Shown: positions 1 to 64,000 of the stretch, piece by piece | Numbering within the stretch: position 1 is the first letter of the stretch | Layout: the number at the start of each line of letters is the position of its first letter | Program-made: the position numbers and the translations under genes | Assembly (NCBI GenBank): GCA_018657955.1 | Contig: JABHWD010000011.1 | Location: forward strand, 1 to 64,000 | Length of the DNA: 64,000 nucleotides | Direction of reading: 5' to 3' | Source: Flavobacteriaceae bacterium | Lineage (GTDB): Bacteria > Bacteroidota > Bacteroidia > Flavobacteriales > Flavobacteriaceae | Notes under the pieces: model-generated | The model's database searches: none | The model's input: only the letters and a program-made list of their open reading frames with translations | What the model was told of the DNA's origin: nothing

Positions 1-105
1 AGGAGCTTCTTCAGCAGGAGCTTCCTCAGCAGGAGCTTCTTCAGCAGGAGCTTCCTCAGCAGGAGCTTCTTCAGCAGGAGCTTCCTCAGCAGGAGCTTCT
101 TCAGT
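1..105. repeat. Tandem 30-bp repeat (two 15-bp subunits) encoding EEAPA pentapeptides in the L17 tail
   Basis: aggagcttcttcagcaggagcttcctcagc occurs three times identically at 1-30, 31-60, 61-90, followed by a partial copy; array continues off the left edge. Confidence 0.95.
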
Positions 106-564
106 AAGGACCTCTTCTATTTGATCTTTTACTTGATCATCAGATTTTTTTGAACCACGTTTACTTCTTCTAGTAGATGGCTTTTTCTTTTTTGGCACAT
201 ATGAATCATTGTAATCAACTAATTCAACCATTGCCATTTCAGCATTATCACCAAGACGATTACCTAACTTAATTATTCTTGTATAACCACCGGGTCTATC
301 TCCAATTTTAGCAGAAACATTACGAAACAATTCAGCAACAGCAGCCTTTTGTCTAATTCTTGAAAATACAATTCTTCTATTATGAGTAGTATCAGATTTA
401 GATTTTGTAATTATTGGCTCAATAAATTGTTTTAAAGCTTTAGCTTTTGCCAATGTTGTGTTTATTCTCTTGTGTTCAATTAATGAACAAGCCATATTAG
501 CTAACATTGAAGTTCTGTGACCTTTTTTTCTTCCTAGATGATTAAACTTTTTACCATGTCTCAT
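1..564 (-). CDS. rplQ: 50S ribosomal protein L17, C-terminus truncated by window edge, with EEAPA-repeat tail
   Basis: Reverse strand reads [34 protein letters not shown]..., then a basic linker and (EEAPA)n; frame open at position 1. Confidence 0.95.
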
Positions 565-588
565 AATACCATTTTTTATAAATTAAAT

Positions 589-1581
589 CTATTCCTTTTC
601 AAGTTTATATTTAGATAAGTCCATTCCAAAACTTAAACCTTTAACCATAACAAGTTCTTCTAATTCAGTTAAAGACTTTTTACCAAAATTTCTGAATTTC
701 ATTAAATCATTCTTATTAAATGAAACCAAATCTCCTAATGTATCAACCTCAGCAGCTTTTAAACAATTTAATGCACGAACTGAAAGATCCATATCAATTA
801 ATTTAGTTTTCAATAATTGACGCATGTGTAAAGATTCTTCATCATAAGTCTCTGTTTTGGCTATCTCATCTGCTTCAAGAGTTATTCTTTCATCAGAGAA
901 TAGCATGAAATGATGGATTAGTATCCTAGCTGCATCAGTTAATGCATCTTGAGGATTAATTGATCCATCTGTATTTATATCAAAAACTAATTTCTCATAA
1001 TCAGTCTTTTGTTCTACTCTGAAATCTTCAATATGATATTTAACATTTTTTATTGGAGTAAAAATTGAATCCATAAAAATTGTACCCAGTTGAGCTGAAG
1101 AGTTCTTGTTTTCTTCTGATGTTACATAACCTCTACCCTTATCTATTGTAATCTCCATATGGATTTTTACTTTAGGATCTAGATTGCAGATAACATGATC
1201 AGAATTTAAAATCTGGAATCCAGAAATAAATTTTTGAAAATCTCCTGCAGTTACCTTATCCTGACCAGAAATTGAAATAGAAACTAGTTCATTATCAACT
1301 TCATCAATCTGACGTTTAAAACGAATTTGTTTTAGGTTTAAAACTATTTCTGTAACATCTTCTACTACGCCTGGAATTGTCGAAAATTCATGCTCTAACC
1401 CTTCAATTCTTAAAGAAGTAATAGCAAAACCTTCAAGAGATGAAAGTAATACTCTTCTTAATGCATTACCAACTGTTAGTCCGTATCCAGGCTCCAATGG
1501 TCTGAATTCGAATCTTCCTTGATAATCAGATGATTCTATCAAGATAACTTTATCCGGTTTTTGAAAATTTAATATTGCCAT
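589..1581 (-). CDS. rpoA: DNA-directed RNA polymerase subunit alpha
   Basis: Full-length alpha NTD and CTD motifs; syntenic with rpsD and rplQ. Confidence 0.98.
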
Positions 1582-1603
1582 AATTTTTATTATATATAAT
1601 TTG

Positions 1604-2209
1604 TTATTTAGAATATAATTCTACAATGTATTGTTCATTTATTTTTTCTGGAATCTGAATTCTCTCTGGAATAGAGACAAATGTTCCTTGCATAAGCTCA
1701 TCATTCCATGTTATCCATTCATATACCTTTGACGATCCTGTTAAGGATCTAGTAATTGATTCTACAGATTTAGATTTTTCTCTTACTGCAACTATATCGC
1801 CAGGTTTTATGTTATATGATGGAATATTTACTATACCTCCATTAACAATTATGTGTCTGTGAGAAACTAATTGTCTAGCACCTCTTCTAGAATTTGAAAG
1901 CCCCATTCTAAAAACTACATTATCTAATCTAGACTCACACAATTGCAATAATACTTCACCAGTAATTCCAGTTGAAGCAGTTGCTTTTTTAAACATATTT
2001 CTAAACTGACTTTCTAAAATGCCGTAAGTATATTTAGCTTTTTGTTTTTCCATTAATTGCACTCCATATTCAGACTTCTTTCCTCTTCTTCTTTTATTGC
2101 CATGCTGACCTGGGGGATAATTTCTCTTTTCAAAAGATTTATCATCACCGAAAATTGCTTCACCAAATTTTCTAGCTATTTTTGTTTTTGGACCAGTATA
2201 TCTTGCCAT
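1604..2209 (-). CDS. rpsD: 30S ribosomal protein S4
   Basis: [21 protein letters not shown]..., S4 domain. Confidence 0.98.
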
Positions 2210-2228
2210 AATTTATTTATTTTTTTTT

Positions 2229-2278
2229 AGAGTGGTTATGAATTAAGGTCTTTTATCCTTCGAAAACCATTATTCTCT
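2229..2278 (-). promoter_or_regulatory. Candidate structured r-protein leader upstream of rpsD
   Basis: Nested inverted repeats AGAG/CTCT (2229-2232/2275-2278), TGGTT/AACCA (2233-2237/2265-2269), AAGG/CCTT (2245-2248/2257-2260) in an otherwise unexplained 91-bp rpsK-rpsD gap. Confidence 0.5.
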
Positions 2279-2300
2279 AGTTATACTTATTAATTTATAT

Positions 2301-2684
2301 CTAAACTCTTCTTCGTTTTGGAGGTCTACATCCATTGTGTGGAGTTGGTGTTACATCCACTATTTCCATAACCTCAATACCTCCATTATGGATCGATCTA
2401 ATAGCAGATTCTCTGCCATTACCTGGACCCTTAACGAAAACTTTAACTTTCCTTAATCCTGCTTCTTTTGCTACTGTAATAGCATCTTCTGCCGCCATTT
2501 GAGCTGCATAAGGAGTATTTTTCTTAGTTCCTCTAAAACCCATTTTACCTGCAGATGACCATGCAATAACATCTCCTTTTCTATTAGTTAGAGATATTAT
2601 GATATTATTAAAAGATGCAGTTATATGTGCTTCTCCTATTGCTTCAACTACTACTTTTCTTTTTTTAGCGCTTGATTTTGCCAT
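2301..2684 (-). CDS. rpsK: 30S ribosomal protein S11
   Basis: S11 family sequence ending [15 protein letters not shown]. Confidence 0.98.
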
Positions 2685-2696
2685 AATACTATAACA

Positions 2697-3071
2697 TTAT
2701 TTAGTTACTTTTTTCTTGTTTGCAACTGTTTTTCTTTTACCTTTTCTAGTCCTGGAATTATTTTTAGTTCTTTGCCCCCTAAGAGGTAGCCCTGTTCTAT
2801 GTCTAATTCCTCTATAACATCCAATATCCATCAACCTTTTTACATTTAGTTGATTTTCTGATCTTAATTCACCTTCAATTGTATAACTACCAACAGCTTC
2901 ACGAATTTTACTTATATCTGCATCAGACCAATCAGAAACTTTCTTGCTTTCGTCTACTCCCGCAGTAGATAAAATTTCCTCCGCTCTACTTCTACCTATT
3001 CCGAAAATATAGGTTAATGATATAACTCCTCTTTTATTTTTTGGTATATCTATACCTGCTATTCTTGCCAT
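2697..3071 (-). CDS. rpsM: 30S ribosomal protein S13
   Basis: [26 protein letters not shown]. Confidence 0.98.
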
Positions 3072-3073
3072 AA

Positions 3074-3190
3074 TTAACCTTGTCTTTGTTTAAATCTTGG
3101 ATTCTTTTTGTTAATTACATAAAGTCTCCCTTTTCTTCGTACAATTTTACAATCTGCACTCCTTTTCTTTACTGAAGCTCTTACTTTCAT
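3074..3190 (-). CDS. rpmJ: 50S ribosomal protein L36 (absent from ORF track)
   Basis: Reverse strand reads [38 protein letters not shown], 38 aa, between rpsM and infA. Confidence 0.95.
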
Positions 3191-3194
3191 CGTA

Positions 3195-3410
3195 TTAAAA
3201 TCTATAAGTTATACGAGCCTTTGTTAAATCATAAGGACTCATTTCTAATTTTACTTTATCTCCTGGCAATAATTTTATATAATGCATCCTCATTTTACCA
3301 GAAATGTGAGCTGTAACAATATGCCCATTTTCTAATTCAACACGAAACATAGCATTTGATAATGCTTCAATTATTGTTCCTTCTTGTTCTATTGATGCTT
3401 GTTTTGCCAT
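3195..3410 (-). CDS. infA: Translation initiation factor IF-1
   Basis: [33 protein letters not shown]1-like OB fold. Confidence 0.98.
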
Positions 3411-3417
3411 AATTAAA

Positions 3418-4770
3418 TTATATTGCTGGTTTTCTATCCCTTCCTGCCTTCATTAAACCATCATAATGTTTATTTAATAAATATGAATTTACTTGTTGCA
3501 TTGTATCAATAGCCACTCCTACCATAATTAATAGTGAAGTACCTCCAAAGAACAATGCCCACCCAGCCTGAATGTCCATAAATTTTAAAACAATTGCTGG
3601 AAAAACTGATATCAATGCTAAAAATATAGACCCAGGCAATGTAATCTGAGACATTATTCTATCAAGTAAATTTGTGGTGTCTGTCCCAGGTCTAACACCT
3701 GGAATAAACCCTCCGCTTCTCTTAAGATCATCAGCAATTTTATTAGTTGGTACAGTTATAGCCGTATAGAAAAATGTAAACACTATAATCAATAAACCAA
3801 ATACTATATTATACCAAAGACCAAATATATCTGAAAATTGAGTTACCATAAATTGACCCACAGAAGTATCTTTCATAAATCCAACTCCACCAATCATACT
3901 TGGAACAAACATAAGTGCCTGAGCAAAAATTATAGGCATTACTCCTGATGCATTTAATCTTAGTGGTATATATTGTCTTGATCCAGCAACATTTTTTTCA
4001 AAACTACCAGATGCATTTCTTCTAGCATATTGAACTGCAATCTTTCTTACTGCCATTACTAGCATAACAGAGGCTAAAATAATAGCTATCCAAACAACAA
4101 TCTCAACAGAAATCATTATAAGACCTCCATTTGATTCAGTTACTCTTGAAACCCATTCTTGAACAAAAGCTTGAGGAAGTGTAGCAATTATACCTACCAT
4201 AATCAGTAAAGAAATTCCGTTTCCTATTCCTCTGTCTGTAATCTTTTCTCCCAACCACATTGCAAAAACACATCCCGTAACTAAGATCACTATTGATGAA
4301 AAATAAAATACTCCTCCTTGACCCAGTAAAAATGCTTCTCTAGGAATACCTAATGTTGGTAAAGCTGCTAAATAACCAGGTGCTTGAATCAAACAAATTC
4401 CTATTGTTAACCATCTAGTTATTTGAGTTATTCTCTTCTGCCCACTAGCTCCCTCTTTTTGAAGTTTTTGAAGGTAAGGAATTGCGATACCCATTAATTG
4501 CACAACAATTGAAGCAGAAATATAAGGCATTATTCCTAAAGCAAATACAGATGCATTTGCAAATGCTCCACCAGTAAATGCATTCAAGAGACCCAAAAGT
4601 CCCTGATCATCAAATGTTCCTGCTAATCCCCCCAGCTTACTCGCATCAATTCCAGGAAGAACTACCTGAGCACCAAATCTATATACAACTAACAGACCCA
4701 TGGTTAGAATAATTCTATCCTTTAGTTCAGTTATTTTCCATATATTTTTTATGTACTCTATTATTTTCAT
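3418..4770 (-). CDS. secY: Preprotein translocase subunit SecY
   Basis: Multi-TM SecY sequence, spc operon position. Confidence 0.98.
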
Positions 4771-4778
4771 TTAATAAA

Positions 4779-5231
4779 TTATATATTAATTGCCTCTCCT
4801 CCAGCAGCTTCAATAGCAGCTTTTGCAGATGCAGTAAATTTATGTGCACTTATTTTAAGTTTTGCTTTAAGTTCTCCTCTCCCTAAAATTTTTACCAATT
4901 CATTTTTTCTTACCAATCTTAATTTTATCATAGAATCAAAATCTAAAGAACCCTTTACTTTTTTACTGTCAACCACAGTCTGAATAGTATCTAAATTAAC
5001 TCCTTGATATTCTATTCTGTTTATGTTATTAAAACCAAATTTCGGAACCCTTCTTTGAAGTGGCATTTGCCCTCCCTCAAAACCTAATTTCCTTGAATAA
5101 CCTGATCTAGATTTAGCCCCCTTATGGCCTCTAGTGGATGTACCTCCCTTTCCTGAGCCCTGGCCTCTACCTATTCTCTTACTATTCTTGTTTATCGATC
5201 CCTTTGCAGGTTTTAGATTACTTAATTCCAT
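4779..5231 (-). CDS. rplO: 50S ribosomal protein L15
   Basis: [26 protein letters not shown]. Confidence 0.98.
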
Positions 5232-5248
5232 TTTATAAATTCTTTAAT

Positions 5249-5428
5249 TTATGAACCATTAACAACTACTAAATGATTTACCTTTTTTATCATTCCTAGA
5301 ATATTAGGTGTATTTTCATGTTCTACAGTCATACCTATTCTTCTTAATCCTAAAGATTCTAATGTTTTTTTCTGTTTTCCTGTTCTTCTAATAGAACTCC
5401 TTATTTGTGTTATCTTAATTTTAGCCAT
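5249..5428 (-). CDS. rpmD: 50S ribosomal protein L30 (absent from ORF track)
   Basis: Reverse strand reads [59 protein letters not shown], 59 aa; start overlaps the rpsE stop by 8 nt. Confidence 0.95.
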
Positions 5429-5945
5429 TAAATAATTTTTCTAATTTAATTCCTCTATTATGAGCAATAGTATGAGCATTCTTTAACTTTAATAAAGCGT
5501 CAAAAGTAGCTTTCACTACATTGTGTGGATTTGAAGATCCTTGTGACTTTGAAAGAACATCACGAACTCCAACAGCTTCCAATACTGTCCTTACAGCTCC
5601 ACCTGCTATAACTCCTGTACCAGGTGCTGCAGGAATAATATTTACTCTTGCTCCTCCATATTTGCCTTTTTGCTCATGAGGTAACGTTCCTTTAACCAAT
5701 GGAATCCTAACTAAATTCTTTTTTGCATCTTCAACTGCTTTTCCAATAGCACTAGCAACATCCTTAGATTTACCTAAGCCATAGCCAACAATACTATTTT
5801 CATCTCCTACTACAACGATAGCAGAAAACCCAAAGTTTCTACCACCCTTAGTTACTTTAGTAACTCTTTGAACTCCAACCAAACTATCTTTTAGTTCTAG
5901 TCCTTTTGGTTTTACTCTTTCTACGTTTTTATACTTTTGGTACAT
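5421..5945 (-). CDS. rpsE: 30S ribosomal protein S5
   Basis: S5 family sequence, [21 protein letters not shown]. Confidence 0.98.
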
Positions 5946-5949
5946 AATC

Positions 5950-6306
5950 TTAAAATTTTAATCCAACTTCTCTTGCTCCATCAGCTAAAGATTTTACTCT
6001 TCCATGATATAAATATCCTGATCGATCAAAAGATGCTTGCTTTACACCTTTTTTAATTGCTTTTTCTGCAATATCTTTTCCTACCAAAGAAGCTAGTTCA
6101 GTTTTATTAGCTTTAGCTTTAATAATATTTTTGTCTCTTGAAGATGAAGTTACTATTGTTTTTCCGTTAGAATCATCAATCAATTGAGCATATATCTCCT
6201 TATTACTTCTAAAAACTGACAATCTTGGGTTACTCTCAGTTCCTGAAATAATCTTTCTAATTCTATTTCTAATTCTAATTCTTCTATCTCTTTTTGATAA
6301 TTTCAT
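5950..6306 (-). CDS. rplR: 50S ribosomal protein L18
   Basis: L18 family sequence, spc operon position. Confidence 0.97.
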
Positions 6307-6317
6307 GTCTTTATTTA

Positions 6318-6860
6318 TTATGCTGATTTACCAGCTTTTCTTCTTATATATTCTCCAACATATTTAATACCCTTACCCTTATATGGTTCTGGTTTTCTAA
6401 AGGATCTAATCTTAGCAGCTACTTGACCAACCAATTGCTTATCAAATGATGTTAGTTTGATTCTATGATTTTGACCCTTCTCTGAAATAGTTTCTATCTT
6501 TATCTCTTGAGCTAAATTCATAACAATATTATGTGAAAAACCAACTGCTAAATCTAGCTTTTGACCCTGAGCCTTAGCTCTGTACCCAACACCAACAAGC
6601 TCTAATTCCTTCATCCATCCTTTTGATACACCGATAATCATATTATTTATTAAAGCTCTATATAATCCATGTTTTGATTTATTTTCCTTAGATTCAGAGA
6701 CTCTCTCAACAGTAATAATACCATTATCAATCTTGATTAGTACACCTGAAAAATCTTGCTCTAATTCTCCTAGCTTACCTTTCACAGAAATAATATTTTC
6801 TGTAACATCAATAGTTACATCTTCAGGTACTGATATTGGATTATTCCCTACTCTTGACAT
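6318..6860 (-). CDS. rplF: 50S ribosomal protein L6
   Basis: [15 protein letters not shown]...[14 protein letters not shown]. Confidence 0.98.
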
Positions 6861-6872
6861 TTTATTTAAATT

Positions 6873-7271
6873 TTAATGTACATAACAAATTAATTCTCCC
6901 CCAACATTTTCCTTCTTGGCTTGCTTTACAGTCATAACTCCTTTAGAAGTAGATACAATTGCTATTCCCAAACCATTTAAAATCCTTGGCAAATCACTTG
7001 AATTAGAATATTTTCTTAATCCAGGTGTACTTATTCTTTGAATCTTAGTAATTACAGATTCATTGTCCTCTTTAGTATATTTTAAAGCTATCTTAATAAC
7101 TCCTTGAATTTTAGATTCTTCAAACTTGTAGCTTAAAATATAGCCTTGATCAAATAATATCTTAGTTATTCCCTTTTTCAAATTTGATGCAGGGATAGAA
7201 ACCACTTTTTTATTGGCTCTTGCTGCATTTCTAATTCTTGTTAAATAATCCGCTATAGGATCTGTATTCAT
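6873..7271 (-). CDS. rpsH: 30S ribosomal protein S8
   Basis: MNTDPIADYLTRIRNA...GGELICYVH. Confidence 0.98.
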   Translation of the reverse strand: MNTDPIADYLTRIRNAARANKKVVSIPASNLKKGITKILFDQGYILSYKFEESKIQGVIKIALKYTKEDNESVITKIQRISTPGLRKYSNSSDLPRILNGLGIAIVSTSKGVMTVKQAKKENVGGELICYVH

Positions 7272-7289
7272 TTTTTTAAATTTATATTA

Positions 7290-7559
7290 TTACCAACTAG
7301 CTTTTCTAACTCCAGGTATTAAACCTTTATTAGCCATTTCACGAAATAAAACTCTTGAAATTCCAAAATTTCTTATATAGCCTTTTGGCCTTCCTGTTAA
7401 TTTACACCTATTATGCATTCTAACTGGAGATGCATTTCTTGGAAGCTTTTGCAATCCTACAAAATCACCAGCCTCTTTTAACGCTTTCCTTTTAGCTGCA
7501 TATTTCACTACAGTTCTAGCTCTTTTAACTTCACGAGCTTTCATTGATTCTTTAGCCAT
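7290..7559 (-). CDS. rpsN: 30S ribosomal protein S14 (start corrected)
   Basis: The 120-aa ORF includes a 31-aa out-of-family prefix that overlaps rpl[18 protein letters not shown]... at 7559 gives an 89-aa S14. Confidence 0.93.
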
Positions 7560-7563
7560 AGTT

Positions 7564-8463
7564 TTATTTCTTTGTTTTACTAATTTTATTCTTTTCTTTA
7601 TTTGATTCCTCTTCTTTTTTTGAAGGTTCATCTTCAGCTGCAGGTTCTTCAACTACAGTTTCTTCAGCTACAGTTTCTTCAACTACAGGTTCTTCAGCTA
7701 CAGGTTCTTTAGCTGCAGTTTCTTCAGCTGCAGGTTCTTCAACTACAGTTTCTTCAACTACAGTTTCTTCAGCTGCAGTTTCTTCAGCTGCAGTTTCTTC
7801 AACTACAGTTTCTTCAGCTGCAGTTTCTTCAGCTACAGGTTCTTCAACTACAGTTTCTTCAGCTACAGGTTCTTTCTTTATTTCCTTTACTTCTGATGTT
7901 TTTGGTTTATCATCAGGTTTTTTAAATGGTAATCCTAATTCACTTAAAAGTGACATAGCCTCTTTATCTGAATTAGCATTTGTAACAAATGTTATATCCA
8001 TCCCAGATATCTTATTAATTTTATCAATATTAATCTCTGGGAAAATAATTTGTTCCGTAACTCCTAAAGTATAATTACCTCTTCCATCAAAACCTCCTGC
8101 TTTCACTCCTGTGAAATCTCTTACTCTTGGAAGTGCTGCTGTAACAAGTCTATCAAGGAATTCATACATTCTCTCACCCCTAAGAGTTACTTTTACCCCA
8201 ATTGGCATTCCTTTTCTAAGTTTAAAAGATGCAACATCTTTTTTTGACAAAGTTGCTATAGCCTTTTGACCAGAAATATTAGTAATTTCTTCTACAGCAT
8301 GATCAATAAGCTTCTTATCATTAACAGCTTCTCCAACGCCTTTAGAAATAACAATCTTCTCAAGTCTAGGGACTTGCATAACATTGCTATATTCAAACTT
8401 CTTCCTTAAGTTTGAAACAATCGTTTCTTTATATTCTTTCTTTAATCTTGGTATATAATTCAT
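7564..8463 (-). CDS. rplE: 50S ribosomal protein L5 with ~100-aa acidic C-terminal extension
   Basis: L5 core through LPFKKP, then pentapeptide repeats ([15 protein letters not shown]) and a lysine-rich end. Confidence 0.97.
7633..7868. repeat. Degenerate 15-bp tandem repeats encoding (A/V)(A/V)EE(T/P) in the L5 tail
   Basis: About 16 consecutive pentads readable in the translation; DNA alternates gcagtttcttcaact / acaggttcttcagct-type units; boundaries approximate. Confidence 0.9.
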
Positions 8464-8465
8464 AA

Positions 8466-8780
8466 CTATATTACTTCATTAGATTTCTTAGAATATCTAA
8501 TTTTATTTTCTTTTTCCATTCTATATCCAACTCTAGTAGCTTCACCTTTAGAAGTTATTAATGAAATATTAGATATATCAATAAATAACTCTTTTTCAGT
8601 TATACCTCCTTTTGGATTATTAGCACTAGGCTTATTATGTTTTTTAACCACATTAACCCCTTCAACAATAGCTTTATTTTTAGCTGCAACAACCTTTAGA
8701 ACCTTTCCTTGATTCCCTTTTTGATTTCCAGCTATTACTTTAACTATATCGCCTGTTTTAATTTTTATTTTTTTCATCAA
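8466..8780 (-). CDS. rplX: 50S ribosomal protein L24
   Basis: KOW motif [25 protein letters not shown]. Confidence 0.97.
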
Positions 8781-8787
8781 TCAAATT

Positions 8788-9156
8788 TTATAAAACTTCT
8801 GGTGCTAAGGATGCTATTTTCATAAATTTTTTATCTCTTAATTCTCTAGCAACAGGACCAAAAACTCTTGTTCCTATCATCTCACCAGCTCCATCTAACA
8901 AAACACATGCATTATCATCAAACCTAATATATGAGCCATCTGTTCTTCTAACTTCCTTAATAGTCCTTACTACAACTGCTGTTGAAACAGCTCCTTTTTT
9001 AATTAAACCATTTGGAGTTGCATTTTTAATAGAAACAACAATTTTATCTCCAATAGAAGCATATCTTCTCTTTGTTCCTCCTAATACTCTAATAGTCAAA
9101 ACCTCTTTTGCCCCAGTATTATCTGCTACTTTTAATCTTGATTCTTGTTGTACCAT
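8788..9156 (-). CDS. rplN: 50S ribosomal protein L14
   Basis: [27 protein letters not shown]. Confidence 0.98.
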
Positions 9157-9159
9157 AAT

Positions 9160-9420
9160 TTATTTAGCTTTTTCAATTATTTTTACTAACCTCCAACATT
9201 TAGACTTACTTATTGGTCTTGTTTCCATAATTTTAACTGTGTCACCAATGTTACAGTCATTCTTTTCATCATGTGCAACATACTTTTTTGTCTTTAATAC
9301 ATACTTCCCATACATAGGATGTTTTACTTTTTTTACTTCAGAAACAACTATAGATTTCTGCATTTTGTTACTGGTAACTTTACCAATACGTTCTTTTCTT
9401 AAATTTCTTTTTTCCATCAT
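9160..9420 (-). CDS. rpsQ: 30S ribosomal protein S17
   Basis: [21 protein letters not shown]... Confidence 0.97.
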
Positions 9421-9432
9421 TAAATAGAATAA

Positions 9433-9624
9433 TTATTTGGTTTCTCTATTGGTTATTTCAGTTATAATTCTAGCAATTGATCTTCTTAAAGATTTTATCT
9501 GAATAGGATTTTCCAAAGGAGAAACTGCATGAACCATTTTAAGCTCATTATATTTCGTTTTTTTTTCAACAAGCTGATCCTTAAGCTCTTCATTTGATAA
9601 TTTTAATACTTCACTTTGATTCAT
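9433..9624 (-). CDS. rpmC: 50S ribosomal protein L29 (start corrected)
   Basis: MNQSEVLKLSNEELKDQLVEKK...; the upstream 11 aa of the ORF overlap rplP. Confidence 0.93.
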   Translation of the reverse strand: MNQSEVLKLSNEELKDQLVEKKTKYNELKMVHAVSPLENPIQIKSLRRSIARIITEITNRETK

Positions 9625-9634
9625 ATAATAAAAA

Positions 9635-10054
9635 TTATGCTTCGTAATCTCTAGCAATTATTAATTTTGTTTTAACAGGTAGTTTTTGAGCTGCAAGTCT
9701 TAATGCCTCTTTAGCTACATCCAAAGAAACACCACCAATTTCAAATAGTATTCTTCCAGGTTTTACTACTGCCACCCAATATTCAACTGCACCTTTACCC
9801 TTACCCATACGAACTTCAAGGGGCTTTTTCGTTATAGGTTTATCAGGAAATATTTTTATCCATAAATGCCCTTCTCTTTTCATATATCTTGTAGCTGCAA
9901 TTCTAGCCGCTTCAATTTGTCTAGAAGTTAAAAAATTAGAGTCTAGAGACTTGATTCCATACATTCCATTAGATAATCTATGGCCTCTTCCAGAATTTCC
10001 TTTCATTCTTCCTTTTTGAGCTTTACGATATTTTGTTTTCTTTGGTTGTAACAT
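9635..10054 (-). CDS. rplP: 50S ribosomal protein L16
   Basis: [19 protein letters not shown]. Confidence 0.98.
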
Positions 10055-10082
10055 TTATACTAAAATATTTGCCTTTTTTTTA

Positions 10083-10778
10083 TTAATTTCTTCTTCTTCT
10101 ATTAGATTTACCTGGCTTTTTAGATAAACCAACTAATGGATTAAGATCTCTTTTACCATATACTTCTCCCTTCATAATCCAAACTTTAACTCCTATTCTT
10201 CCATATGTTGTATGAGCTTCAACCAGAGAATAGTCAATATCAGCTCTAAATGTTGATAAAGGAATCCTTCCTTCTTTAAAATGCTCACTTCTAGCCATTT
10301 CTGCTCCGTTTAATCTACCGCTAACTTGAATTTTGATTCCTTCTGCATTCATTCTCATAGATGCAGCTATGGCCATTTTAACAGCTCTTTTATAAGAAAT
10401 TCTGCTCTCAATTTGTCTAGCTACACTGCTAGCAACTAATAAAGCATCTAGTTCTGGTCTTTTTATTTCATAAATATTTAACTGAACATCTTTAGATGTA
10501 ATTTTTTTAAGTTCTTCTTTTAACTTATCAACTTCTTGTCCACCTTTACCAATTATAATTCCTGGCCTAGCAGTTGTAATAGTAACTGTAACAATTCTAA
10601 GTGTTCTCTCAATAATAACTCTAGAAACACTAGCTTTAACTAAACGAGCACGAATATATTTTCTAATTTTTTCATCTTCAGCTAGCTTATCACCATAATC
10701 ATTACCACCATACCAGTTAGACTCCCATCCTCTGATAATCCCTAACCTATTTCCTATTGGATTTGTCTTCTGTCCCAT
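10083..10778 (-). CDS. rpsC: 30S ribosomal protein S3
   Basis: [25 protein letters not shown]. Confidence 0.98.
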
Positions 10779-10782
10779 TTAA

Positions 10783-11196
10783 TTAATTAGTTTGAACATC
10801 ATTATTTTTTGAACCTAATACTATCGTAACATGATTAGATCTCTTTCTTATCCTGTGGGCTCTTCCCTGCGGAGCCGTTCTCAATCTCTTTAACATTGAA
10901 CCACTATCAACCTTTATCTCTGAAATAAACAATCCGGCATCCTCAACATTAGAATTTTCATTTTTTGTTTGCCAATTTGAAATAGCAGACAATAATAATT
11001 TTTCTAATTTTCTAGACGCTTCTTTTTCACTAAATCTGAAAATATTAAGTGCATTATCTATTTCCTTACCCCTAACTAAATCCGCAACTAAACGCATTTT
11101 TCTAGGAGATGTAGGACAGTTATTTAATTTAGCTGTAATCAAATTTTTTCTGCTTTCTTTAATATTTTCCGCCATTTTAGTTTTACGACTTCCCAT
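10783..11196 (-). CDS. rplV: 50S ribosomal protein L22
   Basis: L22 family; true start may be the internal Met (MAENIKESRK). Confidence 0.95.
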   Translation of the reverse strand: MGSRKTKMAENIKESRKNLITAKLNNCPTSPRKMRLVADLVRGKEIDNALNIFRFSEKEASRKLEKLLLSAISNWQTKNENSNVEDAGLFISEIKVDSGSMLKRLRTAPQGRAHRIRKRSNHVTIVLGSKNNDVQTN

Positions 11197-11199
11197 AGT

Positions 11200-11478
11200 T
11201 TACTTATTACCTTTATTTCTAGCTCCAGCATGTCCTCTAAAGGATCTTGTTGGAGAAAATTCTCCTAATTTATGTCCAACCATATTCTCAGTTATATATA
11301 CAGGAATAAATTGCTTTCCATTATGAACAGCTATAGTCTGACCAACAAAATCAGGTGTTATCATGCTAGATCTTGACCATGTCTTGATAACAGTCTTTTT
11401 GTTTCCTTCTATATTTTTTTCCACTTTTTTATTCAATTTATAATGAACAAATGGGCCTTTTTTTAATGATCTAGACAT
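11200..11478 (-). CDS. rpsS: 30S ribosomal protein S19
   Basis: [15 protein letters not shown]. Confidence 0.98.
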
Positions 11479-11484
11479 AATATT

Positions 11485-12309
11485 TTATTTATTTCTTCTT
11501 TCAATAATATATTTATTACTCTCTTTAGATTTAGATCTAGTTTTGAATCCTTTAGCAGGAATTCCTTTTCTTGATCTAGGATGACCACCAGACGCTCTTC
11601 CTTCTCCTCCACCCATTGGATGATCAACAGGATTCATTGCTACTGGTCTAGTTCTAGGTCTAATTCCTTGCCATCTTTTTCTACCAGCTTTACCTGATAC
11701 TGTAAGTTGGTGATCAGAATTAGAAACCACACCAATTGTTGCATAACAGTTGGATAGCACCATTCTAGTTTCTCCTGATGGAAGTTTGATGGTTGAAAAT
11801 TTTCCATCTCTTGCCATTAATTGAGCAAATGAACCTGCACTTCTTGCCATTGAAGCACCCTTTCCAGGTTTTAATTCTATACAAGAAATAACTGTACCTA
11901 AAGGAATTTTACTAAGAGGCAGTGCATTTCCTGGATTTGGAGATACATTCTCTCCAGAAACTACTTTTTGACCTGTTTTTAATTCCTTTTGTGCAATGAT
12001 ATATCTCTTTTCATCATCATCATACTTTAATAAAGCTATAAAAGCAGATCTATTAGGATCATATTCTATAGACATTACCTCAGCTGAAATATCAAATTTA
12101 TCTCTATTAAAGTCAATAATTCTATACTTTTTTTTATGACCACCACCCTTATAACGCATAGTCATCTTACCTGTATTATTTCTACCACCAGTTCTTTTTA
12201 AAGGAACTAACAATGATTTCTCAGGCTTTGATTTAGTAATTGAATCAAATTCATTTACTACTCTAAAGCGTTGTCCAGGTGTTATAGGTTTTAATTTTCT
12301 TACTGACAT
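11485..12309 (-). CDS. rplB: 50S ribosomal protein L2
   Basis: L2 family sequence, [17 protein letters not shown]. Confidence 0.98.
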
Positions 12310-12321
12310 TATTATTTTCTA

Positions 12322-12612
12322 TTAAGCATTTGCATATAAATCTATTGATTCTCCTTCAGCCAATTGAATAATTGCCTTTTTTATTGCATTTGATTTTCCA
12401 AACTGTATTCCAGCCTTTGTATGTCTAATTCTTCTATCAGAACGAACATTAATAGTTCTTACTTTAAGAACTTTAACACTGTATGCTGATTCAACAGCTT
12501 TTTTTATTTGAACCTTATTAGCATTTTTTTCAACTTGAAAAGTATAACGATTGTTTAACTCACTATCGTTATTAGCTTTCTCTGTTATAATAGGTTTCAT
12601 CAAAATACTCAT
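12322..12612 (-). CDS. rplW: 50S ribosomal protein L23
   Basis: L23 family, MKPIITEKANNDSELNNRYTF. Confidence 0.97.
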   Translation of the reverse strand: MSILMKPIITEKANNDSELNNRYTFQVEKNANKVQIKKAVESAYSVKVLKVRTINVRSDRRIRHTKAGIQFGKSNAIKKAIIQLAEGESIDLYANA

Positions 12613-12626
12613 TTCTTTTTATTTAC

Positions 12627-13256
12627 TTATTTACTTAAATTAGTCTTTATCTCATTTAATGAGCTCTCTAAAAGCACTAGTTGATTAGCATTCAAAATCT
12701 TGTAAGTGCTTAATTCTGAGCATATTACAACATCTGAGCCCTTTAAATTTCGCGATGACAAATATACATTATTATTTGCTGCTCCAAAGACAAATAAAGA
12801 TTTTTTGTCCTCTAGATTAAGTGCCTTAATAACAGAAACAAAATTTTTAGTTTTAACAGTGTCAAATTCAAAATCTTCTAAAACTGTTATAGCCTTATCT
12901 TTTGCTTTAATTGTTAAAGCAGATTTTCTGGCTATTTTTTTTAACTTTTTATTTAGTTTTAAATCATAATCTCTAGGTTGAGGTCCAAAAATTCTTCCAC
13001 CACCTCTAAAAACACCTGATTTTATACTACCAGCTCTTGCAGTACCTGTTCCTTTTTGTTTTTTAATTTTTCTTGTACTCCCTGTTATCTCAGCCCTTTG
13101 TTTTGATTTATGAGTTCCTTGACGCTGATTTGCAAGATATTGTTTTACCTCCAAGTACAATGCATGATCATTAGGTTTTACTTCAAAAATATCTTTTGAA
13201 AGCTCTACCTTTCTGCCAGTGTCTTTACCTTTATAATCTAATACTGCTACTTTCAT
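12627..13256 (-). CDS. rplD: 50S ribosomal protein L4
   Basis: L4 family, [32 protein letters not shown]. Confidence 0.98.
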
Positions 13257-13873
13257 TATTTTTCTATAGTTAAATAAGAGTTCTTATGGCCAGGAACGCA
13301 TCCTTTAAGTAATATTAAATTCTTTTCAGGCACTATCTTTAAAACTCTTAAATTCATAACTTTTATCTTATTTCCACCCATTCTTCCAGCCATTTTCATC
13401 CCCTTAAAAACTCTTGCAGGATAAGAAGCTGCTCCAATTGATCCAGGAGCTCTTAATCTATTGTGCTGACCGTGTGTTGCTTGTCCAACACCTGCAAAGC
13501 CATGTCTTTTTACAACCCCCTGAAATCCTTTTCCTTTCGAAATTGCAGAAACATCAACATATTCACCTTCTTGAAAGTGATCTACTCCTATACTATCACC
13601 AATTTTGTATTCCTTATCATAACCTTGAAATTCAATAACTTTTCTCTTAACAGTCGATCCGGCCTTTTTAAAATGACCTTTCTCAGCTTTTATAGCATTT
13701 TTCTCTGCCTTGTCATCGAAACCTAATTGAAGAGCACTATAGCCATCAATTTCCTCAGTTCTGACTTGGGTAACAACACAAGGGCCAGCTTCAATAACAG
13801 TACATGGGATATTCTTCCCACTGTCATTAAAAATGCTGGTCATTCCTATTTTTTTACCTATTAACCCAGACAT
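13256..13873 (-). CDS. rplC: 50S ribosomal protein L3
   Basis: [21 protein letters not shown]. Confidence 0.98.
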
Positions 13874-13906
13874 AATATTTTAATTTAAATTTAACTTTAT
13901 TTTAAA

Positions 13907-13940
13907 AATTTAGGGTCAAAAATAATTCAACCCTTAAATT
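13907..13940 (-). terminator. Terminator/attenuator-like hairpin between rpsJ and rplC
   Basis: Minus strand AATTTAAGGGT-loop-ACCCTAAATT followed by a short T run; ~10 bp stem with one bulged A. Confidence 0.5.
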
Positions 13941-13980
13941 ATTTTTTTACCATTTTTCCTTTGCCAAACGCTCCGGACAT
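13939..13980 (-). CDS. Putative 13-aa mini-ORF (leader peptide candidate) MSGAFGKGKMVKK
   Basis: ATG at 13980 to TAA at 13939 in the rpsJ-rplC gap; preceded by a perfect hairpin and ends on the terminator-like stem. Confidence 0.3.
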   Translation of the reverse strand: MSGAFGKGKMVKK

Positions 13981-14011
13981 GTTATCAGAATAAATTCTGA
14001 TTTTTTTTGTC

Positions 14012-14317
14012 TTATACCTTAATCTCCACTTCAACACCACTCGGCAATTCCAACTTCATCAATGCATCAATAGTTTTTGAAGATGTGCTATAAATATCAA
14101 GCAATCTTTTATATGAGCTTAACTGAAATTGTTCTCTGGATTTTTTAAATACATGAGGCGATCTTAAAACTGTAAAAATTTTCTTATGAGTAGGTAATGG
14201 AATTGGTCCATTTACCACAGCACCTGTACTCTTAACAGTTTTAACAATCTTCTCAGCAGAATTATCTACCAGATTGTGATCATATGATTTAAGCTTTATT
14301 CTAATTTTATGACTCAT
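14012..14317 (-). CDS. rpsJ: 30S ribosomal protein S10
   Basis: [22 protein letters not shown]. Confidence 0.98.
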
Positions 14318-14326
14318 AACTTATTA

Positions 14327-16456
14327 TTAAACTTCAATGATTCCTTTTGCCTTTTTAATTACCTGATCTGAAATACCAGAAGGAGTTTCAGCATAATGAG
14401 AAAATTCCATTGTAGAAGTAGCTCTACCAGATGATAATGTTCTCAATGAGGTTACATATCCAAACATTTCAGATAATGGAACATCAGCCTTAACAACTTT
14501 AGCGCCAGCTCTGTCACCCATATCATTTACTTGTCCTCTTCTTCTATTTAAATCTCCAACTATATCTCCCATATTTTCTTCAGGAGTAATCGCTTCTAAT
14601 TTCATTATTGGCTCCATAATTACAAATCTTGCCAATTTAGCAGATTCTCTGAATCCAATCTTTGCTGCAAGCTCAAATGATAATTGATCAGAATCAACAT
14701 CATGATATGAACCATCCTTTAAGGTAACTTTCATAGAATCAACTTCATAACCTGCTAAAGGACCATTAGCCATTGCAGCTTTAAATCCTTTCTCTACGGA
14801 AGGAATAAATTCTTTTGGTACATTTCCACCTTTTATTTTTGAAATAAATTCCAGTCCAGGTTTTCCTTCCTCAGCTGGCTCAATAGTAAATGATATATCA
14901 GCAAATTTACCCCTACCACCAGACTGTTTCTTGTAAACTTCTCTATGATCAGCTATTTGCGTAATTGCCTCCTTATACTCAACCATAGGTTCTCCTTGGT
15001 TAACTTCCACTTTAAACTCCCTTCTTAATCTATCTACAATAATATCTAAATGAAGTTCTCCCATTCCAGAAATAATCGTTTGACCAGAGGCCTCATCTGT
15101 TCTTACTGTAAATGTAGGATCCTCTTCAGATAGTTTTGCCAATGCCATTCCTAATCTATCAATATCTGCCTTAGTTTTAGCCTCTACTGCAATACCTATT
15201 ACAGGATCAGGGAAATCCATACTCTCAAGAACTATTGGAGCATTTTCTACAGATAAACTATCACCTGTTTTTATATCTTTAAAACCTACTGCAGCTCCAA
15301 TATCTCCTGCTTCTATAGAATCTATTGCGTTCTGTTTATTTGAATGCATTTGATATATTCTAGAAATTCTTTCTTTTTTATTAGATCTATTATTCAAGAC
15401 ATAAGATCCTGCAGGTAATTTTCCAGAATAAACTCTAAAAAATGCTAATCTTCCAACAAAAGGATCAGTAGCAATTTTAAATGCCAAAGCAGAAAAAGGT
15501 TCATCAACTGAAGGTTTTCTTGAAATTTCTTCATCATTTTTAGGATTAATTCCTACAATTGCCTCTTTATCAACAGGAGATGGTAAATACCTGCATACAG
15601 CATCTAATAGAAACTGGACTCCTTTATTTTTAAAAGCTGAACCACAAATCATTGGAATAATAGACATGTCCATAACTCCAGCCCTAAGAGCATTGTGAAT
15701 TTCATCTTCAGTAATTGAATCCTCATCTTCCATAAATTTTTCAAGAAGATTTTCATCATACGTAGCAACTTCCTCTATTAATAATGCTCTATATTTTTTT
15801 GATTTTTCCTTAAGATTCTCTGGGATATCAATAACATCAAACGTGGCCCCCATAGATTCTTCATCCCAAATAATCGCTCTATTTTTTATAAGATCTACAA
15901 TTCCCTTGAAATCTTCCTCTTCACCTATGGGTAGTACAATAGGAACAGCGTTAGAACCAAGCATTTCCTTAACTTGTTTACAAACCATTTGAAAATTAGA
16001 TCCCTGTCTATCCATTTTATTGACAAATCCCATTCTTGGAACTTTATAATTATCCGCAAGTCTCCAGTTTGTTTCAGACTGAGGTTCTACCCCATCAACA
16101 GCACTAAATAAAAAAACAAGACCATCAAGAACTCTTAATGATCTATTAACTTCTACTGTAAAATCAACGTGACCTGGAGTATCAATAATATTCATATGAT
16201 ACGAGTTAGAATCATCAGTAGGTTCCCCATTTTCAGTTGGAAAATCCCAATTACAAGTTGTTGCAGCAGAAGTAATTGTTATACCTCTTTCCTGTTCTTG
16301 TTCCATCCAATCCATTGTAGCTGCACCATCATGTACTTCTCCAATTTTATGAGAAACACCTGTATAATACAAAATCCTTTCTGTAGTAGTTGTTTTCCCT
16401 GCATCAATATGTGCAGCAATACCTATATTCCTTGTATATCTTAAATCTCTTGACAT
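14327..16456 (-). CDS. fusA: Elongation factor G
   Basis: [22 protein letters not shown], full length 709 aa. Confidence 0.98.
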
Positions 16457-16458
16457 AA

Positions 16459-16944
16459 CTAAAATCTAAAATGTGAAAATGCTTTATTAGCTTCTGCCAT
16501 TCTATGAGTATCGACTTTTTTCTTTACAGCAGCTCCTTCTTCTTTAGATGCAGCTAAGATTTCTGATGCAAGCTTTAAAGCCATAGATTTTTCATTTCTT
16601 TTTCTAGAAAAATTTATTAGCCATTTCATAGCAATAGAAATTTTTCTATCTGATCTAATTGGTGTAGGAATTTGAAATGTTGCGCCACCAACTCTTCTAC
16701 TTCTTACCTCAACATGAGGCATAACATTTGACAATGCATCTTTCCATATCTCTAAAGCAGCCTTCTTCTCTTCTCCTTCACCAGGATTTTTTAATTCAAC
16801 AGCATCAATAGCATCATAGAAAATTTTATAGGCAACTGATTTTTTTCCACTCCACATCATCATATTAACAAATCTAGTAACGAGTTCATCGTTAAATCTA
16901 GGATCTGGTAATAAAGGTCGTATTTTTGCCTGTTTTTTTCTCAT
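16459..16944 (-). CDS. rpsG: 30S ribosomal protein S7
   Basis: S7 family, str operon position. Confidence 0.98.
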
Positions 16945-16960
16945 TTATCTGATTCCTTGA

Positions 16961-17335
16961 TTATTTTTTTGGCTTTTTCGCACCGTATTTAGATCTTCTT
17001 TGTGTTCTTCCTTCAACACCTGCTGTATCCAAAGCTCCACGAATAATGTGATATCTAACGCCAGGTAAATCCTTAACTCTTCCTCCTCTAACTAATACTA
17101 TTGAATGTTCCTGCAAATTATGTCCTTCTCCAGGAATATAAGCATTAACCTCATTACCATTTGTTAACCTAACCCTAGCAACTTTTCTCATAGCTGAATT
17201 TGGCTTCTTTGGAGTAGTAGTATATACACGAGTACATACGCCTCTCCTCTGAGGACATGAATTCAAAGCAGCCGATTTGCTTTTCTTACTAAGCTTGGCT
17301 CTTCCTTTTCTTACTAATTGCGATATAGTTGGCAT
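16961..17335 (-). CDS. rpsL: 30S ribosomal protein S12
   Basis: [24 protein letters not shown]...[15 protein letters not shown]. Confidence 0.98.
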
Positions 17336-17379
17336 ATAGCATGTATTTTTTTATTCCCTAATCTTCTCGAGAAGGCGTG

Positions 17380-17410
17380 CAAAGGTAAAAATTAAAATCA
17401 ATTATTCAAA
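17380..17410 (-). promoter_or_regulatory. Bacteroidota-type promoter for the str operon
   Basis: Minus strand TTTG (17410-17407), 19-nt spacer, TACCTTTG (17387-17380), matching TTTG / TAnnTTTG. Confidence 0.7.
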
Positions 17411-17502
17411 TGTTCCTTCTTAAATTTTATATGTTTTTTTAAATATTTTTACTATTTATATTAAAATCAAAAAATATTCGTTAGGTCAATAGATAAGAAT
17501 CG

Positions 17503-19185
17503 ATGAAAATAAAAATCACATTTTTTGTTTTACTATCCTTAATTTCAGCTACTACTTTTTCACAAAGACTAAGTCTTGAGATTTATTCCAATGTTATTGA
17601 AGAAAATAAATTACTCTCAACAATAGATTATAATAAGAATTTCAATTCGAATAAAGAATTAATAGAAGAAGTTGAGAAAATAGTTAAAAATCTACAAAAA
17701 ATTGGATTTATCAAGGCAAGTATTGAGAGTATTAAAGAGATTAGGGGCAATAAATATTCAGCTGAATTATCAATAAAGAGAAAATATAGAAATATATACG
17801 TCTTAGGGCTTGATTCAATGAGCTTAAAAGGTTATAAAAATTATATAATAATTGATAAAAAAAATTATCTTAAAATACCAATTACCAATATTCAAGATTT
17901 TTTTGAAAAATTAAATCAATTTATATCTGTTAAAGGATTTCCATTTAATTCAGCAAAATTTAGAAATATAGAATCATTTGATAAAGATAACCTAAAAGCT
18001 ATAATTGAAATAAATTATGAAAAAGAAAGAAAAATTGACAAAATAGTAATCAAAGGATATGAAAAGTTTCCAAAATCATATTTAAAGCATCTTTCCAAAT
18101 ACAAAATTGGAAATAGAATTAATTTAGATGATATTCGAGACAAAAGTGAGTTATTAAATCAGCTAGGGTTTATAAAACAAACAAAAAAACCAGAAATTCT
18201 ATTTACAAATGATTCAACAATTATCTACTTGTATATTGAAAAAAAGAAAAAAAATAGCTTTGACGGGTTTCTTGGATTTTCAAATGATGAATTAGATAAT
18301 AATATCCAATTACAAGGCTATTTAGATTTTGAGCTTGTAAATAACTTTAATTTCGGAGAAGAGATAGAATTTTTATACAAGAGTGAAAAAAATGCTGATA
18401 GAATATTAAAAACTGATATTAACCTTCCATACATATTTTCAAGTCCAATAGGAATAAATATCGGATTGATTTTAACAAAAAAAGATTCAACATTTGTATC
18501 CAATGAGCAGTTTATAAATTTATTCTATAAGAACTCTAAAAATCATAAATTTTCATTAGGTATACGCTCAATAAATTCTGATGAGCAATTACAAATACAA
18601 AATTCAGAATTTGAAGATTTTGAGACTCTCTATAAAGATTTTCAGTATGAGCATGTGAAATTAAATCAAAATAATCTGCTATATCCAGTTAAAAATGAAG
18701 TGTTTTTTAAAATATCTCAAGGAAAAAGAATTTCAGAAGAGCAAGAAAATGAACAGCTTTATATAAATATGGATTTTGCTAAAATTTTTGATTTTGGATC
18801 AAAAAATAGCATTTTTTTAAATTTCAAATCTGAAATCCTAAAATCTGATACATATTTTACTAATGAATTACCGAGATTTGGAGGGGCAAAATCAATAAGA
18901 GGTTTTGATGAGAACAGTTTATTTTCAAATAAGTACTTTCTTTTAATTTCTGAGTATAGATTCAGGCTAAACAACACCATATATATTAATAGCATATTTG
19001 ATCTAGGTAATTTTGAAAACAAAATAATAAATACTAGTGCTAATATATATGGTGTTGGTATAGGTGTTGGCCTTCTTACTAAAGGGGGATTATTTACCTT
19101 AAATTATGCTAATGGATCTAATTGGAAAGACAAAATTGACTCAAAAAACTCTAAAATTCATATAACTTTCAGGTCTTTTTTCTGA
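17503..19185 (+). CDS. Omp85/BamA-TamA-like outer membrane protein with POTRA-like N-terminus
   Basis: Signal peptide; POTRA-like KIVIKGYEKFPKSYLKHLSKYKIG; C-terminal RFGGAKSIRGFDENSLFSNKYFLLISEYRFRL barrel motif. Confidence 0.75.
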   Translation: MKIKITFFVLLSLISATTFSQRLSLEIYSNVIEENKLLSTIDYNKNFNSNKELIEEVEKIVKNLQKIGFIKASIESIKEIRGNKYSAELSIKRKYRNIYVLGLDSMSLKGYKNYIIIDKKNYLKIPITNIQDFFEKLNQFISVKGFPFNSAKFRNIESFDKDNLKAIIEINYEKERKIDKIVIKGYEKFPKSYLKHLSKYKIGNRINLDDIRDKSELLNQLGFIKQTKKPEILFTNDSTIIYLYIEKKKKNSFDGFLGFSNDELDNNIQLQGYLDFELVNNFNFGEEIEFLYKSEKNADRILKTDINLPYIFSSPIGINIGLILTKKDSTFVSNEQFINLFYKNSKNHKFSLGIRSINSDEQLQIQNSEFEDFETLYKDFQYEHVKLNQNNLLYPVKNEVFFKISQGKRISEEQENEQLYINMDFAKIFDFGSKNSIFLNFKSEILKSDTYFTNELPRFGGAKSIRGFDENSLFSNKYFLLISEYRFRLNNTIYINSIFDLGNFENKIINTSANIYGVGIGVGLLTKGGLFTLNYANGSNWKDKIDSKNSKIHITFRSFF

Positions 19186-19296
19186 TTACTTAACCTGTAA
19201 AACATAAAAAAAACATAAGTTTTTGTTGATTTGTTTTGTTTTATTAACATTTTATTGTGATTTTTGCAGTTGGACTAATTCAAATAAATTAATAAA

Positions 19297-22200
19297 ATGA
19301 AAACAAAGTTTAGTGGAATTTTGACGCTTATACTAGCGTTAGTCGCGCAACTAACGTTTGCGCAAGGAACAGTTTCAGGAAATGTTTCTGATGATTCAGG
19401 AATGTCTGTAGCTGGAGTAAATATTGTTGTTCAAGGGACAACAACGGGAACTCAGTCAGATTTTGATGGTAATTATAGCATCATGGTTGACGAGGGAGCT
19501 GTACTATCATTTACATATGTTGGCTATACTGCTGTTACAGTAACAGTTGGTTCATCCAATACAGTAAATGTTACTATGAGCGAAGACGTTGCTCAACTTG
19601 AAGAAATAATCGTTACGGCACTTGGTATTAAGAGAGGAAAGAAAGCTCTTGGTTATGCCGTTAGTGAAGTATCCGGTGAAGAAATGGAAGGAAGAACTGA
19701 AGGTGACGTTGCTAGAGTATTATCTGGTAAGGCATCAGGTGTAAATGTCACTTCTCAAGGTGGTACATCTGGTTCTGCAACTAATGTTGTTATTAGAGGT
19801 TATACTTCTATTAACGGTAACAACCAGGCATTATTCGTAGTTGACGGAGTACCTTTTAGTAGTGAAACAAATGCACAAGGTGGTTATGTTGGTGGTAATA
19901 TTGGTTCTACAAGATTTTTAGATCTAGATCCAAATAACATTGCTAGTGTTAACGTTCTTAAAGGTTTAGCAGCAGCTACACTTTATGGAACAGCTGGTAA
20001 AAACGGTGTAGTTGTAATAACAACAAAATCTGGTTCTCTAGGCCCTAAAGGACCTTCAAAAACAGAAATTACTATTAATCAATCTTACTTTGTTAATGAG
20101 ATTGCATCAATGCCAGAATATCAAAATATGTACGGTGGTGGTTTCGACCAATCATTCGGATGGTTCTTCAGTAACTGGGGACCAGGTTTCCATAGAGATG
20201 GCGTTGACGGATGGGCAAATGACCCAGCTGGAACTATTGTAGATACTGACGGAGTTGGAACTGTAGAGCATCCTTATGGATCAGGTGCATTCCTTAATGC
20301 ATTTATGGGTGGTAATAACGTATTAAATGCAGAATATACTGGTCAGCGTTATGCATGGAAACCTTACGAAAGTGTTGAGAATTTCTTTAGATCAGGTGGT
20401 GTTTCTAACACATCTGTTAATATAAGAGGTGCATCAGACGACGGTAAAGTTTCGTATAATGTAAACTGGGGTAACCTTGATGAAAAAGGATTTACACCTG
20501 GAAATGCGCTTAAAAGAAATACAATTTCTATTGGTGGACGTGCTGAGTTAAGTAACAAGTTTACTATTAGTGGTTCTATGAACTACAGTAATACTCACAT
20601 GGTATCTCCTCCAGTTGCTTCTTCTAGAGGTAACGGTACATTGGGATGGTCAACATTTGGTAACGTATTCTTTACGCCAAGAAACGTTGACTTAGTAAAT
20701 TTACCATGGGAGATTCCTGAAAATGGTGGTAGTATCTACTATAGAAATGGTAACGATATCATAAACCCAAATTGGTCAGTTGCAAACTCTCAAGGTGGTC
20801 AAAACACTAATAGAGTATTTGGTACTGCAAGTTTAACTTATGATATTGATGATAATATGTCTCTTACTTATCGTGCTGGTATTGACTGGTATAATGAGAG
20901 AAACAAATCATATTCTAACAAAAATGGTGTAAACTTTAACCAAGCTGTTTACGGTTATCTTAATACATGGGATAACAATGTAACTGTCTGGAATCATTAT
21001 GTTGGATTAAATGGTAGTGCTGATGTAAGTGATGAAGTAGGAGTTACATGGACAGTTGGAGCTGAATCAAAAATGAGAAATTACGATCGTGAAGGTGTTG
21101 CAAGTAGCGGACAGATTGTATTTGGTGTGATTCAACACTTTAACTATGAGAATCAAACACCTATGTCATACCATGGTCATCAAAACACTTTAGGTGTATT
21201 TGGTAACGTGGATGTAGATTATAGGGATTTCTTATTCGTTTCAGTATCTGCTAGAAATGACTGGGTTTCTAACCTACCTACAGAAAATAATAGTATGTTC
21301 TATCCAAGTGCAAGTGTTTCATTCTTGCCTACATCAATGGATGAAAGTATTAAGTCTGATGACTTAACATACTTAAAGATAAGAGCTGGTTATGGAACAT
21401 CTGCTGGTTTTCCAGGTGGTTATCCTACAGTTAATAGTGTATCACAATCCACTAATCAAAATGGTGGTTTAAATGGTGGTGTTACTACTAACTCTGTAAG
21501 TGACTTCCAGGCTAACCCAGATCTTAAACCAGAATTACTTTCAGAACTTGAAGTTGGAGTTGATGCTAGAGTTTGGGGAAATAGAGTTGGAATTAATGCT
21601 TCTTGGTTTTCAAGAACAAGTAATGACTTAATTGTATACAAACCTCTTCCAACATCAACTGGTTTTACTAACACTCAAGCTAACATTGGTAAGATTGAAG
21701 GTGACGGTATAGAAGTTGATCTTGATTTAGAAATGTTTGATATCATCCCTGTTAATGTGGATGGTCTTAGCTGGAATGCAAGAGTTAACTTTTCTACAAG
21801 TTCAGCTATTGTAACAGAGCAATCAGATGATCAAATTATCTATGGTGGTTCTACTGCTACTTGGTTAGGTGGTAATGCTGCTATCGAAGGTGAGCCTTTA
21901 GGTGTTATCGTTGGTAATAGAATCGAAAGAGATGATAATGGAAATATGGTTGTTAACGCTTCAGGTAACTACGGTTCAGAAGATGTTATGGCAATCGATG
22001 CTAACGGAAATGAAGTTCCTCTAGGAACAGATGGTTCAAGAACAATTACGCCAATTATTGGTAATCCTGAACCAGATTATGTTATGAATGTTATAAATAC
22101 TTTAAAGTATAAAGACTTTACGCTTGGATGGCAATTAAGCCATACAGCCGGTGGAGATATAGTAGCTAAAACAGTTGCTACATTATTAGGTCGTGGTGGA

Positions 22201-22593
22201 ATCGTTACTGACAGAAAGAATACATTTATTCTTCCTGGTGTACTAGCTGATGGTTCTCCTAACAACCTGCAAGTAAACAACTCATCTTATTATTTCAATA
22301 ATGTGTTGTTTGGTCCACTTGAAATGTCTGTCTATGACGGTTCTGTTATGAGACTTCAAGAAGTATCATTATCATGGTCAGTTCCACAAAAGATGTTAGA
22401 TAGTACACCATTTGGTGCATTATCTCTAACAGCTACTGGATTTAACCTATGGCATGATGCTTATAATGTTCCTGATGCTACTAATTACGATCCTAATGTT
22501 GCAGGTACCGGTGTCGGTAATGCAAGAGGTTGGGACTTCCTTAATGGACCTAGTTCAAAAAGGTGGGGTGTTAGTCTTAAAGCATCATTTTAA
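19297..22593 (+). CDS. SusC/RagA-family TonB-dependent outer membrane transporter
   Basis: Signal peptide, carboxypeptidase-like domain (TGTQSDFDGNYSI), plug (VVIRGYTSINGNNQALFVVDGVPF), 1098 aa. Confidence 0.95.
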   Translation: MKTKFSGILTLILALVAQLTFAQGTVSGNVSDDSGMSVAGVNIVVQGTTTGTQSDFDGNYSIMVDEGAVLSFTYVGYTAVTVTVGSSNTVNVTMSEDVAQLEEIIVTALGIKRGKKALGYAVSEVSGEEMEGRTEGDVARVLSGKASGVNVTSQGGTSGSATNVVIRGYTSINGNNQALFVVDGVPFSSETNAQGGYVGGNIGSTRFLDLDPNNIASVNVLKGLAAATLYGTAGKNGVVVITTKSGSLGPKGPSKTEITINQSYFVNEIASMPEYQNMYGGGFDQSFGWFFSNWGPGFHRDGVDGWANDPAGTIVDTDGVGTVEHPYGSGAFLNAFMGGNNVLNAEYTGQRYAWKPYESVENFFRSGGVSNTSVNIRGASDDGKVSYNVNWGNLDEKGFTPGNALKRNTISIGGRAELSNKFTISGSMNYSNTHMVSPPVASSRGNGTLGWSTFGNVFFTPRNVDLVNLPWEIPENGGSIYYRNGNDIINPNWSVANSQGGQNTNRVFGTASLTYDIDDNMSLTYRAGIDWYNERNKSYSNKNGVNFNQAVYGYLNTWDNNVTVWNHYVGLNGSADVSDEVGVTWTVGAESKMRNYDREGVASSGQIVFGVIQHFNYENQTPMSYHGHQNTLGVFGNVDVDYRDFLFVSVSARNDWVSNLPTENNSMFYPSASVSFLPTSMDESIKSDDLTYLKIRAGYGTSAGFPGGYPTVNSVSQSTNQNGGLNGGVTTNSVSDFQANPDLKPELLSELEVGVDARVWGNRVGINASWFSRTSNDLIVYKPLPTSTGFTNTQANIGKIEGDGIEVDLDLEMFDIIPVNVDGLSWNARVNFSTSSAIVTEQSDDQIIYGGSTATWLGGNAAIEGEPLGVIVGNRIERDDNGNMVVNASGNYGSEDVMAIDANGNEVPLGTDGSRTITPIIGNPEPDYVMNVINTLKYKDFTLGWQLSHTAGGDIVAKTVATLLGRGGIVTDRKNTFILPGVLADGSPNNLQVNNSSYYFNNVLFGPLEMSVYDGSVMRLQEVSLSWSVPQKMLDSTPFGALSLTATGFNLWHDAYNVPDATNYDPNVAGTGVGNARGWDFLNGPSSKRWGVSLKASF

Positions 22594-22627
22594 TAACGTT
22601 TAAATTAAATAAACTAAAATTATAATT

Positions 22628-24469
22628 ATGAAAAGAATATTTAAATATTTAATAATGATGGTCTTAGCGTCTGCTACGATGTTCTACTCATGTGAAACCA
22701 TGGAATTAGAAGATCTTGCAAGCCCTAACTCACTATCTCCAGATCTAGCGGATGCTGATCTGTTATTAAACAATATCCAAATAGGCTTCCTTAGTGCGAT
22801 GCAGGGTATGCAGGGGAATGGTGCCGCATTAGGAAGAGTAGACTATATGGGTGGTAGAGTATACTATAACAATTTTGGTAGTGGAACTATAAGCGGTGCT
22901 TGGTATCAATTATATGCTAGCATTATGCCAGATATTGCCGCTATTGAAGGTTTAAATGGTGAAGAGAATTTATTGGCTTTCCATCTAGGTATTTCAAAAG
23001 CAATGGCTGCTCATATTATGATGGGTATTGTTGATTCTGTGGGAGATATTCCATGGGCTGAAGCAAATAACCCTGCTGAGTATCCTAGCCCAAGTGTTTC
23101 TGATGATGCAGATGTTTATGCTGCTGCATTAGCAATGCTAGATGAAGCTCAAGGATATCTTAATGCTGCTGGTGGTGGTAATGACTTTTACTACGGAGGA
23201 GATGCTTCTAAATGGACAAAATATGTTAACACTTTAAAAATGCGTGCTAACCTTACAACAGGTAATTATGCTGCTGCATTAGCTCAGACAAATGTTATTG
23301 AAACTGCTGCTGATGATTTAGAGTTTAGATATGGTTCGCAAGAATTACAACCAGATACACGTCACCCTTGGTATGCGTCTGACTATCAAACTACTGGTGC
23401 TAATATCTATCAATCATCTTGGTTAATGGATCTTATGGATGGAGATATAAATGACTGGTATGCAACGACTGTAACCGATTGGGCTGCTGGAGATTTCCCA
23501 ATTAATGATCCTAGAAGAAGATACTACTTCTACAGACAAACTACTATGACGCCAGGTAATAATCAAATGATTAAAGCTTTTGGTTCTGTTTATATGTACC
23601 CATATGATTGGGCTGGTGATTCATCTAATGGTGAAACACTTCAATGTTCATTACAAGATCAACCATTCCATTTAGAGTTTACTCCTGATGGAGATAATTC
23701 TTTTGGTGATGGAAGATGGTGTTCTAATTTTATAGGATACTGGGGTAGACATCACGGTAATGATGAAGGTACACCTCCTGATGGGTTTACTAGAACTGCT
23801 TCAGGGGTTTATCCTTCTGCTGGTAGCTTTGATAATTTAGATGATATCGGTGATTATGATAGTGTTGGTTCATTAGGTGGACTTAATGCTCTTGCTGGTC
23901 AAGTTTGGCAAGGAAATGGTGGTGGTGGAGCTGGTATTTGGCCAATCTACTTATCATCATATGTTAAGTTTATGAAAGCTGAAGCTGCTTTATCTTCTGG
24001 TGATGCTGCTATGGCTGCAATGTACATGGAAGCTGGAATGAATGAATCAATTACGAAAGTAATGGGCTTTTCATCTGTTGATGCATTAGCTGATTCAAGT
24101 CATTTCCCTACTTCAGGTGATGTAGCTGCTTTTGTAGCTGATGTAATGGCTAAATTCAACGCTGCTCCTTCTACATCTGCGTTAGATGGATTAGGATGGC
24201 CAGTTGAAAAAGATAAAATGGATATACTAGGTGAGCAATATTTTGTTGCTATGTATGGTGGTGCGAACGATGCATGGAACTTCATGAGAAGAACTGGACA
24301 CCCAAGAACGGTTTCTAGAGGTCTTATGGACAACAATGAATCAGGAGCTTTCCCAAGAACTGGTACTTATCCGTCAAGTGAAATAAGCGCTAATCCTAAC
24401 ATCTTACAGAGACAAGACAATAATACCCTTGTCTTCTGGGATTCGGGAACAACTGTAATTTCTAATTAA
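22628..24469 (+). CDS. SusD/RagB-family outer membrane lipoprotein
   Basis: Lipobox MFYSC; follows SusC; SusD-like helical sequence. Confidence 0.9.
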   Translation: MKRIFKYLIMMVLASATMFYSCETMELEDLASPNSLSPDLADADLLLNNIQIGFLSAMQGMQGNGAALGRVDYMGGRVYYNNFGSGTISGAWYQLYASIMPDIAAIEGLNGEENLLAFHLGISKAMAAHIMMGIVDSVGDIPWAEANNPAEYPSPSVSDDADVYAAALAMLDEAQGYLNAAGGGNDFYYGGDASKWTKYVNTLKMRANLTTGNYAAALAQTNVIETAADDLEFRYGSQELQPDTRHPWYASDYQTTGANIYQSSWLMDLMDGDINDWYATTVTDWAAGDFPINDPRRRYYFYRQTTMTPGNNQMIKAFGSVYMYPYDWAGDSSNGETLQCSLQDQPFHLEFTPDGDNSFGDGRWCSNFIGYWGRHHGNDEGTPPDGFTRTASGVYPSAGSFDNLDDIGDYDSVGSLGGLNALAGQVWQGNGGGGAGIWPIYLSSYVKFMKAEAALSSGDAAMAAMYMEAGMNESITKVMGFSSVDALADSSHFPTSGDVAAFVADVMAKFNAAPSTSALDGLGWPVEKDKMDILGEQYFVAMYGGANDAWNFMRRTGHPRTVSRGLMDNNESGAFPRTGTYPSSEISANPNILQRQDNNTLVFWDSGTTVISN

Positions 24470-24473
24470 AAAA

Positions 24474-25394
24474 ATGAAAACTATGAGAAATATATTTAAA
24501 TTTTTATTTGCTTCTTTATTTGTAGTAACTTTTTCTTGTGTTGATAGTGAAAACACTATTGATGCAGTTCTAGACTATGAAACTGGAGCGGTACTAAGAA
24601 CAATTTCAGTGAATAACGCTGTCTTGAATTCTAGTGATGCTTCAAGTACATTTAATGTAACTGTAGAGGAACAAGATGAAGAAGATGGTGCTCTATTTAA
24701 ACAAGTTAATGTTTACTGCCAACTAAAGGATCTTACTGACGGAAACGATAGTACGGACTTTGTGTTAGTAACATCAATAGATGCTAGTACTTTTTCTACA
24801 GGACCTGTAGGACTTCCTAGAGGAGATGTTGTTATGACATTCGGTGATGCTGCTGCTGCAATGGGCGTTGGCCCTAGCCAGTACTCACCTGGTGATGTAT
24901 TTGTTGTTGGATTAGAAGTTGAATTAACAGATGGAAGAACATATGATTGGACATCTGCTGCTGGTATTATTACTGGTGGATTCTTCTCTTCTCCGTTCAA
25001 GTACAATGCTCTATTAACTTGTTCGCCAATGCCTGGAGATTATACAGTCTTTATGATTGACTCTTATGGTGATGGGTGGCAAACTACTTCAGGTGGTGAC
25101 GGTGGTCAAGGACTTGAAATCAATATGGATGGTGTAATTACCTCTGTAGCTATGTGCTCTATGTGGGGAACATATGATTTCACTTGTACTCAGCCAAATG
25201 CTGCATATACTGAAGCTACAGCAATTGTAACTATTCCTGCTGGAACAGAGTCTGCTTTATGGACATTCCCTGGAGATTACTACGCTGAGATAGGGTTTAG
25301 TATTACTGGCCCTAATGGGCAAGTTGCTTATTCTGCTCTTGACCCTGGTACTGCTACTGTTGGATTACTTCCAGTAGCGATTTGTGCTCAGTAA
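24474..25394 (+). CDS. Putative surface lipoprotein associated with SusC/D
   Basis: Lipobox TFSC; DSYGDGWQTT motif; same operon. Confidence 0.6.
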   Translation: MKTMRNIFKFLFASLFVVTFSCVDSENTIDAVLDYETGAVLRTISVNNAVLNSSDASSTFNVTVEEQDEEDGALFKQVNVYCQLKDLTDGNDSTDFVLVTSIDASTFSTGPVGLPRGDVVMTFGDAAAAMGVGPSQYSPGDVFVVGLEVELTDGRTYDWTSAAGIITGGFFSSPFKYNALLTCSPMPGDYTVFMIDSYGDGWQTTSGGDGGQGLEINMDGVITSVAMCSMWGTYDFTCTQPNAAYTEATAIVTIPAGTESALWTFPGDYYAEIGFSITGPNGQVAYSALDPGTATVGLLPVAICAQ

Positions 25395-25418
25395 TCACAG
25401 AGTAACTGAATAATAAAA

Positions 25419-25453
25419 AAAAGAGCTTTATTTTAATAAAGCTCTTTTTTTTA
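25419..25453 (+). terminator. Intrinsic terminator of the SusCD operon
   Basis: AAGAGCTTTATTTTAATAAAGCTCTT followed by T8. Confidence 0.85.
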
Positions 25454-25479
25454 TCTTTATCCCTTAATAAAATCAGATA

Positions 25480-28400
25480 ATGAGAATTAAATACGGGATA
25501 TCTTTTCTACTACTATTTCTTTTCTATACCTGTGAAACCAATACAGGTGATACACATCTATCTTCTGAATCATATAATAACTATGTAAAAGTTCCCAGTT
25601 CTGTCAGTGGAATTGATTTTATTAATAAAATTGAGCATAATTTAGCTTCTAAAGCAAATTTATTCGATTACGACTACTTTTATAACGGCTCTGGCGTTGG
25701 TATAGCAGATTTTAACAATGATGGCTTAAAAGACGTCTTTTTGTGCGCAAATCAAGTTCAGAATAGGCTTTATTTGAATAAAGGTGATCTTACCTTTGAA
25801 GATATTACTATAACAAGTAATATTAATTTAAATAAAGGCTGGTCAAGCGGGGTTACATTTGCAGATATAAATCAAGATGGTTGGATAGACATATACATTT
25901 CTCAAGGAGGTCCTTATCAGAAGGAGAAACGAAAAAATTTACTTCTTATCAATCAGGGAGACCTAACCTTTAAAGAAAAAGCTGCAGAATATGGACTCGA
26001 TGATTCAGGGATAAGTACTCAATCAGCATTCTTTGATTATGATAAGGATGGAGATCTAGATTGTATTGTAATGAATGAAAGTGACTATTATGGACTTGAT
26101 CCTGTAAGATTTTACAAATTATTTGAGAATAAAGAACGTCTAAAAAATAATTCTTCACACCTGTATGAACAAAAAGATGGAAAATTTATTGATATAACTG
26201 AAAAAGCAGGCCTTTTGAAGCCAAGTTTTGGTCTTGGATTATGCGTTAGTGATTTAAATAATGATAACTGGTTAGATATATATATAGCCAATGACTACTA
26301 TGTCCCGGACGCAATGTATATTAATAATGGTAATGGCACATTTACAGATAAGATAAAGAGCGCTACAAAACAAATATCATTTTATGGAATGGGAGTAGAT
26401 ATTGCAGATATCAATAATGACAACTTAAAGGATATCTATGTTCTTGATATGGCCTCAAGTGATCATGTAAGATCAAAAACCCTTATGGCTTCTATGAATA
26501 CATCTAATTTTGATCTGATAACAAAAAAACTAGATCTCCATTATCAATACATGTTTAATTCTCTTCAACTTAATCTTGGCAACAACACTTATCATAATAT
26601 TGCACAGCACTTAAAACTTGCTAAAACAGATTGGAGTTGGGCTGGACTTATATTTGATCATGATAATGATGGACTTGAAGATATATTGGTAACCAATGGA
26701 TATAGAAGATATGGATCTGATAATGATTCTAGGATAAAAATAAACCAGGAAAAAAAATTATACAATGGAAAAGTTCCTCTAGAAGTAAAAGAAGAATTAT
26801 ACAATGCTCTTCCATCAGAAAAACTAGCAAATATTCTCTATAAAAATACAGGTGATTTAAAATTTAAAGATATTTCTGAGTTTTCTGATCTAAAAGAACC
26901 AACATTTTCTAATGGTGCTGTATATTCAGATCTAGATAATGATGGTGATCTAGATCTTATAATTAATAATATTGATCAAGAAGCCTTTGTTTTTAGAAAT
27001 ACTTCAAGAGAGAAAAAATTGGGGAACTTCATAAAAGTAGTTACTAAAGGAAATACTTCAGAGAACTTTGCCAAAGTAACTATTAAATATGATGAAATAA
27101 TAAAAACAAAAGAATCAAAACGAGTAAGAGGATATTTATCAGCTGTGGATAATGATATTCATTTTGGACTTGGAGATAGAAAGAGTATAGATTCTCTAAT
27201 AATTCAATGGAATTCTGGTAAAATAGAAAAATTGGCAAATCTAGAAGCAAATCAAACAATTGAGCTATCTGAAGAAAATGCGTCTGTAAATAAAAATTTA
27301 AATAATGGGAATAACTATTGGTTTAATAAGAGTGATTCAAGTCAATTGAATTATACCAATATAGAAAATGAATTTAATGACTTTGAAAAAGAAATACTTC
27401 TCCCCTTTAAACAATCTACCCTGGGACCATCAGTTACATCAGGTGATGTAAATAATGATAATCTAGAAGATATTTTTATCGGAGGATCTAAAGGGCAAGC
27501 TGGACAATTATTTATTCAAATAAATAATCATTATGAAAAAAAATTAAACAGAGTATTTCTTGAAGATGCAAATTATGAAGATATGGAGTCCATTTTTATT
27601 GACATTGACAGCGATAATGATCAGGATTTATATGTAGTAAGTGGCGGAAATGAGTTTAATCAGAGATCTGAAAACCTAAAAGATAGAATATATCTAAATG
27701 ATGGCAATGGAAATTTCTCTAGAAGCAATCAATCAGAAATATCAGATTACACAATCAGTGGTAAAACAGTGTCTAAAATAGATTTTGATCAAGACGGTGA
27801 TCAAGATTTGATTATAGGAAACAGAATTATACCTCAAAAATATCCATTACATGAACCCTCAATAATATATGAAAACATTAATGGTAAATTTAAAAATGTA
27901 ACTTATAAAATTGCTCCTGAATTTGAAAATTTTGGAATAGTAAATAAAGTTATTACAACAGATATAAATAACGATGGATGGGAGGATTTTATTTGTGTAG
28001 GAGAATGGACAAATATTGGAATATTCATTAATAATAAAGGTAGCTTTAAGAATGTGTCAAATCAGAGTAATCTTGAAGATCTCTATGGGTGGTGGTTTGA
28101 TATTCAAGAGACAGACGTGAATAATGATGGATATAAGGATTACATTATTGGAAATATAGGCACAAATTCAAAATATAAAACCAATAAAACAAAGCCTCTT
28201 AAGGTGTTTGCAGATGATTTTGATAATAATGGGACGCATGATTTAGTTTTAAGCTATGAATATAAAAATCAATATGTTCCTCTAAGAGGTAAGGAATGTT
28301 CTACTCAACAAATGCCATTTATTGGAGAAAAAATTCCAACATTTAATGAATTTGCTACTGCAAGTATTGAAGATATATATGGTGAAGTTATAACAAGCGC

Positions 28401-28794
28401 ATATACGAGAAAAGTAACTGAATTCTCATCATTATTACTCTTAAATAATGGTGATTTAACATTTAGGGTAAATAAACTACCAGAGCTAGCTCAAACAATC
28501 CCAATACTTTCAAGTGATAAATATGACATAAATCAAGATGGATATGAAGATATAATAATTGGTGGGAACATTTATAATACAGAAGTAGAGACACCAAGGC
28601 TTGACAATCAATTTGCATTAGTCTTACTATCAAATAAAAAAGATAATTACATAGCAATTGGACCAGAAAAAACTGGATTGTATACAAATGGAAATACAAA
28701 ATCACTAAAAATAGTTAAAGGTGAAAAACCTATACTAATAATTGCAAATAATAATGGTGATTCAGAAGTATTTCAGATAAATATTGAAAAATAA
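25480..28794 (+). CDS. FG-GAP/VCBS repeat lipoprotein with ASPIC/UnbV domain (CRTAC1-like)
   Basis: Lipobox FYTC; repeated DxNxDGxxDI calcium-type motifs; internal ASPIC-like segment VRGYLSAVDNDIHFGLG. Confidence 0.85.
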   Translation: MRIKYGISFLLLFLFYTCETNTGDTHLSSESYNNYVKVPSSVSGIDFINKIEHNLASKANLFDYDYFYNGSGVGIADFNNDGLKDVFLCANQVQNRLYLNKGDLTFEDITITSNINLNKGWSSGVTFADINQDGWIDIYISQGGPYQKEKRKNLLLINQGDLTFKEKAAEYGLDDSGISTQSAFFDYDKDGDLDCIVMNESDYYGLDPVRFYKLFENKERLKNNSSHLYEQKDGKFIDITEKAGLLKPSFGLGLCVSDLNNDNWLDIYIANDYYVPDAMYINNGNGTFTDKIKSATKQISFYGMGVDIADINNDNLKDIYVLDMASSDHVRSKTLMASMNTSNFDLITKKLDLHYQYMFNSLQLNLGNNTYHNIAQHLKLAKTDWSWAGLIFDHDNDGLEDILVTNGYRRYGSDNDSRIKINQEKKLYNGKVPLEVKEELYNALPSEKLANILYKNTGDLKFKDISEFSDLKEPTFSNGAVYSDLDNDGDLDLIINNIDQEAFVFRNTSREKKLGNFIKVVTKGNTSENFAKVTIKYDEIIKTKESKRVRGYLSAVDNDIHFGLGDRKSIDSLIIQWNSGKIEKLANLEANQTIELSEENASVNKNLNNGNNYWFNKSDSSQLNYTNIENEFNDFEKEILLPFKQSTLGPSVTSGDVNNDNLEDIFIGGSKGQAGQLFIQINNHYEKKLNRVFLEDANYEDMESIFIDIDSDNDQDLYVVSGGNEFNQRSENLKDRIYLNDGNGNFSRSNQSEISDYTISGKTVSKIDFDQDGDQDLIIGNRIIPQKYPLHEPSIIYENINGKFKNVTYKIAPEFENFGIVNKVITTDINNDGWEDFICVGEWTNIGIFINNKGSFKNVSNQSNLEDLYGWWFDIQETDVNNDGYKDYIIGNIGTNSKYKTNKTKPLKVFADDFDNNGTHDLVLSYEYKNQYVPLRGKECSTQQMPFIGEKIPTFNEFATASIEDIYGEVITSAYTRKVTEFSSLLLLNNGDLTFRVNKLPELAQTIPILSSDKYDINQDGYEDIIIGGNIYNTEVETPRLDNQFALVLLSNKKDNYIAIGPEKTGLYTNGNTKSLKIVKGEKPILIIANNNGDSEVFQINIEK

Positions 28795-28865
28795 AAACAC
28801 TATACAAATAAATACATAATTCATAATAGTATAGAGTTGAAACAGATAACAATTAAATAAAATAA

Positions 28866-29600
28866 ATGGAAAAAGGGTTAGATATATATGGAATTCGAGC
28901 TGTGATTGAAGCCATTAAATCTGGGGATAAAACAATAGATAAAATATTTATTCAAATTGGATTGACAGGAAGATTAATTAATGAACTTGAGGCTCTTATT
29001 AGAAAAAATAAACTAAAATCATCCTATGTTCCAACACAAAAACTAGACAAACTATCAAAAAAGAATCATCAAGGTGTAATTGCTAGAATTTCTCCAATTG
29101 AGTTTTATGAGCTTCAGGAAATTATGGAGAAAATAGAAGATAAAAAAGATGCATTAATATTAATCCTTGACCAAATTAATGACGTAAGAAATTTTGGGGC
29201 AATAATTCGTACAGCTGAAGTATCAGGAGTAGATGCAATTATAATTCAAAACCAATCATCTGCACCAATCAACGCCGATACAGTAAAAACAAGTGCAGGA
29301 GGAGTTTTTAACGTTCCTATTTGTAAAGTAAGCCACATAAAAGATGCTATTTACCATTTAAAATCTTCAAAAATATCGGTTATAGCAACTAGTGAAAAAG
29401 CAGAAAAAAATATTTATGATCTATCACTAAAAAAGTCTGTTGCAATCATTATGGGATCTGAAGAGAGAGGAATAAGCTCGTCCGTTCTTAAATTATCTGA
29501 TGAAATGGTTAAATTACCAATATTTGGAAAAATTGAATCACTAAATGTTTCTGTAGCAACTGGAATTTTTCTATATGAGGTAATAAGGCAAAGAATATAA
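28866..29600 (+). CDS. rlmB: 23S rRNA (guanosine-2'-O-)-methyltransferase RlmB / TrmH family
   Basis: LDQINDVRNFGAIIRTAEVSGVDAII...IIMGSEERGIS. Confidence 0.9.
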   Translation: MEKGLDIYGIRAVIEAIKSGDKTIDKIFIQIGLTGRLINELEALIRKNKLKSSYVPTQKLDKLSKKNHQGVIARISPIEFYELQEIMEKIEDKKDALILILDQINDVRNFGAIIRTAEVSGVDAIIIQNQSSAPINADTVKTSAGGVFNVPICKVSHIKDAIYHLKSSKISVIATSEKAEKNIYDLSLKKSVAIIMGSEERGISSSVLKLSDEMVKLPIFGKIESLNVSVATGIFLYEVIRQRI

Positions 29601-29606
29601 ATTACT

Positions 29607-30296
29607 CTATAAATAACTGCTCAAATCAGATAAATTATTTACCGAAATGATATTATCATTAGGATCAATGTTGTGATAATTAAATAAAATTGCATTTACT
29701 CCCACATTAATAGCGCCTAATATATCTGCCTGATAGCTATCCCCGATCATTAATGAGTTAGAATTTATTGCATTTGCCTTTTTTAAAGCGTAATCAAATA
29801 TTATTGGACTAGGTTTTTTATACCCTACTTCTTCAGAAATTGTAATTGTTTTAAAATATTTAGCAATTGTTGATTTTTCTAATTTCTTTTTTTGAACTTC
29901 CTTAAAACCATTAGTAATTATATGCATGCTATATTTATTTTCTAAATATTCTAATATTTCTATTGCACCTGGAATTAAGTGATTAAAATCAGACAAGTAA
30001 TCTATATAATCAAAGGAGAGTTTTCTTATCATACTATCCCCTACTTCAATTTTTAGTTTCTTAAATGTATCTGCTAGCCTATAAAACCTTAATTTTTCCT
30101 TTGATATCTTATTTTCTCTATACAAGTCCCAATAATTAGTATTAATAGGATGATATGCCTCTAAAAATACATCTATATCAATCTCTAATTCATTTAGATT
30201 AAAAATTTTGATAAAAGTTAGATTAGAATTCTTGTCAAAATCCCATAGAGTATGATCTAAATCAAAAAATATGTCTGTTATATTGTCTTTATTCAT
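29607..30296 (-). CDS. HAD-superfamily hydrolase, YjjG-type
   Basis: DIFFDLDHTLWDFDKNS...MIGDSYQADILGA. Confidence 0.85.
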   Translation of the reverse strand: MNKDNITDIFFDLDHTLWDFDKNSNLTFIKIFNLNELEIDIDVFLEAYHPINTNYWDLYRENKISKEKLRFYRLADTFKKLKIEVGDSMIRKLSFDYIDYLSDFNHLIPGAIEILEYLENKYSMHIITNGFKEVQKKKLEKSTIAKYFKTITISEEVGYKKPSPIIFDYALKKANAINSNSLMIGDSYQADILGAINVGVNAILFNYHNIDPNDNIISVNNLSDLSSYL

Positions 30297-30304
30297 AAAT
30301 AAAT

Positions 30305-31663
30305 TTACTTGTTCATAAGATCATTTATTAGTCCTAGATCAATTCCTTCAAATTTTCCAGAGCTCATCATCAACAATGCTAAATTAGAAAATTCTAATGA
30401 TGATAAATAGTTAATTAAATCCTTAGCGTTATTTATTACTATTAAATTATTATGATTAAAAGCTGTCTTAATATCACTATCTACTAAGTCCTTATTTCCT
30501 TTTAATTTAAGGGCTTTTTTTGAATAAAAAATTATTGCTTCATCTGCAGAGCTTAATGTATTGTGATATTCTGTTATAAAATCAATATTTAAGCTGCTAT
30601 AAGTATGTAATTCAAGACATGCTATAATTTTTTTGTTAGAATTTTGAATTCTTACAGCTGATGTTGTAGCCATGACTTTGCTTGGGGAATGAGCAAAATC
30701 TTTATAGGCAATTGAATTTAAATTTTTACATACTAATTCTAATCTATTACTTGCTCCATCAAATGAAGTTATAGCCTTGCAAAAACTATCCTCATCAACT
30801 CCCATTTGCTGGCAAATGAATTTAGCACCCATTAAGTTATTCAGATTATGTTCTCCAAAAATCATTAAAGGAATATTTCTATTATTTATCTCTATAGATG
30901 TAACATTATTTTTCACAGAATATGAAGGAGTGTTGTAAGGAATTTTATTAATCCTATTAGTTGATTTGTTAACCATACTATTTAAATCAATATCATCACT
31001 ATTGTATATTAATGTTCCTTTTTCTTTAATTGAATCAATAAAAATTTTGAATTGTTCTAAATAAATTTCATAGGTAGGAAATACATTAATATGATCCCAT
31101 GCTATACCGCTAATTAGAGCTAAATCAGGGTTATATAAATGGAACTTAGGCCTTAAGTCTATAGGAGAAGTAAGGTATTCATCCCCCTCTAATATTATAA
31201 ATCTATTTTCCTTTGTTATTTTGACCATTACATCAAAGCCTTTTAACTGAGCACCAACCATGTAATCAACATCAATATTATTAAAGTTCATAACATGCAG
31301 AATCATAGATGTTATAGTAGTCTTACCATGACTTCCTCCAATAACAACTCTAAATTTATTTCTTGATTGATTAAATATAAATTCAGGGTATGAAAATATT
31401 TTTATCTCCAATTCCCTTGCTCTTAAAAGTTCAGGGTTATCTGATTTAGCATGCATCCCAAGAATGACTGCATCTAATTCTTTAGAAATATTTTCAACAT
31501 TCCATCCATACTTTTCTGGCAATAAACCGTGCTTCATTAATCTTGATTTAGAAGGATCATTAATGATATCATCACTTCCAGAAACAATGTAGTTTTTATT
31601 TTTTAATGCTATAGCTAAATTATGCATAGCAGCCCCACCTATTGCTATAAAATGAATTCTCAT
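30305..31663 (-). CDS. mpl: Mur ligase family protein, Mpl-like UDP-N-acetylmuramate ligase
   Basis: MRIHFIAIGGAAMHNLAIALKNKNYIVSGSDD; GGSHGKTTITSM. Confidence 0.85.
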   Translation of the reverse strand: MRIHFIAIGGAAMHNLAIALKNKNYIVSGSDDIINDPSKSRLMKHGLLPEKYGWNVENISKELDAVILGMHAKSDNPELLRARELEIKIFSYPEFIFNQSRNKFRVVIGGSHGKTTITSMILHVMNFNNIDVDYMVGAQLKGFDVMVKITKENRFIILEGDEYLTSPIDLRPKFHLYNPDLALISGIAWDHINVFPTYEIYLEQFKIFIDSIKEKGTLIYNSDDIDLNSMVNKSTNRINKIPYNTPSYSVKNNVTSIEINNRNIPLMIFGEHNLNNLMGAKFICQQMGVDEDSFCKAITSFDGASNRLELVCKNLNSIAYKDFAHSPSKVMATTSAVRIQNSNKKIIACLELHTYSSLNIDFITEYHNTLSSADEAIIFYSKKALKLKGNKDLVDSDIKTAFNHNNLIVINNAKDLINYLSSLEFSNLALLMMSSGKFEGIDLGLINDLMNK

Positions 31664-32556
31664 TGAGAAATAAGTTTTTTTAATTTCAATAATTCTTTAT
31701 ACAAGCTATTATTTTTAATATTATTAGAATTATAATAAACAAATGCGTTATCTAACTGCTCATTTGCTTTAGAAAAATCATTCTTATGTAAATATATTTT
31801 TGCCAGAAGGTAATATGCATAATCAGGAGTAGATCTATCTCTAGAAGTAAAATTTTCTATATAATATCTTAGTTGTAATATTCCCCTATCTAAATTTATC
31901 TTATTGTTAGCGCATAATTCACCAATACTAAAATTCAAGTAGTTATAATCATATTCTGTATTGAAAGAGTCTATATTTTCAACTATTTTATTCAAATAAA
32001 TATTTGACATTTTATAATCATCCTTAAAATCATAAATATATTTCTTTGCAAACAAGCCATCAATTTGAGAGATATTTTCTAATTCATTGGCATATTGCAA
32101 GGCAAGGGATTTACTACCTCCTAATAGTTGAGGTAGTTCTGTGAAAATTTGAATTAACGCCCACATAGCAGGCTTATTTTTATAATCTAATTCTACAGAT
32201 TTTAACAAATATTTCTTTGATGTATTGATTAAACTAAGTGATTTAAACATATTAGTTTCATTAGCTTTAGCTGCTAATGTTCCTCCAAGCTTGTAATTAT
32301 ACAAAGAATTATCGCTGTCTAATTCAACTAATTTTTGATACTGAATTATTGCATTATCCCAGTCTTTTATATAACCATAGCAATCCCCTAATTTTTTTAT
32401 TAATATCTCACTATTTGGGTTTTCTTTTATTGAATTTATAATAGCTTTTTCTGCAACTATATACTGCTTATTATCAATTAAAGAATCTATGTATTGATCT
32501 TGTAGCTGAAAATTAAATATTATTAAAAGAAATAGTAAAATATTATAAAAGGTCAT
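31660..32556 (-). CDS. TPR-repeat protein, exported
   Basis: Signal-like N-terminus and TPR-like repeats; 4-nt overlap with mpl start. Confidence 0.7.
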   Translation of the reverse strand: MTFYNILLFLLIIFNFQLQDQYIDSLIDNKQYIVAEKAIINSIKENPNSEILIKKLGDCYGYIKDWDNAIIQYQKLVELDSDNSLYNYKLGGTLAAKANETNMFKSLSLINTSKKYLLKSVELDYKNKPAMWALIQIFTELPQLLGGSKSLALQYANELENISQIDGLFAKKYIYDFKDDYKMSNIYLNKIVENIDSFNTEYDYNYLNFSIGELCANNKINLDRGILQLRYYIENFTSRDRSTPDYAYYLLAKIYLHKNDFSKANEQLDNAFVYYNSNNIKNNSLYKELLKLKKLISQ

Positions 32557-32571
32557 CTGAATTATATTAAA

Positions 32572-33570
32572 CTAACTATTTAGCATATGCCATAATTTTT
32601 CTTTTAGCTCTAAAATTCCTTGATTAGCTACTGACGAAATAAAGATATAATCAACATCAAGTTGTTTTTCTAGTTCTATTGAAATTTCCTTGCTTAATTC
32701 ATCATCTAGTAAGTCAGATTTGGTAACAGCGATTAATCTGTCTTTATCTAACATTTCTGGATTATATTTCTTTAATTCATTCAAGAGAATTTTATATCTA
32801 TTATTAATATCGTCTGAGTCAGATGGAATTAAAAAAAGTAAAATAGAATTTCTTTCAATATGTCTTAAAAAATAGTGACCTAGACCCTTCCCCTCTGCTG
32901 CACCTTCAATAATTCCAGGTATATCAGCCATTACAAATGTTTGATAATCCTTATACTTGACAATTCCTAGATTGGGCTTTAAAGTAGTAAACTCGTAATC
33001 CCCAATTTTTGGCTTAGCATCAGTAATTACTGATAATAAAGTTGATTTCCCTGCATTCGGAAAGCCAACTAAACCAACATCAGCTAATAATTTTAACTCT
33101 AATGTAATTTTTTTTTCTTCATTAGGCATCCCTGATTGGGCATATCTAGGAGTTTGATTAGTTGAAGACTTAAAATGCCAATTACCTCTTCCCCCTATTC
33201 CTCCATGACATACAATTTCAGTATCTCCCTTGTTGGTAATCTCAAATAACTTCTTCTGAGTTTTTGGATTTTTAATAACTGTTCCAAGAGGAACATCTAT
33301 ATAAACATCAGTCCCGTCTGCACCCGTGCTTCTACTTCTTCCACCATCATTTCCGTGTCCTGCCTTAAAATGTCTTTTAAATTTTAAATGGTATAAAGTC
33401 CAATAATTTGGATTACCTCTAACGATTATATGACCTCCTCTACCTCCATCTCCACCATCTGGACCCCCTTTAGCAACATATTTTTCGCGTCTTAGATGAA
33501 CAGATCCTTTACCTCCTTTTCCAGAAGTAACATTTATTTTTACATAATCAACAAAATTACCCTCTGTCAT
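32572..33570 (-). CDS. obgE: GTPase Obg/CgtA
   Basis: Glycine-rich Obg domain; [11 protein letters not shown]. Confidence 0.97.
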
Positions 33571-33604
33571 AGTAACAAATTATTTAATATTAATAATTAA
33601 CCAG

Positions 33605-34177
33605 TTATAGGGAATCTATTACTTTTCTCAATCTTATGCTTGTCTCTTCTATTTTCCCTTCACCATTAATTCCATAATATCTATCCTGTTTTTGATAATA
33701 TTCTTTTAAAATTGCTGTTTTTTTATAGTATTCTTTTATTCTATTTTTTATAATTGATTCGTTAGAATCATCAACTCTACCGCTGGTTTCTCCCCTTTTT
33801 ATTAATCTTGAAATAAGTATACTATCTTCTACCTCAAATGCTATCATTGCTGAAATATTTGTATTGTTTGAATTCATTAAATGATCTAAGGCCATTGCTT
33901 GACTAGTAGTTCTAGGAAAACCATCAAATATAAACCCATTACAATCCAGATTACTTGCCACAACCTCATTAAACATTTCAATCGTTACCTCATCAGGAAC
34001 TAATTCACCCTTATCCATATATTGTTTAGCAAGAATTCCTAAAGAGGTGTTATTTTTGATATTATATCTAAAAACATCACCAGTAGAAATATGAAATAAA
34101 TTATAAGCATCCTTAATAATCTCTGCCTGAGTTCCTTTTCCTGCCCCTGGAGGTCCAAATAAAACTATATTTTTCAT
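33605..34177 (-). CDS. adk: Adenylate kinase
   Basis: NIVLFGPPGAGKGTQAEII. Confidence 0.96.
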   Translation of the reverse strand: MKNIVLFGPPGAGKGTQAEIIKDAYNLFHISTGDVFRYNIKNNTSLGILAKQYMDKGELVPDEVTIEMFNEVVASNLDCNGFIFDGFPRTTSQAMALDHLMNSNNTNISAMIAFEVEDSILISRLIKRGETSGRVDDSNESIIKNRIKEYYKKTAILKEYYQKQDRYYGINGEGKIEETSIRLRKVIDSL

Positions 34178-34311
34178 TAATAATCTATTATATTGTTATG
34201 AAGGCAATTTATATAGACAAATATAATCAAATCAATAGGTTAATTTCTAATTGATTAAATATTAAAATGTATTTTTACGTTAGTTTAATTTATTGAAATA
34301 TTAAATCTTAT

Positions 34312-35466
34312 ATGCAGTACTTCTCTACTAACTTTAAGCTTGGTATTCTAGGTGGAGGTCAGCTTGGAAAAATGATGTTGTCAGAATGTGCAAAATTTGA
34401 TATATACTGCATTGTACTTGATCCAAATGAAGATGCTCCATGCAGTAATCTAGCCTCAGAATTTTTTGTAGGAGATTTAATGGATTATGATACAGTGTTA
34501 AATTTTGGTAATAAAGCAGATGTTATAACTATTGAGATTGAAAATGTTAATGCTGATGCATTAGAAAAATTAGAATCTTTAGGTAAAAAAGTTTACCCTT
34601 CATCAAATAATATTAAAACAATTCAAAATAAAGGTCTTCAAAAGATTTTTTATAAAGAAAACAATCTTCCAACCTCTGATTTTAAAATTTATGCAAATTT
34701 AAAATCTATTGAAGAAGATCTATTAGAAAATAAATTAAATTTTCCTTTTGTCTGGAAAAGTGCTCAATTTGGATATGATGGGAAAGGAGTTAAAATTGTG
34801 GAAAACAAAGATCAGATAAAAGAACTTCCAAATTTGGAATGTATTGTTGAAGAAAAAATAAAAATACAAAAGGAGCTTTCTGTAATTATCTCTAGAAATG
34901 AGTCCAATCAAGAATCAACTTATCCAATTGTTGAAATGGAATTTAATCAGCAATCAAATCTAGTGGAACGAGTGATTTGTCCAGCTAATATTCCTCTACC
35001 AATAGAGAAAACTGCAGTTCAAATTGCAATAAACTTGTCTAGATCACTTAATCATATTGGCCTATTAGCTATAGAAATGTTTTTAACTCAAGACAATAAA
35101 GTTCTAATTAATGAAATTGCACCAAGGCCTCATAATTCTGGTCATCACACAATAGAATGTTGCTATACTTCTCAGTTTGAACAACATCTAAGAAGTATTC
35201 TTAATCTACCCCTTGGAGATACATCTATTAAAATTCCAGGAATTATGTTAAATTTGGTAGGTGAGAATAAGGTTGAAGGCGATGTTGTATATGAAAATAT
35301 GGAAAAGGTAATGAGGTTTACAGGTGTAACGCCTCACATTTATGGAAAAAGAAAATCAAGATTAAATAGAAAAATGGGGCATATAACAATTGTAAATAAG
35401 AATATAGATGATGCAATTGAAATGTCTAAGGAAATAAAAAAAATTATAAAAGTAACTACAAAATAA
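34312..35466 (+). CDS. purK: N5-carboxyaminoimidazole ribonucleotide synthase
   Basis: LGILGGGQLGKMM; ATP-grasp; adjacent to purE. Confidence 0.95.
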   Translation: MQYFSTNFKLGILGGGQLGKMMLSECAKFDIYCIVLDPNEDAPCSNLASEFFVGDLMDYDTVLNFGNKADVITIEIENVNADALEKLESLGKKVYPSSNNIKTIQNKGLQKIFYKENNLPTSDFKIYANLKSIEEDLLENKLNFPFVWKSAQFGYDGKGVKIVENKDQIKELPNLECIVEEKIKIQKELSVIISRNESNQESTYPIVEMEFNQQSNLVERVICPANIPLPIEKTAVQIAINLSRSLNHIGLLAIEMFLTQDNKVLINEIAPRPHNSGHHTIECCYTSQFEQHLRSILNLPLGDTSIKIPGIMLNLVGENKVEGDVVYENMEKVMRFTGVTPHIYGKRKSRLNRKMGHITIVNKNIDDAIEMSKEIKKIIKVTTK

Positions 35467-35467
35467 T

Positions 35468-35956
35468 ATGCTAGAAGTAGGAATTATAATGGGAAGTAAA
35501 AGCGATCTCCCAGTCATGCAAAATGCTATAGATATTCTAAATGAATTCGAAATAGATTCAGAAGTAGAGATTGTATCAGCTCACAGAACTCCAGAAAAGA
35601 TGTTTAAGTACGCGCAAGATGCTAAGAAAAAAGGCATTAAGGTTATTATTGCTGGAGCTGGAGGTGCTGCGCATCTTCCAGGAATGATTGCTTCAATAAC
35701 TACCCTTCCTGTTATCGGAGTTCCCATCAAATCTAGAAATTCAATAGATGGATGGGATTCAATTCTTTCAATTTTACAAATGCCTGATGGTGTTCCAGTA
35801 GGAACAGTGGCTCTAAATGGTTCAAAAAATGCAGGCATACTTGCTGCACAGATATTAGCAACTACTAATGATAAATTAAGTCAGAAAATTGAAGATTATA
35901 AAAAGGAACTTGAAAATAAAGTTATTTCTTCAAACAAAGATTTAAAACAACAATAG
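35468..35956 (+). CDS. purE: N5-carboxyaminoimidazole ribonucleotide mutase
   Basis: VGIIMGSKSDLPVMQNA...SAHRTPEKMFKY. Confidence 0.97.
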   Translation: MLEVGIIMGSKSDLPVMQNAIDILNEFEIDSEVEIVSAHRTPEKMFKYAQDAKKKGIKVIIAGAGGAAHLPGMIASITTLPVIGVPIKSRNSIDGWDSILSILQMPDGVPVGTVALNGSKNAGILAAQILATTNDKLSQKIEDYKKELENKVISSNKDLKQQ

Positions 35957-36760
35957 TAATACCCATAAAACAGGAATTCCCTCAACCCAAAATGATGAAT
36001 AGAATTTTGATTGTCTTTTTTTGCTATTGATAATTAAAAATATCATTAGAAATGAAATTATAAAAATGTCTAATGATAAATTATCTATAACATTAAGTTT
36101 TATTTTTAAAAATTCAATTAAAAGAAAAAATAGGATCATTATAAATCCTAAAATTTTTGTGTTTCTAATACCAATTTTTTGAGGAATTGTACTTAATCTA
36201 GTATCATCAATATCTATATCTCTAATTTCAAATGGTATAATTACGATTAAAACATAAATAAAAATCTGAATAAAAATAAGTAGTATAAATAATAGCCCTA
36301 AATCCTTGTAAAATTGCAAAGGGAGTAATACAGTAATTAAAGTCCATACTAATGCAACAAGATATATTTTTAAGCCTTTTGTTGCGCGTAAATTATAATT
36401 TGAAATTAAAAATGTTGGGATAGCATATAAAAATGTAATTATACCAGCAAATGATACTAAAACAATCTCATATAATGATAAATAAAATGTAAAGAAAAAC
36501 GCAGACAAGAAAGAAAAAATTGAAATCACTATAATAACCTTTATTTTATATGAAATATTATTATAGTTGTCAATTATAAATTTGAAATATTTAATAAAAT
36601 TATATGCTAATAAGCTAGAAAAAAAAGTAAAATATAATAGATTATTATTTATAGATGAACAATACTTTATCATTATCATAGCCTGCAAACAACATACTGA
36701 TAAAGAGACGTGTATACTAGAATCTATATAAAAGTTAAAAAAATGTTTGAGTAATTTCAT
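35942..36760 (-). CDS. UbiA-like polytopic membrane protein
   Basis: Multiple TM segments; IPFEIRDIDIDDTRLSTIPQKIGIRNTK resembles second UbiA Asp-rich motif. Confidence 0.6.
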   Translation of the reverse strand: MKLLKHFFNFYIDSSIHVSLSVCCLQAMIMIKYCSSINNNLLYFTFFSSLLAYNFIKYFKFIIDNYNNISYKIKVIIVISIFSFLSAFFFTFYLSLYEIVLVSFAGIITFLYAIPTFLISNYNLRATKGLKIYLVALVWTLITVLLPLQFYKDLGLLFILLIFIQIFIYVLIVIIPFEIRDIDIDDTRLSTIPQKIGIRNTKILGFIMILFFLLIEFLKIKLNVIDNLSLDIFIISFLMIFLIINSKKRQSKFYSSFWVEGIPVLWVLLLLF

Positions 36761-36871
36761 CTAATTATTACTTGTTGATAAACTAATAATCATATTTAAT
36801 AATTAATAGCAGATAATATTATAAAAATATCATTATTTAAGTATTTTTACATCCACTAATTCATCATTTTA

Positions 36872-39718
36872 ATGAATACTGAATCTTTCTTAATAAGACA
36901 TATTGGTCCACGAGATGAAGATATCAAAAAAATGCTTAAAACAATCAAGGCAAAATCTCTTGATCAACTTATTGATGAAACCCTGCCTAATGATATAAAA
37001 TTAAAAAAACCTATAGAATTAGATAACCCATTAAGTGAGTCTGAATATTTAATGCATCTTAAAAAGATATCAGGATTAAATAAAGTTTATAAATCCTATA
37101 TTGGATTAGGATATAATAGATCATATTTGCCCGCTGTAATCCAAAGGAATATTTTAGAAAATCCAGGATGGTATACAGCATATACTCCATATCAAGCAGA
37201 AATATCACAGGGTCGAATGGAAGCCTTACTTAATTTCCAGACCATGATTACTGATTTAACAGGAATGGAAATTTCTAATGCATCATTATTAGATGAAAGT
37301 ACTGCTGCAGCTGAAGCTATGAACTTATTATATGCTGTAAGGGATAGGGAGCAGAAGAAAAGTAATGTATCAAAATTCTTTGTTTCTAAAGATGTTTTTC
37401 CTCAAACTCTTTCTGTATTGAAGACTAGGTCAAAACCTATAGGAATTGAATTAGTTATTGATGATGTTGAGAATTTTGATTTTGATTCTACATTTTTTGG
37501 TGCATTAATTCAATATCCTGGAGCATCTGGAGAAATAAAAAATATTAGTTCATTTATTTCTAAATGTATTTCTAGTAATATTAAAACTGCCGTTGCAGCT
37601 GATATTTTAAGTCTAGTACTTTTAGAATCCCCTGGGAAAATTGGTGCAGATGTTGTAGTTGGGACAACCCAAAGATTCGGAATACCCCTTGGCTATGGCG
37701 GACCACATGCAGGATATTTTGCAACCAAGGAAGCCTACAAAAGAAATATTCCTGGAAGAATTATTGGCATTTCAATTGATTGTGATGGAGATAAAGCCTT
37801 CAGAATGGCATTACAAACAAGAGAACAGCACATAAAACGAGATAAGGCTACATCAAACATATGTACTTCTCAAGTTCTTTTGGCAGTTATGGCTGGCATG
37901 TATGCAGTATATCACGGTCCTAAGGGACTTAAAGAAATTGCTAATAAAGTTCATTTTACTGCTGTAACACTATCAAAAAAATTGAAATCCTTAGGATTAA
38001 ATCAATTAAATTCATCGTTTTTTGATACTATAAGAATTGAAGCTAATAGAAATGATATAGAAAAAGAAGCTGAACGATATGAGATAAATTTTTATTATCC
38101 ATCTAAAAATATAGTTTCAATAACTATAAATGAAACGATTACTAAAGATGATCTGAACGATATAGTCTCGGTTTTTTCAAAGATTACAAAAAAAACAATT
38201 ACCACATTAGATAAAATTGAAGAAGAGTCTACAATTGGAAAATCATTTATTAGAAAAACTAATTTTTTGACAAACTCTGTATTTAGTTCATATCATTCAG
38301 AAACTGAATTGATGAGATACATGAAATCTTTAGAAAATAAAGATTTATCCCTTAATAGATCCATGATATCATTAGGATCATGCACTATGAAATTAAATGC
38401 ATCGGCAGAAATGCTTCCGTTAAGTTGGAATAGTTGGGGAAATATCCATCCTTTTGCTCCAAAATCTCAAACAAAAGGATTTGAATTTGTCTTAAAAAAA
38501 CTTGAAAATCAACTAAAAGAAATTACGGGTTTTTCTGCAACATCATTACAACCCAATTCTGGTGCTCAAGGAGAGTATGCAGGATTAATGGTAATTAAGG
38601 CATTTCACGAAAGTAAAAGAAATAGCAATAGAAATATATGTTTAATCCCTTCATCTGCTCACGGGACTAATCCAGCAAGTGCTGTGATGGCAGGCATGAA
38701 AGTAGTAGTAGTTAAATCAAATGAAAAAGGTAATATTGATATAGATGATTTAAAGTCAAAAGCTATTGAAAATAAAGAAAATTTAGCTGCCTTGATGGTT
38801 ACTTATCCTTCAACTCATGGAGTTTTTGAGTCAAATATAATTGAAATAACAAATACTATTCATCATAACGGGGGGCAAGTATATATGGATGGAGCAAATA
38901 TGAATGCTCAAGTTGGTATAACAACCCCAAAAATAATTGGAGCAGATGTTTGCCATCTCAATCTACATAAAACTTTTGCAATTCCGCATGGTGGTGGTGG
39001 ACCTGGAGTAGGTCCTATATGCGTGGCAAAACATCTAGCGCCATTCTTGCCTTCTAATCCTATTATAAACGTTGGGGGAACAAATGCGATTAGTGCTATT
39101 TCTTCTGCTCCGTATGGTTCAGCATTAGCCTGTTTAATCTCGTATGGATATATATCAATGTTAGGAGCAGAAGGACTCACAAAAGCTACAAAAATTGCAA
39201 TTTTAAATGCTAATTATATAAAAGAGCGATTATCAAAAAAATATAAAATTCTTTATTCTGGCAAGCTCGGAAGAGCTGCTCATGAAATGATAATTGATTG
39301 TAGACCCTTTAAAGAAAATGGGATAGAGGTTAGTGATATTGCCAAAAGATTAATTGACTACGGATTTCACGCCCCAACTGTATCATTCCCAGTTGCAGGA
39401 ACATTGATGATAGAACCAACAGAAAGTGAGAGTAAAAATGAATTAGACAGATTCTGTAATGCTATGTTATCAATTAGGGAAGAAATCTCTAATTGTTCGG
39501 AAAATGATAAAAATAATATTTTAAAAAATGCACCACATACTCTTTCAATGGTTACATCCGATAATTGGAAATATGATTATTCAAGAGAACAAGCTGCATT
39601 TCCAATTGAATATTTAAAAGAAAATAAATTCTGGGCATCAGTTAGACGAGTAGATGATGCATACGGAGATAGAAATCTAATATGTAATTGTGTTTCAATA
39701 GAAGAATATAGTAGTTAA
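36872..39718 (+). CDS. gcvP: Glycine dehydrogenase (decarboxylating), P-protein
   Basis: RHIGPRDEDIKKML; full 948 aa; NLHKTFAIPHGGGGPG. Confidence 0.97.
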   Translation: MNTESFLIRHIGPRDEDIKKMLKTIKAKSLDQLIDETLPNDIKLKKPIELDNPLSESEYLMHLKKISGLNKVYKSYIGLGYNRSYLPAVIQRNILENPGWYTAYTPYQAEISQGRMEALLNFQTMITDLTGMEISNASLLDESTAAAEAMNLLYAVRDREQKKSNVSKFFVSKDVFPQTLSVLKTRSKPIGIELVIDDVENFDFDSTFFGALIQYPGASGEIKNISSFISKCISSNIKTAVAADILSLVLLESPGKIGADVVVGTTQRFGIPLGYGGPHAGYFATKEAYKRNIPGRIIGISIDCDGDKAFRMALQTREQHIKRDKATSNICTSQVLLAVMAGMYAVYHGPKGLKEIANKVHFTAVTLSKKLKSLGLNQLNSSFFDTIRIEANRNDIEKEAERYEINFYYPSKNIVSITINETITKDDLNDIVSVFSKITKKTITTLDKIEEESTIGKSFIRKTNFLTNSVFSSYHSETELMRYMKSLENKDLSLNRSMISLGSCTMKLNASAEMLPLSWNSWGNIHPFAPKSQTKGFEFVLKKLENQLKEITGFSATSLQPNSGAQGEYAGLMVIKAFHESKRNSNRNICLIPSSAHGTNPASAVMAGMKVVVVKSNEKGNIDIDDLKSKAIENKENLAALMVTYPSTHGVFESNIIEITNTIHHNGGQVYMDGANMNAQVGITTPKIIGADVCHLNLHKTFAIPHGGGGPGVGPICVAKHLAPFLPSNPIINVGGTNAISAISSAPYGSALACLISYGYISMLGAEGLTKATKIAILNANYIKERLSKKYKILYSGKLGRAAHEMIIDCRPFKENGIEVSDIAKRLIDYGFHAPTVSFPVAGTLMIEPTESESKNELDRFCNAMLSIREEISNCSENDKNNILKNAPHTLSMVTSDNWKYDYSREQAAFPIEYLKENKFWASVRRVDDAYGDRNLICNCVSIEEYSS

Positions 39719-39780
39719 TATTTTAATTAATTATTAATATTTAATAAGTTTAACAATAGAAAGTAATTAACAATTAAAAA

Positions 39781-40839
39781 ATGGGAATAAAAATAATAGG
39801 TAGTGGAAGTTGTATTCCAGAAGTTATTCTAGAAAATTCTACATTTATAAAGAATTCATTTTATAATTCAGATGGGACTAAAATTGAATCACCTAATTCC
39901 GAGATCATTGAAAAATTTAAAAAAATTACTGGGATTAGAGAAAGAAAATATGCAAATAAAGATTTAAATACCTCCGACCTTGGATTTATTGCTGCAAAAA
40001 ATGCTATTGAGAATGCCAATATTGATCCTGAAACTATCGATTATATTATTTTTGCTCACAACTTTGGAAATGTAAAATATAATTCTAACAGAGTAGATGT
40101 TTTCCCTGGATTAGCAGTGAGAGTTAAAAATTTATTAAAAATCCAAAATCCAAAATGTGTTGCTTATGATATTTTGTTTGGATGTCCAGGATGGCTTGAA
40201 GCAGTTATTCAAGCAAAAAGTTTTATAAAATCTGGTATGGCAAAACGCTGTCTAGCTATAGGGGCTGATACTCTATCCAGAGCCATTGATGAATATGATA
40301 GAGATGCAATGATTTATGCAGATGGTGCTGGAGCAACCATTCTTGAAGAATCAGATGAAAAAGGTGGAATTTTGTCTCATAAAACTGAGTCATATACAAA
40401 TGATGAGCTTTACTATTTATTTTATGGAAAGTCGAATAATCAATCCTTAAATAATAATTCTAGATATATAAAGATGAATGGCAGAAAAGTTTATGAATTT
40501 GCTCTAAAAAATGTTCCAAGTGCAATTAAAATGTGTATCGATGAAGCTGGGGTTAAAATATCTGACGTAAAAAAAATATTACTCCATCAAGCTAATGCAA
40601 AAATGGATACTGCTATGGGTAAGAGGTTATATGAATTATATGACCTTGAATTTGATGAAGATATTATGCCATTAACCGTAAAATATTTTGGCAATAGTTC
40701 AGTTGCAACTATTCCAACAATGTTAGATTTAATAAGGAGAAAAAAATTAGATAACCACGTTTTTAACTCTGGTGATATTATAATTTTTGCTAGTGTAGGT
40801 GCTGGCATGCATATTAATGCAATGGTTTATCAATATTAA
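39781..40839 (+). CDS. Beta-ketoacyl-ACP synthase III family protein
   Basis: Catalytic triad apparent: FGCPGW (Cys), LLHQANAK (His), YFGNSS (Asn). Confidence 0.88.
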   Translation: MGIKIIGSGSCIPEVILENSTFIKNSFYNSDGTKIESPNSEIIEKFKKITGIRERKYANKDLNTSDLGFIAAKNAIENANIDPETIDYIIFAHNFGNVKYNSNRVDVFPGLAVRVKNLLKIQNPKCVAYDILFGCPGWLEAVIQAKSFIKSGMAKRCLAIGADTLSRAIDEYDRDAMIYADGAGATILEESDEKGGILSHKTESYTNDELYYLFYGKSNNQSLNNNSRYIKMNGRKVYEFALKNVPSAIKMCIDEAGVKISDVKKILLHQANAKMDTAMGKRLYELYDLEFDEDIMPLTVKYFGNSSVATIPTMLDLIRRKKLDNHVFNSGDIIIFASVGAGMHINAMVYQY

Positions 40840-40848
40840 AATTGATAA

Positions 40849-41370
40849 ATGTATAATGACAACTATCCATATAAGAGATTTAATATAACACTTGAGTTTT
40901 TACAAAACCATATAGAAAAAGACAAATTAATTCTGGATCTAGGCGTAGAGAACCCCCTTTCATCATTAATAAGAGATAATGGTTATAGAGTAGAAAATAC
41001 TTCTGGTGAAGATCTTGACATTGATAGATCTAAAATTATAAATTCAAATGCTGAAGTAGTAACCGCTTTTGAAGTTTTCGAACATTTGTTAGATCCTTAT
41101 AATGTTCTTAAAGATATTAAAGCAAAAAAACTAGTTGCAAGTGTTCCATTAAGATTATGGTTCGCAAGTGCTTATAAAAATGATGATGATGATAGAGACA
41201 GGCATTTTCATGAATTTGAAGATTGGCAGTTTAAATGGCTTCTTAATAAAGCAGGATGGAAAATCATAGATTATAAAAAGTTTACAAATCCTGTAAAAAA
41301 GATAGGCATAAGGCCTTTTTTTAGATTGATTACTCCTAGATATTATTTAGTATACGCAGAGAAAATATAA
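40849..41370 (+). CDS. SAM-dependent methyltransferase-like protein
   Basis: ILDLGVENPLSSLIRDNGY...VVTAFEVFEHLLDP methyltransferase pattern. Confidence 0.75.
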   Translation: MYNDNYPYKRFNITLEFLQNHIEKDKLILDLGVENPLSSLIRDNGYRVENTSGEDLDIDRSKIINSNAEVVTAFEVFEHLLDPYNVLKDIKAKKLVASVPLRLWFASAYKNDDDDRDRHFHEFEDWQFKWLLNKAGWKIIDYKKFTNPVKKIGIRPFFRLITPRYYLVYAEKI

Positions 41371-41378
41371 TACACTAA

Positions 41379-42233
41379 ATGAATATATATATTATAATGC
41401 CTGTGTTTAATGAAGAAAAGTTTTTAAACGATTCTATAGATTCTATAGTAAAACAAATATTACTTCCAAAAAAGCTATTACTTATCAATGATAGTTCAAC
41501 TGACAATTCAGAAAATATATTAAAAAAATATTCTAATAAATTTTCTTGGATTGAGTATATAAATATAGAGTCAAAACAGATTCATATTCCTGGAGAAAAG
41601 GTAATCAATGCCTTTAATAAAGGTTTGGATAAACTTGATTCAAATTATGATATAATATGCAAATTTGATTCTGATATTATCTTGCCAAATAATTATCTGG
41701 AATCAGTTGTAAAAATATTTATAAATAATCTAAAAGTAGGAATAGCTGGGGGAAACCTATGTGTAAAGAAAAATAATCATTGGATGTATGAAAACATATC
41801 TTCAAAAGATCATGTAAGAGGGCCAATTAAATCATATAGAAAAAAGTGTTTTGAGGAAATTAATGGACTAAGATCATCAATAGGATGGGATACTGTAGAT
41901 GTTTTGATTGCACAATTTTATGGTTGGGAAATAAAAACAGATAAAACTCTATTGGTTAAACATTTAAAACCCACAGGAACAAATTATTCTTATAATTCTA
42001 AATTTCTACAGGGAGAGGCTTTGTATAAGATGAGGTTTGGAGTAGTATTAAGTTTAATTTCTGTTATAAAAACTTCAAATAACCTTGGTAGGTTTTCAAT
42101 GATATTTTTTGCCTTTTTTGGATATTTAAATGCATTTGTTAAAAGGAAAGAAAAAATCGTTACAAAAAAACAAGGTAAATTTATTAGAAAATTTAGATGG
42201 GGAAAAGTTTATTCTAAATTGTTAAAAAGCTAA
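41379..42233 (+). CDS. Glycosyltransferase family 2
   Basis: IIMPVFNEEKFLNDSIDSIVKQ...CKFDSDIIL. Confidence 0.88.
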   Translation: MNIYIIMPVFNEEKFLNDSIDSIVKQILLPKKLLLINDSSTDNSENILKKYSNKFSWIEYINIESKQIHIPGEKVINAFNKGLDKLDSNYDIICKFDSDIILPNNYLESVVKIFINNLKVGIAGGNLCVKKNNHWMYENISSKDHVRGPIKSYRKKCFEEINGLRSSIGWDTVDVLIAQFYGWEIKTDKTLLVKHLKPTGTNYSYNSKFLQGEALYKMRFGVVLSLISVIKTSNNLGRFSMIFFAFFGYLNAFVKRKEKIVTKKQGKFIRKFRWGKVYSKLLKS

Positions 42234-43163
42234 TTCGTTTAAATCTACATTTCCTCCAGAAATAACTACTCCAACTTTTTTATTTCTATAAATTTCTTTT
42301 TTAGCAATCAATCCAGCTAACGCTACAGCACTAGATGGTTCAATTACAAGATCTAATTTTTCAATAAAAATTTTCATCGTATTTATAATCTCATTTTCCT
42401 TAACGCATATAATTTTTCTAATTAATTTTTTAATTATTGGAAAATTAATATCACCCAAATTTGTTCTTAATCCATCAGCAATTGTTTTTGTGCTAGAGTT
42501 ATATTCAATCTTTCCAGACTGTAATGACCTATAGGCATCATCTACTTCTTTTGGCTCAACTCCTATAACTTCACATTTATTTGAAAAAACATCTGAAGCT
42601 ATAGCAATCCCTGAGATTAATCCTCCTCCTCCAATAGGTGCTAAAATGTAATCTAAATCTGGAAATTCTTTTAATAATTCTGTTCCAATAGTTGAATTCC
42701 CTAAAATCACATCAATATCATTAGATGGATGAATAAAATGTAAATCATTTTCTAATAAAATTTTAGAAGTTGTTTTTTCTCTGGCCTCAAGAGTAGACTT
42801 ACATTCAATTAAATTAACATCATATTTCAAAACAGAATTTTTCTTAATTCTTGGAGCATTTTCTGGCATAACTATATAAGCATTTATGTTTTGCAAATTA
42901 GATGCACATGCTAGACCCTGAGCAAAATTTCCTGACGAATGTGTTATAACTCCTTTTTCTTTAGATTTTTTTGAAAGAGACTTAAGTGCATTTGAAGCTG
43001 CTCTTATCTTAAAAGAGCCTGTTTTTTGAAAATTTTCACATTTAAAGTAAACCTTACAATCACATAAATCATTAATAAAATCAAATTGTAAAACAGGTGT
43101 TTTATTTATAAATGGTTTAATCTTTTCGTGAGTTTCTAATAATAAATCTTTAGAAAATTCCAT
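42222..43163 (-). CDS. Threonine/serine dehydratase, PLP-dependent
   Basis: FKCENFQKTGSFKIRAASNAL; PIGGGGLISG. Confidence 0.9.
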   Translation of the reverse strand: MEFSKDLLLETHEKIKPFINKTPVLQFDFINDLCDCKVYFKCENFQKTGSFKIRAASNALKSLSKKSKEKGVITHSSGNFAQGLACASNLQNINAYIVMPENAPRIKKNSVLKYDVNLIECKSTLEAREKTTSKILLENDLHFIHPSNDIDVILGNSTIGTELLKEFPDLDYILAPIGGGGLISGIAIASDVFSNKCEVIGVEPKEVDDAYRSLQSGKIEYNSSTKTIADGLRTNLGDINFPIIKKLIRKIICVKENEIINTMKIFIEKLDLVIEPSSAVALAGLIAKKEIYRNKKVGVVISGGNVDLNELAF

Positions 43164-43174
43164 CTAATCTATTA

Positions 43175-45793
43175 TTAAATATTTTGAATATAATTCAAGG
43201 ATGCATCAGAAAGTTTTTTAATTCCTTTTAAATAATCGCCACCAGCAGTAGCATAGAAAGGTTGTCCCCCGCCATTAGCTTTAATATGTTTTGATAATTC
43301 ATTAATCACATTACGTGCATCGTAGTTCTTGCTTTTCACGAGTTCCTTAGAAATATAACAGCTTATATAAATTTTAGAATTATATTCAGAAATTAGAATA
43401 ATAAATAAATTGTTGAATTCATTTCCAAGACCAAAAATTAAATTTTTCATTGCTGATGGATTTAGAGAAACATTTCTTGAAATAAATCTAATCCCTTTCT
43501 TTTCTTCTAATTGAGTTTTAATTGATTCTTTTATTGAATTAATTTTTTTCTTTATAAATTGATCTCTCTCCTTTTTTAATTTATTATTTTCTTCTATTAA
43601 CTCAGCAATAGACTTAACAATATTTCCTGAATTATTTAATAATTTTCTTGTTTTATTATACTCGTTTTCTTTATCAGTATAATACTCTTTTACTGAATCA
43701 AATGTAATAGCTTCAATTCTTCTTATTCCTGAAGCTATAGCACCTTCAGATTTTATCTTAAACTGCCATATATCAGAAGTGTTTTTTACATGAGTTCCTC
43801 CGCAAAGCTCATATGAACTCCCAAATTTAATGGTCCTTACTGTATCTCCATATTTTTCATCAAATAAAGCAATTGCACCATCAGAAATAGCTTTATCAAT
43901 TGGAACATTTCTGTTTTCTTCCAAGTCTAATTTTCCTTCAATTCTTGCATTGATAAAATTCTCTATTTCAGTTAACTGATCCATATTTACTTTAGAAAAG
44001 TGCGAGAAATCAAAACGCAAATGATCAGAACTTACTCTGCTACCTTTTTGCTGAACATGATCTCCTAAAACTTCTCTTAGAGCTTGATGAAGAAGATGAG
44101 TTGCAGTATGATTGCACTGGGTTCTAAACCTTTGCTTTCTATCTACTACTGCATTAAATGTCTCTGATACATTTTTTGGCAAGTTTTTTGTTATATGAAT
44201 AGATAAATTCCCTTCTTTAACAGTATCAGTTATATATATAATATCTCCATTAGGAGATTCCAAATAACCTTTGTCACCAACTTGACCACCTGATTCAGCA
44301 TAAAATGGTGTTAAATTAAATACTAACTGATATAGTTCACCATCTTTAGAAGAAATTACTTTTCTATATTTAACCAACTTTACCTTAGATTCTAGAGAGT
44401 CATAACCTATAAACTCTTGTACTGGATCGTTTATCAAGACTACCCAATCATCAAATGATTTTTCACTAGCAGCTCTTGATCTATTTTTTTGATTCTCTAA
44501 TTGCTTTTCAAATCCTTTTATATCAAGTTTTAATCCTTTTTCATTTAATATTAAGGAAGTCAAATCAACAGGGAATCCAAATGTATCATATAGTTCAAAA
44601 GCTTTTTCTCCAGAAATTATTTTTTTCTTACTTGAATTGATTATTTGATCTAAAAGGACTAATCCTTGATCCAAGGTCCTTAAAAAAGAACTCTCCTCTT
44701 CTTTTATTACATTTTCTATTAGTTTTCTTTGTGATTTTATTTCAGGATATGCACTTCCCATTTTTTTAACTAAAACACCAACTAATCTATATATAAAAGG
44801 CTCTTTTTTATCTAAAAAAGTAAAGGCATATCTAATTGCTCTTCTTAAAATACGTCTTATAACATATCCTTTTCCAGTATTACCAGGAAGTTGTCCGTCA
44901 GAAATTGAGAATGAAACTGCTCTTAAATGGTCAGATATGACCCGCATGGCTACATCTACATTATTTTCCGTCCCATACTCTAATCCAGTAATAGTTTCAA
45001 TTTCTCTAATAATAGGTGTAAAAATATCTGTTGAATAATTGGACTCTACTCCCTGAATAACCATACATAATCTCTCAAAACCCATTCCAGTATCAATATG
45101 TTTTTTGGGCAAATCCTCTAATTTACCATTTGCCTTTCTATTGTATTGAATAAATACCAAATTCCACAATTCAACAACCTTTGGATGATCCTTATTAACC
45201 AAATCTCTTCCAGAAATATTATTTTTTTCTTTTTCATCCCTTAAATCAATATGAATTTCACTACATGGTCCACAAGGACCTTGATCTCCCATTTCCCAGA
45301 AATTATCCTTCTTTTCAAAATTTAATATTCTTTCTTCAGGTATTATCTTTTTCCATATATCATATGCTTCTGTATCTAATGGAACATTATCTTTATTAGA
45401 TCCGCAGAATATTGTTACATATAGGTTGTCTGGGTTAATTTTATATACTTTTGTTAATAATTCCCAAGACCATTCAATAGCTTCTTTCTTAAAATAATCT
45501 CCAAAACTCCAATTGCCTAACATCTCAAAAAATGTATGATGATAAGTGTCTATTCCAACTTCTTCCAAATCATTATGTTTCCCTGAAACTCTAAGACATT
45601 TTTGACTATTAGCAATTCTCTTACTTTTTGGATTAGATTCTCCTAGAAAAAATTCCTTAAATGGTGCCATTCCTGAATTAATGAACATTAAACTAGGATC
45701 GTTTTTTGAAATAATGGGTACAGAAGAATGTATCTGATGATTTTTACTAATAAAAAAATCTAAAAATTTATTTCTTATTGTTTGAGAATTCAT
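43175..45793 (-). CDS. alaS: Alanyl-tRNA synthetase
   Basis: [17 protein letters not shown]; 872 aa. Confidence 0.97.
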
Positions 45794-45900
45794 TTTTCAG
45801 ATTACCATTAGACTAAATTACACATAATGTAAAACTATTGTTATATTTGCATTAATATTTTTACAATCAGTAAGAATATACAAAAATACGATTTTAAATT

Positions 45901-46872
45901 ATGCCTAAAGTAAAATATTATTACGATTCTAATACGCTTTCGTATAAAAAAATTAAAACAACTAAAAGAACTGTTTTAAAATACGTTTCAGTATACCTTT
46001 TGGGTTCTGCATTGTTTGGATTTTTATTTATTCTAATTGTAAGTAAATATTTTGAATCCCCAAAAGAAAAATCTCTAACACGAGAACTGCAAAATTTACA
46101 AATGCAATTTACAGTTTTAAATAAAAAAATGGATAATGCTGAAAGTGTATTATCAAATATTGAGGAAAGAGATAATGCTATTTATAGAATATATTTTGAC
46201 GCTAATCCAATTAGTGAAGATAAAAGAAAAGCTGGTATAGGTGGTGTAAATAGATATAAAAAATATGATGGATATGATTACTCAAACTTAATTAAAGAGA
46301 GTGCTAAAAAAATTGATATTTTACAAAAAAGAATGATTATTCAGTCTAAGTCTTTAGATGAAATCACAAGCCTTGCCTCTAAAAAGGAAAAGTTATTGAA
46401 ATCAATTCCTGCAATTCAACCAATAAATAATAATAATCTTACAAGAATAGCTTCAGGTTTTGGCTATAGATCAGATCCATTTACAAAGGTTTTAAAGTTT
46501 CATTATGGCATGGATTTTACAGCTCCTAGAGGAACACCTATATATGCAAGTGGTGATGGTATTGTTAAAAGAGCTGATAGTAGATCGTCTGGATATGGCA
46601 AACATATTAGAATTGATCACGGATATGGATATACCAGCTTATATGCACATCTCTACAAATACAATGTAAAAAAATATCAAAAAGTAAAAAGAGGTGATTT
46701 AATTGGTTATGTTGGAAGTTCTGGGAGGTCTAATGCACCACATCTTCACTATGAAATATTTAAAGATAAAATTAAAATTAATCCAGTTAATTTCTATTAT
46801 GGTAATTTAACAGCTAAAGAATTTGATGAATTATTAAAGAAAACTTCTCTTGTAAATGAATCACTTGACTAA
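45901..46872 (+). CDS. M23 family peptidoglycan metallopeptidase, membrane anchored
   Basis: GFGYRSDPFTKVLKFHYGMDFTAPRGTPI...SNAPHLHYEI. Confidence 0.93.
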   Translation: MPKVKYYYDSNTLSYKKIKTTKRTVLKYVSVYLLGSALFGFLFILIVSKYFESPKEKSLTRELQNLQMQFTVLNKKMDNAESVLSNIEERDNAIYRIYFDANPISEDKRKAGIGGVNRYKKYDGYDYSNLIKESAKKIDILQKRMIIQSKSLDEITSLASKKEKLLKSIPAIQPINNNNLTRIASGFGYRSDPFTKVLKFHYGMDFTAPRGTPIYASGDGIVKRADSRSSGYGKHIRIDHGYGYTSLYAHLYKYNVKKYQKVKRGDLIGYVGSSGRSNAPHLHYEIFKDKIKINPVNFYYGNLTAKEFDELLKKTSLVNESLD

Positions 46873-47201
46873 TGAAAGTTGATCTTCCTGAAAAAAGATA
46901 TTATTCAATTGGTGAAGTAGCTGATGCATTTGATGTTAATCCTTCACTAATTAGATTCTGGGAAACTGAATTTTCAATTTTAAATCCTAAAAAAAATGCA
47001 AAGGGTAATAGAAAATTCACAACGCAAGATGTTGAAAATTTAAGTCACGTATATTTTTTAGTAAAAGAACGAGGATATACTATTGAGGGTGCAAAAACAT
47101 ATATAAAAGAGCATAAAAAGAAATCTCTAAATACACTTGGTATAATAAATAAACTAAAAGAAATTAGATCTAGATTAATAAAGATAAAAGAACAACTTTA
47201 A
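46872..47201 (+). CDS. MerR-family transcriptional regulator
   Basis: RYYSIGEVADAFDVNPSLIRFWETEF. Confidence 0.9.
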   Translation: MKVDLPEKRYYSIGEVADAFDVNPSLIRFWETEFSILNPKKNAKGNRKFTTQDVENLSHVYFLVKERGYTIEGAKTYIKEHKKKSLNTLGIINKLKEIRSRLIKIKEQL

Positions 47202-47202
47202 C

Positions 47203-48504
47203 TTATTTCTTTCTCATATATATATCAATCTGCGCTCCACATAAGTCAAAATTTTCTCTAATTTTATTTTCAAGAAATCTTTTATAAGGGTCCTTTATAT
47301 ACTGAGGTAAATTACAAAAGAAAGCAAATTGTGGATGTGAAGTAGGAAGTTGTGTAATGTATTTTATCTTAACATACTTCCCCTTTATTGCTGGTGGTGG
47401 ATACTTAGCAATTATTGGTAATAAAATATCGTTTAATTCTCTAGTTTTAATTTTTTTAGACCTATTAGTATATACATCAACTGCAGATTCAATTGCCTTA
47501 TATATTCTTTGCTTATTTATTATTGAAACAAAAATTATTGGAACATCAACAAAAGGTTCAATTTCTTTTTTGATTTGAATCTCATAATTCTTTGTTGATT
47601 TATTATCTTTTTCAATTAAATCCCATTTATTAGCAATAATTACTATTCCTTTTTTATTTCTTTCACATAGCCAAAAAATATTTTTTACTTGTGAATCAAA
47701 TCCTCTGCTAACATCATAAATTAATAAACAGACATCAGAATATTCAATAGCCCTGACGCTACGCATTACAGAATAAAACTCAAGATTTTCTTTTACTTTT
47801 GATTTTCTTCTTATGCCAGCAGTATCAACTAAATTGAACTCAAATCCAAATCTCTTATATTTTGTATGAATTGAATCCCTTGTTGTGCCTGGTATATCTG
47901 TTACGATATTTCTGTTCTCTCCAATTAATGCATTAATAAATGAAGATTTTCCTGCGTTAGGTCTTCCAATAACAGCAAATTTTGGTAGATCATCTGAAAG
48001 GTCAATATCTTCTGAAAAATCCTTGACAACATCATCGAGTAAATCTCCTGTTCCAAATCCATTAATGCTTGCAATTGGGTAATATTTATCAATTCCTAAT
48101 TCATAAAACTCAGTAGCATCATTAATTCTAGCTGAACTATCGACCTTATTAACAACTAAATAAACAGGTTTGTTGTTTTTTCTAAGCATATTTGCTATAT
48201 CCATATCCATAGAAGTTATTCCAGACTCAACATCAACCATAAAAATGATTATATCAGCTTCATCTATTGCTAATTCAACTTGCTTGTCAATTTCTAATTC
48301 AAATATATCATCACTGCCAACAACATAGCCGCCAGTATCAATTAATGAAAATTCTTTTCCATTCCAATCTCCTTTTCCATAATTTCTGTCTCTAGTAACG
48401 CCACTAACTGAATCAACAATAGCTTCTCTTTGTTTTACAATTCTGTTAAACAAAGTTGACTTACCTACATTAGGCCTTCCCACTATGGCTATTATATTAC
48501 TCAT
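47203..48504 (-). CDS. der: GTPase Der (EngA)
   Basis: Two G domains: [13 protein letters not shown] and [14 protein letters not shown]. Confidence 0.97.
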
Positions 48505-48520
48505 AATATTAAAATGTGTG

Positions 48521-48528
48521 CAAATGTA
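48521..48528 (-). promoter_or_regulatory. Possible -7 element of der promoter
   Basis: Minus strand TACATTTG matches TAnnTTTG; no clear -33 TTTG. Confidence 0.35.
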
Positions 48529-48544
48529 AGGGTAAAATTATATT

Positions 48545-48585
48545 AAAAAAAAAGAGCAGCTTAAAATTAAGCTGCTCTTTTTCAA
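48545..48585 (-). terminator. Intrinsic terminator downstream of 48601-49350
   Basis: AAAGAGCAGCTTAAAATTAAGCTGCTCTTT flanked by A/T runs. Confidence 0.85.
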
Positions 48586-48600
48586 TAGAATAATTTTAGA

Positions 48601-49350
48601 CTATTCTTGAATTGGTACTGGTGGTGAACTTAGTTCAGGTAGCCATCTCCATATTTCAGAGTAATTTCCCCAAGCATTAAGACTCTCATTGAAAGCTTTT
48701 TGGTCAGTCTTAAAAGATTCTTCACCAAATAATTCCTTATAAGCTTCAATTACCTTAGGCCATGTTTCATTTTCATTATCAATTCCAGACATATCTTTAC
48801 TGCCATAACCTACAATTACATGACCATTAGGTCCGCCCAATGATCCAGACCAAACATTTAAACTTATATTGCCAACTTTTTCTGCAGCCTGTGCAACTCT
48901 TCTTCTAAATTGCCAAAAATCTGGGCCACCATTCCTCTTTACATTATAGTGCAAAACTTTAGAAATTCTATTTGATCCAGCCACAGCATCATCGAAACTT
49001 GCATTTGTTGCATATTGCATATATTCTGTTCCCCCAACATTTAATATTAAAGGTGAAACATTTTCAATCCAGTAATCATATCCTGCATTATCCCATGAAT
49101 CAAGCTGAGCTAAAGATTCACCAAATCCTACTCTAACTAAATAATTAGCTCTTTCTCCAGCTACAATTTCATAAGTGTATATTAATCGTCCGCTTTCAAG
49201 AGTATTGAATGTTTTTGTCTTCTCAGCTATTGCTTCTCTTGCTTGTTTTGTGTTTGATGGATCTACTTTATAAGCAGACATCCAAATTTGTTGACCAGCG
49301 GCATTAAAAGTAAATGCAACTAGACATAACAATAAAATTGTTTTTTTCAT
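48601..49350 (-). CDS. Exported hypothetical protein, possibly tandem dimeric alpha/beta-barrel-like
   Basis: Sec signal MKKTILLLCLVAFTFNAAGQ; two halves of similar layout. Confidence 0.5.
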   Translation of the reverse strand: MKKTILLLCLVAFTFNAAGQQIWMSAYKVDPSNTKQAREAIAEKTKTFNTLESGRLIYTYEIVAGERANYLVRVGFGESLAQLDSWDNAGYDYWIENVSPLILNVGGTEYMQYATNASFDDAVAGSNRISKVLHYNVKRNGGPDFWQFRRRVAQAAEKVGNISLNVWSGSLGGPNGHVIVGYGSKDMSGIDNENETWPKVIEAYKELFGEESFKTDQKAFNESLNAWGNYSEIWRWLPELSSPPVPIQE

Positions 49351-49470
49351 TTTTCTTGTTTTTAATTAAATTAATGTGATTATAAAAACTATTAGTTAAT
49401 AGTTCATGATCAATATACAAATTTTATAATTTCTGTGATTTATTAAAACAAGATATTAATATGGCTAATA

Positions 49471-50346
49471 TTATTTGTATCCAAATCTCTTAAGTTGATT
49501 TTTATTATTTCTCCAATTCTTATTAACCTTTACAAATAATTCTATATGAATTTGTTTGCCAAAAAAAGTTTCTAAATCTTTTCTTGATTTGATTCCTACT
49601 TTCTTTAATGCACTCCCTTTATGACCAATTATTATTCCTTTCTGACTATCTCTCTCAACCATTATTACTGATCTAATTCTTATAATTTTTTCATCTTCTT
49701 TGAATTCTTCAGTTAATATTTCAACAGAATAAGGTATTTCTTTATTATAATTTAACAGGATTTTCTCACGAACTATTTCATTTACAAAAAACCTCTCTGG
49801 TTTATCAGTAAGTTGATCTTTAGGAAAATACGGTGGGCATTCTGGTAATAATTCAATTAATCTTTGAAGAAGACTATCAACTTGAAATTTTTTAAGAGCT
49901 GAAATTGGAAATATTTCTGCATTTGGAAGTTTTGTTTTCCATTCGTCAACCTGATTCTCTAATTCTTCTTGATTAGATAGATCAATTTTATTAATTAATA
50001 ATATTACAGGGATAGATGAAAATTTTATTTTATTAAATAAATTTTCATCCTTTAAGCTTAATTCTCCAATCTCTATCATATATATTATAATATCTGCGTC
50101 ATTAATAGCAGTTTTAACAAAATCCATCATCGAAGATTGAAGTTCATAAGAGGGTTTAATTACACCAGGAGTATCTGATAAAACTAATTGAAAATCCTCT
50201 CCATTGACGATTCCTAAAATTCTATGCCTTGTAGTTTGAGCCTTTGAAGTAATAATTGAAAGTTTTTCTCCTACCAAAGAATTCATCAATGTTGATTTAC
50301 CAACATTTGGATTACCTATAATATTTACAAATCCAGCTTTATGCAT
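49471..50346 (-). CDS. era: GTPase Era
   Basis: [22 protein letters not shown]-terminal KH domain. Confidence 0.96.
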   Translation of the reverse strand: MHKAGFVNIIGNPNVGKSTLMNSLVGEKLSIITSKAQTTRHRILGIVNGEDFQLVLSDTPGVIKPSYELQSSMMDFVKTAINDADIIIYMIEIGELSLKDENLFNKIKFSSIPVILLINKIDLSNQEELENQVDEWKTKLPNAEIFPISALKKFQVDSLLQRLIELLPECPPYFPKDQLTDKPERFFVNEIVREKILLNYNKEIPYSVEILTEEFKEDEKIIRIRSVIMVERDSQKGIIIGHKGSALKKVGIKSRKDLETFFGKQIHIELFVKVNKNWRNNKNQLKRFGYK

Positions 50347-50525
50347 GAGGTCAAAAGTATTAATTATCTTTTTAATGATGATTAATATTAGAAAAAAGAG
50401 AGTTTTTCAATTGTTGGTTTTTATAAATTTTAACTAAGCAAAAAATAAATGTATATTGTATATGAAAATAAATAAAAAATGTATACTAAAATATCTTTAA
50501 TTAAACGAACAGTTTTCTCTTTGCT

Positions 50526-52028
50526 TTGTTTTCGTTTTTTCTAACTGGCTGTAATAAATCAGGGTTAGATTATACAATTGAAACTGTTTTAAACCCAAAT
50601 AAAATTTCACCTCTTACGGCAATCTTAAATATAACATCTGATATACCTTGCAAAGCTACAGTAAAAGTCTTAGGAGATATTTCTGTAGAACAATCTTTTG
50701 AAGAGTCAAGTACAAATTTAAATGTTCCTGTTTTAGGGCTCTATCCTAATAAACTTAACCAAGTTGAAATAACTCTAGATTATGAGGGTGGGCAAAAAAT
50801 AGATGTAATTGAAATTCAGACTTCAGAAATTCCAAATTATTTTCCAGATATTGAGGTAAATAAATTAGAAAAAGATAAAATGGAATCAGGTATGCATGCT
50901 TTGGATATTCATTTTGCAAATTTCGGTAAATTTCGTTCTGCTCCAATAATTTTTGATGATAATGGTAATATAAGATGGTATTTAGATTTAAGTTTTCATG
51001 GAGCTATGGTTGGACCATTTCAAAAAATTAAAAATGGAAATATTTTAGTTTCAGGAAGAAGAACTATTTATGAATTTGATATGATGGGAAAACTGCTTGT
51101 AATGATGAAAATCGATAACAACTATGGCATTCATCATGACATCCTCGAATTACCTAATGAAGATTTATTGCTTTGTGTTGGCAAAAGAGATGCTTATATG
51201 GAAAAGGATGGCAAAAGTGTTTTATCTGACAATGATTTCATAATACATTTCGACAGAAAAAAATCTAAAATTTTAAAAGAATGGGACTTAGCAAAACATT
51301 TAGATGTTAACAGAGATGATTTGAATTTCTTTCGAGACGGAGATTGGTTCCATATGAATGCCTTAGAATTTGATAAGAGAGATAGTACCATTATTGTTTC
51401 TGGAAGAAACCAAGGATTGGTGAAAATAACTTGGGATGATAAATTGAAATGGATTATGTCTCCAAAACAAAATTGGGGGAAGTCAGGTAGAAAAGGAAAA
51501 GGATATGATACAAAGCCTTATTTACTTACCGCTCTCAATAAAGAAGGCAAGCCTTATAACAAAGATGTCCAAAATGGTATAAAAAGTGCTGATGATTTTG
51601 ATTTTCCTTGGGGACCACATGCACCTTCCTTGCTACCTAATGGGAATATTATTGTATTTGATAATGGTCCTTTTAGAAATTATAACAATGAGAATAATTA
51701 TTCGAGAGCAGTAGAATATGAAGTAAATGAAATTGATAAAACTTTTAAGCAAGTTTGGGAATATGGGAAAAGCAGAGGAGTTGAATTATTCTCTACTATT
51801 GTAAGTGATGTGGATTTTCTTCCAACTACAAAAAATATATTAATGACTTCTGGTTTTATAAGCCCTAAAAACGTACACAAAGCAAAAATTGTTGAAATTT
51901 CTCCAAAAGATAATAAAGAAGTTTTTGAAGCAACTATTTTTCTTAAAAATACAAATAGAGGAAATAAACCTGGTTGGGGGCAAACAGATGTTTTATATAG
52001 GTCCGAAAGAATGGAATTAAAAAATTAG
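50526..52028 (+). CDS. Aryl-sulfate sulfotransferase (ASST)-like lipoprotein, apparent N-terminal frameshift
   Basis: ASST-like propeller (GIHHDILELPNEDLLL, GPHAPSLLPNGNIIVFDNG); ORF starts only at TTG, lipobox FLTGC; true start likely ATG 50479 in another frame. Confidence 0.7.
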   Translation: MFSFFLTGCNKSGLDYTIETVLNPNKISPLTAILNITSDIPCKATVKVLGDISVEQSFEESSTNLNVPVLGLYPNKLNQVEITLDYEGGQKIDVIEIQTSEIPNYFPDIEVNKLEKDKMESGMHALDIHFANFGKFRSAPIIFDDNGNIRWYLDLSFHGAMVGPFQKIKNGNILVSGRRTIYEFDMMGKLLVMMKIDNNYGIHHDILELPNEDLLLCVGKRDAYMEKDGKSVLSDNDFIIHFDRKKSKILKEWDLAKHLDVNRDDLNFFRDGDWFHMNALEFDKRDSTIIVSGRNQGLVKITWDDKLKWIMSPKQNWGKSGRKGKGYDTKPYLLTALNKEGKPYNKDVQNGIKSADDFDFPWGPHAPSLLPNGNIIVFDNGPFRNYNNENNYSRAVEYEVNEIDKTFKQVWEYGKSRGVELFSTIVSDVDFLPTTKNILMTSGFISPKNVHKAKIVEISPKDNKEVFEATIFLKNTNRGNKPGWGQTDVLYRSERMELKN

Positions 52029-52039
52029 TAAAACAATTA

Positions 52040-52972
52040 TTATTTATTTTCAATTATCTCTACTCCCCGATCATTTATTTTTGAAACGTATGTTGAAAAT
52101 TCTAATCCAGATCCTGAATAAACTCTATTAATAGATTGTTCTACATGCTTTGCTCGATCAATTCCCTGACTCAGGGCAAAAATTGATGGACCTGAACCAG
52201 AAATGGAACAACCTAATGCTCCGTTAGACAAACACTCTGATTTAATTTCTTGAAATTTTGGAATAAGCTTACTTCGATGCTTTTCAATTAAATGGTCGTT
52301 AAGTGATGATTTAATTAAATCATAATCGCTTGTGTGAAGACCGTGTATAAGACTACCAAAATTTGCCAATTGTTTCGTAGCATCTTCTAAACTAACATCC
52401 TTTGGTAAAATACTTCTTGAATAAGAAGTTTTTACTTCAATTTTAGGATGTACAACTGTACAATATAGATCATTTGGAGATGGTATTTTTATTATTTCAA
52501 GAGGAGAAATACTTTTCACTAAAACAAAACCTCCCAATAATGCAGGAGCAATATTATCTGGATGCTCAAACATACCATCTTCCTGCATATCTTTCATTGC
52601 AAACTTTATAAGATCACCCATAGTAAATGGGTCTCCCATTAATTTATTTATAGCATATACACTTCCTGCTGCACTAGCTCCGCTGCTGCCTATTCCACTT
52701 CCTGGTTTTATTTTTTTTATAATCTCTATTTCAAAACCGCAATCTGGATTTAATTTTTCTATTAATTTTGATGCAGAAACTGTTGCGGCGTTTTTTTTAA
52801 TATCCATAGGAAGATCAAAACCGGAAACATTATTAATTGTTAATCCCTTCTGGAGTGTTTTCCTAACAATCATCTCATCACCAATAGATTCCAACGGAAA
52901 TCCAAGAACATCAAAACCACAAGCAACATTAGATACCGTTGCAGGAGAAAAAATTCTTATCTCATTTATCAT
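52040..52972 (-). CDS. thrB: Homoserine kinase (GHMP family)
   Basis: FSPATVSNVACGFDVLGFPLE; PGSGIGSSGASAAGSVYA. Confidence 0.94.
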   Translation of the reverse strand: MINEIRIFSPATVSNVACGFDVLGFPLESIGDEMIVRKTLQKGLTINNVSGFDLPMDIKKNAATVSASKLIEKLNPDCGFEIEIIKKIKPGSGIGSSGASAAGSVYAINKLMGDPFTMGDLIKFAMKDMQEDGMFEHPDNIAPALLGGFVLVKSISPLEIIKIPSPNDLYCTVVHPKIEVKTSYSRSILPKDVSLEDATKQLANFGSLIHGLHTSDYDLIKSSLNDHLIEKHRSKLIPKFQEIKSECLSNGALGCSISGSGPSIFALSQGIDRAKHVEQSINRVYSGSGLEFSTYVSKINDRGVEIIENK

Positions 52973-53075
52973 ATACTACGATGATTTAATTTATAACAAA
53001 TTTAACTTATAATTCTTTAAATATTATAAAGTAATCTGTAAATTGGGATCATATTAATTATTAAAATAAACCAAA

Positions 53076-53828
53076 ATGAAAATGCTTAATAGACTATTTA
53101 TTTTAGTCACCTTAATTTGTTCTTATACAATAAATGCACAAACAGTAGATGAGATAATTGATAATTATTTTGAGAATACTGGAGGAGTAGAAAATTGGGA
53201 GAAAATAGAAGGCGTTAAAATGAGTGCAAAAGTTAACCAAGGTGGAATGGAAATTCCTATTGAAATCGTACAGTTAAAGAGTGGAAAAATGATGACAACT
53301 ATAAACTTTCAAGGACAGAGTATAAAACAGGGAGTCTTTGATGGAGAAGTACTATGGAGCTCAAATTTCATGACTCAGAAAGCTGAAAAAAGTGATGAAG
53401 AATCAACAAATATGGTTAAAAATGAAATGAATCAATTTCCAGATCCATTTCTAAACTATAAAGAAAAAGGATTTACAGCCGAATTAGTAGGGACTGAGAA
53501 TGTGGATGGTTCTGAAGCATTCAAGATTAAACTTACAACAACACCAAATATTATAGAAGGCAAAGAAGTGCCAAGCATTACATATTATTTCTTTGATAAT
53601 GAAAATTTTGTACCTATTCAAGTACATGAAGAAATAACAGTTGGTCCTGGTAAAGGAATGGTCTCTGAAATTAAATTGAGTGATTATCAAGAAGCTGGTA
53701 ATGTATATATGCCTTTTTCAATGACTCAAGGAGTAAAAGGTCAACCAGGTTCTCCAATTACAATGGATAGCATTGAAATCAATCCAACCGTTGATGATAG
53801 TGAATTTGCTTTTCCTGAAGAGAACTAG
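53076..53828 (+). CDS. Exported protein resembling outer-membrane lipoprotein-sorting (LolA/LolB-fold) proteins
   Basis: Signal peptide; NYFENTGGVENWEKIEGVKMSAKV pattern. Confidence 0.6.
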   Translation: MKMLNRLFILVTLICSYTINAQTVDEIIDNYFENTGGVENWEKIEGVKMSAKVNQGGMEIPIEIVQLKSGKMMTTINFQGQSIKQGVFDGEVLWSSNFMTQKAEKSDEESTNMVKNEMNQFPDPFLNYKEKGFTAELVGTENVDGSEAFKIKLTTTPNIIEGKEVPSITYYFFDNENFVPIQVHEEITVGPGKGMVSEIKLSDYQEAGNVYMPFSMTQGVKGQPGSPITMDSIEINPTVDDSEFAFPEEN

Positions 53829-53861
53829 TTAAACAAACTTTCTTAATTTATATAATACGCT

Positions 53862-56800
53862 ATGAAAAAAATACTTTTTATTTTCACTGTTCTTCTATTG
53901 ACCCAAAATACATCTCTAAGTCAGTCTAATATTAAATTAGAAAATTACTTTGGTGATCTACGAGCTAGACATATAGGTCCAGCTGTTATGAGTGGTAGAA
54001 TCAATGATATGGAAAATCATCCTACGGATGCAAAAATTATCTATGCTGGAGCTGCAGGGGGTGGAGTTTGGAAGTCAAACGATGCTGGAACAACATTTAA
54101 CCCAATTTTTGATGAATATTGTCAATCTATTGGAGCTATTGAAATCGACCCTAATGATCCTGATAATACAATATATGTTGGAACAGGAGAAACATGGCCT
54201 AGAAATAGTGTTTCAGTTGGAGATGGCCTATATAAATCAAATGATGGAGGAAACAATTGGGAAAAAATTGGATTTGAGAAATCTGAAAGAATTGCAAATA
54301 TTATTGTTAATCCAACTAATTCAAAAGAAATTATTGTTGGTGTATTAGGTGCTCTTTGGTCTGACAGTGAAGAGAGGGGCGTATTTAAAACAACTGATGG
54401 TGGGGTTACTTGGAAGAAAATTTTATATGTTAATCAATCAACAGGCTGTGCTGATTTAGCAATTAATCCTAAAGATCCAAACATAATTTATGCCTCTATG
54501 TGGGAATTTAGAAGGACAGGCTGGTCATTTAATTCTGGAGGCAATAATAGTGCGTTATACAAATCAATAGATGGAGGAGAGAATTGGGAAAAAATACATA
54601 ATGGATTCCCTGAAGGAAAACTAGGTAGACTAGCAATTGCAGTAGCTAATTCAAATCCAGAGGTAGTATACACTGTTATTGAAGCAGAAAAAGACGAAAA
54701 GAAAGGGCTTTATAAAAGTACTGATGCTGGTAATAGCTGGGAACAAATGAATAATGATTTTGGAATCACTGTAAGGCCTTTTTATTTCTCTAGAATAGCA
54801 GTAGATCCTAAAGATGAAAATATAATAATTAAAGGAGGATTATCCGGATCTATTTCTAAAGATGGTGGCAAGACTTTTAAAGATTTAGGATTTATGCATA
54901 GTGATATTCATGATGTAATTTTTGATATAAACAATTCTGATGTATTATATGTAGGAACAGATGGAGGTGTATATAGGTCTTGGAATAAAGGAACTACAAT
55001 GGAAATTGTTGAAAATCTCCCTCTATCACAATTTTATCATATTAGTGTCGACAATGACACTCCTTATAATGTTTATGGCGGACTTCAAGATAATGGCTCT
55101 TGGTATGGGCCCTCATTTGCTCCTGGAGGGATAACTGCTAAAGAGTGGAATCCAGTAGGGCAAGGAGATGGATTCAGGGTACTGAGACATCCAACAAAAA
55201 ATATTATTTATTCAGAGATGCAAGGAGCTGAAAATGTTTGGAGATATGATGTTGACAATAATTTAGTAAAAACTATACAGCCACTTGCTGTAAGTGGTTA
55301 TGAAGATTATAGATTTAATTGGAATGCACCAATAGCAACTAGTTCTAATAAGCATGATAGGTTTTATATTGGGAGTCAATATTTACATAAATCAGAAGAT
55401 ATGGGAGATAGCTGGAAAATAATATCTCCAGATTTAACAACAAATGATCCAAAAAAACAAAATCAAGAAAATTCTGGTGGTTTGTCAATGGATAATTCAG
55501 GAGCTGAAAACCACACAACAATTTTTACTATTGCAGAATCTCCTTTAGATGAAAATACTATATGGGTTGGAACAGATGATGGGAATATTCAAGTAACTAC
55601 AGATGGAGGAAAAATATGGATTAATACAGTTTCTAACATTGTAGGGGTGCCTGAAAACACTTGGGTATATCATATTGAAGCAAGTTCACATGATTCTAAA
55701 ACTGCATATGCTGTTTTTGATGGGCATACATCAGGAGATATGGCTGCATATGCTTATAAAACAACTGATCTTGGTAAAACATGGAAAAATATAATACCTG
55801 CTAATGATGTTAATGGATTTGCAAGAAATATTCAAGAGGATTATGTTAATCCTAATTTACTTTTTTTAGGAACTGAATTTGGTTTATATATAACTGTTAA
55901 TGGCGGTAATTCTTGGGCAAAATTTAGTAAAAATATGCCATCAGTAGCAGTGCATTTTATTGATATGCACAAAGAGACAAATGATCTTGTAATGGGTACT
56001 CATGGAAGAGGAGTAATTATAATTGATGATATATCACCTCTTAGAGAAATAAAATCTGAAACACTATCTAGTAAGTTGCATTTTTTCAGTGAAGACTCTT
56101 ACATTATGAATGATTACAGTGGATTTTCAGATAATTTTGGAAGGGAAACACAATTTGTAGGAGAAAATCCTTCTTTTGATTGCCAAATAAAATATCTACT
56201 TCCAAAAAGACATACATTTGGAAAAATGACATTTGAGATTCAGGACATGAATGGTAATTTACTTTCTAAACTAGGTGCGGGAAAATCAAAAGGAATAAAT
56301 ATCGTAAACTGGAATTATACAATTAAGCAGCCAAAAATTGCAAAAGGGAAAACATTTAGTTTTGGAGGGTTTACTTCCCCAAGAGTTGCAGCTGGAACTT
56401 ATAAAGCAGTAATTAAAAAAGGTAGAGACACTTATGAAAAAGAATTTGATGTAGTTTATGATCAAAATACTGGCCTAAATTCTGATGAAAGAGAAATGCA
56501 ACATGAGGTAGTTATGAAAATGTATAATATGGTTCAAGATTTAGCATATTTAGTGTATAAATTAGATGCTATTCTAGTAGATGAAAAAACTAGTAAGAAA
56601 ACTGCTTCCAAATTAAATGAATTAAAAGAGACCCTTGTAATAACTACAGGAGATAACTATGTAGGAATGGCCAAAAGACAACTTAGAGAGAAAATGGCTG
56701 ACTTATATAGTAAAATTGCATCAAGTTATGATAAACCTTCAGAAAATGAACTGAATAATTTAAGTTTAATTGAAGATGAATTTAATAGAGCTAAAATCAA

Positions 56801-56876
56801 ATTCAGTAAGCTCAAAAAGAAAGTTAAAATAGGGGATTTAAGTCTAAAATCCTTTGATGAATTTATAAGTGAATAA
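53862..56876 (+). CDS. Exported sortilin/VPS10-like, BNR-repeat beta-propeller protein
   Basis: Signal peptide; repeated S-x-D-x-G-x-x-W motifs (SNDGGNNWEKI, STDAGNSWEQM, TDLGKTWKNI). Confidence 0.85.
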   Translation: MKKILFIFTVLLLTQNTSLSQSNIKLENYFGDLRARHIGPAVMSGRINDMENHPTDAKIIYAGAAGGGVWKSNDAGTTFNPIFDEYCQSIGAIEIDPNDPDNTIYVGTGETWPRNSVSVGDGLYKSNDGGNNWEKIGFEKSERIANIIVNPTNSKEIIVGVLGALWSDSEERGVFKTTDGGVTWKKILYVNQSTGCADLAINPKDPNIIYASMWEFRRTGWSFNSGGNNSALYKSIDGGENWEKIHNGFPEGKLGRLAIAVANSNPEVVYTVIEAEKDEKKGLYKSTDAGNSWEQMNNDFGITVRPFYFSRIAVDPKDENIIIKGGLSGSISKDGGKTFKDLGFMHSDIHDVIFDINNSDVLYVGTDGGVYRSWNKGTTMEIVENLPLSQFYHISVDNDTPYNVYGGLQDNGSWYGPSFAPGGITAKEWNPVGQGDGFRVLRHPTKNIIYSEMQGAENVWRYDVDNNLVKTIQPLAVSGYEDYRFNWNAPIATSSNKHDRFYIGSQYLHKSEDMGDSWKIISPDLTTNDPKKQNQENSGGLSMDNSGAENHTTIFTIAESPLDENTIWVGTDDGNIQVTTDGGKIWINTVSNIVGVPENTWVYHIEASSHDSKTAYAVFDGHTSGDMAAYAYKTTDLGKTWKNIIPANDVNGFARNIQEDYVNPNLLFLGTEFGLYITVNGGNSWAKFSKNMPSVAVHFIDMHKETNDLVMGTHGRGVIIIDDISPLREIKSETLSSKLHFFSEDSYIMNDYSGFSDNFGRETQFVGENPSFDCQIKYLLPKRHTFGKMTFEIQDMNGNLLSKLGAGKSKGINIVNWNYTIKQPKIAKGKTFSFGGFTSPRVAAGTYKAVIKKGRDTYEKEFDVVYDQNTGLNSDEREMQHEVVMKMYNMVQDLAYLVYKLDAILVDEKTSKKTASKLNELKETLVITTGDNYVGMAKRQLREKMADLYSKIASSYDKPSENELNNLSLIEDEFNRAKIKFSKLKKKVKIGDLSLKSFDEFISE

Positions 56877-56908
56877 TTAGTATATAAATATATTGAGCTT
56901 ACTGTAAA

Positions 56909-56938
56909 AAAAAGAGCAACCATTTCTGATTGCTCTTG
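56909..56938 (-). terminator. Terminator downstream of tRNA-fMet (may act bidirectionally)
   Basis: AAGAGCAA...TTGCTCTT-type hairpin with T8 on minus strand. Confidence 0.8.
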
Positions 56939-56941
56939 TAG

Positions 56942-57014
<73 letters not shown>

Positions 57015-57080
57015 ATGTGAGCCTACAAATATACAATCCTTTTTAGTTTCTACAATAGTTTTATAATTTAATGAATAAAA

Positions 57081-57108
57081 AAAAGCGTCTATATATATAG
57101 ACGCTTTT
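57081..57108 (-). terminator. Terminator of the gldKLMN operon
   Basis: Perfect 28-nt palindrome AAAAGCGTCTATATATATAGACGCTTTT followed by T run on minus strand. Confidence 0.85.
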
Positions 57109-57130
57109 ATAATAATTGAGTTTTGGAGAA

Positions 57131-58594
57131 TTACCAGCTCCACATATCATGTTCAAAATTTCTAACTTTTTCCTTAATTCTCTCTGATTCAAGTAATCTC
57201 ATAAACGCATTGTTTGGAATGTAATCTCTAATATACCTGTTCTCATATACGTTTTCTTCTTTATATATTACTGCATTAAATCTTCTTGAATTAATTATAT
57301 CATCAAATGATTTACTAACAGAACTATTTCTATCGTTAAATATTTTACCTTTTTTAAGAATATCTCTTGCGTGAGGATAGTATACCCAAAATAAAGGAAT
57401 TGTTTGTTCTATATCTTGCGAGCTTCTGTTATCATCAAATGCGTCATCACCACCACTACCAAATGGGTCATCAAAACTATCATCAGAATCATCACTACCA
57501 CTGCTACCAAATGGATCAGAATCATCACTACCACTGCTACCAAATGGATCAGAATCATCACCGCCAAAATCACCTCCACCAAAATTACTTCCACCAACTA
57601 TCTGTTCTGCTTCTATCTCTTCAAAAGTTAAAATCTCTGTTGCTACAGGAGCAAGACCTATGGGTCTGTATATTAATTCAGAATATTTTTTATCAAAATA
57701 CCATAATCCTTTAACTAACCACTTTTTAACTTGAGAAAACTTAAGATCCTCCCATATAAAATGAGTGTCCTCTATCCAATAATCTCTAATTAATTGTAAA
57801 CAGATTCTTCTAATATCTGTAACTTCTTCATTATCAAGTTCTGATTTATCATAACCAGGCATTACCTTTCTAACAGGTATATCTTGCCTAAATCCATTGT
57901 ATAATTCAAAGGAAATAACTGAATCCTGATAAACATTAAAATTTAATTCTTTAGAATTTTTAATTATATAAGGGAAAACTGTTCCTATTGAATCGGCTGC
58001 AATTTCAGCTTTCTGTTCTTCTGAAAGAATAATAATTTCTTCATTTTCAACATCATAATATTCATATGGAACAAATCCAAACCTATCAAATTCTTTTGTT
58101 AAAATATCTTCGTCAATAAAGGTTTGAAAATCTTCAATAGTAATTTTTCCTGCTTCTAAAACTGATTGTTTTCTCCAAATATTTTCTAACTCTACTGGAT
58201 CAGTTAATTTTCTACGAAATTCACCATCTTCAGACTCGGGGTCATATATGCCTAACCTTCCTCTAGTAATCTCTTGCTTTAACCACCAAAGCATTGGCCT
58301 TCTCTCAGGACCTACTACAGTAGTATCGACTGGATATAGTAATGGAAAATTAATTCTTTCATCAAGATCTATAACTTCCCAAATCATTGTAGACCATAGA
58401 ACATCCTTATCATCAACATATCCATACTCCAATGGCTTTTGTTCATCTGCATTTATTTGTTGAACAGTTCTCATCCCAATATCTTCAGGATTCTTTGCAT
58501 TCAATAAGTTACTTATCCCAGATCTATACTGAGAGTAGATTGCATTTGAGCAAAATAAAAAAACAAATATGTATACAATACTTTTAATTTTCAT
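57131..58594 (-). CDS. gldN: Gliding motility/T9SS protein GldN with low-complexity insert
   Basis: GldN-like N-terminal region; directly downstream of gldM; G/S/D-rich insert. Confidence 0.88.
   Translation of the reverse strand: MKIKSIVYIFVFLFCSNAIYSQYRSGISNLLNAKNPEDIGMRTVQQINADEQKPLEYGYVDDKDVLWSTMIWEVIDLDERINFPLLYPVDTTVVGPERRPMLWWLKQEITRGRLGIYDPESEDGEFRRKLTDPVELENIWRKQSVLEAGKITIEDFQTFIDEDILTKEFDRFGFVPYEYYDVENEEIIILSEEQKAEIAADSIGTVFPYIIKNSKELNFNVYQDSVISFELYNGFRQDIPVRKVMPGYDKSELDNEEVTDIRRICLQLIRDYWIEDTHFIWEDLKFSQVKKWLVKGLWYFDKKYSELIYRPIGLAPVATEILTFEEIEAEQIVGGSNFGGGDFGGDDSDPFGSSGSDDSDPFGSSGSDDSDDSFDDPFGSGGDDAFDDNRSSQDIEQTIPLFWVYYPHARDILKKGKIFNDRNSSVSKSFDDIINSRRFNAVIYKEENVYENRYIRDYIPNNAFMRLLESERIKEKVRNFEHDMWSW
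57485..57550. repeat. 33-bp tandem repeat inside gldN (DPFGSSGSDDS units)
   Basis: agaatcatcactaccactgctaccaaatggatc twice in tandem, flanked by partial/degenerate copies. Confidence 0.9.
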
Positions 58595-58607
58595 ACTCTA
58601 TCTATAA

Positions 58608-60251
58608 TTAATCAACAACCTCCATAGATATTGGCAAAGGAAGGAAATTCTTCTTTGGATACTTTTTTGAAGTACATACAATATCTTTGATAGTTATAAT
58701 TGAATTTTTTCTCGCATTTTTTACTATAGCATCTCTAATAGATTTAGGAAAAGATGAACTACCGGTTACTTTTTTCTGAGCAGTACCTATCTTAACTACA
58801 AAACTCTCAATATCTAGTTTTAATGCCTTTGCTAATTTTGGGTCAGCAAATGAAGCCTGAATCCTACTAGTTGCTATTCGTTTTCTAGATGATCTTGTTA
58901 CTTTTGGCTTTCCGTTAAATGAGGCTATTGGATCAGGAATTTTTAGAACCTCAAATGTAACTTTACTTGTTACACTACTTCCTTTAACTCCAACAACTAT
59001 ATCAACTACGTTATCTCCAGATTTATTCTTTTTCCCCTTTTCTCCTTTCATTATATATACACCATCAGATTTCTTTTTAAGAGATTTAGGATTTAAAATT
59101 TGTAACTTATTGTCTGCAACACCTGCCATAGATATATTTAAAGTATTTTCTAAATCCCTGTATACTACATACATATCGGGATTACTAATATTTGCGAGAG
59201 ACGGGACAACAGCATACTTGTGATCCATTTCTATGACATAGGTTGTATCCTTTTTATTTTCATACTTATCAAATTCAAATTTTACCTTTAGTGATTTCTC
59301 TCCTGGTGATACACCAACATTAATCCCTAATTTCTCAAGTTTAACTTGTCCTCCTTCCATTACATCAGTTCCCTGATATTCTTTTCCATTAATAGTTACT
59401 CTATTGGCAAATAAATTATCATCATACTTTCCTAGAACAACTTTACCATCTAATTTTTGACTCGTAAAAAACACATCAACTCCTTGTGCAAATGCTGTTT
59501 GTTTATTTGCCTTAGTTATCTCAGTTAGTGTCTCGCCCCTTACTGCAGCAATTAATCTAGTAACAATACTCTGTGCATTTTCTTGCAACAAAGTTAATTT
59601 TGTAGTAGACGCTATATGAGGGAAATGCATATAATTGTATTCTAGCCAAGATTTTTCTATTCCTTTACTATCAATAACATTATTTGTTGAGAATTTTTCT
59701 GTAATTAATGATTTAATTTCATCTTTTATGCTTTCTAATTTATCAACCTTTGCGTTATCTAATACAGTAATAGATTCTTCTCTAAATCTATCAATATACA
59801 TAACTAAACTATCTCCTATAGCAGTAAATTTATCACCATCAAAAAATAGTTCATCATAATCCTTTGAATTATCCATTACTTCATAATCAGGAATTAAATC
59901 CTTTGTATTTCCATCTCTATTTCTATCATATTTATCCTCTTTCATCACAATAGGAAATTTCACCTCATCATTAATATATACATCTAATTCATTGGCTAAA
60001 ACTGATATTTGATTTACAATTTCATGAGCCTCAGCCCAATTTGATGCATCCTTTTCTGAATCTTTCTTAAGATCCTCTAGATCAGAAAAATTTTTGGCTT
60101 TAATATTCGTAGTAGACTTGTTAACCTTTTCATCAATTTCTCCAAAAGTTGTTAAAACTTCTTTTGACATATTTAAAGCAAGCATTGCTATAAATACTAA
60201 ATACATTAGATTAATCATCTTCTGTCTTGGAGTTTCTCTGCCACTTGCCAT
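58608..60251 (-). CDS. gldM: Gliding motility/T9SS protein GldM
   Basis: MASGRETPRQKMINLMYLVFIAMLALNMSKEVL. Confidence 0.96.
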   Translation of the reverse strand: MASGRETPRQKMINLMYLVFIAMLALNMSKEVLTTFGEIDEKVNKSTTNIKAKNFSDLEDLKKDSEKDASNWAEAHEIVNQISVLANELDVYINDEVKFPIVMKEDKYDRNRDGNTKDLIPDYEVMDNSKDYDELFFDGDKFTAIGDSLVMYIDRFREESITVLDNAKVDKLESIKDEIKSLITEKFSTNNVIDSKGIEKSWLEYNYMHFPHIASTTKLTLLQENAQSIVTRLIAAVRGETLTEITKANKQTAFAQGVDVFFTSQKLDGKVVLGKYDDNLFANRVTINGKEYQGTDVMEGGQVKLEKLGINVGVSPGEKSLKVKFEFDKYENKKDTTYVIEMDHKYAVVPSLANISNPDMYVVYRDLENTLNISMAGVADNKLQILNPKSLKKKSDGVYIMKGEKGKKNKSGDNVVDIVVGVKGSSVTSKVTFEVLKIPDPIASFNGKPKVTRSSRKRIATSRIQASFADPKLAKALKLDIESFVVKIGTAQKKVTGSSSFPKSIRDAIVKNARKNSIITIKDIVCTSKKYPKKNFLPLPISMEVVD

Positions 60252-60314
60252 AATTTTATTTTTTTAAAAAATTAATGTTTTTAACAAAACAATCTTAGTT
60301 AAGATATCTATTTG

Positions 60315-60842
60315 TTATTTTTTATTCATAGCGCTAAGGACTCCTCCATATACACTGTTTAAAGATTCTAAGTTAGTTGCTAATGACTCCATTTGCTTTT
60401 GAAGCTGAATTGCATTGTTTGCAAATTCTTTATTTATTTTAGCCAAACTATCAGCACTTTCTGCACCTGATTTAGCAGATGCTTCAAAATCCTTAATACT
60501 ATTTGATAAACTTGACATTAGCCTTACATCTACTTTAGCTTCCGCTAACATAACATCTAATTTTTTAGTCAATAATCCTTGAGGTGATTCTTTCTTTTCA
60601 GAAGATGCTCCACCTGCTAATTCAGGATAAACTAATGACCAATCAATATCTTCACCAGGAAGATCAAATGCTGACATAGCAAATATCAATGCCTCTGTTA
60701 CTAATCCTATTGTTAACATAGTATTACCTGTAATTGGTCCTAGATCTTGGTGAATAATTTTCATTAAAGCTCCAATAATTACTATCGATGCTCCAAGACC
60801 ATAAGCCATATTCATTGCGTTTTTATTTAGTCTTAATGCCAT
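60315..60842 (-). CDS. gldL: Gliding motility/T9SS protein GldL
   Basis: NMAYGLGASIVIIGALMKIIH two-TM protein between gldK and gldM. Confidence 0.95.
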   Translation of the reverse strand: MALRLNKNAMNMAYGLGASIVIIGALMKIIHQDLGPITGNTMLTIGLVTEALIFAMSAFDLPGEDIDWSLVYPELAGGASSEKKESPQGLLTKKLDVMLAEAKVDVRLMSSLSNSIKDFEASAKSGAESADSLAKINKEFANNAIQLQKQMESLATNLESLNSVYGGVLSAMNKK

Positions 60843-60888
60843 AATTTCTAATTTTTAATTTTTAAAAAATTTATTTATTGTATAGTTA

Positions 60889-62385
60889 TTATTTAATAGA
60901 ACTTCTCCTATTATTTCGTTTTGTTGTTGCTGTATTTGTCATTGCATTAGCAGTTAAATCTGCTCCTAAATAATCATGAACAGTTCTAAAACCAATATAA
61001 CTTCTAGGTTGATCTTTATATTCATAGTCTCTAGAGCTAACCTGCAAAAAATATTTTACATCCTTCCAAGAGCCACCTCTAATAATTTTCTTTTCATTAT
61101 AAATATTATTTACATTTGGATTCATAGATGCTGAATATTCATAGGCGTCTTTTTCATAGGAAGAATCAACCCATTCAGAGACATTTCCTGACATATTAAA
61201 TAAATTATATCCATTTGGATCATATGCGTTTGCTTCAACTGTATATAATGCCTGATCAACTGCATAGTCACCTCTCATTGGTTTAAAGTTTGCCATAAAA
61301 CATCCTCTATCATTTTTAGTATATGGGCCTCCCCATGGATACATAGCGCTTTGAAGACCTCCTCTTGCAGCATATTCCCACTCTGCTTCAGTTGGAAGCC
61401 TAAATTCTGGAACTAAACTTTTTTTCTTTTTTGTTCTTTGATAAGCATTTTTAGTGTTTGTTCTCCACTGACAAAAAGCATTTGCCTGTGTCCATGTAAC
61501 ACCAACTACAGGGTAAGTACTATATGCATCATGCCAGAAGTAATCATTATGCATTGGTTCATTATATGAGTATTTAAAATCAGTAATCCAAACAGTTGTG
61601 TCTGGATACACTTGAATTGTTTCTCTAGTTATAAAATTAGATCTTTTAAAACCAGGAAATTCTTCCTCTAGTTGCTTATCAGTTGGATTGTATATTGGAG
61701 CAAGCTCATCATTTGCAAGCGCATCTATTAATATTTGCTTTTCATCTAAATACTCCTGAACTCTACTGTTTAAATATGAAAAGTTAAAATTTGTAACATC
61801 CCAGGTTCTGATATCATTAAAAACTTCATCTTCAGGAATGAAAAAATCCTCCATTACTTCTAGATAATCTTCGTCAGGGTATTCCGCTCTATCAAAAATT
61901 AAATCTACATCCCAATTTAATTTTCTTTTATTATATACATCCTTCATGTATTTATCATAAACACTCAAATCAGAAGTATCAGCATCAATATATGCATATT
62001 CGCCAATTCCCTCTACATTTCCATCAGTAGGTTCACCACCCAAAATATCATCAGCTCTATTAGCAAGTGCTGTTCTAATTACAGAATCTCTTACCCAATA
62101 GACAAATTGTCTATATTCAGCATTTGTTACCTCTGTTTCATCCATATAGTAAGATCTAACAGTAACTGTTTTGGTAGGAGCATTTTCTAAAGCTGGAAGA
62201 TCATCATCAGATTTCCCCATAATAAAAGAACCCCCTGGAATTAAAACCATTCCAAATGGCTTCTCAGGGTAATATTTTTTACCTTTTACTCCAACAAGTT
62301 CACCTTTTGAGCCTTTTGAACCACTTTTTGATCCACAACTCAGAGCAAAAATAAATAATAAACTAAGTGCTAATAATTTCCTCAT
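60889..62385 (-). CDS. gldK: Gliding motility/T9SS lipoprotein GldK (FGE-sulfatase fold)
   Basis: Lipobox ALSC; MVLIPGGSFIMG...RLPTEAEWEYAARGG...NMSGNVSEWVDS. Confidence 0.96.
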   Translation of the reverse strand: MRKLLALSLLFIFALSCGSKSGSKGSKGELVGVKGKKYYPEKPFGMVLIPGGSFIMGKSDDDLPALENAPTKTVTVRSYYMDETEVTNAEYRQFVYWVRDSVIRTALANRADDILGGEPTDGNVEGIGEYAYIDADTSDLSVYDKYMKDVYNKRKLNWDVDLIFDRAEYPDEDYLEVMEDFFIPEDEVFNDIRTWDVTNFNFSYLNSRVQEYLDEKQILIDALANDELAPIYNPTDKQLEEEFPGFKRSNFITRETIQVYPDTTVWITDFKYSYNEPMHNDYFWHDAYSTYPVVGVTWTQANAFCQWRTNTKNAYQRTKKKKSLVPEFRLPTEAEWEYAARGGLQSAMYPWGGPYTKNDRGCFMANFKPMRGDYAVDQALYTVEANAYDPNGYNLFNMSGNVSEWVDSSYEKDAYEYSASMNPNVNNIYNEKKIIRGGSWKDVKYFLQVSSRDYEYKDQPRSYIGFRTVHDYLGADLTANAMTNTATTKRNNRRSSIK

Positions 62386-62393
62386 ATAATTTT

Positions 62394-62430
62394 ACTTTTT
62401 TATCAACAAAAAAGTGGGTAAACTTACCCA
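62394..62430 (-). promoter_or_regulatory. Tandem inverted repeats in gldK upstream region
   Basis: ACTTTTTT/AAAAAAGT (62394-62401/62408-62415) abutting TGGGTAA/TTACCCA (62415-62421/62424-62430). Confidence 0.45.
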
Positions 62431-62484
62431 TATTTCTTCAAATAAGCAAATATTAATTCTCAAGTTAAAAAAATTTAACTTAAA

Positions 62485-63675
62485 CTATATTATATTCTTT
62501 TTGTGTGCCTTATACCATCTCTCTGGTATAATTCCTTCATTTGCATTTTTATAATCATCATGCGTACAGGGTAATAACGAGTGTTGTTTAAGTTTAGTAT
62601 CTTTTTTTGAAGAATTTGGTATTTCTATCCACCATCTGGAAGTTTTTACATTCCTATAGAAAACAAGTTCATATTTCTGAACTATTACACTAAATTTTTG
62701 AAAATTAGAAATATTTTTAAAATCATCATCTATAATTCTACAGTTTACGCCTTCAATAAAATACCACAATATTTGAGCAATTAACATTTCTGTTATTTCG
62801 TCTTCATTAGAGGATTTATACTCAAAAATACCAAATGATGAAACCTTATTGCTTATTCCTGCATATCTGCTTATTGAGCATATTTCTTTGCCATCAAAAC
62901 CGTTTGGAGATAATTTTTGTCTTGAACTTAACTCAGAAGATTTAATAGATCTTAAATCTATAGTCACAATATCAGCATCTCTCATTACAGGTTCAACTGA
63001 ATTTATGTTATTACATACTTCTCCCAACCTATACGCCTCAAAATATAGTTTTTCCATTAAATCTATCTCAATTTGAGAATTATAGTAGGTTTGATATCCT
63101 ATGGTAGTATAATTAAATAGATTATGTGGTTCTTCAAGAATTATCTTACCAAGATAACTATTGTTTTTTATTGGTTTTGAAGAATCTCCTAAATCAAAAT
63201 TAGAATCAACATTTACTATATTAATAGTATTCTTAAAATCATCATACGCTCTATAATTTGCATAAGTCAAATCTTGGCTTCCGCCAATGATAAGTGGAAT
63301 AATATTGTTTTTAACAAAATATGAAACAAGAGATGTTAAATTCTGATACGTATCTTCAACTGATTCTCCTGGTGCTAAATCTCCAAAATCTGCTATTTTA
63401 ATTGACCAATTACCTGGGTAAAGTGTATAAAATGATTTTCTTATTTCACTAAGATTTATTTCTTCTCCTATATAACTAATATCATTCCTATTCTCTGGAA
63501 CTCCAATAATTGCAATATCAATTTTTTCAATATTAGGAACGCCATTTTCCTTAGTATGAACACTGATTTTGTTTCCTAAAATTAATGATGATATTATCTT
63601 ATTATGAGAGAGAATATGATCCTCAACTGGAGTTAAAATATTGTCTTGAACTGAAGTTAAAAAGTTGGGATCCAT
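62485..63675 (-). CDS. Arginase/formiminoglutamase-fold protein with degenerate metal ligands
   Basis: IIGGSQDLTYANYRAY, NIVNVDSNFDLGD, VTIDLRSIK align with ureohydrolase motifs but lack several metal-binding residues. Confidence 0.75.
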   Translation of the reverse strand: MDPNFLTSVQDNILTPVEDHILSHNKIISSLILGNKISVHTKENGVPNIEKIDIAIIGVPENRNDISYIGEEINLSEIRKSFYTLYPGNWSIKIADFGDLAPGESVEDTYQNLTSLVSYFVKNNIIPLIIGGSQDLTYANYRAYDDFKNTINIVNVDSNFDLGDSSKPIKNNSYLGKIILEEPHNLFNYTTIGYQTYYNSQIEIDLMEKLYFEAYRLGEVCNNINSVEPVMRDADIVTIDLRSIKSSELSSRQKLSPNGFDGKEICSISRYAGISNKVSSFGIFEYKSSNEDEITEMLIAQILWYFIEGVNCRIIDDDFKNISNFQKFSVIVQKYELVFYRNVKTSRWWIEIPNSSKKDTKLKQHSLLPCTHDDYKNANEGIIPERWYKAHKKNII

Positions 63676-63695
63676 TATAAGGCTAAATTAATCTA

Positions 63696-64000
63696 TTACT
63701 TTTTATTATCTAGCATTTTTTTTGCATCATCAAGAGTTAATGCATTAACATCAATAGCTTTTGATATTTCTTTTCTTATTTTTCCTTTAATTAAATAGAA
63801 CTTTCCCCATTTTCCTTTCTCAACTCTTATATTTTCATTAGACCAATTATGTATGACTTTCTCTTTCTCTTTTTTCTTTTTTTCCTCAATTAATTCAATA
63901 ATGTCATTTTCAGACAAGTTTTCCCAATCATATTTTTTTCCAACATTAATAAACATGTTATTCCACTTTATAAAAGGGCCAAACTTTCCTTTTCCCTTTT
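63696..64000 (-). CDS. topA: DNA topoisomerase I, C-terminal end (partial)
   Basis: ...KGKGKFGPFIKWNNMFINVGKKY...KGKWGKFYLIKGK-type C-terminal repeats; frame open to window end. Confidence 0.8.
   Translation of the reverse strand, partial: KGKGKFGPFIKWNNMFINVGKKYDWENLSENDIIELIEEKKKKEKEKVIHNWSNENIRVEKGKWGKFYLIKGKIRKEISKAIDVNALTLDDAKKMLDNKK

Follow-up and report, generated by a model that had tools for sequence, protein, structure and literature searches.

The question raised by this locus is why the 5' end of a gene for a predicted arylsulfotransferase (ASST) lipoprotein is split between two reading frames, and whether the split reflects a real allele, an error in the assembly or a device that controls export. 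The window, by which we mean the whole 64,000-nucleotide stretch of DNA analysed, carries the gene on the forward strand. Translation showed that the frame opened by ATG 50479 reads MYTKISLIKRTVFSLLCFRFF and then meets a stop at 50542–50544; the segment 50479–50544 (+), originally the start codon and the n- and h-region of the signal peptide, now ends in this TAA. The downstream frame, which carries FSFFLTGCNKSGLDYTIETV, stays open over 500 codons between TTG 50526 and 52028 (50526–52028, +) and includes the lipobox L-T-G-C (50541–50552, +), whose Cys codon lies at 50550–50552. The n-region, hydrophobic core and lipobox Cys of an Lsp-type signal are thereby distributed over two frames, and the absence of one base beside 50529 is what breaks the lipoprotein signal peptide of the ASST gene. 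The deletion site is given as 50528–50529 (+), although alignment alone cannot distinguish a position between G50528 and T50529 from any position within T50529–50532. A preliminary description had reported the early stop in the ATG frame, the open TTG frame and the loss of one base from an ASST-like lipoprotein signal with a lipobox; both translations and the single gap in the alignments bear this out.

The product of the open remainder (500 aa) is a predicted two-domain ASST, as a profile search matched the catalytic propeller PF05935 over residues 112–472 at 300.7 bits (cut-off 24.2) and the N-domain PF17425 at 55.5 bits. The active-site residues of Escherichia coli AssT are H252, H356, N358, R374 and H436 (PMC10932419; PMC13426309), and in an alignment to 3elq_A the equivalents of all five were kept both in the window and in the profile. 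The two-domain architecture and the five catalytic residues are thus common to the flavobacterial ASST and the PAPS-independent AssT of E. coli CFT073 (PDB 3ELQ; PF05935/PF17425), whereas the flavobacterial protein is distant in sequence and is a predicted lipoprotein with a lipobox Cys, in contrast to the soluble periplasmic AssT. Since the split from L009, the closest strain, the ASST of the window lineage has acquired three synonymous substitutions and one non-synonymous substitution (small numbers, polarised with L002). With five of five catalytic residues conserved, the ASST body looks functional.

Relatives were collected by a scan of GTDB genomes, which yielded 51 loci. L009 (MAG UWMA-0351, contig DUDG01000015.1) shows 98.4% DNA identity over 49451–52153 and was termed same-species on two block identities, this one and a neighbouring block at 95.7%. 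Its signal, MYTKISLIKRTVFSLLCFLFFLTGCNKSG, is unbroken. Over the gene and its 5' flank, the window and L009 differ by one gap, which lies in the same place as in the DNA alignment with four congeners, where a single-base gap beside 50529 interrupts otherwise collinear coding sequence. The gap is not a chance near-match, as the sequence ahead of it keeps its coding sense (MYTKISLIKRTVFSLLCF) and the window and L009 agree base for base between the ATG and the gap. In the whole-genome set, ASST is encoded in four congeners at 78–88% identity; the gene is therefore present, with intact frames, in four of five congeners, which argues for its maintenance by selection within the genus. Moreover, in each of the 32 flavobacterial relatives whose sequence spans this region, the most distant at about 50% identity, an unbroken ORF links an N-terminal Met, a hydrophobic stretch and a Cys. 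The start codon equivalent to 50479 and a 25-residue Met-to-Cys signal are kept in congeners; in a residue-by-residue list of 28 of the 32 relatives, the signal measured 25 residues in close relatives and 17–25 overall. No out-of-frame allele was found among the 32, no second genome with the same deletion was found among the relatives compared, and viral contigs searched for either allele gave no match. The deletion is, as far as these alignments reach, private to this assembly. The preliminary description had proposed a comparison of strains and had considered that relatives might genuinely start at the TTG; L009 and the 31 other flavobacterial relatives proved intact, and they begin upstream with a full signal.

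Several features of the neighbourhood were noted in the same comparison. Between der and era, the window encodes a 249-aa secreted-looking protein (48601–49350, −) with no Pfam or NCBIfam match. Its gene occupies the same position in G001 (L017) and G005 (L018) and is absent from L009, the same-species contig, and from L010, L012 and L038, where der and era adjoin; it is patchily present. L038 (NZXC01000015.1), which contains ambiguous bases and is filed under 'Candidatus Neomarinimicrobiota' (NAT422), carries a flavobacterial der-era-ASST-thrB block at 84–93% identity, and this contig is probably misbinned. In addition, the identity of the window to L009 is 95.7% over 45943–48567 and 98.4% over the adjacent block 49451–52153, a difference that may reflect recombination.

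The nature of the lost base was then assessed from the nearest sequences. At the site the window reads TTTG-TTTTCG, L009 reads TTTGCTTTTTG and L002 reads TTTGCTTTTCT. These two nearest relatives both carry a C at the position missing in the window (TGC-TTT), and the same codon is TGT (L004), TGC (L003) or TTC (L005) in more distant congeners. A second difference between the window and L009 (TCG vs. TTG) was polarised to the L009 lineage. Loss of the C adjoining T4 requires one event, and contraction of a T5 run needs an additional C-to-T change; the lost base is therefore more likely the C than a T from the run, by parsimony rather than proof. The preliminary description, which restored the frame by adding a T, was correct that one base is missing, but the nearest relatives carry C at that position. 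This reading removes the chief reason in the sequence to suspect homopolymer slippage.

Taken together, the intact signal in the closest strain and in 31 other relatives indicates that the change is either a private mutation or an error of the assembly, not a switch. We hold with high confidence that the change is a private deletion or an error with no regulatory role. The probabilities expressed here and below are judgements and were not computed. Between the two, we lean slightly towards a real, very recent, strain-level loss-of-function allele, to which we give nearly an even chance, with a consensus error about equally likely. In the proposed sequence of events, a private, non-programmed one-base deletion would fall within the signal-peptide codons of a gene whose product, an ASST lipoprotein (PF17425 and PF05935), is normally exported. 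Translation from the intact start codon would stop after 21 codons and yield a 21-residue abortive peptide, and an ASST started at the TTG would have no charged n-region and only a minor part of the hydrophobic core. The hydrophobic stretch of the TTG-started protein would probably be too short for ordinary Sec export, and the protein would be neither exported nor lipidated.

The real allele is favoured by the single gap, with no other disruption, against L009 and the four congeners, by the unbroken Met-to-Cys ORF in all 32 relatives, and by the substitution pattern and conserved catalytic residues of the gene body. Furthermore, ASST matches were found in only 3 of the 51 genera searched; the gene is patchy above the genus level, and its loss may therefore be tolerable. 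On the other side stand the maintenance of intact frames in four of five congeners and the failure of any second genome to share the deletion. Because the remaining gene still looks selected, the deletion, if real, would be very recent and too young for decay to show in the ASST body.

A consensus, sequencing or amplification error, by which the assembly would have dropped one base from a gene that is intact in the cell, is the strongest alternative, and we consider it only somewhat less than evenly probable. The preliminary description reasonably offered a sequencing or assembly error as one reading. In its favour, the deletion is private, with the same-species contig and all relatives intact, and the gene body retains every catalytic residue without decay. 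The stretch between ATG and gap, unchanged from L009, points the same way. However, the site is not a long homopolymer, the usual place of indel errors, and the assembly shows no general excess of frameshifts. The latter was established by a frameshift survey that set 1.31 Mb of unmasked sequence from G000, the present genome, against 1.16 Mb of the congener G005 (AG-319-B23), comprising 799 orthologous ORFs and 827 kb of coding sequence, and blind to shifts shorter than about 30 bases and to genes with no orthologue. The survey flagged 10 genes for long out-of-frame segments, and on inspection ASST was the only clean single-base coding frameshift. The other flagged genes inspected showed upstream non-coding sequence, C-terminal divergence, or a frameshift with deletion at the end of a gene; the remaining cases, judged from the table only, were short segments at the C-terminus or inside the gene, genes that are shorter in G005 than in G000, or matches confined to a gene end. 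Consistently, among 53 orthologues in 60 kb syntenic with G005, ASST alone had an N-terminal signal misaligned by a change of frame. The low frameshift rate therefore gives no sign of frequent indel errors or of gene decay on a wide scale; a generally error-ridden assembly was rejected, and its absence also favours the real allele. A literature search for indel errors in MAGs returned nothing directly relevant. Strain-private frameshift alleles or pseudogenes and assembly indels in draft bacterial genomes share with this case a single-base indel, intact relatives and a conserved gene body, and nothing is distinctive here except that the signal peptide and not the enzyme was hit.

Two further observations came from the survey. 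In G000, a glucosaminidase-like lipoprotein (contig C6, 21098–21736; L108) has lost, by a frameshift and deletion, a C-terminal LysM-like domain that is present in G005. G005 itself carries apparent frameshifts at C7 ~10035, C19 3095–3517 and C3 86408–86815 (L114, L126 and L159), where the G000 counterparts are longer, open genes.

Homopolymer phase variation, which would act as an on/off switch for the export of a surface sulfotransferase, was suggested in the preliminary description and appears very improbable. Its appeal is that the break adjoins T4 and T6 close to the 5' end of a gene for a surface lipoprotein, as in contingency loci. The runs were correctly placed (TTTT at 50529–50532 and TTTTTT at 50535–50540), but they are unremarkable: the window, with a G+C content of 30.7%, contains 984 A/T runs of exactly 4 and 253 of at least 6, about one per 250 bases, and 1.31 Mb of the genome contains 3,709 runs of 6, with the longest reaching 12. 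The T4 and T6 tracts, the only ones at the site, are background in this 30% G+C genome. Moreover, unlike in contingency loci, no alternative 'off' allele occurs among the relatives, and even L010, L011, L027, L032 and L033, with T7 or T8 in the signal codons, are all in frame. As L009 and L002 read TGC-TTT, loss of the C takes one event and tract contraction two. Phase variation was thus rejected on run length, the lack of off-alleles and the parsimony of the lost base. No directly relevant literature on homopolymer phase variation in flavobacterial lipoproteins was found. A strain-level on/off polymorphism for export of the ASST lipoprotein in this uncultured marine flavobacterium, combined with a low level of rescue through slippage in T6, is scarcely more credible.

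Rescue of some full-length lipoprotein by ribosomal −1 frameshifting or polymerase slippage is likewise very doubtful. The deletion happens to set U_UUU_UUC in −1 phase right before UAA (50535–50544), and this heptamer (T_TTT_TTC, 50535–50541, +), which is in slippery phase with the ATG frame and abuts the TAA, would lead into the ASST frame to give ...LLCFRFFLTGC. However, in relatives these Phe codons belong to the ordinary frame, with no conserved shift site, and no stable stimulatory RNA structure was found downstream of the heptamer (fold z = 0.34). The heptamer is best read as an accidental by-product of the deletion in an arrangement that relatives do not conserve; programmed frameshifting was rejected, its downstream fold being unremarkable, and after-the-fact leakage into the ASST frame is conceivable at a low level at most. 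Least probable of all is a true start at TTG 50526, giving an ASST that is either not exported or exported atypically: TTG can serve as a start codon and the ORF is open from it, but in MFSFFLTGC the Cys is preceded by only 8 residues, none of them positively charged, and this start was rejected as the conserved start of relatives is the upstream ATG, with a lipoprotein signal of 25 residues in close relatives and of 17–25 residues in more distant ones.

The finding is an ordinary one, and neither a real allele nor an error alters biological understanding. Its main relevance is to annotation, as automatic pipelines will call this ASST from the TTG with no export signal, while its orthologues are predicted exported lipoproteins. 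If the change is an error, it amounts to one base in a draft genome; if the allele is real, it would provide a small example of the recent loss of a surface enzyme.
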